Shown here one piece after another: positions 1-51,395 of a stretch of 51,395 nucleotides of DNA. This DNA is from Allorhizocola rhizosphaerae (GTDB lineage Bacteria > Actinomycetota > Actinomycetes > Mycobacteriales > Micromonosporaceae). The DNA is taken from contig NZ_QJUG01000033.1 of assembly GCF_003426775.1 (NCBI RefSeq), positions 1 through 51,395 of the forward strand. Direction: 5' to 3'. Both the position numbers and the translations under genes were made by a program. Position 1 is the stretch's first letter. Every line of letters starts with the position of its first letter. Below the pieces are notes generated by a model. The model was given only the letters and a program-made list of their open reading frames with translations. It ran no database searches and had not been told where the DNA came from.

Positions 1-456
1 CAGGTCGGCACCAGCACCACAACCACCTTCACCAACACCGGACTGTCGGCCAACACCAGCTACTGCTACCGCGTCACCGCATCCAACACCAACGGCACGT
101 CCGGCCCATCCAACACGGTCACCGCCACGACCACCGGCGGCGGGGGCGGCGGCTGCACGGCCACGGCGACCGTCCAAAGCCAGTGGGGCAACGGCTATGT
201 CGTGCAACCGGTGACGGTCACCAACACCGGCACGTCGGCGATCACCGGCTGGCGGGTCACGTTCACCCTCCCCGCCGGGCACACGATCGTGGGCATGTGG
301 AACGCCACCCCAACGGGCAGTGGCACCATCACCGCCACAAACCTGAGCTACAACGGCAACCTCGGGCCGAGCGGGAGCACCAGCTTCGGCTTCCAGGTCA
401 GCCGGCCCAACGGCAACACCCAGCTGCCGTCCGGCTACACCTGCACCGCCTCATAG
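1..456 (+). CDS. C-terminal part of a secreted FN3-CBM2 carbohydrate-active protein (5' end outside window)
   Basis: The open frame enters from the left edge and stops at 454-456, giving 151 visible residues. Residues 1-45 look like the end of a fibronectin type III domain (Tyr-Cys-Tyr-Arg-Val strand, then Ser/Thr-rich residues). A Gly-rich linker follows. The rest is a family 2 carbohydrate-binding module: it opens and closes with a Cys and carries the three spaced Trp residues (QWGNGY, ITGWRV, GMWNA) typical of cellulose- or chitin-binding CBM2. FN3-CBM2 tails are known at the C-terminus of secreted actinobacterial glycoside hydrolases and lytic polysaccharide monooxygenases, so this is probably the binding end of such an enzyme. 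The catalytic domain lies outside the window, so its substrate is unknown. Confidence 0.85.
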   Translation, partial: QVGTSTTTTFTNTGLSANTSYCYRVTASNTNGTSGPSNTVTATTTGGGGGGCTATATVQSQWGNGYVVQPVTVTNTGTSAITGWRVTFTLPAGHTIVGMWNATPTGSGTITATNLSYNGNLGPSGSTSFGFQVSRPNGNTQLPSGYTCTAS

Positions 457-487
457 CGAGATAGCGCAAAAAAGTGCGGCCCGCGGT

Positions 488-862
488 TCACCCCGCGGGC
501 CGCCGCGGCGCATGGTGCAGCACGCAGAACTCGTTGCCCTCGGGATCGGCCAGCACAAAGAACCCCTCGTCGCCGTTCTGCCCGACGTCGGCGGGCCGGG
601 CACCCAACCCGATGAGCCGCTCGACCTCCTTCTCCCAGGGTCCGTCGGCGACCATATCGGGATGGATGCGGTTCTTTCCTTTCTTGGGGGTACCGGATCC
701 CTGCAGCCACACCGTCGGCAGATCCTCACGGCCGGGTGGAAACAGCTTGGCGCTGCCGTCGTCGCCCTTCTCGGCCTCGTAGCCCAGTGCCTCGGACCAG
801 AACCGGATCATCAGATCCAGATCCTTCACATCGATCGTCCATTGCGCCACTTGCACAGACAT
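488..862 (-). CDS. VOC (glyoxalase-like) family protein
   Basis: A 124-residue protein with the glyoxalase/bleomycin-resistance (VOC) fold pattern: an N-terminal strand ending in D, then D-L-x-x-x-x-x-F-W-x-x-A-L-G-Y, a central KNRIHPDMV segment and a C-terminal DPEGNEFCVL segment. The His in RIHPDM and the Glu in GNEFCVL sit where VOC enzymes usually hold metal ligands. It reads as one of the stand-alone actinobacterial glyoxalase-like proteins of unknown substrate. The frame stays open further upstream, but homology begins at MSVQVAQWTIDV, so the ATG at 862 was chosen. Its neighbours give no clue to the substrate. Confidence 0.75.
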   Translation of the reverse strand: MSVQVAQWTIDVKDLDLMIRFWSEALGYEAEKGDDGSAKLFPPGREDLPTVWLQGSGTPKKGKNRIHPDMVADGPWEKEVERLIGLGARPADVGQNGDEGFFVLADPEGNEFCVLHHAPRRPAG

Positions 863-935
863 GACATCGGCATACCCGCATGCGCAAGCCGGGTAACCGG
901 TGACCATCGCCAGACCCGCCCGGCGGCGCGTCAGA

Positions 936-1739
936 TCAGGCCAATGAGCCAAGTGGAACGGGACTGAGCGCGCTCGCGATCGCGGCGGCAGCGGCTCGCA
1001 GTCTGTCCGCCCCGACGTTGCCATAGCCGATTACCAGGCCGGGATAGGGCGCGGTGGTCATCGCATAGGCCGACAATGGTGCGAGCCGGATTCCTTTGCC
1101 TGCCAAACGCTTGGCCAACTCGCGATCGTTCACGCCCGCCGGCAGGCGCAGCACGACGTGCAAGCCGGCCGCGATGCCGACCGGTTGCCACTCAGGGAAT
1201 CGGGCCGCAAGCTCAGCCAGCAGGGCGTCCCGGCGTTGCCGGTAGAGGCGGCGAGTCTTGCGCAGGTGCCTGTCATAGCCACCGGATCGCAGTAGCTCGG
1301 CGAACCCCGCCTGCTCGGCAACGCTGCCGCCCCGATCGTAAAGCCGTTTGCCTTCCAGCCCGATGCGGCAGGCGGAAATCCATGCAGCCCTGGGAAAGGC
1401 ACCGAGCGCGGGCATCCCGGTGCGCAGATCGTACTCCCAGCGAACCGGCGGCACAGGGGCTGCCACGGCTGATGACGAGGTGACCGAGGCGAGCGCGACA
1501 CGGGTGCCCGAGCCGCGCCGGGCGGTCAGGTAGCCCTCGGCGATGAGCTGATCGTAGGCGGCGGTCACGGTGCCTCTGGCCAAACCGAGCTGCACGGCCA
1601 GGTCCCGGCTGGAGGGGAGCCTGATTCCGGCGGGTAGGTGGCCGGACCGGATCGCCTCCCGCAAGGCGCGCTCGAGCCAGCGAGGCCCGGCTGCGGTCGG
1701 CAGTAGCAGCTCGCGGAAAGTGGACCAGTTTTTCTCCAT
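936..1739 (-). CDS. MocR-type GntR regulator lacking the central PLP-binding block
   Basis: A 267-residue protein. Residues about 10-80 form a GntR winged helix-turn-helix (GIRLPSSRDLAVQLGLARGT, then AAYDQLIAEGYL). The rest resembles the aminotransferase-like domain of MocR/PdxR regulators, but these are normally 450-490 residues. The start of that domain (DLRTGMPALGAFPRAAW) runs directly into its last third (KRLYDRGGSVAEQAGFAELL, then YRQRRDALL). The middle, including the lysine that forms the Schiff base with PLP, is missing. The frame is intact, so it may still be a DNA-binding protein, but it cannot bind PLP in the usual way. It diverges from an MFS exporter across only 46 bp, the usual arrangement of a regulator and its target. 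Whether it is functional or decaying is open. Confidence 0.75.
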   Translation of the reverse strand: MEKNWSTFRELLLPTAAGPRWLERALREAIRSGHLPAGIRLPSSRDLAVQLGLARGTVTAAYDQLIAEGYLTARRGSGTRVALASVTSSSAVAAPVPPVRWEYDLRTGMPALGAFPRAAWISACRIGLEGKRLYDRGGSVAEQAGFAELLRSGGYDRHLRKTRRLYRQRRDALLAELAARFPEWQPVGIAAGLHVVLRLPAGVNDRELAKRLAGKGIRLAPLSAYAMTTAPYPGLVIGYGNVGADRLRAAAAAIASALSPVPLGSLA

Positions 1740-1749
1740 CGAAGTGGAG
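1734..1749. promoter_or_regulatory. small inverted repeat in the divergent MocR/MFS control region
   Basis: CTCCA and TGGAG flank a 6-nt centre. The element covers the start codon of the regulator gene and lies 37 nt upstream of the exporter start. With only 46 bp between the two genes, any operator must be here, but a 5-bp arm is weak evidence and MocR proteins often bind direct repeats instead. Confidence 0.25.
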
Positions 1750-1785
1750 CTTATTTTCGGGCCACCGGAGCCACAAGGTCAACCT

Positions 1786-3054
1786 ATGGAATTCATCACC
1801 GCCTGGCTGCGGGAGACCACGGGCGGCTTGCCAAAGGTTTTCTGGTACCTGTGGAGCATCACCCTGATCGGCAACATCGCCTCGTTCGTGCTGATCTTCT
1901 TGACCTTCTACCTGCAGAGCGCGCGCGGCTTCACGGCCGCGCAGGTCGGCGTGGTGCTCGCGGTGACCGGGGTGGGCAGCGTCATCGGCAGCACACTCGG
2001 CGGTGTGCTCGCCGACCGCTGGAGCAGGCGCCGCACCGCAATCACGGGCTACCTCATCTGCATGGTTTCCCTGCTCGGTACCGGTATGACGGCCGACCTC
2101 TCAGTGATCGTCGCCATGATGCTGGCCAACGGGATAGGCATCTCGTTCGCCGGCACAGCGAGCAGCGCGCTGGTCACGGACGTGGTCGCCGAAGCAGACC
2201 GGACCAGAGCGTTCAGCATCAACTACTGGTCGATCAACATCGGCACCTCGGTCGCGGCACTGCTCGCCCCGGTGGCGATGCAGGCGGACTTCTTTCTGCT
2301 CTTCGCATTCGACGCGGCCGGTGTCGCCGTACTGGCAATGATCATGTTTGCCCTGATTCCGGAAACCCGGCCGACCGCGGACGGATCGGAGCCGGCCTCC
2401 CCGATTTCCACGGGTTCGCTGCGCAATGTGCTTACTGACCGGGTCTTCCTTACCTTTGTGGTGCTGTTCTTCGTCTTTCAACTGGTCTTCAAACAGAACA
2501 ACGCCGGATTGCCGCTGGCGGTGCAGCGCGATGGGCTGGACGCGACCGCCTACGGCTGGATCTATGTCGTCAATACCCTGCTGATCGTGATCGGGCAGCT
2601 TTTTCTGCCCCGGCTGATCCGCGACCGGGCGCACTCGAAGGTCCTCGCCCTTGGAGTGTTTCTCGTCGGAGCCGGCTTCGGGATGACCGCCCTGGCCGAT
2701 GTGGCGTGGTTCTACGCCGTGACCGTGGCGGTTTGGACACTCGGCGAGATGGCCTACTTCTCCGTGCTCGACGCGAGCGTCGCCGGGCTGGCACCACGTC
2801 ATCTGCGGGGCCGGTACTTCGGGGTCTTCTCGTCCGCGAGCCAGCTCTCGAGGTTTGCCGCACCACTGTTCGCCGGATACCTGCTGCACAGCTACGGCGA
2901 GTTGCTTTGGATTGCCTGTCTCGTCATGGGTGTCGGCGCCGCGGCGGCCTACCTGCTGACCGCGCGACTCCGTGAGCACCGGATAGCGCAACTTCGGACC
3001 ACTGCGCAAAGACCCACGGCAGCGGCCGAATCACTGGTCGGGCAGCCTGGGTGA
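1786..3054 (+). CDS. MFS transporter (drug/metabolite exporter type)
   Basis: A 422-residue integral membrane protein with about 12 hydrophobic segments. The loop after TM2 carries the MFS motif A signature (GGVLADRWSRRR). TM1 is FWYLWSITLIGNIASFVLIF; TM7 onward begins near VFLTFVVLFFVF. This matches the multidrug-resistance branch of the major facilitator superfamily, proton-driven exporters of small molecules. The frame is open far upstream, but that stretch is antisense to the regulator. The ATG at 1786 (MEFITAWLRETTGG) starts just before the first helix. It diverges from the shortened MocR regulator, which probably controls it. The substrate cannot be read from sequence. Confidence 0.85.
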   Translation: MEFITAWLRETTGGLPKVFWYLWSITLIGNIASFVLIFLTFYLQSARGFTAAQVGVVLAVTGVGSVIGSTLGGVLADRWSRRRTAITGYLICMVSLLGTGMTADLSVIVAMMLANGIGISFAGTASSALVTDVVAEADRTRAFSINYWSINIGTSVAALLAPVAMQADFFLLFAFDAAGVAVLAMIMFALIPETRPTADGSEPASPISTGSLRNVLTDRVFLTFVVLFFVFQLVFKQNNAGLPLAVQRDGLDATAYGWIYVVNTLLIVIGQLFLPRLIRDRAHSKVLALGVFLVGAGFGMTALADVAWFYAVTVAVWTLGEMAYFSVLDASVAGLAPRHLRGRYFGVFSSASQLSRFAAPLFAGYLLHSYGELLWIACLVMGVGAAAAYLLTARLREHRIAQLRTTAQRPTAAAESLVGQPG

Positions 3055-3069
3055 CGCGCGCGCACCAGT

Positions 3070-3101
3070 CAACGCCAGGCCGTGTTTGCCCGTGGGCGTT
3101 G
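3070..3101. terminator. possible bidirectional hairpin terminator
   Basis: CAACGCC and GGCGTTG form a 7-bp stem between two convergent genes (MFS stop at 3054, GH42 stop at 3133). There is no clear T-tract, so this is only a candidate, of the L-shaped kind often seen in actinobacteria. Confidence 0.4.
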
Positions 3102-3132
3102 CCGCGTAGTCGGACAGGTGCGGCCGGGCCGG

Positions 3133-5097
3133 CTAATCCAGCGGGACGACCGCCACGGCGCGGGGTTCGAGGGTCACCGTGCCCGCGAACCCGTCGACCG
3201 TGACCGGGTCGTCCGCGCGGTTGATGAGAAACGCATAACGGTCCGTGCCATGAGAACGGATCGCGAGTTCGACTTTGCCGCGCGCCGCGGGCGGCAGTTC
3301 GCTGTGCACGCCGGCGGCGCCCGCGAGATCGGACAGCACGCGAGTGAGCCCGTCGGGCCCGAGCCGCGTGGAGACATAGGACGCAGACCCCGCGCCCACC
3401 GCCCGCCGCGTGATCGCCGGTGAGCCGTCGGCGTAACGCGCCAAGATGGAGGCGTCGACGGGATCGACCCGTTCCGACCAAAGCGTGCCCGTCAAGCCGT
3501 TGTCCAAGGACACGTGCTCGGAGTCCAGCAGCGGGGTGAACTCCTGCACCCGGATCCCGAGCAGTTCCCGCAGCGCACCCGGATACCCGCCAAGCCACAC
3601 GTGGTCGTTCTCGTCGACAGTGCCCGAGAAGTAGGTCGCGACCAGATGCCCGCCGGACTCCGCAAACTGCCGCAGTTCCTTGGCCGCGTGCTCACTGAGC
3701 ACATGCAGGATCGGCGCGACCACCAGACCGTAGCCCTCCAGCGGTGTGCCGTGCGCGATGACGTCCGCGCGGATGCCGAGATTGAGGAAGGCCGTGTACC
3801 AGTCGAGCGCCTCCTGCCGATACCGCAGGCGATCCGTCGGGTGCGAGTCGGCCTCGGCCGCCCACCACGATTCCCAGTCGAACACGATGGCCGCAGGAGA
3901 ACGCTCGCGCACCGATCCCGCCACGACCGCCAACTCCCGCAGAGTCGCGCCAAGCCCAACAACCGTGCGGAAAACGTCGCTGTCCGCACCCGCGTGCGGC
4001 ACCATCGCCGAGTGGTACTTTTCCGCGCCCGCTGCGGACTGCCGCCACTGGAAGAAGCAGACCGCGTCGGCGCCATGCGCGACGTGCGTGAGCGAATCGC
4101 GCATCAGCTCGCCCGGCTTCTTCGCGAGGTTGACCGGCTGCCAGTTCACCGCGCTTGTCGAGTGCTCCATGAGGTACCACGGACGCCCCCCGGCGATGTT
4201 CCCGGTCAGATTCGCCGAGAACGAAAGCTCGTCGAACGCTTGCGGGCCGGGCTGCACATAGTGGTCGTTGGACACGAAGTCGATTTCCCGCGCCCACCGC
4301 GCGTAGTTCATGCCCTTCGTCCCGCCCATGATCATGAAGTTGGTCGTCGCGGGCACGTCCGGCGTCAGTTCGAGCAGCAGCTCCCGTTCGGCGCGCAGAT
4401 ACTGCCGCAGCGCCTCGTCGGAGAACCGCTTGAAGTCAAGCTGCTGCGTGGGATTCGGGTGGGTGGCGGCCAGCCTCGGGGGCAGAATCTCTTGCCAGTC
4501 ACCGTATTGCTGCGACCAGAACGCCGTACCCCAGGCATGATTTAAAGCGTCAATCGTGGTGTATCGCTGGCGCAGCCACTCCCGGAAGGCGCGCGCCGCG
4601 TCGTCGGAGTAGTCGTAAACATTATGGCAGCCAAGCTCGTTGGAGATGTGCCACGCCACCAGGGCCGGGTGGCCGCCATATCGCCGCGCCATCGCCTCGA
4701 CCAACGCGAGCGCGTAACGCCGAAACACCGGAGACGTTGGGCGCCAATGCTGCCGCCCGCCCGGCCACACCGTCTCGCCGCGCTCGTTGACCGGCAGGAT
4801 CTCCGGATACTTGGCGGTCAGCCAGGGCGGCGGCGACGCGGTCGCAGTAGCGAGATCCACCGCGATCCCGTTGGCGTGCAACAGGTCCATCACCTCGTCA
4901 AGCCAGCCGAACTCCCAAACCTCAGGAGCGGGTTGCAGCCGCGCCCACGAGAAGATGCCGACGGACACGATGTTGACGCCCGCCTCGCGCATCAGGCGCA
5001 CATCCTCCTGCCACACGGATTTCGGCCACTGCTCGGGGTTGTAGTCTGCGCCGAAGCCGAGGCCCGGGATGCGCGGCCAGCGCGGGCGGTGCTGCAC
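3133..5097 (-). CDS. GH42 beta-galactosidase
   Basis: A 654-residue glycoside hydrolase of family 42, which hydrolyses terminal beta-galactosides with retention. The N-terminus has the GH42 opening GFGADYNPEQW; the (beta/alpha)8 barrel holds the acid/base Glu154 in AWHISNELGCHN and the nucleophile Glu311 in WYLMEHSTSAVNW. The trimerisation domain (from about residue 390, SPAAIVFDWESWW) and a short C-terminal beta domain follow. Length is normal and no signal peptide is seen, so it is probably cytoplasmic. The frame can be extended to a GTG at 5127, but that lies inside a hairpin. The GTG at 5097 has an AGGGGAG ribosome-binding site 8 nt upstream and was preferred. It is the last gene of the sugar uptake operon. 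Confidence 0.93.
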   Translation of the reverse strand: MQHRPRWPRIPGLGFGADYNPEQWPKSVWQEDVRLMREAGVNIVSVGIFSWARLQPAPEVWEFGWLDEVMDLLHANGIAVDLATATASPPPWLTAKYPEILPVNERGETVWPGGRQHWRPTSPVFRRYALALVEAMARRYGGHPALVAWHISNELGCHNVYDYSDDAARAFREWLRQRYTTIDALNHAWGTAFWSQQYGDWQEILPPRLAATHPNPTQQLDFKRFSDEALRQYLRAERELLLELTPDVPATTNFMIMGGTKGMNYARWAREIDFVSNDHYVQPGPQAFDELSFSANLTGNIAGGRPWYLMEHSTSAVNWQPVNLAKKPGELMRDSLTHVAHGADAVCFFQWRQSAAGAEKYHSAMVPHAGADSDVFRTVVGLGATLRELAVVAGSVRERSPAAIVFDWESWWAAEADSHPTDRLRYRQEALDWYTAFLNLGIRADVIAHGTPLEGYGLVVAPILHVLSEHAAKELRQFAESGGHLVATYFSGTVDENDHVWLGGYPGALRELLGIRVQEFTPLLDSEHVSLDNGLTGTLWSERVDPVDASILARYADGSPAITRRAVGAGSASYVSTRLGPDGLTRVLSDLAGAAGVHSELPPAARGKVELAIRSHGTDRYAFLINRADDPVTVDGFAGTVTLEPRAVAVVPLD

Positions 5098-5115
5098 GAA
5101 TGTCACTCCCCTATA

Positions 5116-5141
5116 AAGGGTGGGCACAGTGGCCCACCCTT
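5116..5141 (-). terminator. intra-operon hairpin between the binding protein and GH42 genes
   Basis: A perfect 10-bp stem (AAGGGTGGGC / GCCCACCCTT) with a 6-nt loop lies 11 nt after the binding-protein stop and just before the GH42 ribosome-binding site. No T-tract follows. Such stem-loops after solute-binding-protein genes commonly stabilise the upstream message or reduce read-through, so that binding protein exceeds enzyme. Confidence 0.6.
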
Positions 5142-5151
5142 GGCTAGCACG

Positions 5152-6486
5152 TCAGTTAACCGTGAAACCCTGATCCTTGCCGTACTTGACGCACGCGTCC
5201 TGCCATGCCTTCAAGCCGTCGGCGAGGGTCGTGTTGGACACATACGCCTTGCCAACCGTGTCGTTGAAGATGCTGTTGGCGTACACCTGGAACGGCAGAT
5301 ACGACCAACCGGGCACGACGCCGTTCGCGGACTGCGCGAAGATCTGGTTGGCCTTCTGCCCGCCGAAGTACGGGAATTCCTTGTTGAGGAACGCATCCGA
5401 CTTCATGTCGGCGGTCGTCGCCGGGAACGCGCCGTTGTCGAGCCGGATCTTCACGCCCTCGCCCGCCGTGGCGTACTTGAGGAATCCGTATGCGAGCGCG
5501 TTGTTGGTGCCCGCCTTGGGGATGGCAAGCGAACTGCCGCCGTTTTCGGCCGTTGCGGTGCCGCCCGCGGTCCACTGCGGCATCGGCGCGACGCGCCAGT
5601 CGCCCTTGGCCGGGGCCACACCGGTCTCCAGGTTGGCCGGCATCCACGCTCCAATCACGAGGGTCGCGATGGTGCCGTCGCCCAGACCCTTGTACCACGC
5701 GTCGCTCCAGCCCGTGACCGGCGCGAGCAGCTTCTCGCTGACGAGCTGCTGCCACAGGGTGGAAAACTTCTGCGAGCCCGGGTCGGCCAGATTGACTTTC
5801 ACGTTGGTACCGTCCACGGTGAACGGTTTCCCGCCGGCCTGCCAGATCAGGCTCGTGGTGAAGCCCGCGTCGCCGGTATCGCTGGTGATGTAGGCCTTCG
5901 GGTCGGCGGCATGCAGTTTCCGCGCCGCCGCCACATACTCGTCCCACGTCGTCGGCACGGTGATGCCGTGCGTGTCGAACACCTTCTTGTTGTAGAACAA
6001 CGCCATCGGGCCGGAGTCCATCGGCAGGCCATAGATGGTGCCACCGGATTTCACCGACGCCCAGGGGCCGGGGGTGAACGTCCCGTCCAGCTCGCCCGCG
6101 CCGAACGAGCCCAGATCGGTGAGCGACTTGCCGAGCGCGAACTGCGGCAGCGCGTAGTACTCGATCTGCGCGAGGTCGGGCACGCCCTTGCCCGCGGCGA
6201 TCGCGTTTTGCAGCGCCGTGTACTGCTTGTCGCCGGTCCCGGCGTTGACCAGATTGACCTTCACCTTCGGGTATTTGGTCTGGAACGCGGTGACGACCTG
6301 CTTGAGGGTCGGCTCCCAGGCCCACACGGTGACGGTGCCGCCCGCGTCGAGCGCGGCCTGCACCTGATCGGCCGTCACGGGCCCGGTGCCGTTGTTGCCG
6401 TCATCGGAGCCGCATGCGCCCAGAGTCACGGCCAACGACACGGCCATGGCCGAGCCGAGAAGGGTACGACGGTTGATATTCATCAT
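5152..6486 (-). CDS. ABC transporter sugar-binding lipoprotein (family 1)
   Basis: A 444-residue extracytoplasmic solute-binding protein. A twin-Arg-like stretch (NINRRTLL), a hydrophobic segment and the lipobox LGAC at residues 22-25 predict a lipoprotein anchored at Cys25. The mature part opens with TVTVWAWEP, followed by TAFQTKYPKVKVNLV, the classic start of MalE-like sugar-binding proteins, with LPMDSGPMALFYNKKVFD about a third of the way in. Two adjacent ATG codons (6486, 6483) follow GGAAAGGAC; 6486 is given. Two permease genes lie upstream and a GH42 gene downstream, so the ligand is probably a galactoside or galacto-oligosaccharide; that is inference from context. Confidence 0.9.
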   Translation of the reverse strand: MMNINRRTLLGSAMAVSLAVTLGACGSDDGNNGTGPVTADQVQAALDAGGTVTVWAWEPTLKQVVTAFQTKYPKVKVNLVNAGTGDKQYTALQNAIAAGKGVPDLAQIEYYALPQFALGKSLTDLGSFGAGELDGTFTPGPWASVKSGGTIYGLPMDSGPMALFYNKKVFDTHGITVPTTWDEYVAAARKLHAADPKAYITSDTGDAGFTTSLIWQAGGKPFTVDGTNVKVNLADPGSQKFSTLWQQLVSEKLLAPVTGWSDAWYKGLGDGTIATLVIGAWMPANLETGVAPAKGDWRVAPMPQWTAGGTATAENGGSSLAIPKAGTNNALAYGFLKYATAGEGVKIRLDNGAFPATTADMKSDAFLNKEFPYFGGQKANQIFAQSANGVVPGWSYLPFQVYANSIFNDTVGKAYVSNTTLADGLKAWQDACVKYGKDQGFTVN

Positions 6487-6511
6487 GGGTGTCCTTTCCA
6501 ACAGGGGTGGT

Positions 6512-7357
6512 TCAGTCCTTGACGCCGCCGGTGGCCAGGCCCGACTGCCAATAGCGCTGCAACAGCAGGAAGGCCAGCAACAGGGGCAGGATCGTCAGCA
6601 GCGATCCGGTGATGACGAGGTTGAAGATGACGTCCCCACCGGCGGTCGTCGCCTGGTCGTTCCACTCGTTGAGGCCGAGCGTGAGCGGGTACCAGTCCGG
6701 GTCCTTGAGCATGATGAGCGGCAGGAAGTAGTTGTTCCACGTGGCCACCATGGCGAACAGGGCCACGGTGACGATGCCGGGCGCGAGCAGGGGCACGCAG
6801 ATGCGCAGGAATGTGCGGAATTCGTTGGCGCCGTCGACCCGCGCGGCCTCCATGAGCTCGCCGGGGATCGCCTCCGCCGCGAATGTCCACATCAGATAGA
6901 GCCCGAACGGGGAGATCAGCGATGGGATGATGACCGCCCATGGCGTATTGGTCAGCCCGAGCTTGGAGAACATGAGGAAGGTCGGCACGGCGAGCGCGGT
7001 GCCCGGCACGGCCACCGCACCGATCACGATGGCGAACACCCCGCGCTTGCCCGGAAAGTCGAACTTGGCGAGGGCATATCCGCCCAGTGTCGCGAGGATC
7101 GTCGCCCCGCCCGCGCCCACGATCACGTAGAGCAGCGTGTTGAGCAACCATCGCACGAACACGCCGTTGTTGTAGGTCAGCGTGTCGCGGATGTTGTCCC
7201 ACAACGCGAAGTCGCCGGCGAACCACAGCCCGAACGAGTCCAACAGGCCCGGCTGGGTCTTGGTCGCGTTGATGATCAGCCACACGAGCGGGACGAGGCT
7301 GTAGATGAGCATGATGCCGGTCAGCACGGTGAGCAGCAGGCTGCGACGGCGCCGCAT
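6512..7357 (-). CDS. ABC sugar permease, MalG type
   Basis: A 281-residue membrane protein with six hydrophobic segments and the binding-protein-dependent permease EAA loop EAARVDGANEFRTFLRICVP (about residues 188-207), which docks the ATPase. The N-terminus MRRRRSLLLTVLTGIMLIYS and C-terminal QRYWQSGLATGGVKD are typical of MalG/CUT1 permeases. It starts 1 nt after the stop of the MalF-type gene, so the two are co-translated partners forming the membrane channel. No ATPase is encoded in this operon. Actinobacterial CUT1 systems commonly share a distant MsiK-type ATPase, which probably applies here. Confidence 0.92.
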   Translation of the reverse strand: MRRRRSLLLTVLTGIMLIYSLVPLVWLIINATKTQPGLLDSFGLWFAGDFALWDNIRDTLTYNNGVFVRWLLNTLLYVIVGAGGATILATLGGYALAKFDFPGKRGVFAIVIGAVAVPGTALAVPTFLMFSKLGLTNTPWAVIIPSLISPFGLYLMWTFAAEAIPGELMEAARVDGANEFRTFLRICVPLLAPGIVTVALFAMVATWNNYFLPLIMLKDPDWYPLTLGLNEWNDQATTAGGDVIFNLVITGSLLTILPLLLAFLLLQRYWQSGLATGGVKD

Positions 7358-7358
7358 G

Positions 7359-8228
7359 TCAGCGCTCCTTTCGGGTGGCGCGCAGCTGCACGGCGTAGGC
7401 CACGATCACGGTCAGCACGCCCATGACGATCGCGACCGTGGCCGAGTAGTTGTACTGCTGGCCCGAGAACGACAGCGAATACGCGTACAGGTTGGGCGTG
7501 TAGAACGTGGTGATCACGTTGGGCGCCAGACTCTGCAGGATGGCGGGCTCGTTGAACAGCTGGAAGCTGCCGATGATGGAGAAGATGGTCGCGATGAGCA
7601 GGGCCCCGCGGATGGCCGGAAGCTTGATCGACCGGATCACCCGCAGCTGGCTCGCCCCGTCGATCTCGGCGGCCTCGTACAGCGATCTCGGCACCACCTG
7701 AAGCGCGCTATAGAAGATCAGCATGTTGTACCCGACAAACTCCCACGTCACGATGTTGCCGATCGACGCGAGCATGAGGCCCGGGGACAGCGGGTCGGGC
7801 AGCGACAGCCCGAGCGATTCGTTGAGGTTGCCGACGAGCCCGAACTGGGACCCGTACATGAAGCCCCACATGAGCGTGGCGACCACGGCCGGGACGGCAT
7901 ATGGCATGAAGACGGTGACCCGGAAGAACGCCTTGCCGTAGAGCCGGCCGCTGTCGATGGCCAGCGCGACAAGCAGGGCCAGGAACAGCATGATCGGCAC
8001 CTGGACCACCAGGAACAGCGCGACCCGCCCGGCCGCCGACCAGAACTGCGGATCGGTGAGGGCGCGCTCGTAGTTTTCCAGCCCCGCGAAGCTGGTGCCG
8101 CCGATCAGCCGGGTGCGGAACAGGCTCAGGTAGAGCGCGTACGCGATGGGGGCCAGGAAGACGAAGGCGAACACGGCCAAGAACGGCCCGATGAACGCCC
8201 ACCCCGTCCATGACCTGCGCCTTGCCAT
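7359..8228 (-). CDS. ABC sugar permease, MalF type
   Basis: A 289-residue membrane protein with six hydrophobic segments and an EAA loop (YEAAEIDGASQLRVIRSIKL). Motifs such as GWAFIGPFLAVFAFVFLAPI at the N-terminus fit MalF/UgpA-type CUT1 permeases. A GTG at 8234 is in frame but overlaps the ribosome-binding site. The ATG at 8228 has GAGGAG 5 nt upstream and was chosen. It is the first gene of the operon permease-permease-binding protein-GH42 and sits just downstream of a promoter and a LacI-type operator. Confidence 0.92.
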   Translation of the reverse strand: MARRRSWTGWAFIGPFLAVFAFVFLAPIAYALYLSLFRTRLIGGTSFAGLENYERALTDPQFWSAAGRVALFLVVQVPIMLFLALLVALAIDSGRLYGKAFFRVTVFMPYAVPAVVATLMWGFMYGSQFGLVGNLNESLGLSLPDPLSPGLMLASIGNIVTWEFVGYNMLIFYSALQVVPRSLYEAAEIDGASQLRVIRSIKLPAIRGALLIATIFSIIGSFQLFNEPAILQSLAPNVITTFYTPNLYAYSLSFSGQQYNYSATVAIVMGVLTVIVAYAVQLRATRKER

Positions 8229-8264
8229 GCACACTCCTCTCGCGAGAAAGATCCAAGCTCGCGA

Positions 8265-8280
8265 ATGTTTACGTTAACAT
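8265..8280. promoter_or_regulatory. LacI-family operator
   Basis: ATGTTTACGTTAACAT is a 16-bp near-palindrome with a central CG, matching its own reverse complement at 14 of 16 positions. This is the form bound by LacI/GalR-family repressors. It lies 37 bp upstream of the first permease start and begins about 10 bp downstream of the predicted -10 box, where a bound repressor would block transcription. The lacI-type gene starts 90 bp away on the other strand. Confidence 0.75.
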
Positions 8281-8290
8281 CGGCTGAGTG

Positions 8291-8320
8291 ATAGTGTCAC
8301 CGCGCCGGAGAACGCGTCAA
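8291..8320 (-). promoter_or_regulatory. predicted promoter of the beta-galactoside operon
   Basis: Read on the minus strand, TTGACG (five of six consensus bases) is followed after 18 bp by CACTAT. The -10 box is a poor match, but the -35 box, the spacing and the position just upstream of the operator are right. Confidence 0.4.
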
Positions 8321-8370
8321 GCTGCGGTTTCCGATTCGTTACCGGCGGCACCAGGGGAGGATGCGATGGG

Positions 8371-9390
8371 ATGGCCCATTTGAAGCGACGGGTATCGATG
8401 GCGGACGTGGCCCGGCTCGCCGGAGTCTCCTCACAAACCGTCTCCCGCGTCGCCAACGGACACCCCAGCGTCGTCGGCAGCACCCGGCAGCAGGTCCTGG
8501 CCGCCATGCGCGAGTTGGGCTACAGACCCAACAGCGCCGCGCGAGCCCTGAAAAGGGGAGCCTTCCGGACCATTGGGGTCATTCTCTTTACCTTGTCCAG
8601 TACCGGCAACAGCCGCACACTTGAGGCGATCGCCGACCATGCGGCGGGCCAGGGATACGCCATCACGCTCATCCCGGTCGCGGTGCCCACGCAAGACGAG
8701 GTGCTCGGGGCATTCACCCGCCTCGGGGAGCTGGCCGTCGACGGGATCATCGTCATCATGGAGGTGCACCTGCTCGACTCCGCGACCGTGACCCTGCCCC
8801 CGCACGTGCAGGTGGTCGTGGTCGACTCGGATGCGGGCGACCGATACAGCGTCGTCGACACCGACCAAACCGACGGCGCCCGCCAGGCGGTCGCGCATCT
8901 GCTCGAACTTGGGCACCGCACGGTCTGGCACGTGACCGGCCCGCAGGAGTCCTTCGCCAGCAACCGGCGCGAGCAGGCGTGGCGGCGCACCCTTGAGGAG
9001 GCCGGGCGGCCCGTGCCACCGCCGCTGCACGGTGACTGGTCCGCCGAGTCCGGCTACCGGGCCGGGCTCGCCCTGGCCGACGAGCCCGACTGCACGGCCG
9101 TGTTCACCGCCAACGACCAGATGGCGCTCGGCGTGTTACGAGCCCTGCACGAGCAGGGCCGGCGCGTGCCCGCGGACACCAGCGTGGTCGGGTTCGACGA
9201 CCTGCCCGAGGCGGGGGCGTTCATCCCTCCACTCACGACAGTGCACCAGGACTTCACGGAGGTCGGGCGCAGGTGCGTGCAGGGCATCCTGCGCCAGATC
9301 GAGGGCGGCGAGCCCGAGCACGGCACGACCCTCGTCCCCACCCGGCTCGTGGTCCGCGAAAGCACCGCGCCCCCACCGCCGCCCGCATAA
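8371..9390 (+). CDS. LacI-family repressor of the beta-galactoside locus
   Basis: A 339-residue regulator. Residues 9-30 (SMADVARLAGVSSQTVSRVA) are the LacI helix-turn-helix, followed by the hinge helix region (YRPNSAARALK). The periplasmic-binding-protein-like sensor domain follows: IGVILF, VVVVDSD, HRTVWHVTGP, FTANDQMALGVLRAL and SVVGFDDLPEAGAFIPPLTT are all standard landmarks. Length is normal and no key part is missing. GGGGAGG precedes the ATG by 10 nt. It diverges from the ABC/GH42 operon, and the operator at 8265-8280 lies between them, so it most likely represses that operon until a galactoside-derived sugar binds. Confidence 0.92.
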   Translation: MAHLKRRVSMADVARLAGVSSQTVSRVANGHPSVVGSTRQQVLAAMRELGYRPNSAARALKRGAFRTIGVILFTLSSTGNSRTLEAIADHAAGQGYAITLIPVAVPTQDEVLGAFTRLGELAVDGIIVIMEVHLLDSATVTLPPHVQVVVVDSDAGDRYSVVDTDQTDGARQAVAHLLELGHRTVWHVTGPQESFASNRREQAWRRTLEEAGRPVPPPLHGDWSAESGYRAGLALADEPDCTAVFTANDQMALGVLRALHEQGRRVPADTSVVGFDDLPEAGAFIPPLTTVHQDFTEVGRRCVQGILRQIEGGEPEHGTTLVPTRLVVRESTAPPPPPA

Positions 9391-9514
9391 CGCGCGGACG
9401 CGGCGTCGGGTTCGTGGACCGGTAGGATGTAGCTCGTGGTGACGCGCATAGCCCCAAGATCGTCGACACTGGGGGATGTGATGATGACTGCGGAAGCTAT
9501 CGCCCCCGACGTGG

Positions 9515-10051
9515 ATGTATGAACTCGTCACCGCCGAGCAGTACGACTCGTGGTCTGAGGAACAGTGCGCCGGCATCGAGATCGTGGATGGGATGATTGT
9601 CGGGAGCCCGAGCCCGTCCAAGCGACACAACCGGATCGCGAAAATGCTCGCGGTGGCCTTGGAAGCGGCGGCCGGCGATGAGTGGAACGCCGACGTCGAC
9701 TTCGACCTCCGACTGCACGATGTGCCTCTGCTCAACCGGCGGCCCGACGTGATCGTCTATCGGGCGGACACCATCGACATCACGCCGACCCGCCCAGAGC
9801 ACGTGCTCCTGGTCGCCGAAGTGGTCTCACCGGGCTGGGAGACGACCGATCGCATCGTCAAACTCGACCAATACGCGAAGGCTGGCATCCAGTTCTACTG
9901 GAGGATCGAGCAAGCACTCACCGGCATGCCCATCGTGTACACCTACGTGCTCGACATGGCCAGCGGAAGGTATCGCGACGCAGAGGTCTTCACCGGCGTG
10001 GTGAGAGCGACAGCGCCATTCCCCGTGACACTAGATCTCACAAAAATCTAG
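9515..10051 (+). CDS. Uma2-family (DUF820) putative nuclease-fold protein, N-terminus possibly frameshifted
   Basis: A 178-residue protein of the Uma2 family, which has a PD-(D/E)XK nuclease-like fold and is widespread, without settled function, in actinobacteria and cyanobacteria. Visible landmarks are EIVDGMIVGSPSPSKRHNRI near the N-terminus, RRPDVIVYR (the Asp of the active-site strand), LLVAEVVSPG (the E-V-x-S-P-G signature) and KLDQYAKAGIQFYWRIE (the catalytic-type Lys is in the preceding strand). The ATG at 9515 has no ribosome-binding site. A better start, ATG 9481/9484 behind GGGGA, opens a different frame (MTAEAIAPDVDV) that stops at 9522, 8 nt past 9515. One base change in length would join the two, so the reading frame may be broken here. 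Confidence 0.75.
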   Translation: MYELVTAEQYDSWSEEQCAGIEIVDGMIVGSPSPSKRHNRIAKMLAVALEAAAGDEWNADVDFDLRLHDVPLLNRRPDVIVYRADTIDITPTRPEHVLLVAEVVSPGWETTDRIVKLDQYAKAGIQFYWRIEQALTGMPIVYTYVLDMASGRYRDAEVFTGVVRATAPFPVTLDLTKI

Positions 10052-10084
10052 CTGGGACACGGATGCGGCAGACGGACCTGATCC

Positions 10085-10420
10085 AGCCACCGTCAAACCG
10101 CTCTACGATCCCCACAATCTCCAGCGCCCGGCTCGGTGGGGCCCGGTGTGGCGCTGCTGCCCGACCCGCGCAAGGTCGAGTGGCTCGGCCGCGAGTTCCT
10201 CCGCGTGCTCGGCCTACTGCCGGTAGTCGTGGGGCCGGGGTGAGTTCGTGGTCGGCCAGTCCGGGGCGAACCTGTTGCGCACCATGCTGATCCAGCTGAT
10301 GGCCGAGGACGTGCCGGTCGCCGATCGCGGCGGCGCGCTGCGCCTCAACCCGCTGCTGCCGCCCGATCGGCTGCGCGCGCTGCACGAGCTTCCGCCAAGC
10401 GCTCCGGGTCGTGCGCGTTG
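10085..10420 (+). pseudogene. remnant of a nucleotidyltransferase-like protein (C-terminal part, frameshifted)
   Basis: Conceptual translation gives ALLPDPRKVEWLGREFLRVL then LLPVVVGPG followed by a TGA. A shift of one base restores EFVVGQSGANLLRTMLIQLM, then AEDVPVADRGGALRLNPLLP and PDRLRALHELPP. I recall this order of motifs from actinobacterial nucleotidyltransferase-domain proteins of unknown substrate, but that is from memory. The catalytic N-terminal domain is absent, and after HELPP the frame loses similarity. It converges on the APH-like gene. It is clearly not intact; its exact family is less certain. Confidence 0.45.
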
Positions 10421-10468
10421 GGTGTGCGTGGGCAGAATGCGGCCAGCCGGCAAGCGTGGCCGCTGGCG

Positions 10469-11245
10469 TCAGGCGCGGCCGGCGGAGGTGAGGCGCAGAA
10501 GGCGTTTGGCTTGCTGGGCAAGCGTTTCGGGCGGGTTGCGGTGGGCCGCGCTGTTGCCGGGCAGCAGCCTGTGCAGCCACAGCGCGGCCATGAGGCAGCG
10601 GGCCCGGCGCAGGCGTTCGCGGTCGAGGTCGAACCGGGTCAGGAACTCCTCCCAGTCAGTTTGGCGCGCCGACAGGTGCTCGGCGAGGTCGGCGAGCTCG
10701 TAGGCCACGTCGGAGGCACCCGCGTCTTCGAAGTCGACGATCCGGATGCGCTCGCCGTCCCACAGGTAGTTGGCGAGGTTGGGGTCGCCGTGCCCGATGA
10801 CGGTCTGCTCGCCGGGGACGTCGGGCAGCGGCGGACCGGAGAGGAACTCGGCCGCCGCGTCGAACGCCTCGCCCGCGACGCCGGGCGGGCGGGTGGCGCC
10901 CGCGAACCATTGGCGGCCAACATCCTGCGCCTCCGCAGCGTGGTATCGCCGCGCAGGCAGGTCGCCCACGGCCGCCGACCACATCGCGCGCAGCGCACGC
11001 TCCAAACCGGACAGTTGGGCGTCAGACAGCGTGCCCGACAGGGGCAGTCCGGGCAGCCGGCTCATGGTCACCACGGGCGGTTGGGCGTCGAGGTCTTGCG
11101 CGAGCGGAGCTGGTACCAGATCGGGCAGATGGTTATGCAAACGGGTAAGCACTGTCCACTCGCGACGGTGCTCGCCCCGCTCCCATGACAAATAGCGCTT
11201 GGCCAGCTCTCCGCTCGTCACGACCATGTCATGCGTCTGCGACAT
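10469..11245 (-). CDS. aminoglycoside phosphotransferase (APH)-like kinase
   Basis: A 258-residue protein with the APH/choline kinase catalytic signatures: the catalytic loop IGHGDPNLANYLWDG (Asp base, Asn metal ligand) and the DFG-equivalent IVDFEDAGASDVAYELADL. The N-terminal lobe is compact (LAKRYLSWERGEHRREWTVL, then VTMSRLPGLPLSG). Such proteins phosphorylate small hydroxylated molecules. Substrate cannot be inferred, and a resistance role should not be assumed. An ATG at 11245 is used; an in-frame ATG at 11227 is also possible, and neither has a strong ribosome-binding site. The gene stands alone next to decayed genes. Confidence 0.75.
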   Translation of the reverse strand: MSQTHDMVVTSGELAKRYLSWERGEHRREWTVLTRLHNHLPDLVPAPLAQDLDAQPPVVTMSRLPGLPLSGTLSDAQLSGLERALRAMWSAAVGDLPARRYHAAEAQDVGRQWFAGATRPPGVAGEAFDAAAEFLSGPPLPDVPGEQTVIGHGDPNLANYLWDGERIRIVDFEDAGASDVAYELADLAEHLSARQTDWEEFLTRFDLDRERLRRARCLMAALWLHRLLPGNSAAHRNPPETLAQQAKRLLRLTSAGRA

Positions 11246-11254
11246 CCGCCAAAT

Positions 11255-11546
11255 CTAGCCGAGCCCGTGCCTTGCGGCTGCCCCGCGCGTCACCCGAAAG
11301 GCTGTCAGAAAACCTACGCGCGGCAGCGCCGCGATGGCCGACGCAAGGTCGCCAGTGACAACGCGGACGCGGTCGGCACGCCCCCACAGGAACATCGCCA
11401 GTCCAAAACGGGATGGCCGCGAGAGCGCGCACGATCGGCCTGCCCTCGGTGCACCGGCTGGCCCGACCGCGCCCGCATGCCGTGCCGCACGAGGTTGACC
11501 GCCTCGCGCACAGCAACCACCGGTAACGCCGCTCCAAACGGGTCAT
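11255..11546 (-). pseudogene. decayed paralogue of the adjacent permease-prefix membrane protein
   Basis: The start MTRLERRYRWLL mirrors MSSLERRYRRLLLCYPR of the upstream gene and overlaps its stop as ATGA, showing former translational coupling. A jump and frame change then gives AREAVNLVRHGMRAR (compare REAVDLVCQGMRAR), then RCTEGRPIVRALAAIPF (compare RRTEGRRAVQNLAAIPY), then after another shift GLAMFLW (compare ALAMLVW). The whole central part is missing and at least two frameshifts are present. Confidence 0.7.
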
Positions 11547-12625
11547 GCGAGCGCACCTTGCCGGGACGGACGCGCACCCCACCGCGGCAGCGCGGCCAGC
11601 GCCAGAGCGAACAGCGCGCACACGGAGCCGAAGTGGAAGAACAACAGGCTGTCGGGCAGGCCGAGCCACTCCCAGGCCGGATCCCAGCCCGGCCGAGGCC
11701 GCTTGATGTGCCAGGTGATTTTTTCCGACAACCCGGATGCCGCGATCGCGAGCCACACGAGCATCGCGAGCGCGTAGGGTATGGCCGCCAGGTTCTGCAC
11801 CGCCCGCCTGCCCTCCGTGCGGCGGCTGGCCCAGCCGAACATCATCCACCCGAAGGCGAAGCCGAGCAGCCCGATGCCTATACCGGCCGGGTAGACGGTC
11901 CACGGCGTCGCCCGCGTGAGGTGGATGCTCAGATAACCGGAGCCCGGTTGGGGAGAGTTGAGTTCCAGCGTGAGGATCGAATCCTCACGGGTGGCCGACA
12001 TTTTGAAGCGGTTGGGCGGGCTGGGCTGAGGACAGATGGCGCACCCGTCGACGTCGAGGGACATGACCGGGTGCAGGTCCCATCCGGCGGCGCGCAGCCG
12101 TTCCTGCGCGGTCCGCAGTGTCTGCTGGTGCTCGACCGGAGGATTGCCTCCCGCGAAGCCGACGGCCGCGGAAGTCTGGTGGAGATCGGAGTCGAGGCCC
12201 AGCAGGTATCCGAAGTCCGTCCAGGTCAGCTCCCGTCCCATCACGGAGAACAGGCCCTGGTCCAACTGGATGCCGTTGATCTGGTGGCCGGGAACGGCGT
12301 TGGCGAACAGGGCTCGGGCCTCCGCCTCGGACGGCAGCGGCCGCGCGGTTTCCCAGCCGACGCGGCTGCCGATGGCGCCGGCGAAGAGTCCGCAAAGGAC
12401 AGCCGTCAGGCCCGCCCACACCGCAACGCTGCGACTTGCCGGGCGGCCCAACCGCGCCCGCATGCCTTGGCACACGAGATCGACGGCCTCGCGCAAGGTC
12501 GGCCGGGTGCGCCCGGTCGGGGCGAGCTCCAGCAGGGTACCCACGATCTCATCGGCACGGGCACGCCGGTAGGCCCGCGGATAGCACAGCAGCAACCGCC
12601 GGTACCGCCGCTCCAAAGAAGACAC
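11543..12625 (-). CDS. PadR-linked membrane protein with permease-prefix-like N-terminus
   Basis: A 360-residue protein. Residues 1-60 (SLERRYRRLLLCYPRAYRRA, then REAVDLVCQGMRARLG) match the short cytoplasmic prefix found in actinobacterial membrane proteins encoded next to PadR regulators. A hydrophobic segment follows (VWAGLTAVLCGLFAGAIGS), then an outer domain of about 150 residues with two close Cys (DGCAICPQP), and three C-terminal hydrophobic segments. It starts 11 nt after the PadR gene on the same strand, so the two form an operon. No transport or enzymatic motif is recognisable. A decayed second copy follows directly. Confidence 0.7.
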   Translation of the reverse strand: MSSLERRYRRLLLCYPRAYRRARADEIVGTLLELAPTGRTRPTLREAVDLVCQGMRARLGRPASRSVAVWAGLTAVLCGLFAGAIGSRVGWETARPLPSEAEARALFANAVPGHQINGIQLDQGLFSVMGRELTWTDFGYLLGLDSDLHQTSAAVGFAGGNPPVEHQQTLRTAQERLRAAGWDLHPVMSLDVDGCAICPQPSPPNRFKMSATREDSILTLELNSPQPGSGYLSIHLTRATPWTVYPAGIGIGLLGFAFGWMMFGWASRRTEGRRAVQNLAAIPYALAMLVWLAIAASGLSEKITWHIKRPRPGWDPAWEWLGLPDSLLFFHFGSVCALFALALAALPRWGARPSRQGALA

Positions 12626-12636
12626 TCGGACCTCGC

Positions 12637-12966
12637 TTAGGTCAGTCGGGGTTTGAGCGCGCGCAGGCGGGCCTCGGCGGCACCGGCGAGCTGGCGCAGC
12701 CGCGCCGTCTCGGCCTGCAGCACGCGCAGCCCGTTGCCGGTCAGGCTGTAGTAGCGGCGCATGCGGCCGTCGATGACGTCGTCGCGCACATGCTCGACCA
12801 GACCCTGGGCCACCAGCCGGTCGAGCGCCGCGTAGAGCGTGCCCGGCAGGAGTTTGACCCGGCCGTCGGAGAGCTCGGCGACGTCGCGGATGATCCCGTA
12901 GCCGTGCTTGGGCCCGTCGGTGAGCGCGGTCAGCACGAGAAACGTCGGCTCGCGCATCTCAGTCAC
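12637..12966 (-). CDS. PadR-family transcriptional regulator
   Basis: A 109-residue PadR protein of the short class. The winged helix is complete: FLVLTALTDGPKHGYGIIRD, then KLLPGTLYAALDRLVAQGLV and RRYYSLTGNGLRVL, followed by a C-terminal dimerisation helix. The start MTEMREPTFLVLTAL is the family norm. It forms an operon with the downstream membrane protein. A near-palindrome 10 bp upstream of its start is a good candidate for autorepression. The ligand is unknown. Confidence 0.88.
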   Translation of the reverse strand: MTEMREPTFLVLTALTDGPKHGYGIIRDVAELSDGRVKLLPGTLYAALDRLVAQGLVEHVRDDVIDGRMRRYYSLTGNGLRVLQAETARLRQLAGAAEARLRALKPRLT

Positions 12967-12975
12967 GCGACCAAC

Positions 12976-12996
12976 ATATATTGCCGATCAATCTAT
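12976..12996. promoter_or_regulatory. candidate PadR operator
   Basis: ATATATTG-CCGAT-CAATCTAT is a 21-bp element whose 8-nt arms match at seven positions. It is the most A/T-rich stretch of this intergenic region and lies 10 bp before the padR start, overlapping a minus-strand TATATG that could be the -10 box. PadR proteins bind such AT-rich inverted repeats. Confidence 0.6.
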
Positions 12997-13064
12997 CCGC
13001 AAGCAGTCCACGAGCGCCGGTAAAATCCCGTGGAGCGTAACCGGTTTTCTGGTACACAGGACAG

Positions 13065-13985
13065 ATGCCTGACGTATCGCTGCGCGTGGCCACGATCGAT
13101 GACATGCCCGGCGTTTCTCGCATCCTGCGCACGCTCTTCCCCGCCTGGGTCATGAGCGACGACGCATGGCGGCACAACTTCCGCACCTTCCCCGCGCGGG
13201 CGCGGCGGCGCATCGTCGTGGCCGAGGCCGGGGGCGAGATCGTCGGTTTCGCCTCCGCGTTCCTCGACTTCGAGGCCACGCAGGAGAGCACGGGGCGGAT
13301 GCGCCTGATGGTCCTGCCCGAGTCCCGCCGCCAGGGCATCGGCAGCGCGCTCTACGACGACGCGCTCGCCCACGAGGCCGAGATCGGCGCGCGGTCGGTG
13401 TATCTCTGGGCGCCCGATGACGACGACGCACACCGCTTCGCCGTCAAGCGGGGCTGGGAGCAGCGCCGTACCATGCGCTATTCGATGGCCGACCTCACGG
13501 ACACGAGCCTGCTGCCGCCCATGCCCGACACGCCAAAGGGCGTGCGCCTGGTCGACCTGGACGAGGCCGGGCCGCGCGCGGTGTTCGAGTTCGACCGGAT
13601 CGTCTCGCAGGACGAGCCCACCGACGTGCCCGGCGAGATGCACTCCTACGACGAGTGGATGGCGATGCACTGGCTCAGCCCTGACCACCGGCCCGACCTC
13701 GGTGTGGTCGCGATGTCCGGCGGGAAGGTCATCGCGGGCACGATCGTGGACGTCGACGAGCCCTACAGGCGCAGCGTGTCGGGCTTCACCGGGGTGGTGC
13801 GGGAGCATCGCGGGCGGGGGCTTGCCAAGCTCGTGAAGTCGGCCTCGCTGCGCAAGGTGGCCGCGGCCGGCATCACCCATGCGTACACGTCCAACGACGA
13901 GGAAAACGCGCCCATGATCGCCGTGAACGCCTGGCTTGGGTACCGCTTCATGACAAACCAGCGGCAATATCGCAAGATTCTTTAG
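13065..13985 (+). CDS. double-domain GNAT N-acetyltransferase
   Basis: A 306-residue protein with two GNAT folds in tandem. In the first, LMVLPESRRQGIGSALYDDA (about residues 84-103) is the acetyl-CoA pyrophosphate loop R/Q-x-x-G-x-G. The second carries GVVREHRGRGLAKLVKSASL near residue 245, followed by HAYTSNDEENAPMIAVNAWL, then GYRF. This tandem form resembles mycothiol synthase-like acetyltransferases, but it lacks enough to call MshD. The acceptor is unknown. It diverges from the PadR operon with 98 bp between starts. Confidence 0.82.
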   Translation: MPDVSLRVATIDDMPGVSRILRTLFPAWVMSDDAWRHNFRTFPARARRRIVVAEAGGEIVGFASAFLDFEATQESTGRMRLMVLPESRRQGIGSALYDDALAHEAEIGARSVYLWAPDDDDAHRFAVKRGWEQRRTMRYSMADLTDTSLLPPMPDTPKGVRLVDLDEAGPRAVFEFDRIVSQDEPTDVPGEMHSYDEWMAMHWLSPDHRPDLGVVAMSGGKVIAGTIVDVDEPYRRSVSGFTGVVREHRGRGLAKLVKSASLRKVAAAGITHAYTSNDEENAPMIAVNAWLGYRFMTNQRQYRKIL

Positions 13986-14054
13986 CGTGTTGTCGAAAAG
14001 GCGCTCCCCGCTTTCGTCACCAGCATAAGCGGAAGAGTTCTTAAGGAGCCTGTC

Positions 14055-14411
14055 ATGAAGTACGTGATGCTGATCTGCGACCCGGCCGAGCGCGCCGATC
14101 TGAGCGAGCAGGAGGAGAAGCGGGTCTACGACGAGATCTACGCGCACATCGAGAAGTGGGAGAAGCGCGGCCGCTACGTGCCTGGCGGGCACGAGTTGCA
14201 GGGCCCGAGCACGGCCCGCACCATCCGCACCGACGGCTCGGGCGGCACGGTCGTCACCGACGGGCCGTACACCGAGATCAAGGAGCTGGTCGGCGGGTTC
14301 ATGGTGATCGAGGCGGACAGCATCGACGAGGCACTGGAGACCGCGTCGGAGTGGCCCGGCCTCCGCTTCGGCGCCGCCGTCGAGATACGCCCGATCGTCG
14401 TGCATGGCTGA
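14055..14411 (+). CDS. YCII/DGPF-domain protein
   Basis: A 118-residue protein with the YCII-related (DGPF) fold: MKYVMLICDP at the start, the central VVTDGPYTEIKELVGGFMVI signature and a C-terminal EIRPI strand. AAGGAG precedes the ATG. Members are often encoded beside ECF sigma factors in actinobacteria; none is adjacent here. Function is unsettled (a dimeric ferredoxin-like fold with a conserved His-Asp pair in relatives). Confidence 0.85.
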   Translation: MKYVMLICDPAERADLSEQEEKRVYDEIYAHIEKWEKRGRYVPGGHELQGPSTARTIRTDGSGGTVVTDGPYTEIKELVGGFMVIEADSIDEALETASEWPGLRFGAAVEIRPIVVHG

Positions 14412-14508
14412 GGCAGACTGTCAGTCGCGCTGACCATGACGTCAGTGTCACGACGCGCCGTCGACCATGGACGTAAGTTCATGATCGACGGGTAAGGAGG
14501 GTGAGTGG

Positions 14509-14991
14509 GTGCGGCGGCGGGTCATTTGGGATGCGGCCATTGATGTTTTGGGTACCGACGGCATCCGCCAGCCGACCCATCGAGCCGCGGACGCACGGGC
14601 CGTGCTGCAGCGCGAGCTCGGCAAGCTCGTCGCCGAAGGGCAGGCCCGGATGGCCACGTGGGCGGTGCCCGTGATCGCCGCGCTCGGTTCGGCCGACCCG
14701 CCGCGCGACCTGCGCCTGATCCTGTCGTTCATCGACGGGCTGATCGGCAACCGGCTCGCCGACCCGCGCCACGACTTCGACCCCGCGGGCGCGATCGCGA
14801 CACTCCTAGCCGGGATGTTCACGCCCACCGATGCGGGCTACAGCTCCAGCCAGCCGCGTCCGATGTCCCAGCGGCGACCGTCCAACCGCGAACCGGGCAT
14901 CACGAAGCGCTCGAAGGAGTCGCTCTCCTGGGTGTCGACGATGGCGAACCGCCGCTGGAACCGCACGATGTTGGACTCCGCGGGCAGGTGA
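14509..14991 (+). pseudogene. TetR-family regulator with deleted HTH/core segment
   Basis: An AAGGAGG 8 nt before the GTG supports a genuine former start. RRRVIWDAAIDVLGTDGIRQ is the first helices of a TetR DNA-binding domain, but after THRAADARA it jumps to VLQRELGKLVAEGQARM from the ligand-binding domain. The recognition helix and about 60-80 residues are missing. LRLILSFIDGLIGNRLADPR matches the C-terminal helices of a TetR protein. After GMFTP the frame continues only as antisense of the next gene, so the natural end is lost too. Confidence 0.65.
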
Positions 14992-15164
14992 TCGGCCAGC
15001 GCCGGGTCGAGCAACCATGACATGCAGACCGCCACCTCATAGGGCTCGTCCGGAAAGTGGCGCGGGAAGAACTCGGCCGCCCGCGCGAACGCGACGTCGC
15101 ACGCGGCTGGAGGCAGCGGTCCGCAGCACTCCGGGATGTGCACCCCACCATACCGAATGATCAA
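14838..15164 (-). pseudogene. C-terminal fragment of an acyltransferase-domain protein
   Basis: The 108-residue frame begins abruptly with the last domain of GNAT-like acyltransferase proteins (about 300 residues in full): VHIPECCGPLPPAACDVAFA, then HFPDEPYEVAVCMSWLLDPA and LPAESNIVRFQRRF. The family tail RRWDIGRGWLEL is present, but the segment between ERFVMPGS and RRWD is contracted. No N-terminal domain is found upstream. It overlaps the decayed TetR frame tail to tail. Confidence 0.6.
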
Positions 15165-15230
15165 GGAAATTGTTTTTCGTTAACCTAACGGCTCTTGAAA
15201 ATCTTCACCGTGTTCGGTTGACTGCCGGGC

Positions 15231-18200
15231 ATGCGGAGAATCGCTGTACTCGCGCTCGTGCTCCCGCTGCTGGTGGTGCCCGCTTCGGCACCGGCCTTCA
15301 GCGACCCTGGCACGACGTTTATCGAAACCGACAGGCGCACCCGCCCGGTCGCGCCCGGCATCACCTTGACCTCATTCGATCGCATCGACGCGGCCGGGTG
15401 GCTGCGCGCCGACGCGCTCAGCGCTGACCTCGGCGGCGGCACGACCGTCGACTACCTCTACTCCGGCGCGGTGTCCAAACCGGAGCCGCTGTCCGGCCCG
15501 GCCACGCGGGCCGGTGCGGTCGCGGCGGTCAACGGGGACTTCTTCGACATCAACAACTCCGGCGCGGCGCAGGGCATCGGCATCCAAAATGGACAGCTGA
15601 TCCAGTCGCCGGTCAGGGGACACAACCAGGCCGTGGGCGTCACCGCGGACGGGCTGGGGCGCGTGCTTCAGGTGTACTTCGAGGGCACGGCCACACCTGC
15701 GGGGGCCGCGCCCGTGAGCCTGACGCAGTTCAACAACCTGATTGAAGCCAACGGGGTGGGCGTGTTCACGCCGCTGTGGGGGTCCTACACGCGGACCCGT
15801 GCCGTGGAAGGTGCGGCCCGGGTGCGGGAAGTGACCATTGTGGACGGCATGGTGTCCGCGGTCGCCGACGCGGCCGGGAGCGGGCCCATCCCGGCGGGCA
15901 CGACGATCCTCGTGGGCCGCGACGCGGGCGCCGATGCGCTCGCTCTTATGAATGTCGGCACGCGGGTGGATGTGGCGTACAAGCCCAAGCCCGACGGCGA
16001 GACCCAGCTGAAGGCGGCCATCGGGGGCAACGTGGTGCTCGTGCGCGACGGTGTTCCGCAAACCCATCCCGATCCGGTACCCAACCCGCGCACGGCCGTC
16101 GGCTTCTCCGCCGACGGGCGCACGATGCACCTGCTCACCGTCGACGGGCGGCAGGCCGACAGCCGGGGCGTCACGCTCACCGAGCTGGCCAAGCTCATGG
16201 CCGAGCTGGGTGCGCATCACGCGCTCAACCTCGACGGCGGCGGATCATCCACATTGCTCGCTCGCGAGCCGGGCAGCCCCGCGCTGCTCGTGGAGAACCA
16301 GCCCTCCGACGGCGGTGAGCGGTCGGTACCCAACGGCCTGGCGATCTACGCGCCACAGGGAAGCGGGCGGCTGCACGGCTTCTGGGTCGAGACCGCGATC
16401 GATCCGCTGCGGGCGCCGGGAACCGCGCCCGTGCGCGGTGGGCGGCCGGAGCGGGTGTTCCCCGGCTTGACCCGCAAGCTCACGGCGGCCGGACACGACG
16501 AGACCTACGGGCCGGCTGCCGGTCGTGCGCACTGGCGGGCCAATCCCGCCTCGCACGGGCTGGTCAACTCCGACGGGGTGTTCCGGGCGCTGTTCCCCGG
16601 GCGCACGACCGTCACCGCCTTCAACGGCAACGCAAAGGGTGAGCTCGCGCTGACCGTGCTCGGGCCGCTGGACCGGATCGAAAGCACGAGCACCAAGCTG
16701 GGCCTGGCAGGGCTCGACGCCGTGGGATCGTTCGGGGTGGTCGGGTACGACCGGGACGCCCGCTCGGCGCCGATCGAGCCTTCGGACGTCGAGCTCGACT
16801 ACGACCCGGCGCTGCTGACGGTCACGCCCGGCGCCGACGGGAAGCTGGAGGTCAAGGCGCTCAAGCCGGTCGGGGCCGGGCTCGTCACCGTCCGGGTTGG
16901 ACAGGCGAAAAGCGTTGTGGCCGTGACCATCGGGCTTGAGGATGTCGTGGTCGCCAACTTCGACAACGCCGCGCAGTGGTCGTACAGCGCGGTTCCGGCC
17001 AGCGTCGTGGGCTCAGTGGCACCGGCTGAGGGCAAGGTGGGCCAGGGCTTGAAGCTGTCGGCGAACTTCGCCCAGCACACGGTGACGCGGGCGGCGTACG
17101 CCAACCCGCCGGCGTTCATTGACGTGCCGGGGCAGCCGCAGGCGTTCACCATGTGGATCCACGGGCAGGGCAAGGGCGAATGGGCCAGCCTGCATCTGGT
17201 CGACGCGAACGGGGCCTCCCAGGTGTTGCGGGGCGGCAACGTCATGTGGACCGGGTGGCAGCAGGTGACGTTCAACGTGCCTGCCGGGATCGCGTATCCG
17301 GTGAAGATTCGCCGGTTCTACGCGCCCGAAATCAAGGCCGCGGCGCAGTATCAGAGCGAGCTCATCCTCGACGAGATCGTGGCCCGCGTGCCACCGGCGA
17401 TCGAACTGCCCGCTTCTCAGGTGCGCACGGACGAAACCGTGGTGGCGGACGGCAATGTGGACGGTGCGCCGTGGCGGTTCGCGGTCATGTCGGACGCGCA
17501 GTTCGTCGCGTCCAATCCGGACAGCGAATTGGTGCGGGCCGCACGGCGTACCCTCCAAGAAATCAAGGCACAACGGCCCGACTTCCTCATCATCAACGGC
17601 GATTTCGTCGACACAGCCTTCCCGGCAGATTTCGCCTTGGCGAAACGGATCCTCGACGAGGAGCTGGGCGGGGAGCTGCCTTACTACTACGTGCCGGGCA
17701 ACCACGAAATCATGGGTGCGCCGATCGCCAACTTCCGCGCGGTGTTCGGCGAAACGCAGCGCACGTTCGACCACGAGGGCGTGCGGTTCGTGACGCTGAA
17801 TTCGGCCGATGGCACGCTGCGCGGCGGCGGCTTCGACCAGATCGTGCGGCTGCGCCAGGCGCTGGACACGGCCGCCACGGATCCGGCGGTCCGCTCGGTG
17901 GCCGTGTTCTTCCACCACCCGCCGCGCGACCCGACCCCGATCGACGCGAGCCAGCTCGGCGACCGCAAGGAGGCGGCGCTCGTGGAGCGGTGGCTGGCCG
18001 AGTTCGAGGAGCGCAGCGGCAAGGAGGCCGTCGTCGTCAGCGCCCACGTCGGCATGTTCAACGCCGGCCGGGTCGACGGCGTGCCGTTCATCGTCAACGG
18101 CAACACCGCCAAGGCGCCCGCCACGCCGCCCGCGGAAGGCGGGTTCACCGGCTGGAGCCTTTGGGGCGTCTCGCCTTCAGGTCTGCGGGCTGAGTTCCGG

Positions 18201-18509
18201 CCGCATGTGGACGCGCTCGCGGTGAACGCGCCCCAGTCGGTCGAGTTTGGACAGTTCGAGCCGTTGAGCGCCGCCCTGACGCAGGGCCCGCGCATGGTGC
18301 CGGTGAGCCTGCCGGTGAGCGCGGACTGGTCCGGCTCGCCGGGCGTCCACATCGGACCGATGAGCGGCCTGCGGCCGTGGCACGTCGCCTGGTTCAACCC
18401 GGCGACCGGCAAACTGCTCGCGATGCGCCCGTCGGGCAGCATCACCCTCACGGTCACCGTCAACGAGGCCGCGTCTTCCGCCACGATCGCGTTGACTCCG
18501 CAGGGATAG
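15231..18509 (+). CDS. secreted phosphodiester glycosidase (NAGPA-like) fused to a calcineurin-type metallophosphatase
   Basis: A 1092-residue protein with an N-terminal signal peptide (LALVLPLLVVPASAPAFS). Residues about 95-370 are a NAGPA domain (phosphodiester alpha-GlcNAcase-like): AAVNGDFFDINNSG with Asp103, and HHALNLDGGGSSTLL with Asp335. The middle, about 380-740, is beta-rich and includes a Big-like segment and a jelly-roll-like stretch (FDNAAQWSYSA, then FTMWIHGQGKGEWASL). Residues about 750-990 are a metallophosphatase: SDAQF (Asp755), NGDFVD (Asp791), GNHE (His825), FFHHPP (His895-896) and SAHVG (His939), a complete metal-binding set. A short beta-rich tail ends the protein. It probably removes phosphodiester-linked sugars from cell-wall or teichoic polymers and then the phosphate; this is inference. 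Confidence 0.88.
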   Translation: MRRIAVLALVLPLLVVPASAPAFSDPGTTFIETDRRTRPVAPGITLTSFDRIDAAGWLRADALSADLGGGTTVDYLYSGAVSKPEPLSGPATRAGAVAAVNGDFFDINNSGAAQGIGIQNGQLIQSPVRGHNQAVGVTADGLGRVLQVYFEGTATPAGAAPVSLTQFNNLIEANGVGVFTPLWGSYTRTRAVEGAARVREVTIVDGMVSAVADAAGSGPIPAGTTILVGRDAGADALALMNVGTRVDVAYKPKPDGETQLKAAIGGNVVLVRDGVPQTHPDPVPNPRTAVGFSADGRTMHLLTVDGRQADSRGVTLTELAKLMAELGAHHALNLDGGGSSTLLAREPGSPALLVENQPSDGGERSVPNGLAIYAPQGSGRLHGFWVETAIDPLRAPGTAPVRGGRPERVFPGLTRKLTAAGHDETYGPAAGRAHWRANPASHGLVNSDGVFRALFPGRTTVTAFNGNAKGELALTVLGPLDRIESTSTKLGLAGLDAVGSFGVVGYDRDARSAPIEPSDVELDYDPALLTVTPGADGKLEVKALKPVGAGLVTVRVGQAKSVVAVTIGLEDVVVANFDNAAQWSYSAVPASVVGSVAPAEGKVGQGLKLSANFAQHTVTRAAYANPPAFIDVPGQPQAFTMWIHGQGKGEWASLHLVDANGASQVLRGGNVMWTGWQQVTFNVPAGIAYPVKIRRFYAPEIKAAAQYQSELILDEIVARVPPAIELPASQVRTDETVVADGNVDGAPWRFAVMSDAQFVASNPDSELVRAARRTLQEIKAQRPDFLIINGDFVDTAFPADFALAKRILDEELGGELPYYYVPGNHEIMGAPIANFRAVFGETQRTFDHEGVRFVTLNSADGTLRGGGFDQIVRLRQALDTAATDPAVRSVAVFFHHPPRDPTPIDASQLGDRKEAALVERWLAEFEERSGKEAVVVSAHVGMFNAGRVDGVPFIVNGNTAKAPATPPAEGGFTGWSLWGVSPSGLRAEFRPHVDALAVNAPQSVEFGQFEPLSAALTQGPRMVPVSLPVSADWSGSPGVHIGPMSGLRPWHVAWFNPATGKLLAMRPSGSITLTVTVNEAASSATIALTPQG

Positions 18510-18518
18510 CCACTCACC

Positions 18519-18566
18519 GCGCCGGTCAGAACTCGACGAGCACCCACTCGCGGTTCTGACCGGCGC
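18519..18566. terminator. strong hairpin between convergent genes
   Basis: GCGCCGGTCAGAAC and GTTCTGACCGGCGC pair perfectly over 14 bp around a 20-nt loop that itself contains CGAG/CTCG. It sits between the convergent glycosidase/phosphatase and sigma-factor genes and can terminate both directions. Confidence 0.8.
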
Positions 18567-18597
18567 GCCGTAACCGACGCACGCGCGATTGTTGCGC

Positions 18598-20262
18598 CTA
18601 TTTGAGCAGGATCCAGGATCTGCGGTCACCGGGGTTGGACGTCAGGTAGGTGCCGCCGGACGTCGCCACCGAGATCGCACCGTCGGCCAGCACCGAGATC
18701 CGGCCGTCGCCCGGGATCTCCGGTACGATCTTGAGCACGCCGTCGAGCAGGAACGCGAACTTCTCCTGGTATGTCAGCGCGAGCCCGCCCGCCCCGATCG
18801 GCGCCCACGACCTCGGGACCAGCCCGCTGACCGCCAGCTGCTCCTGCCATGTGTCACCGACGAGGCGCAGCAGCCGGGCCCTGCCCTCCAGCCACACCTC
18901 CTGCCCGTCGGGCGAAAGCCTGAGCGACCCGGTGCGGGCATCCTTGGGCGGTATCGCGACCGACTCCCACTTCTTGCCGCCGTCAGCGCTGACCATGATG
19001 CTGGGCTCGTGGTCCGGCACGGTCCAGTCCCACAGCCAAATCCGCCCGTCCGGTCCAGTGAGGACGGACGTCCTCGGGCCGGTCAGGGGCGGTTCCGGGT
19101 ACACCGGTCCCTCGCCAACCTGCACCAGGTCAGGCTCGGCGCAGCCGGTCCGCGGCGGCTTCTCGAACCCGGACTCACCCGGGCACACCAGCTGATAGGG
19201 TCCACCCTTGGCCAGCTGCGCCTCCTTTGGCGGCTGCTTGGCTGAATATTCCCGGTAGGTCGTGCCGCGGTCCTTGGTGAGATAGAGGTTGGCACCGGAC
19301 TGGAAGGTCAGCGTCGCGCCGTCGAGCGGGATCGGCTGCAACGCGGTGGTTGGCGGCACGTCGGGCAGGTTGGCCGTGCGCCAGGTGCGCCCACCGTCGT
19401 TTGTGGACCCAAGTTGATAGGAACAATCCTTGTTGCGCGGCTCCACCTTACACAGGTCGTAGAACGCCCACCCGCGTTGCGAATCCGCGAGCAGCAACTG
19501 GGGCCGCACATTGGCATCGATACCCGAGCCCGTGCCCGGCAGCACTACATACCGCACCGTGATTGACACGTCCGGACCCGCCCAAAACAGCGGGTCGGAC
19601 GGCAGGACCGTCGCCTGCTCGGCCGGCGTGATCGCCGCCGCCACCCCGGCCGGAAGCGCGACCAACGCGACCACCAGGGCCGCGATCGACGACCGGCGCA
19701 CCGCACGGCGCCGCCGCACCCCCGTGACCGCCTGGTCGATGCCCGGCGCGCGGATCGCGGTCGTCGTCTCGGCCTGCCACTGCGGGCTCTGCTTTTCCAT
19801 GAAGTACTCGGCCAGCTGCGACCGGCCGCGGGACAACCACGACCGGACCGTGCCTTCGGCCACCCCCTGCTGCTCGGCGATCTCGTTCACTGACAGGTGG
19901 CCGAGATGGTGCAGCACGACCGCGAGCCGATGATTGGGCGGAAGGGTGGCCAGCGCGCGGCTGAGCGCCACCCGGTCCGGGCCGGGCCCCTCGATATGTT
20001 CGGGCCGTTGCTGCGCCAGGTGTCGGGCCGCGACCCGCAGGTGGCGCAGCCGGCTGGTGGCAAGATTCCACGCGACCTTGCGCACCCAGGCGTGGGCGTC
20101 CTCGTATGCGCTGACCTTGCCCCATCGGTCCAGGGCGCGGCAGAACGCCTCCTGGGTCAGGTCCTGCGCCTCGGCATGGTCTCCCAGGTATGCATAGAGC
20201 TGGGCGGCGATACGGTGGAAGTTCGCCGTGTAAAACTCGGCAAACTCCGCGGTGTCCGGCAT
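18598..20262 (-). CDS. membrane-anchored ECF sigma factor with extracytoplasmic Asp-box (propeller-like) domain
   Basis: A 554-residue fusion. Residues 1-70 are sigma region 2 (LTQEAFCRALDRWGKVSAYE, then AWVRKVAWNLATSRLRH). Residues 95-152 are region 4 (LATLPPNHRLAVVLHHLGHL, then EIAEQQGVAEGTVRSWLSRG). A basic stretch (RRRRAVRRSS) leads to one membrane segment at about 191-211. The remaining 340 residues would lie outside the cell and carry Asp-box/BNR-like turns at 286-294 (STNDGGRTW), 329-336 (TKDRGTTY) and 425-432 (SADGGKKW), suggesting a sialidase-like beta-propeller. GGAAAGGA 6 nt upstream supports the ATG at 20262 over 20280. Sigma release would need proteolysis or a conformational change; this is inference. 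Confidence 0.85.
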   Translation of the reverse strand: MPDTAEFAEFYTANFHRIAAQLYAYLGDHAEAQDLTQEAFCRALDRWGKVSAYEDAHAWVRKVAWNLATSRLRHLRVAARHLAQQRPEHIEGPGPDRVALSRALATLPPNHRLAVVLHHLGHLSVNEIAEQQGVAEGTVRSWLSRGRSQLAEYFMEKQSPQWQAETTTAIRAPGIDQAVTGVRRRRAVRRSSIAALVVALVALPAGVAAAITPAEQATVLPSDPLFWAGPDVSITVRYVVLPGTGSGIDANVRPQLLLADSQRGWAFYDLCKVEPRNKDCSYQLGSTNDGGRTWRTANLPDVPPTTALQPIPLDGATLTFQSGANLYLTKDRGTTYREYSAKQPPKEAQLAKGGPYQLVCPGESGFEKPPRTGCAEPDLVQVGEGPVYPEPPLTGPRTSVLTGPDGRIWLWDWTVPDHEPSIMVSADGGKKWESVAIPPKDARTGSLRLSPDGQEVWLEGRARLLRLVGDTWQEQLAVSGLVPRSWAPIGAGGLALTYQEKFAFLLDGVLKIVPEIPGDGRISVLADGAISVATSGGTYLTSNPGDRRSWILLK

Positions 20263-20275
20263 GCGCGTCCTTTCC

Positions 20276-20390
20276 GGCAAGGGCCTCCCCGTAACACTGC
20301 GCTCTGCTCCGCCGGCGAGGGCCGAAGCCGTTTGGCAAGGGCCTTTCCCCGTAACGCTGTGCTCTGCTCCGCCGGCGAAGGCCCAAGCCG
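20276..20390. repeat. two tandem copies of a 58-bp repeat upstream of the sigma gene
   Basis: Each copy runs GGCAAGGGCC(T)n CCCCGTAAC...GCTCTGCTCCGCCGGCG...GAAGCCG; the copies begin at 20276 and 20334 and differ at about 5-7 positions. They cover the likely promoter and leader of the sigma gene. No coding role is evident. Confidence 0.8.
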
Positions 20391-20442
20391 CCCGGCGTGA
20401 CTCTTCTTACCACGCATCAGAGGCCCGCAATGTTGCATTGAT

Positions 20443-21090
20443 TCACGAACATGTCCAGCGGATCACCGTACCGTGGCCACTGCCAGGAAGCTTTCCCTCA
20501 CCGGCGATCGTCCGGCCGTCGTCGCTCACCACCTGCGCCCCGGCGTCATCCTGATTGGCGCCCGCCGGTGAGGGCAGCGCGATCCGCTTGCCGGGCATCT
20601 GCACGAGCGGCGGGTGCAGGAACCGCGATCTCGTTGTCGAATCCTTGATCTCCACCCGCGCGTGCGCGAGCACCCAGCCGCGCGGCGTGACGCCCACTGC
20701 GAGCAGGATGTCGGGGATCTCCGCATAGTCGCCGGTGCGCAGATCCCAGCGGATCGCTTGCTGGCCTGACCCGGGAAGGTCAAGCCCCTGCGGTTGGGCG
20801 GCCGCGCCCACCACCCATGGACCGTTGATCGCGATGGCCGAGACCTTCAGGCCCTGCGGGCCCGGCAGCGCGCGCACCGCGCCGTCCGCTGTCCAAACCA
20901 GAGCGCGCGACCCACCGTCCCAGCCGACCGCGGTCCCGTCATCGGACAGGTCATAGGCGAACGCGCGGACGACACCATCGGGCCGCGGCAGTTCCCCGGA
21001 TCGCAGCACGACCGCGAGCCGGTGCTTCGGCGGCAGCTTGGCCAGCGCCTCCACGATGGCGACCCGGTCCGGCGCCACGGGATGGGATTG
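20443..21090 (-). pseudogene. remnant of a second sigma-propeller fusion gene
   Basis: PDRVAIVEALAKLPPKHRLA is the start of sigma region 4, matching GPDRVALSRALATLPPNHRL of the neighbouring sigma factor. It is joined without the rest of region 4 or any membrane segment to an outer domain with HAF-like repeats: VVRAFAYDLSDDGTAVGWDG, then VWTADGAVRALPGP, QAIRWDLRTGDY and VVSDDGRTIAGEG with VIRWTC at the end. Region 2 is absent. The open frame itself runs further upstream (to 21459), but that part is antisense to the SRPBCC gene. It lies head-to-tail behind the intact paralogue. Confidence 0.65.
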
Positions 21091-21120
21091 TTGCGCACGC
21101 GATCCGGGTATCCGACCCGC

Positions 21121-21576
21121 ATGGGGAAGATCAGGCTTGAGCTGGAGGTGCCCGCCGGACCGGAGCGCGCGTTCGAGGTGTTCACGGGCGAGCTGATGAG
21201 CTGGTGGCCGGCCGAGTACACGTGGTCGGGCCCGCGGGCGCTGGCGGAGATCGGCATGGAGTCGGGCGCGGGCGGGTTGTGCTACGAGATCGGGCCGCAC
21301 GGGTTCCGCTGCGACTGGGGCCGAGTCTTGCACTGGGATCCGGGGCGCCGGCTGGTCTTCACGTGGCAGATCGGGCCCAACCGCGAGCCCGTACCCGATC
21401 CGGCCCACGCCGGCGAGGTCGAAGTCCTGTTCAAGGATGAGCGGATCGAGTTCGAGCACCGCGGCTTCGACAAATACCAGCCCACGGGAGACGACTATCG
21501 CAAAGCGCTGGAGTCCCCCGAGGGCTGGCCGTACATTTTGGACAGTTACGTCAAGCGGCTACGGGAAGATCAGTGA
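21121..21576 (+). CDS. SRPBCC (AHSA1-like) domain protein
   Basis: A 151-residue START/SRPBCC-fold protein of the Aha1 C-domain-like type: VPAGPERAFEVFTGELMSWW at the start, WGRVLHWDPGRRLVFTWQIG in the middle, and EFEHRGFDKY and SPEGWPYILDSYVK at the end, all conserved positions of this family. These proteins form a hydrophobic cavity and are often regulators' partners or stress proteins of unknown ligand. Its frame is open upstream, but homology starts at the ATG at 21121. Its last 18 nt overlap the end of the convergent subtilase gene. Confidence 0.8.
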   Translation: MGKIRLELEVPAGPERAFEVFTGELMSWWPAEYTWSGPRALAEIGMESGAGGLCYEIGPHGFRCDWGRVLHWDPGRRLVFTWQIGPNREPVPDPAHAGEVEVLFKDERIEFEHRGFDKYQPTGDDYRKALESPEGWPYILDSYVKRLREDQ

Positions 21577-24009
21577 CCACGTGTTGAGCGTGCCCACATC
21601 CGCGTTTGCCGCGTCCTGCACGCGCAATCGCCACGTGCCGTTGGCCACCTCGCTGGAGGCGTCGACCGGGAACACTTGCACGATGTTGTCTGCGCTGCCT
21701 CCCGCCCGGTTGTGCAACACATACGTGCTCCCGTCCGGCGCCACCAGGGTCACCACCAGATCACCCCGGTAGGTGTGCGTGATGTTCACGTCCACCTGCA
21801 GGTTCGATGGCGCGTTGCCGGGGACGCCGGTCACCGTGATCGGGCTTTCGATCGTCGTGTTGTCGTTGATCGCGAAGTCCGTGTCGTTGGTGAACCGCCG
21901 CGGCCCTGAAGTAGGCGACGCGGTGGGCGATGCGGTGGGCGTGCCAGTGGGAGGCGTCCCCACGCGAGCCGTGACCACGAGAGCGTAGTCGGCGTCCGTG
22001 GCTGCCGTCTCCACATGCCCATCCGCGCCGAGCGTGTCGGCCGAGACCTCGACGGTCCACGTGCCGGGAGCCGGGTTCTGCACGAACACGTTTTCCACCG
22101 TGTCCACGGTGTTGGCCACGCCACCGGCGGTCGACCAGTTGCCCGCGTTGAGCCCGTTGTTGCCCCAATAGACGGTCCCATTGGGCGCCACGACCCGCAG
22201 CGTCAGGTCGTTGACCTGGGCCTTGGCCGCGCTCGGCGAGCCGGCCGGGTCGGTCCAGACCAGCGTCGCCTTCAGCGGCTGCGTGCCGTCGGTCGTGATG
22301 GTGTAGGTCTTCTTCGTGCCCACGGTCAGCAGGTCGGTCTCGTTGACCAGGATCGGCAGCCGCCAACCGTTGGCCTGCGCCTGGTTGTAGAGGTTGCCCA
22401 CGCTGGCCGTGCCCCAGCCCTGGTGGGTCCGGGTCAGGTCGTGCGCGGTGCCGCTGAACGTGTACTGGTTGGCCTGGTTGACCATCAGCGCCTTGGCGGT
22501 GGCCGCGTGCGGGCGGGAGGCGAACACGTCACGCCCGAGGCCCGGCCCGCCGGCGAACACCCCGTCGGCCCACATCTGGAACAGCAGACCGAAGTTGCCG
22601 CACGTGATGGGCGTCGCCCCGCTGGTACCCCCAAATGTCGAAGTGTAAGAGGTATCGCTGGTGCTCGATGTGGTGTTGATCTGATCGTAGTAGTTCGACA
22701 GGTCGGGCTTGAGCCGCCCATCCGCGGCCGGACCGATCGATGCCCCGCTGCTCCACGCATCGTCGGAGCGGTCGAGGGTGTTGCGGTGGTACTGCCCGCC
22801 GACGCTCACCACGTTTTTCGCCCACGCCTGCGGGCGCGACGAGCGCGTGCCCGCGTTGCTCTGCGACTGGCAGATCAGGATGTCGTGGTCGAACACGATG
22901 TCATCCATGTCCGCCGATATCGTGGTGTAGGCGGTGGTCAATGCGTCGCCCCAGCTGTTGCTCTGGAACACCGCGCGGTAGTTTCCGCTCGGGTTGACCA
23001 GCTGCGCCGTGTGCGCGTGCCGGTTGCCGCCCGCGAACGCGCTGTAGAACGCGAAAATGCCCTGCCCCTCGGGCAGCAGGCCGCGGTGCGTGGCGTTGAC
23101 GCCCGAGGCGAAGATCTGGCCGTAGGTCGACGTGCCGTGCGACGTGCTGGTGCCGTTGGCCGTGTGCATGACGGGCGGCCGGGCCGCGAACTCCTGGTGC
23201 GTGGTGCGCAGTCCGCTGTCCATGACCTCGCCGCGCACGCCCTGGCCGCGATAGCCGCGCGCGGTCTCGATGGCGTTGGCGCCGCCGTCGGCCCGCGCGT
23301 TGTTCATATCGGTCTCGGGGGCCGACCACTGGTCGATCGCCAGCACCGCGCCGTCCGCGGCGATGGCCCGCAACTGGGCACTGTCCACAGTGGCCTCTAT
23401 CAAAGACCTGGAAGCCGAAACCATTTGGACGGTACCGCCCAGAGCCTCGATTTTGTTGATGACCCCGCCCTGCTCGACCAGATCGCGGTTCACCAGCGAG
23501 ATGCGCACCCGGCCGGGCTGCAGCCCGGGGGCAAGCTTGTCGGCGGGCTCGTATGCGCCGACCCACCGCACGTACGGAAGTTTGGCCACTTTGGACAGCG
23601 CGTCGCCCGACATCCGTGCCACGTAGGCGTTGTCGGGTAGGTATGAGCCCAGGTTCACGCCCATCCGGCGCAGATCGCGGCGCTGTGAGTCCAGCGGCGC
23701 GTTGGCGAACTGCACGATGTAGGCCTCTGCGGTCTTCAACGTGCCCACTGTCGTGAGTGGATCGAACTCGCGCGAGCGCAGCCGGATCAGCTTCGCCTCG
23801 GGCAGCGCGCGGCTCCAGGTGCGCCCTCCGTCCGCGCTGAGCTGATATGTGCCGTTGGTGGCGAAGCGGACCTGTTCCGCCTCATTGGGCAGCGCGAGCG
23901 TGCGGAAGTTGTCGCCGCCCAGCGCGCCCGCCGTGGATATGGCGACGGTGGCGACCACGGAGATGAGCCCGGTGGCACCGGCCACGATGGCTCGGTGGAG
24001 TCGTTTCAA
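21559..24009 (-). CDS. secreted S8 (subtilisin/kexin-like) serine protease with P-domain
   Basis: An 816-residue secreted protease. A signal peptide (GLISVVATVAISTAG) precedes a pro-region of about 200 residues that includes one Asp-box turn (LSADGGRTW, 58-65). The catalytic domain carries the full triad: Asp264 (VMDSG), His291 (SHGTS) and Ser463 (GTSGATP), with oxyanion Asn385 (SNAG). After about residue 570 comes a beta-sandwich, then a Pro/Thr/Ser linker (TPTASPTASPTSGP) and a C-terminal P/homo-B domain (VTGVPGNAPSNLQVDVNITH, then YRGDLVVTLVAPDGS), as in proprotein convertases. No C-terminal anchor is visible. It lies next to sigma and membrane genes that also carry Asp-box turns. Confidence 0.92.
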   Translation of the reverse strand: MKRLHRAIVAGATGLISVVATVAISTAGALGGDNFRTLALPNEAEQVRFATNGTYQLSADGGRTWSRALPEAKLIRLRSREFDPLTTVGTLKTAEAYIVQFANAPLDSQRRDLRRMGVNLGSYLPDNAYVARMSGDALSKVAKLPYVRWVGAYEPADKLAPGLQPGRVRISLVNRDLVEQGGVINKIEALGGTVQMVSASRSLIEATVDSAQLRAIAADGAVLAIDQWSAPETDMNNARADGGANAIETARGYRGQGVRGEVMDSGLRTTHQEFAARPPVMHTANGTSTSHGTSTYGQIFASGVNATHRGLLPEGQGIFAFYSAFAGGNRHAHTAQLVNPSGNYRAVFQSNSWGDALTTAYTTISADMDDIVFDHDILICQSQSNAGTRSSRPQAWAKNVVSVGGQYHRNTLDRSDDAWSSGASIGPAADGRLKPDLSNYYDQINTTSSTSDTSYTSTFGGTSGATPITCGNFGLLFQMWADGVFAGGPGLGRDVFASRPHAATAKALMVNQANQYTFSGTAHDLTRTHQGWGTASVGNLYNQAQANGWRLPILVNETDLLTVGTKKTYTITTDGTQPLKATLVWTDPAGSPSAAKAQVNDLTLRVVAPNGTVYWGNNGLNAGNWSTAGGVANTVDTVENVFVQNPAPGTWTVEVSADTLGADGHVETAATDADYALVVTARVGTPPTGTPTASPTASPTSGPRRFTNDTDFAINDNTTIESPITVTGVPGNAPSNLQVDVNITHTYRGDLVVTLVAPDGSTYVLHNRAGGSADNIVQVFPVDASSEVANGTWRLRVQDAANADVGTLNTWSLIFP

Positions 24010-24132
24010 GGGGTGCCTCCTCCTTATGGGTTGGCCAATAAGCTAGTGCCCCCTCATCTAGATGTATAGATGCAACCGGGAAACGGCGGAAACGAGACAC
24101 CGTCGTGACCCGAAATCGCGACGCTGTGCTGC

Positions 24133-25626
24133 ATGCAGCCGGACCCGCTTGCGCCGTGCGCAGCATGGATTTCCCATCCGCTGAGCGTCGCGGGACTGGT
24201 CGTGTTGGTGCTCAACGACCACGTGCTGAAGGCCGCGTGGCCCGGCGTGGTGACCGGCAAGCTCAGTGACGCCGCGGGAATGCTGATGTTCCCGCCGCTG
24301 CTCGCGGTGCTCGTGGCCGTCGCGCTGCCGCGGGCTCGGGCTCGCGTGCTGGCGGTGGTGGCACTGGTCGCGACCGGTGCGGTGTTCGGGGTCGTCAAGG
24401 CGAGCGGGCGGGCGGCCGAGGTGGCTTCGCACGCCTGGTCCGTCGTGAATGGACCGTCGACTGTGCTCGCCGACCCGACCGATCTGCTCGCGCTGCCGGT
24501 GCTTGCGTTGTCTTGGCTGGCATGGCGGCGGGCCAGCGGCAGGCCCGTCACCGATGGACGGGCCCGGCTGGTGCGGGCGCTGGTGCTGGTACCCATAGGA
24601 TTGATCGCCACGGTAGCGACCACAGCTCGACCTGACCCGATAACTGTCATCTGGGTGGGCGAGGCCGAGGGCAAACCGGCCATGGGCTACACCGGCGGGA
24701 CACTCATCGGAGTGTATGTGGGCGCGAGCGACGACGGCGGCCGCACCTTCGAGACCGCGCCGCCTGGCCGGCCGCCGCGAGAGGTCATGCGCAACACACA
24801 GGCCTGCGCGGGGAGCCGCTGCTATCGGGTCGTGCCAGGCGAGCTGCACGTGCAGGAAAGCCACGACGCCGGGCGGAGCTGGACCACGGCGTGGCAGATC
24901 AGCGGCTGGCAATACCGCGCGCTGGCGGTCGACCACGAAGACGTCAGCGACCCGGCAACCGAGCTGTCGTCGCAGTCCGTCGCGGTCCTTGGCACGGAGA
25001 GCGATCACATGGTGCTGGTGGCGAACGGGCGCGATGGCGTGCTTCGCCGCGACAGCTCGGGCAAGTGGGAGCGGGTCGGCGTCGAGGGACACAGCCTCCC
25101 ACCGTTGCGCGCGGTACCGGACTTCACCGGCCATCGCGTGATGGTCGGGTTGTTGGGTTTGCTCGCTGTCGCGTGCGCGGGGTTGGTCGTGTTGGCGTAC
25201 TTGGCGTGGCGGTCTCTCCCCCGGGCACGGGTTCGGGCGTTCCTTTTCCTCGCCCCGGTAACGGTTGTGCTCGACATGTGCTGGCTCTTCCCGCAGCGGG
25301 CGCCGGTTGGGCTCTGGTGGATCTGGGGCGTGGCAAATGGGGTGGCACTGTTCGCGTGTGCGACCGTTGCCGTGTCGTTGTATCGGCTCGGCAAGGTGCG
25401 TGCGCTCGTGACGCTGGTGGTGCTGGCCGGTGTGACGGCGTGGGTCGCGCAGGCCAACTTCAGTCTCGAACCGGCCGGGTCGCTGGACCTCTATCCGTTG
25501 CGCACCGGTGCGGGATTGTTCGAGACGGCACAGATAATCGGCTCGTTGCTACCTGTCGCGCTGGGCATTGCGGCGGCGGCGGTGGCCGCATCGCTGCTGG
25601 GGCACATCGGCGCGGAAGAACCGTAG
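24133..25626 (+). CDS. polytopic membrane protein with Asp-box-containing outer domain
   Basis: A 497-residue protein. Residues about 12-170 contain four or five hydrophobic segments with the conserved-looking stretch NDHVLKAAWPGVVTGKLSDA. Residues about 175-330 form a soluble domain with two Asp-box-like turns (SDDGGRTFE and ESHDAGRSWT) and a Cys pair (CAGSRC). The C-terminal third has four to five more hydrophobic segments. I recall the first motif from uncharacterised bacterial membrane proteins; no function is known to me. It diverges from the subtilase gene with 123 bp between starts, so the two may share control. Confidence 0.75.
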   Translation: MQPDPLAPCAAWISHPLSVAGLVVLVLNDHVLKAAWPGVVTGKLSDAAGMLMFPPLLAVLVAVALPRARARVLAVVALVATGAVFGVVKASGRAAEVASHAWSVVNGPSTVLADPTDLLALPVLALSWLAWRRASGRPVTDGRARLVRALVLVPIGLIATVATTARPDPITVIWVGEAEGKPAMGYTGGTLIGVYVGASDDGGRTFETAPPGRPPREVMRNTQACAGSRCYRVVPGELHVQESHDAGRSWTTAWQISGWQYRALAVDHEDVSDPATELSSQSVAVLGTESDHMVLVANGRDGVLRRDSSGKWERVGVEGHSLPPLRAVPDFTGHRVMVGLLGLLAVACAGLVVLAYLAWRSLPRARVRAFLFLAPVTVVLDMCWLFPQRAPVGLWWIWGVANGVALFACATVAVSLYRLGKVRALVTLVVLAGVTAWVAQANFSLEPAGSLDLYPLRTGAGLFETAQIIGSLLPVALGIAAAAVAASLLGHIGAEEP

Positions 25627-26010
25627 GGTAGGCCGTCATGCACCTCATCCGTATCGCCACCGCCTTTGCCTGCGTGGCCCGCTCGGTGGATGCGGCAGCC
25701 AGCGCCGCCGTCCATGCCCCAAAGCCGAGGCGACAGTGCGGACGCCGGGTGAGCCAGAGTTAGCGACGAAGACAGGGTCGCTCGTCCATCGTGGAGAACA
25801 CCGGCCCGTGTCGGCCATTCGCGGCAAATGTCGGAAGAGTCCAGCTCATGGCAGGCGGTGCAAGAAGTCCGACAAAAATCATGGGCGTGGAACAGTAGCG
25901 CTTTCAACAAAAGCCGTGTAAGGTTGCCCGCAGCGCTCGTTCGAATGGCTTCCCCCGTGGCTGTTCGAACGAGCCTCTTCTTTTGCCCGCCGAGCGGGAG
26001 CAATGCCAGC
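25627..26010. other. 384-bp stretch with no gene recognised
   Basis: Open frames on both strands show no protein similarity I recognise. The only structure I see is the hairpin at 25935-25974. An uncharacterised small RNA ending in that hairpin is possible but not shown. Confidence 0.5.
25935..25984 (+). terminator. hairpin with T-rich tail
   Basis: GCTCGTTCGAA and TTCGAACGAGC form a perfect 11-bp stem with an 18-nt loop, followed by CTCTTCTTTT. This is a good Rho-independent terminator for plus-strand transcription, about 310 nt after the membrane-protein stop. Confidence 0.65.
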
Positions 26011-26415
26011 TCAGCGTGCGGGTGGGGTCATGGTGACGCCCAACTGCAGAGCCTTGGTGAACATGTCGGCCGTGGCCCACATCGCGACGATGCGGGAGTC
26101 ACGCACGGTGAAGAAGTGCACGCCGTCCCAGGCGATGGTCCTGCCGGTGGGCGGGACCGGACCCCAGTGGCCGGTATGGCGCGCGGTGGCTCGCCAGTGG
26201 AGGGCGACGCGATCGCCGGTCGCGATGAGGTCCGCGATCTCGTAGTGGGTGTCCGACCAGGTTTGCGAGTCTGACTCGTGCCAGGCGCGGAGTCCGGCCG
26301 GCGTGTCGGGCCGGCCGGAGTGGTCGAACGTGGCGGCGAAGAAGTCGGGGAGGCGATCCCAGGCGCGACCGTTCCACACCGACTCGACGAGGTCACGGAT
26401 GAGGCGCTCGTTCAT
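26011..26415 (-). CDS. SnoaL/NTF2-like (ester cyclase family) protein
   Basis: A 134-residue NTF2-fold protein: MNERLIRDLVESVWNGRAWD, FFAATFDHSGRP, then DRVALHWRATARHTGHWGPV, GRTIAWDGVHFFTVRDSRIV and AMWATADMFTKALQLGV. These are the landmarks of the SnoaL-like polyketide cyclase/ester cyclase family, most of whose members have unknown substrates. The ATG at 26415 lies within the last 23 nt of cobC, so it is the final gene of the CbtB-CbtA-CbiB-CobC operon. A link to cobalamin metabolism rests only on position. Confidence 0.75.
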   Translation of the reverse strand: MNERLIRDLVESVWNGRAWDRLPDFFAATFDHSGRPDTPAGLRAWHESDSQTWSDTHYEIADLIATGDRVALHWRATARHTGHWGPVPPTGRTIAWDGVHFFTVRDSRIVAMWATADMFTKALQLGVTMTPPAR

Positions 26416-27448
26416 GCCTGCCAAGGATATAAGCGAGCTCCGATGCGAACGCCGACATGGTCGCGTGGTCCCGAACCGCGATCCGCAGCCAGTCAGGCCC
26501 GAGGCCCGGGAAGGTGTCACCTCTGCGCACCGCCCAGCCGCGCGATCGCAACGCCAACCGCACCCGGTCGGCGCCTGCCAAGTGAACCAGCACGAAAGAG
26601 GACGTGGGCGTGCCCGCGACCGCCACGCCCGGAAGCTGCGCGAGCAGGCCGACGAGGTGTGCCCGGTCGTCGGCGAGCGCCAGGGCGATCCGGTGGGCCT
26701 CCACGACCGCGACAGGCGAACTGCACGCGATGGCCGCGGCGAGGGCGGGCGTGCTGACCGGCCAGAGTGGAGCAGCCGACTCCAGCCGAGCGATGATCGG
26801 GGCCGGCCCAAGCACATAACCAACCCGCAATCCGGCCAATCCCCACGTCTTCGTGAGGCTGCGCACCACGACCAGCCCGGGCAGATCCCGCCGATGGGCG
26901 ACGGACTCGGCCTCGCCCGGGATCGTGTCGGCGAACGCCTCGTCCACGAGCACGACCCGCCCAGGCCGGGCCAACCGCTCGATGACCGAAGCCGGGTGCA
27001 GGACCGAGGTCGGATTGGTGGGGTTGCCGATCACGACGAGGTCCGCCTCGGCCGGAATCAGTGCATGGTCGAGGACGAATGGGGGCGGAAGCACGGCGCG
27101 CTCAACCGCTTGGCCCGCTTGACGAAGCGCCGCCTCGGGCTCAGTGAACTGCGGGTGCACCACGACCGCACGACCCGGGCGCAACGCCTGCGCCACAAGC
27201 GTGAACGCCTGCGCGGCCCCGGCCGTGAGCAACACCTCCTCGACGGGGCGCCCGTGCCGTGCCGCCACCGCCGCACGCGCCTGCGCTCCGTCCGGATAGC
27301 GGGCCAGATCGTCCAAACTGGACCGGATCGGCTCGGCCAGCCAGTCGGGCAGTGGATCCGTGCGCACGTTCACGGCCAGATCGATCAGCCCCGGCCCGAC
27401 CTCCGAATCCCCGTGGTGCGCAAGCAACGCGTCATCCACGACGCGCAC
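26393..27448 (-). CDS. cobC: threonine-phosphate decarboxylase-like PLP enzyme (CobC/CobD type)
   Basis: A 351-residue fold-type I PLP enzyme. SLTKTWGLAGLRVGYVLGPA holds the Schiff-base lysine; VVIGNPTNPTSVLHP and VLVDEAFAD bind the cofactor, and a C-terminal Arg segment (DWLRIAVRDH) binds the carboxylate. In the B12 pathway this class makes or handles (R)-1-aminopropan-2-ol phosphate, the linker attached by CbiB, and its gene here overlaps the cbiB stop by 17 nt. The start is GTG. Distinguishing it from a histidinol-phosphate aminotransferase rests mainly on operon context, which is strong. Confidence 0.87.
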   Translation of the reverse strand: MRVVDDALLAHHGDSEVGPGLIDLAVNVRTDPLPDWLAEPIRSSLDDLARYPDGAQARAAVAARHGRPVEEVLLTAGAAQAFTLVAQALRPGRAVVVHPQFTEPEAALRQAGQAVERAVLPPPFVLDHALIPAEADLVVIGNPTNPTSVLHPASVIERLARPGRVVLVDEAFADTIPGEAESVAHRRDLPGLVVVRSLTKTWGLAGLRVGYVLGPAPIIARLESAAPLWPVSTPALAAAIACSSPVAVVEAHRIALALADDRAHLVGLLAQLPGVAVAGTPTSSFVLVHLAGADRVRLALRSRGWAVRRGDTFPGLGPDWLRIAVRDHATMSAFASELAYILGRHERAPHP

Positions 27449-28370
27449 CCCTCACGGCGACGGCCACCGCCAACGCGCCCAACCCCACGAGCCCGCTCAA
27501 CACCGCCGCCCGGCGGACATCATCTGGCAATGGGCGGCGCGAGGACGGAAACCCAAGCTCTGGACGGGATTCTGAGCGTCCGAAGTAGACATTGGTCCCG
27601 CCGAGCCGGGCATCGAGCGCCCCCGCGAACGAAGCCTCGCACTGACCCGAATTCGGCGAGGGATGCCTGCGTCCGTATGCCCGCCACGCCAACCAAGCGC
27701 GTCGCGTCGACCCTCCCACCGCAGGCGCGAATGCCCCCGCCAGCAAGGCCGTCAGCCGCGACGGCACCAGGTTGGCCGCGTCATCGAGCCGGGCCGACGC
27801 CGTGCCGAACCGCTCATAGCGCGGCGACCGGTGACCCACCATCGCGTCCAAAGTGTTCACCGCTCGATAGAAGACAAGCCCCGGCAGCCCGAGAATCCCA
27901 CCCCACACCAGCGGCGCCACCACCGCATCGGACGTGTTCTCCGCGACCGACTCCAGCGCGGCGCGCGCCAATTCCGGCTCGTCCAACATGGATGGATCGC
28001 GCCCGCAGAGGTTGGGCAACCGCTCCCGCGCCGCGGCGATGTCTCCAGCTTCGAGCGATGACGCGAGCATCCGGCCCTCGCGCCGCAGCGATCGCCCACC
28101 GAGCACCGCCCACGTCGCCGCCGTCACAAGAGCGAACCGGGCAACCGGCCTTCTCGCCAACCGCTGGGCTATCACCGCACCCGCCACCGGAACGCCGACC
28201 GCGATCGTGGTGAACAGCGCGCCGCGCCCGCGCGATGGCCCGTAAACGCGCTTTTCGACCGCCGCCGCGAACGATCCGTACCCCGCGACAGGATGAAAAC
28301 GCCTCGGATCGCCGGCCACCGCGTCGAGCGCGTAACCGGCGATCAGCCCGGCGATGTCAGCCTTGCGCAT
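27432..28370 (-). CDS. cbiB: adenosylcobinamide-phosphate synthase CbiB/CobD
   Basis: A 312-residue membrane protein that joins aminopropanol (or its phosphate) to adenosylcobyric acid. The N-terminus AGYALDAVAGDPRRFHPVAG is the family signature; LESVAENTSDAVVAPLVWGG and YRAVNTLDAMVGHRSPRYER are the conserved core motifs, followed by RLDDAANLVPSRLTALL. The open frame extends to 28709 across repeats, but homology begins at the ATG at 28370, inside the last codons of the preceding ferredoxin gene. Four to five hydrophobic segments are visible. Confidence 0.93.
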   Translation of the reverse strand: MRKADIAGLIAGYALDAVAGDPRRFHPVAGYGSFAAAVEKRVYGPSRGRGALFTTIAVGVPVAGAVIAQRLARRPVARFALVTAATWAVLGGRSLRREGRMLASSLEAGDIAAARERLPNLCGRDPSMLDEPELARAALESVAENTSDAVVAPLVWGGILGLPGLVFYRAVNTLDAMVGHRSPRYERFGTASARLDDAANLVPSRLTALLAGAFAPAVGGSTRRAWLAWRAYGRRHPSPNSGQCEASFAGALDARLGGTNVYFGRSESRPELGFPSSRRPLPDDVRRAAVLSGLVGLGALAVAVAVRGARRG

Positions 28371-28860
28371 CGCCGTGTTCCAAGGCCGCAGGCGTCTCGC
28401 CTCGGCCCCCCGCCCACCCCGACCGGCTACCAGGCCACGTGGCCTCCTCTCGCGCCCGCCCGGCCGGCGACTGAATGGCCGCAGGCGTCTCGCCTCGGCC
28501 CCCCGCCCGCCACGACCGGCTGCCAGACCGTGTGGTTTCCTCTCGCGCCCGCCCGGCCGACGGCTTACGCGGGCGCTCGATGACAAACGGCCGCAAAGCA
28601 TCCGGGATCGGCCCGCCGGAGACGGCCCACTGCGCCACCCACTTCGTCGTCTCGGCATCGTGAATGCCACCGAGCCAGACCCGCCTGCGCCGGTGCACCA
28701 CCAGCACATTGGAATGCTCGCACACGTCCAAGCATTGGCTCACGCGCACAAGCACTCCAGCGGCCCGCAGGATGTCAATCTGTCCATTGTGGTCGGTGTC
28801 GGGATGTTTCGCTGTGCTGCCGCAGCAACAGTCGCGGCAGACGGTGACGGTCGGGCTCAT
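28357..28860 (-). CDS. thioredoxin-like [2Fe-2S] ferredoxin with repeated C-terminal tail
   Basis: A 167-residue protein. Residues 1-100 are a thioredoxin-like 2Fe-2S ferredoxin: VTVCRDCCCGS near the N-terminus and SQCLDVCEHSNVLVV provide the cluster Cys residues, and AQWAVSGGPIPDAL closes the domain. Proteins of this kind are common in actinobacterial B12 operons next to CbtA/CbiB. The last 65 residues are Arg/Gly/Glu-rich and are encoded by two copies of a 93-bp repeat. The tail is unlike the rest and probably disordered. The start ATG overlaps the cbtA stop as ATGA; the stop lies 13 nt inside cbiB. Confidence 0.85.
   Translation of the reverse strand: MSPTVTVCRDCCCGSTAKHPDTDHNGQIDILRAAGVLVRVSQCLDVCEHSNVLVVHRRRRVWLGGIHDAETTKWVAQWAVSGGPIPDALRPFVIERPRKPSAGRAREETTRSGSRSWRAGGRGETPAAIQSPAGRAREEATWPGSRSGWAGGRGETPAALEHGDAQG
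28384..28569. repeat. two tandem 93-bp repeats inside the ferredoxin gene
   Basis: Copies begin at 28384 and 28477 with GGCCGCAGGCGTCTCGCCTC and are about 90% identical. Because 93 is a multiple of three, each adds 31 residues (AGRAREE...GRGETPAA) to the ferredoxin without breaking its frame. Confidence 0.85.
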
Positions 28861-29543
28861 GCGGTGGCGGTCACCGCGATCCGTTGCGCCTGCCGCACGG
28901 CCGCCAGGCCGAAGCCGGCGCCGATGCCGGCCCAGGTCAGCGCGAGCGTCAGCAACGACACCAAGCGGAACGACCACAGCAGCCCCGCCGGGAACCCGTC
29001 GACGTCAACCGACCCGGGCAGCGCGAACAGCAGCGCCAGCCCGGCGACGACCACACCGGCCGCGGCCAGCTGGCGCACCGGCTGGCCCGGCGCCGCGATC
29101 CGCCACGCGAGCGCAATCGCCGCGACACTGATGACCACCGCCGCGAGCCACACGGCATTGCGAGTGTCCACAGTGTCAGCATCGCCGATCCCGGGCGGAT
29201 TGGCCGGGAAACGCAGAAACGGCAGCAGGCTCACGCCCAGAAAACCCGCACCCGCAAGGCGCATCGAGCGACCCCAGGGATCCTTCAAAAGATCCTTTTT
29301 ATGGAGGTACCAGTAAAGCACCCCGAAAATCAGGCCGAGGCTCACGCCGATCAGCACCGCCGCGACGAGCAGCCCCACCTGTTGGGTGTCCCGGGAGAAC
29401 ACCTCGTCGCCGCCATGCGAGTCCTCAAGGGCGATGGCGCGGTCGAGCAGCGGCCCGCCCATTAGGAGCGACACGAGCCCAGAGGCGAGGCCGGCGCACG
29501 CGCCGGCCAGGCCACCGCGCCCGACAAGCGATAACAGGCTCAT
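28857..29543 (-). CDS. cbtA: CbtA cobalt transporter subunit
   Basis: A 228-residue membrane protein with five to six hydrophobic segments: GGLAGACAGLASGLVSLLMG at the start, LVAAVLIGVSLGLIFGVLYW and SMRLAGAGFLGVSLLPFLRF in the middle, with PANPPGIGDADTV in the outer loop (the P-x-N-P-P pattern typical of CbtA). CbtAB are predicted B12-riboswitch-controlled cobalt transporters. It starts 2 nt after cbtB stops and shares control with the riboswitch at 29776-29931. Confidence 0.9.
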   Translation of the reverse strand: MSLLSLVGRGGLAGACAGLASGLVSLLMGGPLLDRAIALEDSHGGDEVFSRDTQQVGLLVAAVLIGVSLGLIFGVLYWYLHKKDLLKDPWGRSMRLAGAGFLGVSLLPFLRFPANPPGIGDADTVDTRNAVWLAAVVISVAAIALAWRIAAPGQPVRQLAAAGVVVAGLALLFALPGSVDVDGFPAGLLWSFRLVSLLTLALTWAGIGAGFGLAAVRQAQRIAVTATA

Positions 29544-29545
29544 GC

Positions 29546-29734
29546 TCAGTGGCAGTTCGCCGCGAACATGTGCCGGCCGTCGTGGTTGAACTCGTGCAGG
29601 TAGATGCCCTGCGACAGGAGCACCAGATAGAGCATGAGCAGTGCGCCCGCGACGACAACGCCGGTGAGCATCAGATCCCTGAGCCTGCCGACCGACTCTT
29701 GCGCCGCGGCCTCAGGCACGATCATCTCGGACAT
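29546..29734 (-). CDS. cbtB: CbtB cobalt transporter subunit
   Basis: A 62-residue single-pass membrane protein (LMLTGVVVAGALLMLYLVLL) followed by a short His-rich outer tail, HEFNHDGRHMFAANCH, the hallmark of CbtB and the probable metal-binding site. GAGGAGG precedes the ATG. It is the first gene of the operon downstream of a B12 riboswitch, as expected for repression of cobalt uptake when cobalamin is plentiful. Confidence 0.92.
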   Translation of the reverse strand: MSEMIVPEAAAQESVGRLRDLMLTGVVVAGALLMLYLVLLSQGIYLHEFNHDGRHMFAANCH

Positions 29735-29775
29735 GCCTTACCTCCTCTACGGGGTTCACCGCCCCGGGTTGGGAT

Positions 29776-29931
29776 GACGACGGGTCAGTGTCCTGACTCC
29801 CGGATCTCGCACGCACCCCACGCCTTCCAACCGCTGACGCGGCCGTGGCCTCCAAACGAATGCGGGGGCGCTCCCCGGTCACAGTGGCGGGACCGTCCCA
29901 GATTTGCACTGGCTTCCTGCACACCGTCGTC
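29776..29931 (-). ncRNA. cobalamin riboswitch upstream of cbtB
   Basis: Read on the minus strand it contains GGAAGCCAGTGCAAATCTGG, CCGCCACTGTGACCGGGGAG, GCGGTTGGAAGGC and the B12 box GAGTCAGGACACTGACC, in the standard order. The P1 helix is formed by GACGACGG (29776-29783) and CCGTCGTC (29924-29931). It ends 41 nt before the cbtB start. Confidence 0.93.
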
Positions 29932-29963
29932 TCGCTGTTTAGCTGTTGGACTTACCTTGCCAG

Positions 29964-30836
29964 TTAGTGGTGGTGACCGTCAAACCCATGTTGGTGATGG
30001 CCATCGTGTGGGTGATGGTGCGGCGTCTGGGGCGCACCCAGTTTCGTCTCGAATCCGGGAAGCGCGACGCGGTACACACAAGAATCGCAATTCATTCTGA
30101 TGTCACCGGCAAGCGCCTCGGTATAGCGCTCGACGACCAGGTCGGCGAGGGCGTCGGTGTCACCGAGCACGCCCGCGACGCCGATGTCGAGACCCGGGTG
30201 GACTGACTGGGCCTTGACGCGGTCGGGCAGGACGCCGCCGAAGAGGAAGTATGGAAGCACCACCACACGGCGGGCGCCGAGCGCGGCGCAGCGGGCGAGC
30301 CCTTGCGCGACATTGGGCGGCGCGAGTGAGACGAACGCGTATTCGACTCCGGCCGTGTCGGTGGTTTCGGCCAGAAGGCGAGCGACCTTCGCGACTTCGG
30401 AGTTCGCGTCGGGGTCGGTCGAGCCGCGGCCGACGAGCAGGACCATGGTGCCGGGGTCGGATCCGGCCTCGCTCAGGCGCTCTCGGAGAAGCGATAGGAC
30501 GGTCGGGTGTGGACCGAGCGGGCGGCCGTAGGCAAACGTCAGGCCCGGATGACGGAGCTTCTCGCGGGCCAGCGCGGCAGGGATGTCGCCCTTGGCGTGA
30601 CCGGCCGCGACCAGCATGAGCGGGACGGCCGCGATGCGGGTGCGGCCGCCGGAGACCAGTTCGGCGACAGCGTCGGCGATGGGCGGCGGCGACAGTTCGA
30701 TGAACCCGCCCGCGACCGCGATGGAGCGGGGCGCGAGCCGCTTGCCCACCCGGTCGGCGAAGGCGCGAAACTCCTCCGCCCCGGCCTCATCGGCTGTCCC
30801 GTGCCCGGCGATCAGCAATGCGGGCGGTGTCGTCAC
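29964..30836 (-). CDS. cbiX: CbiX-type sirohydrochlorin cobaltochelatase with His-rich tail
   Basis: A 290-residue protein with the chelatase start PALLIAGHGTADEAG (metal-binding His), IAAVPLMLVAAGHAKGDIPA (second conserved His) and a second, degenerate half beginning TMVLLVGRGSTDPDANSEVA. It can insert Co2+ or another metal into sirohydrochlorin. The C-terminal tail has ten His in its last 18 residues (HHHPHDGHHQHG-type), likely a metal store. The start is GTG behind AAGGAGGA and overlaps the CobH stop. Because a CobN-type chelatase is also encoded, its role here may be early cobalt insertion, metal delivery, or siroheme. Confidence 0.88.
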   Translation of the reverse strand: MTTPPALLIAGHGTADEAGAEEFRAFADRVGKRLAPRSIAVAGGFIELSPPPIADAVAELVSGGRTRIAAVPLMLVAAGHAKGDIPAALAREKLRHPGLTFAYGRPLGPHPTVLSLLRERLSEAGSDPGTMVLLVGRGSTDPDANSEVAKVARLLAETTDTAGVEYAFVSLAPPNVAQGLARCAALGARRVVVLPYFLFGGVLPDRVKAQSVHPGLDIGVAGVLGDTDALADLVVERYTEALAGDIRMNCDSCVYRVALPGFETKLGAPQTPHHHPHDGHHQHGFDGHHH

Positions 30837-31579
30837 CGGTCCTCCTTCAGTGGGTCTCCGTAGAGGAGCGCGTTGACTGCCGCCGCTGCCACGGCCGCGC
30901 CGCCGCGGGCGGAGACGTTCGATAGTTGGGGCAGGGTCGTCTCGCGCAGCGCCTGCTTGGACTCGGCTGCGCCGACAAAGCCGACGGGCAGTCCGATCAC
31001 GAGGGCGGGCGTCACCGCGTTGGTTTGGGACAGCCGCAGAAGTTCGTAGAGTGCCGTCGGAGCGTTGCCGACCACCCAGACCGCGCCGGTCGGGTATTGC
31101 CTCGCGGCCCTCCGGAATCCGGTGGCGGCGCGGGTCAGGCCGGGCTCGGGTGTGTTGTCGATGTGGCAGATCGTTGGATAGCGGGTGATGCCGGCCGCGA
31201 CCATGTTTACGTCGACGATGAGCGGGGCGCCTTCTGCAAGCGCCTGCGCGCCTTGGGACAAGGCGCGTTCGTCGAGCACGAGGTCGTCCCGCCAAGCTGG
31301 GTCGGCGGTGGTGTGGATGATGCGCTCGGCGACGTTGCGGCTCAATGGCTGGAGGCGCGCGGTGTCCACTGTGGAGCGCAAAATGCGATAGGATTCGGCC
31401 TCGATCGGGTGGACCAGTCTGATCGCGTCCACGGGGCACACCTCCACGCATTCGCCGCAGCCGTTGCACAGATGACCGAGGGCGTGCAGCTTCCCGCCGA
31501 CCGGCCTTATCGCGTGGGTGGGGCAGGTGAGCAGGCACGCTCCGCAGCCCTGGCACGCTTCGATGACTACTGTTTCCAT
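30833..31579 (-). CDS. cobH: ferredoxin-precorrin-8X methylmutase fusion (CobH/CbiC)
   Basis: A 248-residue fusion. Residues 1-57 are a bacterial 2x[4Fe-4S] ferredoxin with CQGCGACLLTCP and CNGCGECVEVCP. Residues about 58-248 are precorrin-8X methylmutase: VHPIEAESYRILRSTVDTAR, then IVDVNMVAAGIT and ALVIGLPVGFVGAAESKQAL. The enzyme moves the C11 methyl to C12, giving hydrogenobyrinic or cobyrinic acid, and needs no redox centre itself. The join is in frame, with no ribosome-binding site or start between the parts. It overlaps the CbiG-CobJ stop by 13 nt. Confidence 0.9.
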   Translation of the reverse strand: METVVIEACQGCGACLLTCPTHAIRPVGGKLHALGHLCNGCGECVEVCPVDAIRLVHPIEAESYRILRSTVDTARLQPLSRNVAERIIHTTADPAWRDDLVLDERALSQGAQALAEGAPLIVDVNMVAAGITRYPTICHIDNTPEPGLTRAATGFRRAARQYPTGAVWVVGNAPTALYELLRLSQTNAVTPALVIGLPVGFVGAAESKQALRETTLPQLSNVSARGGAAVAAAAVNALLYGDPLKEDR

Positions 31580-33291
31580 TGGTATCCCCGCGGCGTGACC
31601 ATGCGCCCGTTGACTTCACGGGTGCTGGAGGAGCCCACGATCACGACGGTGTTCATGTCCACGTCATCGGGGTCGAGTGCGGACAGTGTGGTGCGGATGA
31701 TGCGCTGGGCGTCCCGAAACGCGTTGCGCACGATGCCGACGGGTGTGTCGGGTGGTCGGTGCTTGCCCAGGATCGCGAGAGCCTCGGGCAACTGGTGCGT
31801 GCGGCGCGTGCTGCGCGGGTTGTACAGGCACACGACCAGGTCCGACTCGGCGGCCGCGTAGAGCCGGCGTTCGATGGCGTGCCAGGGCGTGTGCAGGTCG
31901 GATAGGGAAATGTAGGCGTGGTCGTGCCCGAGCGGGGCGCCAAGCAGCGCGCTCGCGGCGAGGGCGGCGGTCACGCCCGGTACCATATGAATGTCAAGGT
32001 CTCCGGAGGCAAACTCCAGTGCGGGCGAGGCCATTGCATAGACTCCCGCGTCTCCCGAGCCGATGAGCGCGACCGCATTGCCTTGGCGGGCAAGCTCGAC
32101 GGCGGTGCGGGCGCGCTCCTCCTCCGCGCCGAGCCCGCTCGCCACGACGCGGGTCCCGGGGCGCAGCAGGTGCCGGATCTGATCGACGTATTGGTCGAGC
32201 CCGACCACGATGGCGGCGCGGCGCAGTTCCGTTGTGGCCCTGGGTGTTCGAAGATCGGCGGCGCCCGGCCCGAGCCCGACGACGGCCAGACGCCCGCGCG
32301 GCACGAGCCTCGCCACCGCCACGGTGGCCCTTGCTGACACCGTTTTTGGCACGATGAGGCGCGCTTCGCGGCCACGGCTTCGCGCGGCGAGCAGGGCGGC
32401 GGCCTCGGAAACGCTTGGCGTGCCAACGGCTTCGCGGACCACTTCGGACGGATGGGGGACTTCGATGGCGGCTAGTTGTGCGGCAGAATAGGTGAGGATC
32501 GGCCAGCCTCGTTCCTCGCCAAACTCGACCAGCCCGGCCTCGTCGGCCTTGATGTCGGCGGTCGCGATGCACCGCACCGATTCGGCCGCGAGCCGCGCAT
32601 CGGCCAGCACCTGATCGACGAGCGCAGCGATCTCGCCCTTGGCCACGCCGCGGCTGGCGCCGATGCCCAGCACGAGCGACGGCGGATGCAGCACGAGCGC
32701 GCCCGAGGCGGCAACGTCCAGGTCGGACGCTTGCGGCGAGCGGACGCAGCGGTCGGTGATGACTACGGCGTGGGGCGCGGCGGGGTGGTCGCCCACGTTG
32801 GGGGGCAGCGCGGGCACGGGCCACTGGTCGTCGGACTTCCAGGCCACCAGAGCACCGTCGAGCATGGCACGGCTCACGCCGGCGAGCCGCTCGGGGTTTC
32901 CCACCTTGAACCCCATCATATCCAGCCCCGGAAAGCCCACCGAATCCGTGGCCGTGGTCACGACCGCCTGCGCCCCAAGAACCTCCGACACCCGCTCGGC
33001 CAGCCGGTTGGCCCCGGCTTCGTGCCCACCCAGCAGCGCGACGGCGTAGCGGCCGGCCTCGTCAACGCAGACCACCGCGGGGTCGGATTGCTTGCCGCTC
33101 AACAGCGGCGCGACGAGGCGCACGGTCGCTCCGGTGGCGAGGAACGCGACAATGGAGGTGCACTCTTCCCAGGCATGAGCCAACTGCTCCCGCACGGGTC
33201 CATCATGGACGGTGCACTCGCGCGGCCAGGCCTCCGCGAGCCCCAAAGCCATGCACCGGCCCGCCTCCGTGGTCCAGACCAATCCAATCAC
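31567..33291 (-). CDS. cobJ: CbiG-CobJ fusion: cobalt-precorrin-5A hydrolase / precorrin-3B C17-methyltransferase
   Basis: A 574-residue bifunctional protein. Residues 1-320 are CbiG: VAFLATGATVRLVAPLL, AVALLGGHEAGANRLAERV, then VLGIGASRGVAKGEIAALV in its C-terminal half. Residues about 332-574 are the SAM-dependent ring methyltransferase CobJ/CbiH: GRLAVVGLGPGAADLRTPRA, ALIGSGDAGVYAMASP, MVPGVTAALAASALLGAPLG and VVCLYNPRSTRRTHQLPEAL. The fusion is known in actinobacteria. The GTG at 33291 follows GGGGAG and overlaps the cobL stop as GTGA. Confidence 0.92.
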   Translation of the reverse strand: MIGLVWTTEAGRCMALGLAEAWPRECTVHDGPVREQLAHAWEECTSIVAFLATGATVRLVAPLLSGKQSDPAVVCVDEAGRYAVALLGGHEAGANRLAERVSEVLGAQAVVTTATDSVGFPGLDMMGFKVGNPERLAGVSRAMLDGALVAWKSDDQWPVPALPPNVGDHPAAPHAVVITDRCVRSPQASDLDVAASGALVLHPPSLVLGIGASRGVAKGEIAALVDQVLADARLAAESVRCIATADIKADEAGLVEFGEERGWPILTYSAAQLAAIEVPHPSEVVREAVGTPSVSEAAALLAARSRGREARLIVPKTVSARATVAVARLVPRGRLAVVGLGPGAADLRTPRATTELRRAAIVVGLDQYVDQIRHLLRPGTRVVASGLGAEEERARTAVELARQGNAVALIGSGDAGVYAMASPALEFASGDLDIHMVPGVTAALAASALLGAPLGHDHAYISLSDLHTPWHAIERRLYAAAESDLVVCLYNPRSTRRTHQLPEALAILGKHRPPDTPVGIVRNAFRDAQRIIRTTLSALDPDDVDMNTVVIVGSSSTREVNGRMVTPRGYQWKQ

Positions 33292-34439
33292 GACAGCTCT
33301 CCCCACACTACGAACACCGGGTTGACCGGTGCGAGCCGGTGCGTCCCATCCGGCAGCGGATGGAGCCGGGAAGCCTGCAGCGCGACGCCCTCGGCCTCGT
33401 ATCCGGCCTCGCCCATGCAACGCAACGCCGGGCCGACCCGTTCGACCCCCGCGACGGCCATCACCAGCCGGGCGGGCCGCCGCCGCGCGCATGCCGAGAG
33501 CACGCCGAGCCCGCCCCCGCCCACGAACACCGCGTCAGGATCGGGCAGGTCCGCCAGGCACGCGGGCGCGGACCCGGCAACTATCTGCACGCCAAGCTCG
33601 CTCGTGTTTCGCTCGATCAGCGAAACCGCTTCCGGGTCGCGCTCGACGGCGACGACGGCCGCGCCGAAGCGGGCGCATTCCGCCGCCACCGAACCCGAGC
33701 CTGCCCCGACATCCCACACCAGGTCACCGACCCGCGGCCCGAGTCGCGCCAAGACCAACGCACGCACCTCGGCCTTCGTAATCATGGAGTCCCGATGGGC
33801 GAACGACTTCTCCGGCAGGGCCCACCCAGCCGGGCCCGGCCCGACCCCCGCGATCCAACGAGGACCAGCACCATCCACCCTGGACGGGTCAATCACGAGC
33901 ACCACGTTGAGCGACGCCCACGGCGGATCGCCCGCCATCCGTTCCTGAGGCGTGCCAAGGTTTTCCGCCACGAGCAGAGTCCGGGGCACGCCCTGCAACG
34001 CGGCCGCGAGCTCAGTCGGGCCCGCCCCAGGCCCGGTCAGCACCGCCACTTTCGGATGTGCCCGGCACACGTTGACGACCCTGCCGAGCGACCTCCCGTG
34101 CGCGGACACGACAACAGCATCGTCCCAATCCAAGCCCGCACGGGCGAACGCCGCCGCAACACTCGACACCGCCGGGATGACCCGCGGACGTATGCCCGCA
34201 GCACGCAGGGCACGCACGACGCCAAAGAATCCCGGATCTCCACTGGCGAGCACCACGACGTCGCCTTCATGCGCCGCGATCCGCTCAACCGCGGGCGCAA
34301 GCGGACCGAGGACTATCCGCTCGACCTCAACGTCCACACCGGACAGATGCCGAGCCGCCCCAACAACCAGCGTGGCACCTGACAGCAGAGCGGGATCGAT
34401 TGCGCTGCCGTCACAGCCGATGACGGTGACGGTCGTCAT
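33288..34439 (-). CDS. cobL: precorrin-6Y C5,15-methyltransferase (decarboxylating), CbiE-CbiT fusion
   Basis: A 383-residue protein. Residues 1-190 are the CbiE-type methyltransferase (VTVIGCDGSAID, VVVLASGDPGFFGVVRAL, VIPAVSSVAAAFARAGLDWD). Residues about 200-383 are CbiT, a Rossmann methyltransferase (LPEKSFAHRDSMITKAEVRA, then LVWDVGAGSGSVAAECARFG binding SAM). Together they methylate C5 and C15 and remove the C12 acetate carboxyl. The ATG at 34439 overlaps the cbiD stop as ATGA. Confidence 0.93.
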   Translation of the reverse strand: MTTVTVIGCDGSAIDPALLSGATLVVGAARHLSGVDVEVERIVLGPLAPAVERIAAHEGDVVVLASGDPGFFGVVRALRAAGIRPRVIPAVSSVAAAFARAGLDWDDAVVVSAHGRSLGRVVNVCRAHPKVAVLTGPGAGPTELAAALQGVPRTLLVAENLGTPQERMAGDPPWASLNVVLVIDPSRVDGAGPRWIAGVGPGPAGWALPEKSFAHRDSMITKAEVRALVLARLGPRVGDLVWDVGAGSGSVAAECARFGAAVVAVERDPEAVSLIERNTSELGVQIVAGSAPACLADLPDPDAVFVGGGGLGVLSACARRRPARLVMAVAGVERVGPALRCMGEAGYEAEGVALQASRLHPLPDGTHRLAPVNPVFVVWGELS

Positions 34440-35554
34440 GCGACCCACTCCGCGCGCGTCGCCGCCACGACCACCCTGCCCGTGAAGTCCACCATCGCCA
34501 CGTCGGCGTCCAGCGCGCCTTTGGTGAAGCGCACCAGCACATCCCGCACCCGCGCACACAACCGATCACCCGCCGAGCGCAGAACGCCCGCGCTCTCCCA
34601 CAACTCGTACACGTGCCGCGCCGTATTGGCCGCCGCCACCTCGACCGGGTCACCGCCAAACCGCGCGAGCAGCGAAACATCCACTTTGGATCGCGTGTAG
34701 TGTGTCATCAGCACTCCGGCGGCGAGCTTCGTGAGCTTGCCTATCATGCCGACGAAAACGATCCGCCCGATCCCTTGCTCGACAGCGACCCTCAGCGCGG
34801 CACCCGTGAAGTCGCCCACCTCGATGAAGCAAACCTCCGGCAGCTCTGGCAACAGCGCCGTGGCGCCCGCCTCCGTCCGGCCGCCGGTGCAAAGGACAAC
34901 GGTCGTCTCTGCTTGCGCCGCCGCGACCGCGACCGCCTGCATCACGCTCGCGCGCCATGAAGCCGTCGAGAATGGACGGACGATTCCGGTGGTACCCAGT
35001 ATGGAAATGCCACCCAGGATGCCGAGACGGCGATTGGTGGTCTTGCGGGCCATCAGCTCGCCCTCGGGCACGGAAACGGTCACCTCGACGCCGCGCGCAC
35101 CCGCAACCTCCGCCACGGCCTGCGTAATCATCGCGCGCGGCACCGGATTGATGGCCGGACCGCCGACCTTGAGACCCAGCCCCGGTTTCGTGACGACGCC
35201 GACTCCCTCTCCACCCTCAATCCTTATTCCGGGCCCGGGATGCCAGCGCACGGTCGCGGTGAGATGCGCGCCGTGCGTCACGTCCGGGTCGTCGCCCGCG
35301 TCTTTGACCACGACCGCACGTGCCAGGTCACCGTCTAATCCGGACTCGGCGACCGCGAAGGTGACGCGCCGGCCGGACGGCAGCGCGACCTCCACCCAGC
35401 GCGGAGGTTCGCCGCTCGCGAGCAGCATTGTCGCCGCCTTGGCCGCGGCCGACGCGCAGGTGCCGGTCGTCCAGCCGGTGCGCAGCGCCTTGGGCCTGAC
35501 CTTGGCCGTGCGCGGCAGATCCGGCTCGCGCAGCTCGGGCTCGTCTTGGCTCAT
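34436..35554 (-). CDS. cbiD: cobalt-precorrin-5B C1-methyltransferase CbiD
   Basis: A 372-residue CbiD protein: LRTGWTTGTCASAAAKAA is the family N-terminal signature, GVGVVTKPGLGLKVGGPAIN and the GGISILGTTGIVRPFS motif follow, and IVFVGMIGKLTKLAAGVLMT lies near the C-terminus. CbiD methylates C1 in the cobalt-early route and replaces CobF. Its presence beside CobN-type chelatase genes is a mixed pathway signature common in actinobacteria. Homology starts at the ATG at 35554, overlapping the cobM stop. Confidence 0.93.
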   Translation of the reverse strand: MSQDEPELREPDLPRTAKVRPKALRTGWTTGTCASAAAKAATMLLASGEPPRWVEVALPSGRRVTFAVAESGLDGDLARAVVVKDAGDDPDVTHGAHLTATVRWHPGPGIRIEGGEGVGVVTKPGLGLKVGGPAINPVPRAMITQAVAEVAGARGVEVTVSVPEGELMARKTTNRRLGILGGISILGTTGIVRPFSTASWRASVMQAVAVAAAQAETTVVLCTGGRTEAGATALLPELPEVCFIEVGDFTGAALRVAVEQGIGRIVFVGMIGKLTKLAAGVLMTHYTRSKVDVSLLARFGGDPVEVAAANTARHVYELWESAGVLRSAGDRLCARVRDVLVRFTKGALDADVAMVDFTGRVVVAATRAEWVA

Positions 35555-36342
35555 CGCCGTGCCCGCAGCGCCGCACGAGCCGCCGGATCGGCCCGCCTGT
35601 GCCCATGAAAGTGGCCCGGATGATAGAGATGACTGCGCGTGCCCGACTGTTCCAGTGCGCGCCCCACAAGAAACAGCGTGTGTTTCCAAAGCCGGTGCGC
35701 CTTGACGGTCTCTTCGAGTGTCCTGATTGTGCAGTGCAACACAAGCTCGTCGGGCCACGTCACTTGATAGGCAACGACAACCGGCGTTTCGGGCGGGTAG
35801 CCTCCGGCCTCCAGCTCGACCGCCAGCTGACCGGAGCGAGCCGCCGAGAGAAAGATTGCCATGGTCGTACCGTGCGCGGCGAACGCTCGGATCGATTCCC
35901 GCTGCGGCATGGGCGTCTTTCCGCCCTCAAGCCGGGTCAGGATCACCGACTGGGCCACCTCGGGCACGGTGAGTTCGCGCTGCACCGCGGCCGCCGCCGC
36001 GGTGAACGACGACACCCCCGGGATGACCTCGGTGTCCAGGCCCAGCTCCCGGCAGGCGTCGAGTTGTTCGGCGAGTGCGCCCCACAGCGACGGGTCGCCG
36101 GAGTGGATGCGCGCGACCGTCAGCCCGTCGCGGGCCGCTTCCTCATACAGCGCACGGGTTTGTTCGAGAGTGAGCGCCGCGGAGTCGACGATGCGCGCGT
36201 TGGGGCGGGCGTGGGCCAGCACGTCCGGATGTACCAGACTGGCGGCCCAGATGACCACGTCGGCCGCAGCGATCGCAGCCGCCCCGCGCAGGGTCAGCAG
36301 ATCGGCCGCGCCGGGCCCGGCCCCGACGAACACGACCCTCAT
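35551..36342 (-). CDS. cobM: precorrin-4 C11-methyltransferase
   Basis: A 263-residue SAM-dependent tetrapyrrole methylase. Motifs in order: VVFVGAGPGAADLLTLRGAA, VARIHSGDPSLWGALAEQLD, EVIPGVSSFTAAAAAVQREL, VILTRLEGGKTPMPQRESI (diagnostic for CobM/CbiF) and VVVAYQVTWPDELVLHCTI. It adds the C11 methyl group. It overlaps cobI upstream of it and cbiD downstream by 4 nt each. Confidence 0.94.
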   Translation of the reverse strand: MRVVFVGAGPGAADLLTLRGAAAIAAADVVIWAASLVHPDVLAHARPNARIVDSAALTLEQTRALYEEAARDGLTVARIHSGDPSLWGALAEQLDACRELGLDTEVIPGVSSFTAAAAAVQRELTVPEVAQSVILTRLEGGKTPMPQRESIRAFAAHGTTMAIFLSAARSGQLAVELEAGGYPPETPVVVAYQVTWPDELVLHCTIRTLEETVKAHRLWKHTLFLVGRALEQSGTRSHLYHPGHFHGHRRADPAARAALRARR

Positions 36343-37058
36343 ATCTTGCCGCCTCGGTGACCGCGCAACGGCGGGATGAGAATGGACGACAGATATGGCG
36401 CATCGTCCACCTCGGACAGCGGTGCGATGTGTTCGCCCGGCAGGCCAAGGTGGGTGCCGATGACCGCCCGGTCCAGAGCGCCTGCGGCTTTGAGGCGCGC
36501 GGTCACGTCGGCCAGGTGGCGCCCACCCTTGTACGCGACGATCGTGCCGCCCTGCCCCAGGGCCCCGTCCAGTGCGGATGCGCCGTGCGCCAAGGGAAGC
36601 AGGACAAGCGGCTCCGACCCTTCGACGAGCGGGATTCCGGCGGCCGCCGACAACGCCTGCATCGCGGTGATCCCGGGCACGGTGTCGATCTGCACCGACG
36701 GCACCAGCGACCGCACGGTGTCAGCGAGATAGCTGAACGTGGAATACACGTTCGGGTCGCCGATCGTGGCAAACGCAGCCGTGCCGTCCGTATCCCGAAT
36801 CCATTGCGCCACACGGCTTCCGGCCGCGTCCCAATATCGCTCGCGGCGGGCCGCGTCGGCGCGTTCGTTGAGGGCGAACGGGAGGCGCTCAATGCGCGAG
36901 CCGTCGATGTGTGCGCGAATGGTCTGCTCGGCCCGCCCGGGGGATTCACCCGGCAGCACGGGCACGAAAACCCGGCCCGCCTCGCGCAGGGCACGCAATG
37001 CCTTGAGCGTCAACAGCTCCGGGTCTCCCGGGCCGACGCCGACGCCGATCAGCCGCAT
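36339..37058 (-). CDS. cobI: precorrin-2 C20-methyltransferase
   Basis: A 239-residue tetrapyrrole methylase: LIGVGVGPGDPELLTLKALR at the start, RYWDAAGSRVAQWIRDTDGT, FATIGDPNVYSTFSYLADTV and TVPGITAMQALSAAAGIPLV are the CobI/CbiL landmarks. It makes precorrin-3A (or the cobalt form), the first step that commits precorrin-2 to corrins. The frame stays open upstream, but the ATG at 37058 begins the conserved domain and overlaps the cobB stop by 10 nt. Confidence 0.93.
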   Translation of the reverse strand: MRLIGVGVGPGDPELLTLKALRALREAGRVFVPVLPGESPGRAEQTIRAHIDGSRIERLPFALNERADAARRERYWDAAGSRVAQWIRDTDGTAAFATIGDPNVYSTFSYLADTVRSLVPSVQIDTVPGITAMQALSAAAGIPLVEGSEPLVLLPLAHGASALDGALGQGGTIVAYKGGRHLADVTARLKAAGALDRAVIGTHLGLPGEHIAPLSEVDDAPYLSSILIPPLRGHRGGKI

Positions 37059-38389
37059 GACGCCGCCGCCGCTTCCACCAACCGCTGGGCGAAGCCCGGA
37101 TATCCGGCCCAGTGGGTGTGCAGATATGACGCGTGCACGCCCGCCTGCACAAACCCGCCGGACGCGCCCGACCAGGCGGGGCGCGGGCCGCACTCGGGCG
37201 TGGTCTGAGTCCGGTGAAACTCGTGGCCCGTGACGCGCGTGCCCGCGCCGGCGAGCACGCTCGGCGTCACCGCCACCGCATCGCGGTAGCCGAGCGTGAG
37301 CCGGTCGGTCATCGTCGCCACGGAGTCGAGCACGCCGCACATCTCGTGGCCGTCGAGCATCCGGCCCAGCCACAGCAGGCCGGCGCACTCGGCGACGACC
37401 GGCGCACCCGACAGCGCCAGGTCGCGCACCTGCCGGCGCAGCGGCTCGTTTGCCGCGAGCTGCTCGCCGTAGACCTCGGGGAAGCCGCCGTTGACCACGA
37501 CCGCCGCCGTGCCGTCGGGCAGCTTCTCGTCGCGCAGCGGGTCGAACGACGTCACCTCCGCGCCGACCGCCGAGAGCAGTTCGAGCTGTTCACGGTACCC
37601 GAAAGAGAAGGCGGGACCACCGGCGACGGCGACCGTCGGCCGTCCTTTCACGACAGTGACCGGCGGCGCCCAGGCTCGCACGGGCAGGGACGGGGCGCTG
37701 TTGGCGAGCGCGAGCAGGGCAGGAAGGTCCACGCCGCCGGCGACAAGCGAGGCCATGGCTTCGACGGCGTGGACCGCCTCGGGGGCGCGTTCGGCGACGG
37801 GCACGAGGCCGAGGTGGCGCGATGGCACGGCCACCGGCACGCTACGGCGCAGCACGCCGAGCACGGGCACGCCCACCTCCGCACACGCCTCGCGCAGCAC
37901 CAGCTCATGCCGGTCGGAGCCCACTTGATTGAGAATCGCACCCGCAATGCGCACGCTCGCGCCGAAGGTGCGAAACCCGTGAAGCAGCGCGGCAATCGAG
38001 CGGCCCTGCCCGCGCGCGTCCACGACCAGCACCACCGGCGCGTCGAGCAGGCGGGCGACGTGCGCGGTGGAGCCGAGGCCGCCCGCGCCGCTGCGGCCGT
38101 CGTACAGGCCCATCACCCCCTCCACAATGGACACCTCTGCGGCGGCGGCCCCGTGTGCGAACAGCGGCGCGATGAGCCCCTCGCCCACGAGCACCGGATC
38201 GAGGTTGCGGCCGGGCCGCCCGCAGGCCAGCTCGTGATAGGACGGATCAATGTAGTCCGGGCCGACCTTGAATCCCGCCACCGCGATCCCCTGCTTCGCA
38301 AAGGTTTTCAGCAGTCCGGTGACGACGGTCGTCTTGCCGTGCCCCGACCCCGGCGCGGCGATGACGAGCCTCGGAAACGTGCCTACCAT
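37049..38389 (-). CDS. cobB: cobyrinate/hydrogenobyrinate a,c-diamide synthase
   Basis: A 446-residue ATP-dependent glutamine amidotransferase. The N-terminal P-loop (VIAAPGSGHGKTTVVTGLL) and FKVGPDYIDPSYHELACGRP, then IVEGVMGLYDGRS, mark the dethiobiotin-synthetase-like half. The C-terminal class I amidotransferase has the nucleophile Cys in VVAECAGLLWLGRML and a late His in ASYLHTHWAGYP. It amidates the a and c side chains. It overlaps the end of cobO by 7 nt and lies in the core B12 operon. Confidence 0.94.
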   Translation of the reverse strand: MVGTFPRLVIAAPGSGHGKTTVVTGLLKTFAKQGIAVAGFKVGPDYIDPSYHELACGRPGRNLDPVLVGEGLIAPLFAHGAAAAEVSIVEGVMGLYDGRSGAGGLGSTAHVARLLDAPVVLVVDARGQGRSIAALLHGFRTFGASVRIAGAILNQVGSDRHELVLREACAEVGVPVLGVLRRSVPVAVPSRHLGLVPVAERAPEAVHAVEAMASLVAGGVDLPALLALANSAPSLPVRAWAPPVTVVKGRPTVAVAGGPAFSFGYREQLELLSAVGAEVTSFDPLRDEKLPDGTAAVVVNGGFPEVYGEQLAANEPLRRQVRDLALSGAPVVAECAGLLWLGRMLDGHEMCGVLDSVATMTDRLTLGYRDAVAVTPSVLAGAGTRVTGHEFHRTQTTPECGPRPAWSGASGGFVQAGVHASYLHTHWAGYPGFAQRLVEAAAASCG

Positions 38390-38982
38390 TCGATGCCCGC
38401 CTGGCCCTTGCGCCCCTCATCCATCGGATGCTTGACCTTGCCCATCTCCGTGACGAGATCGGCCGCAGCGATGAGCTCGGGCGCGGCATATCGGCCCGTG
38501 ATGACGACGTGCTGTGTGCCGCCACGGCTTTTCAAGGTGTCGACCACATCGTGCACATCGATCCAGCCCCAGTGAATCGGATAGGTGAACTCATCGAGCA
38601 CGTAGAAGGCGTAACGCTCGGCCAAGAGGTCGCGCTTGACCTGCGCCCACCCCTCGGCGGCATTGGCCGCGTGATCCTCGCCGGCCGGCTTCTTGATCCA
38701 CGACCATCCCTCGCCCATCTTGTGCCACGTCACCGAGCCGCCGACCCCGCTGCAGCCGAGCGCCTGGAACGCAGCCTCCTCGCCGACCCTCCACTTCGGA
38801 CTCTTCACGAACTGGAACACCGCGATCGGCCAGCCCACGTGCCAGGCCCGCAGCGCCATGCCGAACGCGGCGGTGGATTTGCCCTTGCCCGTGCCCGTGT
38901 GCACGGCGAGCACATTGGACCGCCGCCGCTGCCGGGTCGTGAGCCCGTCGTCGGGCACCTGCGGCGGTTTGCCCTGCGGCAT
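38383..38982 (-). CDS. cobO: cob(I)yrinic acid a,c-diamide adenosyltransferase
   Basis: A 199-residue CobO/CobA/BtuR-type enzyme. The modified P-loop VHTGTGKGKSTAAFGMALRA (about residues 27-46) binds ATP; AVFQFVKSPKWRVGEEAAFQ, AFYVLDEFTYPIHWGWIDV and QHVVITGRYAAPELIAAADL are conserved. It transfers the 5'-deoxyadenosyl group to Co(I). The ATG at 38982 overlaps the chelatase stop by one base (TGATG). Confidence 0.94.
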   Translation of the reverse strand: MPQGKPPQVPDDGLTTRQRRRSNVLAVHTGTGKGKSTAAFGMALRAWHVGWPIAVFQFVKSPKWRVGEEAAFQALGCSGVGGSVTWHKMGEGWSWIKKPAGEDHAANAAEGWAQVKRDLLAERYAFYVLDEFTYPIHWGWIDVHDVVDTLKSRGGTQHVVITGRYAAPELIAAADLVTEMGKVKHPMDEGRKGQAGIEW

Positions 38983-40865
38983 CAGGCGGCCCGCCTTCCC
39001 GCGGCAGCCCGCAGATCGGAGGCCGTGACCGCGGCCAGTCGCACGTGTTCGGCGCCGAGCTGAACCGCCAACGCCTCCGCGAGCCCCAGCCGCACGTGCC
39101 CGGCCTCACAGTCGACGACCACGCTCGCCACGCCCATCCGCGCCAGCACCGAAGCCGCCGCGCCCGGATCGCCGCCCGCCGTCGCCCGGCCGTCCGTCAC
39201 CACCACGAGCAGCGCGCGCCGATGCGGGTCGCGCAACCGTTGCAGGCGAAGCGTTTCGGCCGCCTTCATCAGGCCGACCGCGAGCGGAGTCCGGCCGCCG
39301 GTCGGAAGCTCGCGCAGCCGTGCCGCGCCAGCCTCCACACTGGACGTTGGCGGCAGCACGAGCTGCGCGCCATCGGCCCGGAACGTGACCAAACCTACCT
39401 TGTCGCGCCGCTGATACGCATCGAGCAACAGCGACAGCACGGCGGTCTTCACCGCGCTCATGCGCTGCCGCGCCGCCATCGACCCGGAGGCGTCCACACA
39501 GAACAGCACCAAATTGGACTCTTGCCCCTGCCGGACCCGTTCCCGCAAATCGTCTTTGCGCAAACGGACCGGTCCGTGGTCGATGCGGCCGCGATTTTTC
39601 TGGTACCGCGCCGCCGCGCGCAGCGTCGCGACGAGATGCAGTGAGGCGGCGCCGGGGCGGGCCCCCACCGTCCGGCCCGTTCGCGTTTGCGCCTGTGAGC
39701 GCCGCCCCGCCGCTCCGTGCCCCGTCCCCGGTACCGCGAAAAGCTTTGCCCGCTCTGGATTCTGGGGCGCATCGGTGCGGGTCTCGGATCGCGGCGCCTT
39801 GCCATCGCCTGGCCGCGGCTGCGCCGAACCGGGAGGAGGATCGGGATCCGGCTCTGGCTCGGGATCCTCGTTCAGCGCGTCATCCAGCGCCTGCTCGTCC
39901 AACCCCGGCGCGTCAAACGGATTGCGCCTGCGCCGGTGCGGCAACGCGAGCCGGGCCGCAAAGCGCACATCTTCGGCGGTCACGGTGAAGCGGTCGTGCC
40001 ACGCGGCCAACGCCATCGCCGCCCGCGCGACCACGATATCGGCCCGCATGCCGTCGACCTCGAACGCCGCGCACACGTGCGCGATGCGCATGAGCTCGGC
40101 GTCGGGCAGGTCCACCTTGGACAACCGATCCCGCGCTGCCTCGATTTGCCCTTTCAGCGAGGCGTCCGAGTCGGCCCACTGCGCGGCGAACCCCACCGGG
40201 TCGGCCTCGTACGCCAGCCGCCGCCGCACCACCTCGACCCGCTCGCTCGCCTCGCGAGGGGCCCGCACGTCCACCGCGAGCCCGAACCGGTCCAGCAGCT
40301 GCGGCCGCAGCTCGCCCTCCTCCGGGTTCATCGTGCCCACGAGCAGGAACCGGGCCGTGTGCCGCACGGAGACCCCGTCGCGCTCCACGTGTGCCTCGCC
40401 CATCGCGGCCGCGTCGAGCAGCAGGTCGACCAGGTGGTCGGGGAGCAGGTTCACCTCATCGACGTACAGCACGCCCCGATGCGCGGCCGCCAGCAGGCCC
40501 GGCTCGTAGTGCGCGTGCCCGGACGTGAGCGCGTGCTCCAGATCGAGCGCTCCCACCAGCCGGTCCTCGGTCGCGCCCACCGGCAGCTCCACCAACCGCG
40601 CCGGCCGCCGCTCGACACCCTCGTGCCGATGCGCGTCGGGACAGCCCGCATCCGGCGCGGCCGGGTCGCAGCTGAACCGGCAGCCCGCGACCACCTCCAA
40701 CGCCGGGAGCAGCCCGGCAAGGGCCCGCACGACGGTGGACTTCGCCGTGCCCTTCTCGCCTCGGACCAGTACCCCACCGATAGTGGGTGAAACGGCATTG
40801 AGCAGCAGGGAGAGCCTCAGGTCGGCAAGCCCGACCACGGCGGAAAACGGATACGGCGGCGCCAT
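38982..40865 (-). CDS. ChlI/ChlD-type AAA-VWA chelatase subunit (putative cobaltochelatase component)
   Basis: A 627-residue fusion. Residues about 5-310 are a Mg-chelatase ChlI-like AAA+ ATPase with Walker [10 protein letters not shown] (36-44), Walker [15 protein letters not shown] and sensor [14 protein letters not shown] Pro/Glu/Asp-rich hinge ([12 protein letters not shown]) leads to a von Willebrand A domain at about 450-627 with the MIDAS motif DASGSM (Asp458). In actinobacteria such ChlID proteins are thought to partner CobN in place of CobS/CobT. It is the first gene of the main B12 operon, 54 nt downstream of a cobalamin riboswitch. The ATG at 40865 follows GAGAGGA. Confidence 0.9.
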
Positions 40866-40880
40866 TACCCAAGTCCTCTC

Positions 40881-40900
40881 CGCGGGTGTCCTCGCCCGCG
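40881..40900 (-). promoter_or_regulatory. hairpin between the B12 riboswitch and the first ribosome-binding site
   Basis: CGCGGG and CCCGCG form a 6-bp G/C stem with an 8-nt loop directly ahead of the GAGAGGA ribosome-binding site of the chelatase gene. Its position fits the expression platform of the riboswitch, probably acting on translation since no T-tract follows. Confidence 0.5.
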
Positions 40901-40918
40901 AATAGTGCCTATGTAACA

Positions 40919-41065
40919 AGCGGCCGGAGTGTCCTGGCTCCCGGATCGTCGCTCGCCCTCGGCCTTCCAACCGCTCGCACGGCCGTGGCCAAGGAGTGAG
41001 GGTCTGCTCCCCGGTGACAGTGGCGGGACCGCCCCGGACTCACACCGGGTTCCTCCACTGCCGCT
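40919..41065 (-). ncRNA. cobalamin riboswitch upstream of the main B12 operon
   Basis: Minus-strand order: P1 AGCGGC, GGAACCCGGTGTGAGTCCGG, CCGCCACTGTCACCGGGGAG, GGCCACGGCCGTGCGAGCGG, TTGGAAGGCCG, then the B12 box GGGAGCCAGGACACTCCGG and the closing P1 GCCGCT. The two P1 arms are at 41060-41065 and 40919-40924. It begins 16 nt after the stop of the CGNR gene on the same strand. Confidence 0.93.
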
Positions 41066-41081
41066 CGCTCGCTATCGTGTC

Positions 41082-41720
41082 CTACTCGGCCCGATCCGTC
41101 AAAGTGCTGGCGCGCCGGGCTCGATGAGCGCTCGCTTTGGCCCGGTTTTGACACTGCAGGTCGCAGAATCGGCGCGAGGCGTTGCGGGTCGTGTCGTAGA
41201 ACACACGGTCGCAGCGGGCGGCCTCGCAGCGACGCAGTCTTGCCTCCCGCCCGCTGCCGATGACCAGCGCCAGGCTCGCGGCCATGTCCGCGGCGCGCGC
41301 CTGCGCCCCCGTGTGATCCCCGGTGTGAAACGCGAATATGAACGGCATGCCCGGATGCCGGTGCAGATTGGGTACCGCATGATTGGCCGCCATCACCTCA
41401 TTGAGAATTTCAGCCGCATCCTGTACCTCTCCGTCAACACACGCGTCGATGGCCGCGCGCAGGCGGGTGACGGTCGCGGCCAGGTCAAGCGCGTCGTCCT
41501 CAGTCAACGGTGCGATGTGGACGCCGTGTGCCAGGGTCTGCGCCGGGCGGATGACCCGCAGGATCGCCGCCGCATCGGTCGGCGGCGGGTGGGGACGCCC
41601 GCGCGCCCAGCCCGTCGCGAGCTCGTTGACAAGGCGGAGCGCCAGATCGGCCCAGTTGGCTACGTAACTATTAAGAGTACGTTGACTAGTGATGGGGTCG
41701 GACTCTAGCGTCACTGGCAT
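41082..41720 (-). CDS. ABATE/CGNR zinc-finger family putative regulator
   Basis: A 212-residue protein of the two-part ABATE-CGNR type: an N-terminal helical domain starting near WADLALRLVNELATGW, and a C-terminal treble-clef zinc finger with CEAARCDRVFYDTTRNASRR then FCDLQCQNRAKASAHRAR. The four Cys are in place, but the name-giving CGNR is CQNR here. The family is thought to bind DNA and regulate transcription. The ATG at 41720 has no good ribosome-binding site and overlaps the control region of the divergent gene, so the true start could be downstream. Confidence 0.78.
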   Translation of the reverse strand: MPVTLESDPITSQRTLNSYVANWADLALRLVNELATGWARGRPHPPPTDAAAILRVIRPAQTLAHGVHIAPLTEDDALDLAATVTRLRAAIDACVDGEVQDAAEILNEVMAANHAVPNLHRHPGMPFIFAFHTGDHTGAQARAADMAASLALVIGSGREARLRRCEAARCDRVFYDTTRNASRRFCDLQCQNRAKASAHRARRASTLTDRAE

Positions 41721-41740
41721 ATGCTAGCTAGACAGTGACG
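41682..41740 (+). promoter_or_regulatory. promoter and inverted repeat between divergent genes
   Basis: TTGACT (41682-41687) and TAGCGT (41706-41711) are 18 bp apart and fit an actinobacterial sigma-A promoter (TTGAC, TAnnnT) for the plus-strand gene at 41750. CGTCACT (41709-41715) and AGTGACG (41734-41740) form a perfect 7-bp inverted repeat covering the start site, a candidate operator for the divergent CGNR protein. Confidence 0.4.
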
Positions 41741-41749
41741 GGGTGGAAC

Positions 41750-42151
41750 ATGAGCGACGCGAGCCGGACACTCGCCGGCATCATGCTGCTGAGCGTGGTG
41801 ACCATCGAGTTCGGTGGATACTTCATGACGAAGATCGTGCGCGGACACGTGCCCATGACCGACTTCCAGAAGGCGTTCGCCCGTGCCGGCCACGCGCATG
41901 CGGGCGTGCTCGTGACGCTCGGGCTCGTGTGCCAGCTGCTGGCCGACGCCGCCGGGGTCGACGGCGTGCTCGGCTGGGTCGGTCGGTGGGGCGTCCCACT
42001 CGCGGCCATCCTGATGTCCGGAGGCTTTTTCGCGAGCTCCGCGGGCCGTGGCGCGACCGGCCCCAACCGGTTCATCGCCATCCTGTGGTTCGGCGCCGCA
42101 TCACTCGCGGCCGGCGTGATCGCGCTCGGGATTGGACTGTTGACCGCCTAG
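41750..42151 (+). CDS. small four-helix membrane protein, unknown function
   Basis: A 133-residue protein with four hydrophobic segments: TLAGIMLLSVVTIEFGGYFM, AGHAHAGVLVTLGLVCQLLA, WGVPLAAILMSGGFFASSA and FIAILWFGAASLAAGVIALG. The first loop is basic (TKIVRGHVPMTDFQKAFARA), and GHAHAG in TM2 carries two His that could bind a metal or haem. I recall similar actinobacterial proteins but no established function. The ATG at 41750 follows GGTGG; an upstream in-frame GTG at 41735 is less likely. It diverges from the CGNR gene. Confidence 0.75.
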   Translation: MSDASRTLAGIMLLSVVTIEFGGYFMTKIVRGHVPMTDFQKAFARAGHAHAGVLVTLGLVCQLLADAAGVDGVLGWVGRWGVPLAAILMSGGFFASSAGRGATGPNRFIAILWFGAASLAAGVIALGIGLLTA

Positions 42152-42198
42152 GGGCCTGACTTCAGCGGAGACTGGCTGGAGTTCCTGGCTTTTGGCGA

Positions 42199-42867
42199 AT
42201 GATTGCCCGACTCGCGGAAAACCGCTTGGCCAGGGCCGCGGAACTGTCGTTAGCTGATGCGGTGTCTGACGAGGAGTGGCCGGAGCACATCGCTGAGGTG
42301 TACGGAGTCGGCACTATGATCGCCTGGACGCCGGCCGCACGGGGTTGGGCCGGCGAGATCTTCCACCTGGTGACGTCCTCCGGGTCATATGCGGCCAAGG
42401 AGTTTCTCACGCAACGCCCGGACGTCGCCAAAATTGAGTGGCAGGTCGGATTCGCCGACGCCTGCCGCGCTGCGGGCGTGCCCAATCCCGAGACGCTGTC
42501 CACGGTCCGCGGCGATCTGCTGTTGGACCATCCCGCGACGGGGCGACCGTGGCTGGTTCAGCGCTGGGCTGATGGGACCGTGCCGGAGCGTACCGACCTT
42601 CCGACAGCCTGCTGGCTGGCTCGCCAGGCCGTCGCCTCGGCTTACCGCTTGGGTGGGGGTGAGCTGGTGCCGGATGGCCCCGAGCTGTTCGCCACCGGCC
42701 TGGCCGTGTGGCTGAACTTCCTGTACGGCCAGATCTGCGGGGCGCTCGACCCGGCGATGGACGACCGATTCCGGGCCTCCGCGGTGGAGAGCGCCGGACA
42801 TCTCGTCTGCGGCATTCCAGGACTTGATGCGCTCACCGCCGCCGCGCGCACGGCCGCGAGACGCTAG
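42199..42867 (+). pseudogene. phosphotransferase-family gene with the catalytic core deleted
   Basis: The 222-residue frame is uninterrupted. The N-terminal lobe is that of APH-like kinases (IFHLVTSSGSYAAKEFL with the ATP Lys; then RPWLVQRWADGTVPERTDLP), and the C-terminal helices are also recognisable (PDGPELFATGLAVWLNFLYG, then HLVCGIPGLDALTAA). The roughly 80-100 residues that should lie between ACWLARQAV and ASAYRLGGG are gone, and with them the H-G-D catalytic loop and the D-x-D/DFG metal site. An active kinase is not possible, so it is listed as a pseudogene; a stable non-enzymatic protein cannot be excluded. Confidence 0.65.
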
Positions 42868-42908
42868 GACGCCGGGCGATGGCGCGGTCGAGGTTTGCCT
42901 GCGAGGCC

Positions 42909-45900
42909 TTAACCCTCGAGGTCGCCCTCGACCGCCAGGTAGGTCTGCTTCAGCGCGTCGAGGGTCGCCGGATCGGGTGACGCCCACAGCCCGCGGTCTG
43001 CGGCCTCCAGCAGGCGCTCGGAGATGCCGCGCAGCGCCCACGGGTTGGACTTTTCCATGAACGCGCGCACGTCCGGGTCGAAAACGTAGGACTCGGCCAG
43101 CTTCTCGTACATCCAGTCGTCAACGACACCGGCCGTGGCGTCGTATCCGAACAGGTAGTCCACGGTCGCGGCCAGCTCGAACGCTCCCTTGTAGCCGTGC
43201 CGCTGCATGGCCGCGATCCAGCGCGGGTTGACCACCCGGGCCCGGAACACGCGCTTGGTCTCCTCTTCGAGCGTGCGCGTCTTGACGGCGTCGGGCACGT
43301 GCGAGTCGCCGATGACCGCCGTCGGCGAGGCGCCCGTCAGCGCGCGCACCATGGCGATCATGCCGCCGTGGTATTGGAAGTAGTCGTCGGAATCCATGAT
43401 GTCGTGCTCGCGCGTGTCGACGTTCTTCGCGGCGACGGAGACCCGCTTGTAGACCCGTTCGAGGTCGGGGCGGGCCGACACGCCGTCGAGCCCTCGCCCA
43501 TAGGCGTATCCTCCCCACACCGCGTAAACCTCGGCGAGGTCGCGATCGTCACGCCAGTTGCGCGCGTCGATGAGCGGGAGCAGGCCGGCCCCGTAGGCGC
43601 CCGGCTTCGAGCCGAAGATGCGCGTGGTGGCGCGGCGCCAGTCGCCGTGATCGTCCAGATCGGACAGAACATGCTCCCGTACGAAGTTTTCCACTTCGGA
43701 CAATCCGGCGACCGTCGTGATCGCATCGTCGAGCAGCGCGACCACGTGCGGAAACGCATCGCGGAAGAATCCGGAGATGCGTACGGTCACGTCGATGCGC
43801 GGCCGCCCTAGTTCCTCCAGCGGGATCACCTCGAACCCGGTGACGCGCCGCGACGGCTCATCCCACACCGGGCGGCAGCCAAGCAGGGCAAGGATTTCCG
43901 CGATATCGTCGCCCTGCGTGCGCATGGCCGACGTGCCCCAGACGGTGAGCCCGACCGTACGCGGCCACTCGCCGGTCTCGTCGCGATGCTTGCTCAGCAA
44001 CGACTCGGCGAGCGCGACCCCGACGTCCCACGCGTTGCGCGACGGGATCGCTTTGGGATCAACGGAATAGAAGTTGCGCCCGGTGGGCAGCACGTTGACC
44101 ATCCCGCGGGTGGGCGAGCCCGACGGGCCGGCCGCGATGTAACGCCCGTCGAGCGCCCGCAGCACCGCGCCGATCTCGTCGGTGGTGCGGGCGAGCCGGG
44201 GCACGATTTCCCTTGCCGCGTAACGCAAAAGCTCGCTGGCCCGGTCGTCGCCCGGCGGGGCCGCCCAACCGTTGGCCTCGCACTGCTCAACCAGTGCGCG
44301 CGCCCTCGCCTCCGCAGCATCTACATCGGAGCGATCCTCAGTGGACAGTCCGAGCGCCTGCCTGAACCCGCACGCCCGCAGAATCGCCAGCATCAGATTG
44401 ACGCGAGCCTCGCCCACCGGCGCAGAACCGAGAATGTGCAAGCCATCGCGGATTTGAGAATCTTTGATTTCGCAGAGGTACCCGTCGAGGTGCAGCAGGA
44501 AGTCGTCGAAGTCAGCCGACCCGGGCATGTCGGGCTGGTGCAGATCGTGGTGCAGCTGCGCCGCCTGGATGAGCGTCCAGATCTGGGCACGCACGGCCGG
44601 GAGCTTCGCCGGGTCGAGCGCCTGCACGGTCGCGTGCTCGTCGAGCAGCTGCTCCAATTTGGCCAGGTCGCCGTAGGACTCGGCGCGGGCCATGGGCGGG
44701 ATCAGGTGGTCGACAATGGTGGCGTGGGCGCGGCGCTTGGCCTGCGTGCCCTCGCCGGGATCGTTGACGATGAAGGGGTACACCATAGGCAGATCGCCAA
44801 GCACATGGTCGGGCGCGCAATCGGCGGAGAGCCCGAGTCCCTTGCCGGGCAACCATTCGAGCGTGCCGTGCTTGCCCAGATGGATCACGGCGTCGGCCCG
44901 GAACACCTCGTCGAGCCAGCGGTATGCCGCCAGATAATGATGCGACGGCACCAGATCGGGGTCATGATAGATCGCGATCGGGTTCTCACCGAAGCCACGT
45001 GGCGGCTGGATCATCAACAGCACGTTACCGAAGCGCAGGCACGCCAAGACAATTTCGCCGTTGTCGACATAGAGCGTGCCCGGCGGCTCGCCCCAAGCCT
45101 CCACAATAGACTGTCCAACCCCGCCGGTCAGCCAGGTCTGAAGGTCCGCGAGCCGAACCCGGGCGGGCGCTGCGGCGAGCTGCTCGTCGGTCAGCCACTC
45201 GACGTCGTGGCCGCCGGCCGCGATGAGCGCGTGAATCAGCGAGTCGCCGTCCTCCGGGAAGCCACCGCCCAGGTCATATCCGGCCGCGCGCAGTGCGCGC
45301 AGCAGCGCGACCGCGCTGGCCGGGGTGTCCAGCCCGACGGCGTTGCCCACGCGCGAGTGCTTTGTTGGATAGGAGGAGAGCACGACGGCCAGACGCTTGT
45401 CGGCGTTGGGAATGCGGCGCAGGCGCGCGTAACGCACGGCGATCCCGGCGACGCGTGAGGCACGCTCCGGATCGGCGACGTAGACCGGCAGGCCGTCGGG
45501 CCCGGCCTCCTTGAACGAGAACGGCACCGTGATCAGGCGCCCGTCGAACTCGGGGATGGCGACCTGCATCGCGGCGTCCATCGGCGACAGCGCGGCGTCG
45601 GACGCCTCCCACGCGGCACGGGTGGTCGTCAGGCACAGCGCCTGCAGCACGGGCACGTCCAGCTCGGCGAGCGCGTCGACCGACCACGACGCCTCGTCGG
45701 CGGCGTTGGCCCCGCCCGCCGCGAGGACCGTGACGACGAGCGCGTCGCAGCGTGCGAGAAGGTCCCGCAATCCGTCGGGGATGCTTCGCAGCGATGCGCA
45801 GAAGATGGGCAATGCGTTGGCGCCCTTGGCCTGCAGCGCTTCGCACAGCACGTCCACGAAGCCGGTGTTTCCGGCCAGCTCGTGGGCACGGTAGTACACG

Positions 45901-46340
45901 ACTCCTACGGTGGGCCGGTCCTTCGTGTCGTGCGGATGCGAGCCAAACTCGGGAGTCTGGACCGGGGGCGCGAAGCCGGTACCGGTCATGAGCAGCGTGT
46001 CGGACAGGAAGTGGTACAACTCGCGCAGGTTCTGCGCGCCGCCGGCGACCAGATAGGCCAGCGCCTCGCTGACCACCCCGGCCGGCACCGTGGACAGGGC
46101 CTGCAGCGCGGCATCGGGCGTGGCCTCACCGCCCAGCACCACGACCGGCATGCCGCTGGCCAGCAGCTCATCCAGCCCGTCGGGCCATGCCTGGCGCCCA
46201 CCGAGCAGGCGCACGACCGCGAAGTCGGCCTCCGGTAGCGCACCATCGATCCGACTCGGATTCGCCACCGCCCACGGCGCGCCGGACGCACGCGCGGCAA
46301 GCAGCTCAGTGTCGGCAGTGGACAGCAACAACCCCGCCAC
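42909..46340 (-). CDS. cobN: cobaltochelatase subunit CobN
   Basis: An 1143-residue protein of the CobN/Mg-chelatase ChlH family, slightly shorter than many CobN proteins (about 1200-1270). It shows the N-terminal ATP-grasp-like half (VGVVYYRAHELAGNTGFVDV, ALCLTTTRAAWEA), the central HLGKHGTLEWLPGKGLGLS and VYPFIVNDPGEGTQAKRRAH motifs diagnostic for the family, then GRNFYSVDPKAIPSRNAWDV and GLTVWGTSAMRTQGDDIAEI. It carries the corrin ring during ATP-driven Co2+ insertion with the ChlI/ChlD-like partner encoded at 38982-40865. It is transcribed alone behind its own short B12 riboswitch, 44 nt upstream. Confidence 0.95.
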   Translation of the reverse strand: MAGLLLSTADTELLAARASGAPWAVANPSRIDGALPEADFAVVRLLGGRQAWPDGLDELLASGMPVVVLGGEATPDAALQALSTVPAGVVSEALAYLVAGGAQNLRELYHFLSDTLLMTGTGFAPPVQTPEFGSHPHDTKDRPTVGVVYYRAHELAGNTGFVDVLCEALQAKGANALPIFCASLRSIPDGLRDLLARCDALVVTVLAAGGANAADEASWSVDALAELDVPVLQALCLTTTRAAWEASDAALSPMDAAMQVAIPEFDGRLITVPFSFKEAGPDGLPVYVADPERASRVAGIAVRYARLRRIPNADKRLAVVLSSYPTKHSRVGNAVGLDTPASAVALLRALRAAGYDLGGGFPEDGDSLIHALIAAGGHDVEWLTDEQLAAAPARVRLADLQTWLTGGVGQSIVEAWGEPPGTLYVDNGEIVLACLRFGNVLLMIQPPRGFGENPIAIYHDPDLVPSHHYLAAYRWLDEVFRADAVIHLGKHGTLEWLPGKGLGLSADCAPDHVLGDLPMVYPFIVNDPGEGTQAKRRAHATIVDHLIPPMARAESYGDLAKLEQLLDEHATVQALDPAKLPAVRAQIWTLIQAAQLHHDLHQPDMPGSADFDDFLLHLDGYLCEIKDSQIRDGLHILGSAPVGEARVNLMLAILRACGFRQALGLSTEDRSDVDAAEARARALVEQCEANGWAAPPGDDRASELLRYAAREIVPRLARTTDEIGAVLRALDGRYIAAGPSGSPTRGMVNVLPTGRNFYSVDPKAIPSRNAWDVGVALAESLLSKHRDETGEWPRTVGLTVWGTSAMRTQGDDIAEILALLGCRPVWDEPSRRVTGFEVIPLEELGRPRIDVTVRISGFFRDAFPHVVALLDDAITTVAGLSEVENFVREHVLSDLDDHGDWRRATTRIFGSKPGAYGAGLLPLIDARNWRDDRDLAEVYAVWGGYAYGRGLDGVSARPDLERVYKRVSVAAKNVDTREHDIMDSDDYFQYHGGMIAMVRALTGASPTAVIGDSHVPDAVKTRTLEEETKRVFRARVVNPRWIAAMQRHGYKGAFELAATVDYLFGYDATAGVVDDWMYEKLAESYVFDPDVRAFMEKSNPWALRGISERLLEAADRGLWASPDPATLDALKQTYLAVEGDLEG

Positions 46341-46384
46341 GGGGTACCTCCCAAATCCGGTCCGCGCCGGGTCGTAGGGGTGCA

Positions 46385-46468
46385 GCGGCGGCGAGTGAGT
46401 TCCTGACTCCCAGGCAAACGCCTGGTCACAGTGGCGGGACCGCCCCAGAATCGCACTGGGTTCCTACC
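46385..46468 (-). ncRNA. compact cobalamin riboswitch upstream of cobN
   Basis: Minus-strand order: P1 GCGGCGGC, GGAACCCAGTGCGATTCTGG, GCGGTCCCGCCACTGTGACC, a short hairpin AGGCGTTTGCCTGG, then GGAGTCAGGAACTC and the P1 partner GCCGCCGC. At 84 nt between the P1 ends it lacks the long peripheral arm present in the two other riboswitches (147-156 nt), so it is the small variant. Confidence 0.88.
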
Positions 46469-46525
46469 CCGCCGCCGCACCCATCCTAGAGCGCCCAGGC
46501 TCGACGACCCGCAGCACCGTCCCCG

Positions 46526-47160
46526 CTACCAGGCCGACCCGGCCGTCGCGACCGTCGCCGCCACGACGTCGACCAGCCAGTGCTCGGCGCGCATGACCCG
46601 ACTGGCCGATATGAGCAGGATCGCGGCGAGCCCGCCGACAATGGCAGCTCGGTGCCACACCCGGCCCAGCGATCCAACAGGACGATGGCGGTGACGGCGA
46701 TCGCGGTGATAATCGTCGCGTGACCGCTCGGGTAGGACCCCGTCTGCGGCCGCGCACTATCAGGGGCTGAAGCAGGAGCACCGATCCGCCAAGGACGCCC
46801 ACAAGCAGCGCCCGCAACACGAGCCCGGCACCGCGCCGACGCCACGCGCAGCCACACCGGCCACGAGCGCGCCGCCAGGCAGACGAGCGTCCCCACGCGA
46901 CTGACCGCGGTGCCACGCCCGCGCCCACGGTGCCCGACGCAAGATAGGCGTTGTCGAGCAGCCAAGCGTCCGCGGCCGGGATGGTATCGCGCAACACCAC
47001 ACCCGCCACCACCACCACGGCAACGCCCACGGCGCCCACCGTGCCCACGGCGCCCACCGTGCCCACCGTGCCCACCGTGCCCACCGTGCCCACCGTGCCC
47101 ACCGTGCCCACCGTGCCCACCGTGCCCACCGTGCCCACCGTGCCCACGGCAATTCTCCTC
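46526..47160 (-). pseudogene. frameshifted PAP2-superfamily phosphatase with a GTV minisatellite near its N-terminus
   Basis: The start MRRIAVGTVGTVG leads through the repeat to a membrane segment (VAVVVVAGVVLRDTIPAADA, then WLLDNAYLASGTVGAG). A frame change is needed to reach VSRVGTLVCLA and later RPQTGSYPSGHATIITAIAV (PAP2 motif PSGH). A second change is needed for SASRVMRAEHWLVDVVAATV (motif SR-x5-H-x3-D), which ends at a stop at 46526. All conserved motifs exist but in three frames, so the gene is broken, or the assembly contains indels here. Confidence 0.7.
47026..47151. repeat. 9-bp minisatellite, 14 copies
   Basis: CCCACCGTG on the plus strand (CACGGTGGG on the minus strand) is repeated 14 times. 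Units 4-13 (47053-47142) are identical; the outer ones have CGGCG or CGGCA endings. On the minus strand it encodes Gly-Thr-Val repeats in the PAP2-like frame. Perfect identity suggests recent expansion by slippage. Confidence 0.95.
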
Positions 47161-47338
47161 ATATCCGGAGCCTCGCCGCCCGCAACCACGAACCTCGTCC
47201 GCGCAGTTCCCCTAAGCGCGTGCGTGGTGTCATCCAGGCGCAACGGCACAGGCTCGACCCTCCACCAGGCAGCACGCCCCACCACACCCACACCGCCACC
47301 AAGCACCGCCACACCCCACCAAACACCACATCTGCAGG

Positions 47339-47474
47339 ATCCGGGATATTGTTGTGGCACTTGATAGATGTAGTGCAAAATCCCGGATATTGTTCGGCTT
47401 TCCGTGTGCGCGGCAACGTTATCCCGGATATTGCTGTGGGTTTCGCGGCCTGGGGCGACGATATCCCGGATATT
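47339..47474. repeat. four near-palindromic ATCCCGGATATT elements at 41-42 bp spacing
   Basis: Elements start at 47339 (ATCCGGGATATT), 47380, 47421 and 47463 (each ATCCCGGATATT). The core ATCC-C-GGAT is an inverted repeat; the last copy extends to ATATCC-C-GGATAT. Spacers are unrelated. The spacing of 41, 41 and 42 bp is close to four helical turns. Directly after the last element, a 15-bp unit CGATACCGGGAG(C/T)GG is present twice (47476 and 47491). Confidence 0.9.
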
Positions 47475-47529
47475 GCGATACCGGGAGCGGCGATACCGGG
47501 AGTGGCGATCGACCGGTCCAAGGGCGCAT

Positions 47530-47740
47530 GGCGATCCACTGGCCAAAACAGCTCGCCCCAATCAGCCGACCCATTCAGTGCCGCGATCAGCCGGCCCGAA
47601 ACAGCGCGCCGCGAACAGCCGGCCGATAAACATCGCCACGAACAGCCGACCGAAGCAGCACGCCGCAATCAGCTGGCCGAAAACAGCGCCGTGGTCGACG
47701 GGCCGAAACAGCGCCGCGATCAGTCGGCCGAGGCAATGCG
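47530..47740. repeat. degenerate tandem array of about eight 25-28-bp units
   Basis: Units begin near 47530, 47555, 47580, 47608, 47635, 47662, 47688 and 47713. The consensus is close to GCCGCGATCAGCCGGCCGAA ACAGC with CGAACAG/CAATCAG variants. Period varies, and no frame is conserved, so it is a DNA-level array. Weaker echoes occur to about 47930. Between 47741 and 48092 I see no gene. Confidence 0.75.
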
Positions 47741-48092
47741 CTGGGAGTGTCAGAGGATCTTCGTGTCCGCGTTTCACCCGAGCGCCGGAAACTGCGGAAG
47801 CGCTTGGCAGGGCGCGGCCCTTACACCAGCGCGCCGATAGGCCCAGTGCGCTGCCGATCGCAACAGCGTGCTGCGATTGGCTGGTCCAAGGGGCGCGCCG
47901 CGGTCGGTGGGCGTGAAACAGCGGCGTGCGGCGGTTTGCCGCTCGGTATTCTGCGGCTTGCAAATGAAGGTCGGCGGGTGCAGGCAAAGCATTTCCTCCT
48001 GTGACGCCGTCGCCGAGTTTCTCGCCGCGAGGACCGTCATCGCCGTCGGCGGACTGGTGGTCGTCGCCGGTGGGGTCGCCGTCTGGATGGCG

Positions 48093-48920
48093 TTACTCCT
48101 GATTGAGGATGATGCCGGCCAAGGCTTGCAGCGTGGTCGAACCCGGCACCAGATAGGCGTCGTGCCCGGTGACGCCGTCGGTGGGCAGTGGGCGGGCGGC
48201 GGAGTCTGCGGGATCGGGGCCGTGGCCGAAACCGGCGAGGCGCACGGCCGGTACCCGCCTGATCCAATCGGTTTCGGCAGTCGCGCCCCAGAGTCTGGCC
48301 TCGGGGCGGAACTCCTCGCCCAGGCCGGGGCTGGCGAGGGCCACGAGGTCGGTGACATTGGCGGGGAGGCCCGATGCTGCGGCAAGGCCCATGACGACCG
48401 TGCCGTAGCTGTGCCCGACGATGACGAATGTCGCGTTTGGATTGAGCGCCGGCACAAAGCGCTGGAGTTCCTGTGCGCCGGCGAGCGCCCGCTCCCGCCT
48501 GACGGCTGCGACACCCATCCCCTCGGGCGGGTCGTACCCGAGCCACGCCACCACCGCGACATCGGGCGCCCACCCGACGGCCTCGTACACCGCGCGGGCC
48601 TGTACCGAAGGCGCCCGCCGCGGCACACCCCCGAGCCCGCGGTCGAAGTCGCGCAGTGTGGTATCAACCCCGGGCACGAGCACCACGATCCGCCGCGCAG
48701 ACGCGAGGTCGCCGATCACCTCCACCGCCCGCCCGTCCCCGGACGGGTCGAACGCGAGGAAGTTGCGATCCCGCGCAAGCTCACCGAACCCGGCCTGGGT
48801 CATGCGCTCCCGCACCGACGCATAATCCGTCGACACGGCCAGTGGCGGCGGCGAAGCCGGCGGCACCGGAACAGCGATGGCCATCAAAGCGATGAGCAGG
48901 GCGACACGAGTATGGCGCAT
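48093..48920 (-). CDS. secreted alpha/beta hydrolase (DUF1023-like)
   Basis: A 275-residue protein. A signal-peptide-like start (RVALLIALMAIAVPVPPASP) is followed by an alpha/beta-hydrolase domain of the DUF1023 type found in actinobacteria: RRIVVLVPGVDTTLRDFDRG (oxyanion region), VAWLGYDPPEGM, and the nucleophile elbow VIVGHSYGTVVMGLAAASG with the catalytic Ser. A late Asp (RLAGFGHGPDP) and His (VTGHDAYL) complete a plausible triad. The ATG at 48920 is preferred to an in-frame TTG at 48941. Substrate unknown. Confidence 0.85.
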   Translation of the reverse strand: MRHTRVALLIALMAIAVPVPPASPPPLAVSTDYASVRERMTQAGFGELARDRNFLAFDPSGDGRAVEVIGDLASARRIVVLVPGVDTTLRDFDRGLGGVPRRAPSVQARAVYEAVGWAPDVAVVAWLGYDPPEGMGVAAVRRERALAGAQELQRFVPALNPNATFVIVGHSYGTVVMGLAAASGLPANVTDLVALASPGLGEEFRPEARLWGATAETDWIRRVPAVRLAGFGHGPDPADSAARPLPTDGVTGHDAYLVPGSTTLQALAGIILNQE

Positions 48921-48980
48921 GGCCGCAACGCTGTGCGTCAACCATGATCACGTGCGTCACACCACGGTATGGGATTGAGC

Positions 48981-49634
48981 CTAGCTCCCAGGGGTGACGA
49001 GCCCCGACTCGTACGCCACGACGACCGCCTGTGCCCGATCCCGCAACCCCAGCTTGCCCAGGATCCGCCCCACGTGCGTCTTGACCGTCTGCTCGGCCAC
49101 GACCAACGCGGCCGCGATCTCCTGATTGGACAGTCCCTGGGCGATCAGCCGCAAGACTTCCGTCTCGCGTGCCGTCAGTGCCCGCAGCGTGGCCGGCTTG
49201 ACTCCCGTAAACGACGGCCGGCGCACGAAGTCTTCGATCAGGCGCCGGGTCACGGCCGGTGCGAGCAGCGCCTCCCCGCCGGCCACGACGCGCACCGCAT
49301 GGACGAGGTCCGCCGCCGGCGCGTCCTTGAGCAGGAATCCGCTGGCGCCCGCCCGCAGCGCCTCGTACACGTACTCGTCCAGATCGAAGGTCGTCAGCAT
49401 CAGCACGCGTGCCTGCGAGGAAGACGTGATGTGCCGCGTCGCCGACAGCCCGTCCATGCGTGGCATGCGGACATCCATGAGCACGACATCCGGCCCCGCC
49501 GACCGGGTTTGGGCAACCGCGTCGACCCCGTCGGACGCCTGCCCCACGACATGCATGTCGGACTGGGCGGCGAGCAGCGCCGCGAACCCCTCCCGCACCA
49601 TCTGCTGATCGTCGACGACGAGGATCCTAATCAT
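48981..49634 (-). CDS. NarL/LuxR-type response regulator
   Basis: A 217-residue response regulator. Residues 1-120 are the receiver domain: ILVVDDQQMVREG (acidic pocket), Asp54 in VVLMDVRMPRMDG (phosphorylation site), LMLTTFDLDEYVYEALRAGA and the conserved Lys in GFLLKDAP. Residues about 150-215 are a LuxR helix-turn-helix (LTARETEVLRLIAQGLSNQE, then TVKTHVGRILGKLGLRDRAQ). The ATG at 49634 overlaps the kinase stop, so the two are coupled. Targets are unknown. Confidence 0.94.
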   Translation of the reverse strand: MIRILVVDDQQMVREGFAALLAAQSDMHVVGQASDGVDAVAQTRSAGPDVVLMDVRMPRMDGLSATRHITSSSQARVLMLTTFDLDEYVYEALRAGASGFLLKDAPAADLVHAVRVVAGGEALLAPAVTRRLIEDFVRRPSFTGVKPATLRALTARETEVLRLIAQGLSNQEIAAALVVAEQTVKTHVGRILGKLGLRDRAQAVVVAYESGLVTPGS

Positions 49635-50757
49635 CGGGCAGCTCCACGCGGACAACGAATCCACCGTCGGGTGTCGGGCCGGCCTCGAACCGCCCGTCGA
49701 GCATGGCCACGCGCTCACGCATGCCTATCAGCCCGTGTCCCGGCCCAGTCGGCTGCGCAACGGTGTCCGAAGGCCCGTTGCGCACCTGCACCACACTCGG
49801 CGTGACGGTCACCTCGACCCGGGCCCCGCGGGCGTGCCGGGCGGCGTTGGACAGCCCTTCCTGCACAATCCTGTACACGGTCAACGCAGTCGTGGGCGGA
49901 ACCGGTACCCCATGAAAATCTATATCCATCCCGGCTCGCCGCATCGTCTCGATCAGCTCGTCCAGATCGGACAGTGTCGGCTGCGGCGCGAGCGCCGGCT
50001 CGGCCTCGGTGCGCAGCACGCCCAGCAGCCGACGCAGCTCGGTCAGGCTCTCCCGCGCGGTCCCGGCCAGGGCCAGAAACTCCTCGCGCACCGGCTCGGG
50101 CAATTCTTGCAGGCGATACGGCGCGGTTTCGGCCCGCACCGCCACCAACGACATCGAATGCGCGACCACATCGTGCAGATCACGGGCGAGCCGAGCCCGC
50201 TCGGTCAGCTCCTCGCTGCGCCGCGCCTGCTGCTTCAGATCACCCTGCACCCGTCTTCGAACCTGAATTTGCTCACCTAGTACGAGGACAGCCGCCACAA
50301 CGAGCGCGACGCCGCCCAGGTTGAACGAGTTGGCGAACACGGGGACAAGGGCGATCGTGGCAAGGCCCACCCACACGATGACGCCGACCGGCTCGCGCAG
50401 CGCGACCACGAACAGCACCACGACCATCATGATGATCTGCACCGGGTTCCACGGCCAGGTGTCGGTGCGGTTGTCCACGGGCCCAAGCAGCAGGCCCACG
50501 AACGCGACCCGCCACGCCCACAGCGGGCTCTGCCGCAGCAGCAGCATGGGGGCCACGCTCAGCGCGCCGAGCCCGATGCCGAGAGGGATGGGGATGCCCC
50601 GGTCGTCCGCCCACTCGACCACGATCGCGGCGAACCCGACCAGCGCCACGACCCCGATGGCCGCCAGCCAATGCCGACGCAGCGGCGCGCTCGGCCCCTG
50701 ATAGGGGTCGGCGCCGATGAACGTGGTACGCAAGCTGCGCAGCAGGCCCAGGTTCAC
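49627..50757 (-). CDS. NarL-type sensor histidine kinase (HisKA_3)
   Basis: A 376-residue kinase. Five to six hydrophobic segments occupy about residues 20-165 with very short loops, so the signal is probably sensed in the membrane. The HisKA_3 domain holds the phospho-acceptor His195 in RLARDLHDVVAHSMSLVAVR. The ATPase domain follows, with the N-box VYRIVQEGLSNAARHARGA and G-box TGPGHGLIGMRERVAML. The GTG at 50757 overlaps the cupin stop (TAGTG) and starts just before the first membrane segment. It phosphorylates the regulator encoded downstream. Confidence 0.92.
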   Translation of the reverse strand: MNLGLLRSLRTTFIGADPYQGPSAPLRRHWLAAIGVVALVGFAAIVVEWADDRGIPIPLGIGLGALSVAPMLLLRQSPLWAWRVAFVGLLLGPVDNRTDTWPWNPVQIIMMVVVLFVVALREPVGVIVWVGLATIALVPVFANSFNLGGVALVVAAVLVLGEQIQVRRRVQGDLKQQARRSEELTERARLARDLHDVVAHSMSLVAVRAETAPYRLQELPEPVREEFLALAGTARESLTELRRLLGVLRTEAEPALAPQPTLSDLDELIETMRRAGMDIDFHGVPVPPTTALTVYRIVQEGLSNAARHARGARVEVTVTPSVVQVRNGPSDTVAQPTGPGHGLIGMRERVAMLDGRFEAGPTPDGGFVVRVELPDD

Positions 50758-51206
50758 TACTCGCCCATCGTAAAGTCCGCGAAGTCGAACCCCGGCGCGA
50801 CCACGCAGCTCACCAGCGCCTCTTCGCCCGACGCCGGCTCCGCCGACTGCCACACCCCACCCGGCACGACCACCTGCGGCCGCTGCCCCGCCGCCAAGTC
50901 GGGCCCCAGCACGAACTCCGTCTCGCCCTCGGGAAGCCGCATCCGCAGCGTCAACGGCCCGCCGCTGTGCCACAGCCAGAGCTCATCGGACCGCACCACA
51001 TGCCACCGCGACACCTCGCCGGGCCGCAGCAGGAAGTAAATCGCGGTTGCCGCGGCTCGCGTGCCCCCATAACCCTCGGGCTCGAACTCCACCCCCGATC
51101 GCCAGGTCTCCCTATACCACCCACCCTCCGGGTGTGCCACCAACCCCAGCAATTCCACAGTGTCACCAGACACGGCCCACTCCATCTCCACCGAGTTCAA
51201 AATCAT
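50757..51206 (-). CDS. DUF985-type cupin protein
   Basis: A 149-residue single-domain cupin of the DUF985 type: LLGLVAHPEGGWYRETWRSG opens the family, then AIYFLLRPGEVSRWHVVRSD with metal-type His, ELWLWHSGGPLTLRM, VVVPGGVWQSAEPA and LVSCVVAPGFDFADFTMGE. Family members resemble sugar-phosphate isomerase cupins, but none of the substrates is established. The frame stays open to 51389; homology supports a start at ATG 51206 or ATG 51185 (GGTGG just ahead of the latter). It is the first gene of the cupin-kinase-regulator operon. Confidence 0.88.
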   Translation of the reverse strand: MILNSVEMEWAVSGDTVELLGLVAHPEGGWYRETWRSGVEFEPEGYGGTRAAATAIYFLLRPGEVSRWHVVRSDELWLWHSGGPLTLRMRLPEGETEFVLGPDLAAGQRPQVVVPGGVWQSAEPASGEEALVSCVVAPGFDFADFTMGE

Positions 51207-51395
51207 TCGCGCGCCGCCATCGCCGAGTCGATCCGGGCTCATCCACACGGCATCCACGCGGCTCTCGCGCGCGGACGAGTGTGTTGCGGGCCTTCGGCGG
51301 AAGGTCGCGGACGGAGCACGTTGCCGACCCTCGGCGGAAGAACGACCATCCCCTTCACCCGGCCATTGTCCCCTCCCACCGCGACCCACCCGCCC

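Follow-up and report, generated by a model that had tools for sequence, protein, structure and literature searches.

A SigE-type ECF sigma factor and a predicted beta-propeller in one membrane-spanning chain: an apparent fused sigma/membrane-partner operon in Micromonosporaceae

Architecture of the fused chain

The gene at 18598..20262 (minus strand, 554 aa, stop codon included) encodes an ECF sigma factor, one membrane helix and an outer domain in a single chain and looks like a fused sigma/membrane-partner operon. Since relatives carry both halves as adjacent genes, a receptor and a gene switch appear to have been fused into one chain. Here and below, the window denotes the whole stretch of DNA analysed, i.e., 51,395 nucleotides of Allorhizocola rhizosphaerae that form an entire contig of the draft genome (8.81 Mb, 493 contigs).

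The frame runs from an ATG at 20262 to a TAG at 18598-18600 without internal stop, and the third-position GC content is 0.82-0.95 across all five segments of the chain. On the plus strand, stops are present over the same interval. The sigma part covers about residues 5-153 (19804..20250, minus strand) according to Pfam and NCBIfam. The Pfam models Sigma70_r2 (residues 11-75, 37.5 bits vs. a cut-off of 24) and Sigma70_r4_2 (residues 98-150, 53 bits vs. 25.7) both match, no Pfam model for sigma region 3 is listed for the fused chain, and the NCBIfam model sigma70-ECF TIGR02937 scores 73.6 against a cut-off of 42.9. That is, the window protein is an ECF sigma factor with sigma-70 regions 2 and 4 only. 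Its best NCBIfam family is the SigE-family TIGR02983, with 128.7 bits under the cut-off of 141.55; two split relatives likewise stay under this cut-off (136.3 and 138.7).

Behind the sigma part follow a juxtamembrane tail (residues 156-192, 19687..19797, minus strand), delimited by alignment with partner proteins, and a single membrane helix (residues 193-213, 19624..19686, minus strand). The hydropathy profile peaks only once (Kyte-Doolittle mean 2.61, starting at residue 193), directly behind VRRRRAVRR, i.e., six arginines in nine residues. In the topology that we infer, the tail is cytoplasmic and the propeller lies outside. The initial annotation had placed sigma regions 2 and 4, one membrane helix and an outer domain in one frame, which Pfam, hydropathy and the intact 554-aa frame bear out.

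When residues 1-230 were modelled with AlphaFold2, both sigma regions came out with high confidence (block means of 86-98 for residues 1-80 and 92-96 for residues 101-150, with 66 in between). For residues 161-190 the block means drop to 51-64, confidence is low beyond as well, and the pTM is 0.40. A docked tail is therefore unsupported by this model.

The outer domain

Residues 240-554 (18601..19545, minus strand) form the outer domain. The initial annotation had named structure prediction as the test for a propeller. Modelled with AlphaFold2 together with 18 relatives, residues 225-554 are nearly all beta (27 strands, one helix; pLDDT 87.5, pTM 0.85), and the predicted domain is a beta-propeller that matches solved propellers. 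The model suggests seven four-stranded blades. Foldseek reports 398 solved chains at E values up to 0.001, the best being YCF48 (1.8e-8); the best 50 of the 398 include GH74 xyloglucanases, the BT4673 sensor ectodomain, sialidases and sortilin. The TM-scores by query are modest (0.28-0.58). A second aligner places prolyl-oligopeptidase propellers on top (5t88_A: Z 14.1, 273 residues, rmsd 4.1 Å).

The three Asp-box-like turns noticed earlier were recovered with the strict pattern [ST]xDxGxx[WFY], which yields exactly three Asp-boxes, namely TNDGGRTW (residues 287-294, 19381..19404), TKDRGTTY (residues 329-336, 19255..19278) and SADGGKKW (residues 425-432, 18967..18990), all on the minus strand. 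Among 20,000 shuffles of residues 215-554 none contained three such boxes (mean 0.029). Cysteines are found at positions 271, 280, 360 and 374 of the outer domain, and the first three are invariant or nearly so in 19 aligned rows.

An FRIP-type arginine motif together with Asp-boxes is the mark of GH33-type sialidases. A FRIP-like motif ([FYV]R[IVL]P) is absent from the whole chain, the Pfam matches of the outer part, BNR included, are below cut-off, and a split partner scores 25 bits against the cut-off of 175 of an NCBIfam glycosylhydrolase model. The CU044_5270 model gave no match to the outer domain of the window among the rows shown. Thus, the earlier description of the outer domain as sialidase-like holds with regard to the Asp-boxes only; against it stand the lacking FRIP-like motif, the BNR score and the fold matches, which also comprise YCF48, GH74 and prolyl-oligopeptidase propellers. 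A glycan or wall polymer is a possible ligand of the predicted propeller.

Fused and split relatives

We searched the whole protein against 200 genomes of the same family, i.e., Micromonosporaceae, 192 of which gave a match. Rhizocola hellebori NBRC 109834 encodes the same fused chain (46% identical over residues 3-554), which is the other full-length chain among the matches listed. The fusion is thus no assembly artefact of the kind the initial annotation had considered, though most of the sigma homologues examined stop at about residue 160, with the partner encoded by a gene of its own behind them. In twelve loci (L032-L043) the sigma gene is 64-74% identical to that of the window and its end is overlapped by the partner gene; the respective values for the outer domains are 28.6-37.4% over 318-435 columns.

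The outer domain was searched separately in 300 genomes of the family, of which 55 matched, with 61 places listed. Three of these places are fused, 21 are split behind a sigma gene and 37 are without a sigma gene upstream, i.e., the same strand showed none over the roughly 1.2-1.3 kb examined before the outer domain. All of the latter are weaker matches (E of 2.7e-15 and above). The best 20 of the 61 (E up to 1e-20) consist of 2 fused and 18 split cases, and all 18 lie directly behind a sigma gene in a different frame. A frame difference of 0 never occurs in the 21 split matches. When 396 genomes from the phylum were searched at an E value of 1e-5, only the own genome of the window gave a match, and we therefore keep our claim to Micromonosporaceae.

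Many sigma matches cross an in-frame TGA, which had suggested programmed stop-codon readthrough towards the membrane half. This idea was dropped, because most partner genes overlap in another frame. In-frame partner neighbours do occur (L058, L062-L065, L069, L074 and, weakly, L009), each with its own start codon. The tails of 204 sigma reading frames (overlapping loci counted repeatedly) are either 4-82 aa or at least 192 aa long, with none in between.

In the sigma tree, the fused chains of the window, of Rhizocola and of contig C123 from the own genome group together in a single clade (99/96) with split forms around it; the window/Rhizocola pair has short sigma branches (0.095 and 0.13).

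The initial annotation had also stated that no anti-sigma gene lies beside the sigma factor. This holds for the part of the locus that we examined. In the relatives, the C-terminal half is a separate gene behind the sigma gene, so a candidate regulator would have been fused in, not lost. That is, the candidate anti-sigma partner is the C-terminal half of the fused chain itself. Adjacency and fusion link the partner and its tail, as a putative anti-sigma factor, to the sigma part.

Tail and membrane segment

Split partners begin with a tail of about 40 residues, which leads into a membrane helix and then an outer domain. The second half of the window tail aligns with the N-terminal tail of these separate partners (PG...VRRRR). 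By eye, the first part of the partner tail is missing in fused chains of both types (see below for the second type) and the basic stretch is kept. Neither Pfam nor NCBIfam recognised a known anti-sigma domain. Residues 150-225 contain no cysteine or histidine, and a zinc anti-sigma motif is therefore absent.

We considered the motif F..[FYL] as a sigma-binding motif. It is present in the tails of 42/47 split partners aligned and in none of the four fused tails shown in the same alignment (by eye). We dropped this candidate, since it was found in 0/15 split partners of the second sigma/Asp-box type. For the same 47 partners, and counted without a control set, a proline is located in or just behind the membrane segment in 42 cases and a loose [AVGST]xA near it in 33 cases. 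These counts omit the fused loci L031, L060, L061 and L009 as well as pairs in which the gap was not between -65 and +20 bases.

The upstream element

A promoter-like element GCAAC-N16-GCGTG is located at 20411..20436 (minus strand), i.e., 174 bases before the start codon. The generalised pattern GCARC-N16-RCGTG occurs in 22/22 upstream regions (window plus 21 named loci) and in 0/21 control stretches taken 900-1200 bases upstream. These 22 regions are from related species and thus not independent. Among the spacings from 11 to 22 that we tried, matches appear at 16 only, except for 2 at 22. Other SigE-type sigma loci (among L080-L159) carry the pattern in 41/56 cases vs. 0/56 controls, mostly as GCAACC...GCGTG.

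An earlier pattern (GCARC, 15-17 bases, GCGT followed by G, C or A) had matched 16/22 and 40/76 regions compared to shuffle means of 0.44 and 1.1, respectively. Its six misses carry ACGTG, and the final pattern was set after viewing them. Taken by itself, the pattern is not rare in the window (2 matches vs. 1.33 expected), such that position and conservation carry the weight. An element of this kind before an ECF gene is usually read as autoregulation, and the window gene probably has an autoregulated ECF promoter, judging from position and conservation.

A screen of the own genome with TGCARCA-N15-GCGTG gave 9 matches vs. 5 for the reversed control, and thus no regulon emerges. Apart from the match of the window itself, a single TGCAGCATTG-type match (G000:C452:8572-8598, L273) drew attention; it stands before a frame that looks MltG-like by eye; it is within chance numbers. 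Between the element and the start codon of the fused gene, the GC-rich core GCTCTGCTCCGCCGGCGA is present in two direct copies at 20301 and 20361, i.e., 60 bases apart.

Paralogues and a second sigma/Asp-box type

In the own genome, a sigma match was found in 48 distinct reading frames, one of which is the fragment of a decayed neighbour. Five are clear chains of sigma part, helix and outer domain, namely the window gene (L001) as well as L002 (C123), L009 (C6), L011 (C491) and L017 (C455). Eight chains had been flagged as fused with a helix; L278, L287 and L290 were removed by eye for their weak hydrophobic peaks, and their tails are what we take to be SnoaL-like or TPR extensions of the ECF41/ECF42 type. 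Left uncounted were L008, which looks frameshifted, and L007, which ends at a contig edge. A sigma factor and an outer domain in one chain are no one-off, since the same genome has at least four other such chains.

The outer domains of these chains differ. L002, which belongs to the clade of the window and has its sigma type, bears another outer domain that is CU044_5270-like (81.3 bits vs. a cut-off of 100). The outer domain of L011 gives a BNR/Asp-box match below cut-off (20.6 vs. 27), and that of L017 a PD40 match above it (23.5 vs. 20.9). Two further observations concern single paralogues. The sigma part of L017 (415-2226 of C455) scores 181.3 bits for the SigE family, i.e., above cut-off, and the chain shows by eye an extra C-terminal hydrophobic stretch. 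L008 (1489-2523 of C35) is a sigma gene whose tail runs out of frame past the basic stretch, like a frameshifted fused chain.

A second fused sigma/Asp-box type is represented by L011 (1486-2841) and L222-L235. Its search covered 300 genomes, 51 of them with matches, and 30 loci were examined among the matches listed. These comprise 14 fused and 15 split loci plus 1 for which no sigma gene was found over the same upstream distance and strand as above. The 14 strongest matches are the fused ones; the split ones align with part of the outer domain only. L011 falls outside the clade of the window in the sigma tree, on a long, unsure branch, and at least two fusions are therefore likely. Their independence is suggested by the sigma identity of 35-38% between the window type and the L011 type together with the split relatives that each type has of its own.

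Comparison with known systems

Transmembrane ECF chains are known from the groups ECF48, ECF52 and ECF53, for which release by proteolysis has been proposed according to PMC8999054; the same proposal is reported for SCO4117 of Streptomyces coelicolor, a member of ECF52 (PMC5826349). As described there, ECF52 (SCO4117), ECF53 and ECF48 share with the window protein an actinobacterial ECF sigma factor whose chain continues into a C-terminal membrane segment, and ECF52 also an outer domain. In contrast to the window protein, which has no Cys or His in residues 150-225, the three groups are described as having a zinc finger ahead of the helix; for ECF52, a proline-rich stretch and a carbohydrate-binding module are given in place of a propeller. 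Some ECF52/ECF53 members are said to bear glycosyl hydrolase or carbohydrate-binding domains (PMC10766802). What differs from these three groups is the lack of a zinc motif, the propeller and the occurrence as fused and split pairs.

Three further groups were compared by their description. IutY of Pseudomonas putida (ECF243) is, like the window protein, a sigma factor fused to a membrane regulator, and its release by proteolysis has been shown (PMC8999054). It differs in that it belongs to iron-starvation cell-surface signalling of a Gram-negative species. For ECF57, WD40-like repeats are mentioned in the extension of some members (PMC8999054); there, however, the model member is from Singulisphaera and control by protein interaction is proposed. 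ECF123, a group of the 2021 classification, is given with regulatory extensions in a table of PMC8999054. A group for the window sigma factor may exist in that classification. No description of such a propeller chain was found in the titles and abstract openings that we compared from the literature on ECF and anti-sigma factors.

Among regulators of other kinds, the BT4673 hybrid two-component sensor is similar in being a transmembrane regulator of one chain with a propeller as its outer domain (Foldseek E 1.1e-7, TM-score by query 0.50), but it is of two-component type, from Bacteroides, and without a sigma factor. In the RsgI/SigI system of Firmicutes, a sigma factor is under the control of a membrane protein that spans the membrane once and has its sensing part outside, by way of regulated proteolysis. 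The same likeness applies to RsiV/SigV, also of Firmicutes, where signal peptidase is reported to cleave lysozyme-bound RsiV (PMC6066255). Unlike the window protein, both systems consist of separate proteins, with other domains.

Proposed mechanism and alternatives

On balance, we consider it probable that the window protein is a transmembrane sigma factor from a fused operon, in which an outer signal leads to proteolytic release of the sigma part and to autoregulation. A SigE-type ECF sigma gene and a downstream gene for a single-pass membrane partner would have merged. The split partner is probably a non-zinc anti-sigma receptor whose tail holds the sigma factor at the membrane, a task that the covalent link would take over in the fused form. 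Once the propeller binds (or loses) its ligand, the chain may become open to an outer protease and then to an intramembrane protease. The freed sigma part would join RNA polymerase and direct it to its targets, its own gene possibly among them via GCARC-N16-RCGTG. Proteolytic release is our best guess from precedent; for the window protein we found neither a protease site nor a ligand or target gene.

It is unlikely, in our view, that the C-terminal half is only an anchor or a co-located secreted protein, constitutively cut by signal peptidase, with a propeller that senses nothing for the sigma factor and a sigma factor that is controlled at transcription. The membrane segments often show a proline and small residues near the outer end, as in cleavable signal peptides, the promoter-like element is compatible with plain transcriptional control, and for SigE of Streptomyces control at transcription by CseBC is described (PMC8999054). 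Yet all of the best 20 of 61 matches have the outer domain either in one chain with a sigma factor or encoded immediately after it, which is beyond chance co-location, and a second, distant sigma type is likewise fused to an Asp-box domain. The fused chain might also be active uncleaved, i.e., a ligand alters its conformation or clustering and the tethered sigma part recruits RNA polymerase at the membrane, which we deem quite unlikely. Membrane-bound transcription activators of the ToxR/CadC type exist, and the tail, where an anti-sigma helix could reside, is shorter after fusion. On the other hand, IutY, the one fused ECF described as experimentally characterised, needs proteolysis (PMC8999054), and nothing in the present data favours a tethered active form.

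That the outer domain is primarily an enzyme of sialidase or xyloglucanase type, with a secondary link to the sigma factor, appears very improbable: the Asp-boxes and the structural matches to GH74 and sialidases would fit, but the FRIP-like motif is missing and the scores for the outer part as well as for the split partner's glycosylhydrolase match remain below their cut-offs. We give hardly any credence to the reading that the fusion arose recently by accident and has no function, or that it results from faulty assembly. In its favour are the draft state of the genome (493 contigs), the decayed relative next to the gene and the mostly split homologues; against this, the same chain is found in Rhizocola hellebori at 46% identity, frame and third-position GC are intact, the promoter element is kept and the two sigma branches are short.

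Beyond proteolytic release of the window's own sigma factor, we tentatively suggest, with somewhat less than even confidence, that Micromonosporaceae possess a class of transmembrane sigma switches that is modular in build. Such switches would combine a SigE-type sigma factor with an interchangeable receptor (propeller or other), either split or in one chain, and would have arisen by repeated fusion and receptor swapping. The receptor could represent an undescribed anti-sigma class with a short basic tail without zinc motif, the first part of which is dispensable on fusion. Fused and split forms together suggest membrane-protein/sigma pairings for a group of SigE-type sigma factors for which no regulator is recognised. 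As one protein with a predicted receptor and a candidate target promoter, the fused chain is a simple system for tests, also of whether a covalent link is able to stand in for an anti-sigma domain.

Genomic neighbourhood

Directly upstream of the fused gene lies a decayed neighbour (20443..21459, minus strand) composed of a sigma fragment (21001-21105, 54% identical) and the end of another outer domain. This outer-domain tail has matches behind sigma genes in 9/12 other loci examined; 13 of its 15 matched loci were examined and two gave no match. One of the nine split pairs found with it is in frame (L256). From these matches, we read the neighbour as a putative second unit of the same general kind and not as part of the working gene. 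Besides the fused gene, no gene neighbours are common to the window and a 16-kb stretch of Rhizocola.

Two genes on the plus strand are mentioned for completeness. The first, at 15231-18509, is convergent with the fused gene and encodes a 1092-aa protein with phosphodiester glycosidase (NAGPA) and metallophosphatase domains. The second, at 24133-25626, encodes a protein with hydrophobic stretches (by eye), one Asp-box-like turn and a Pfam BNR match of 15.2 bits, i.e., below cut-off.
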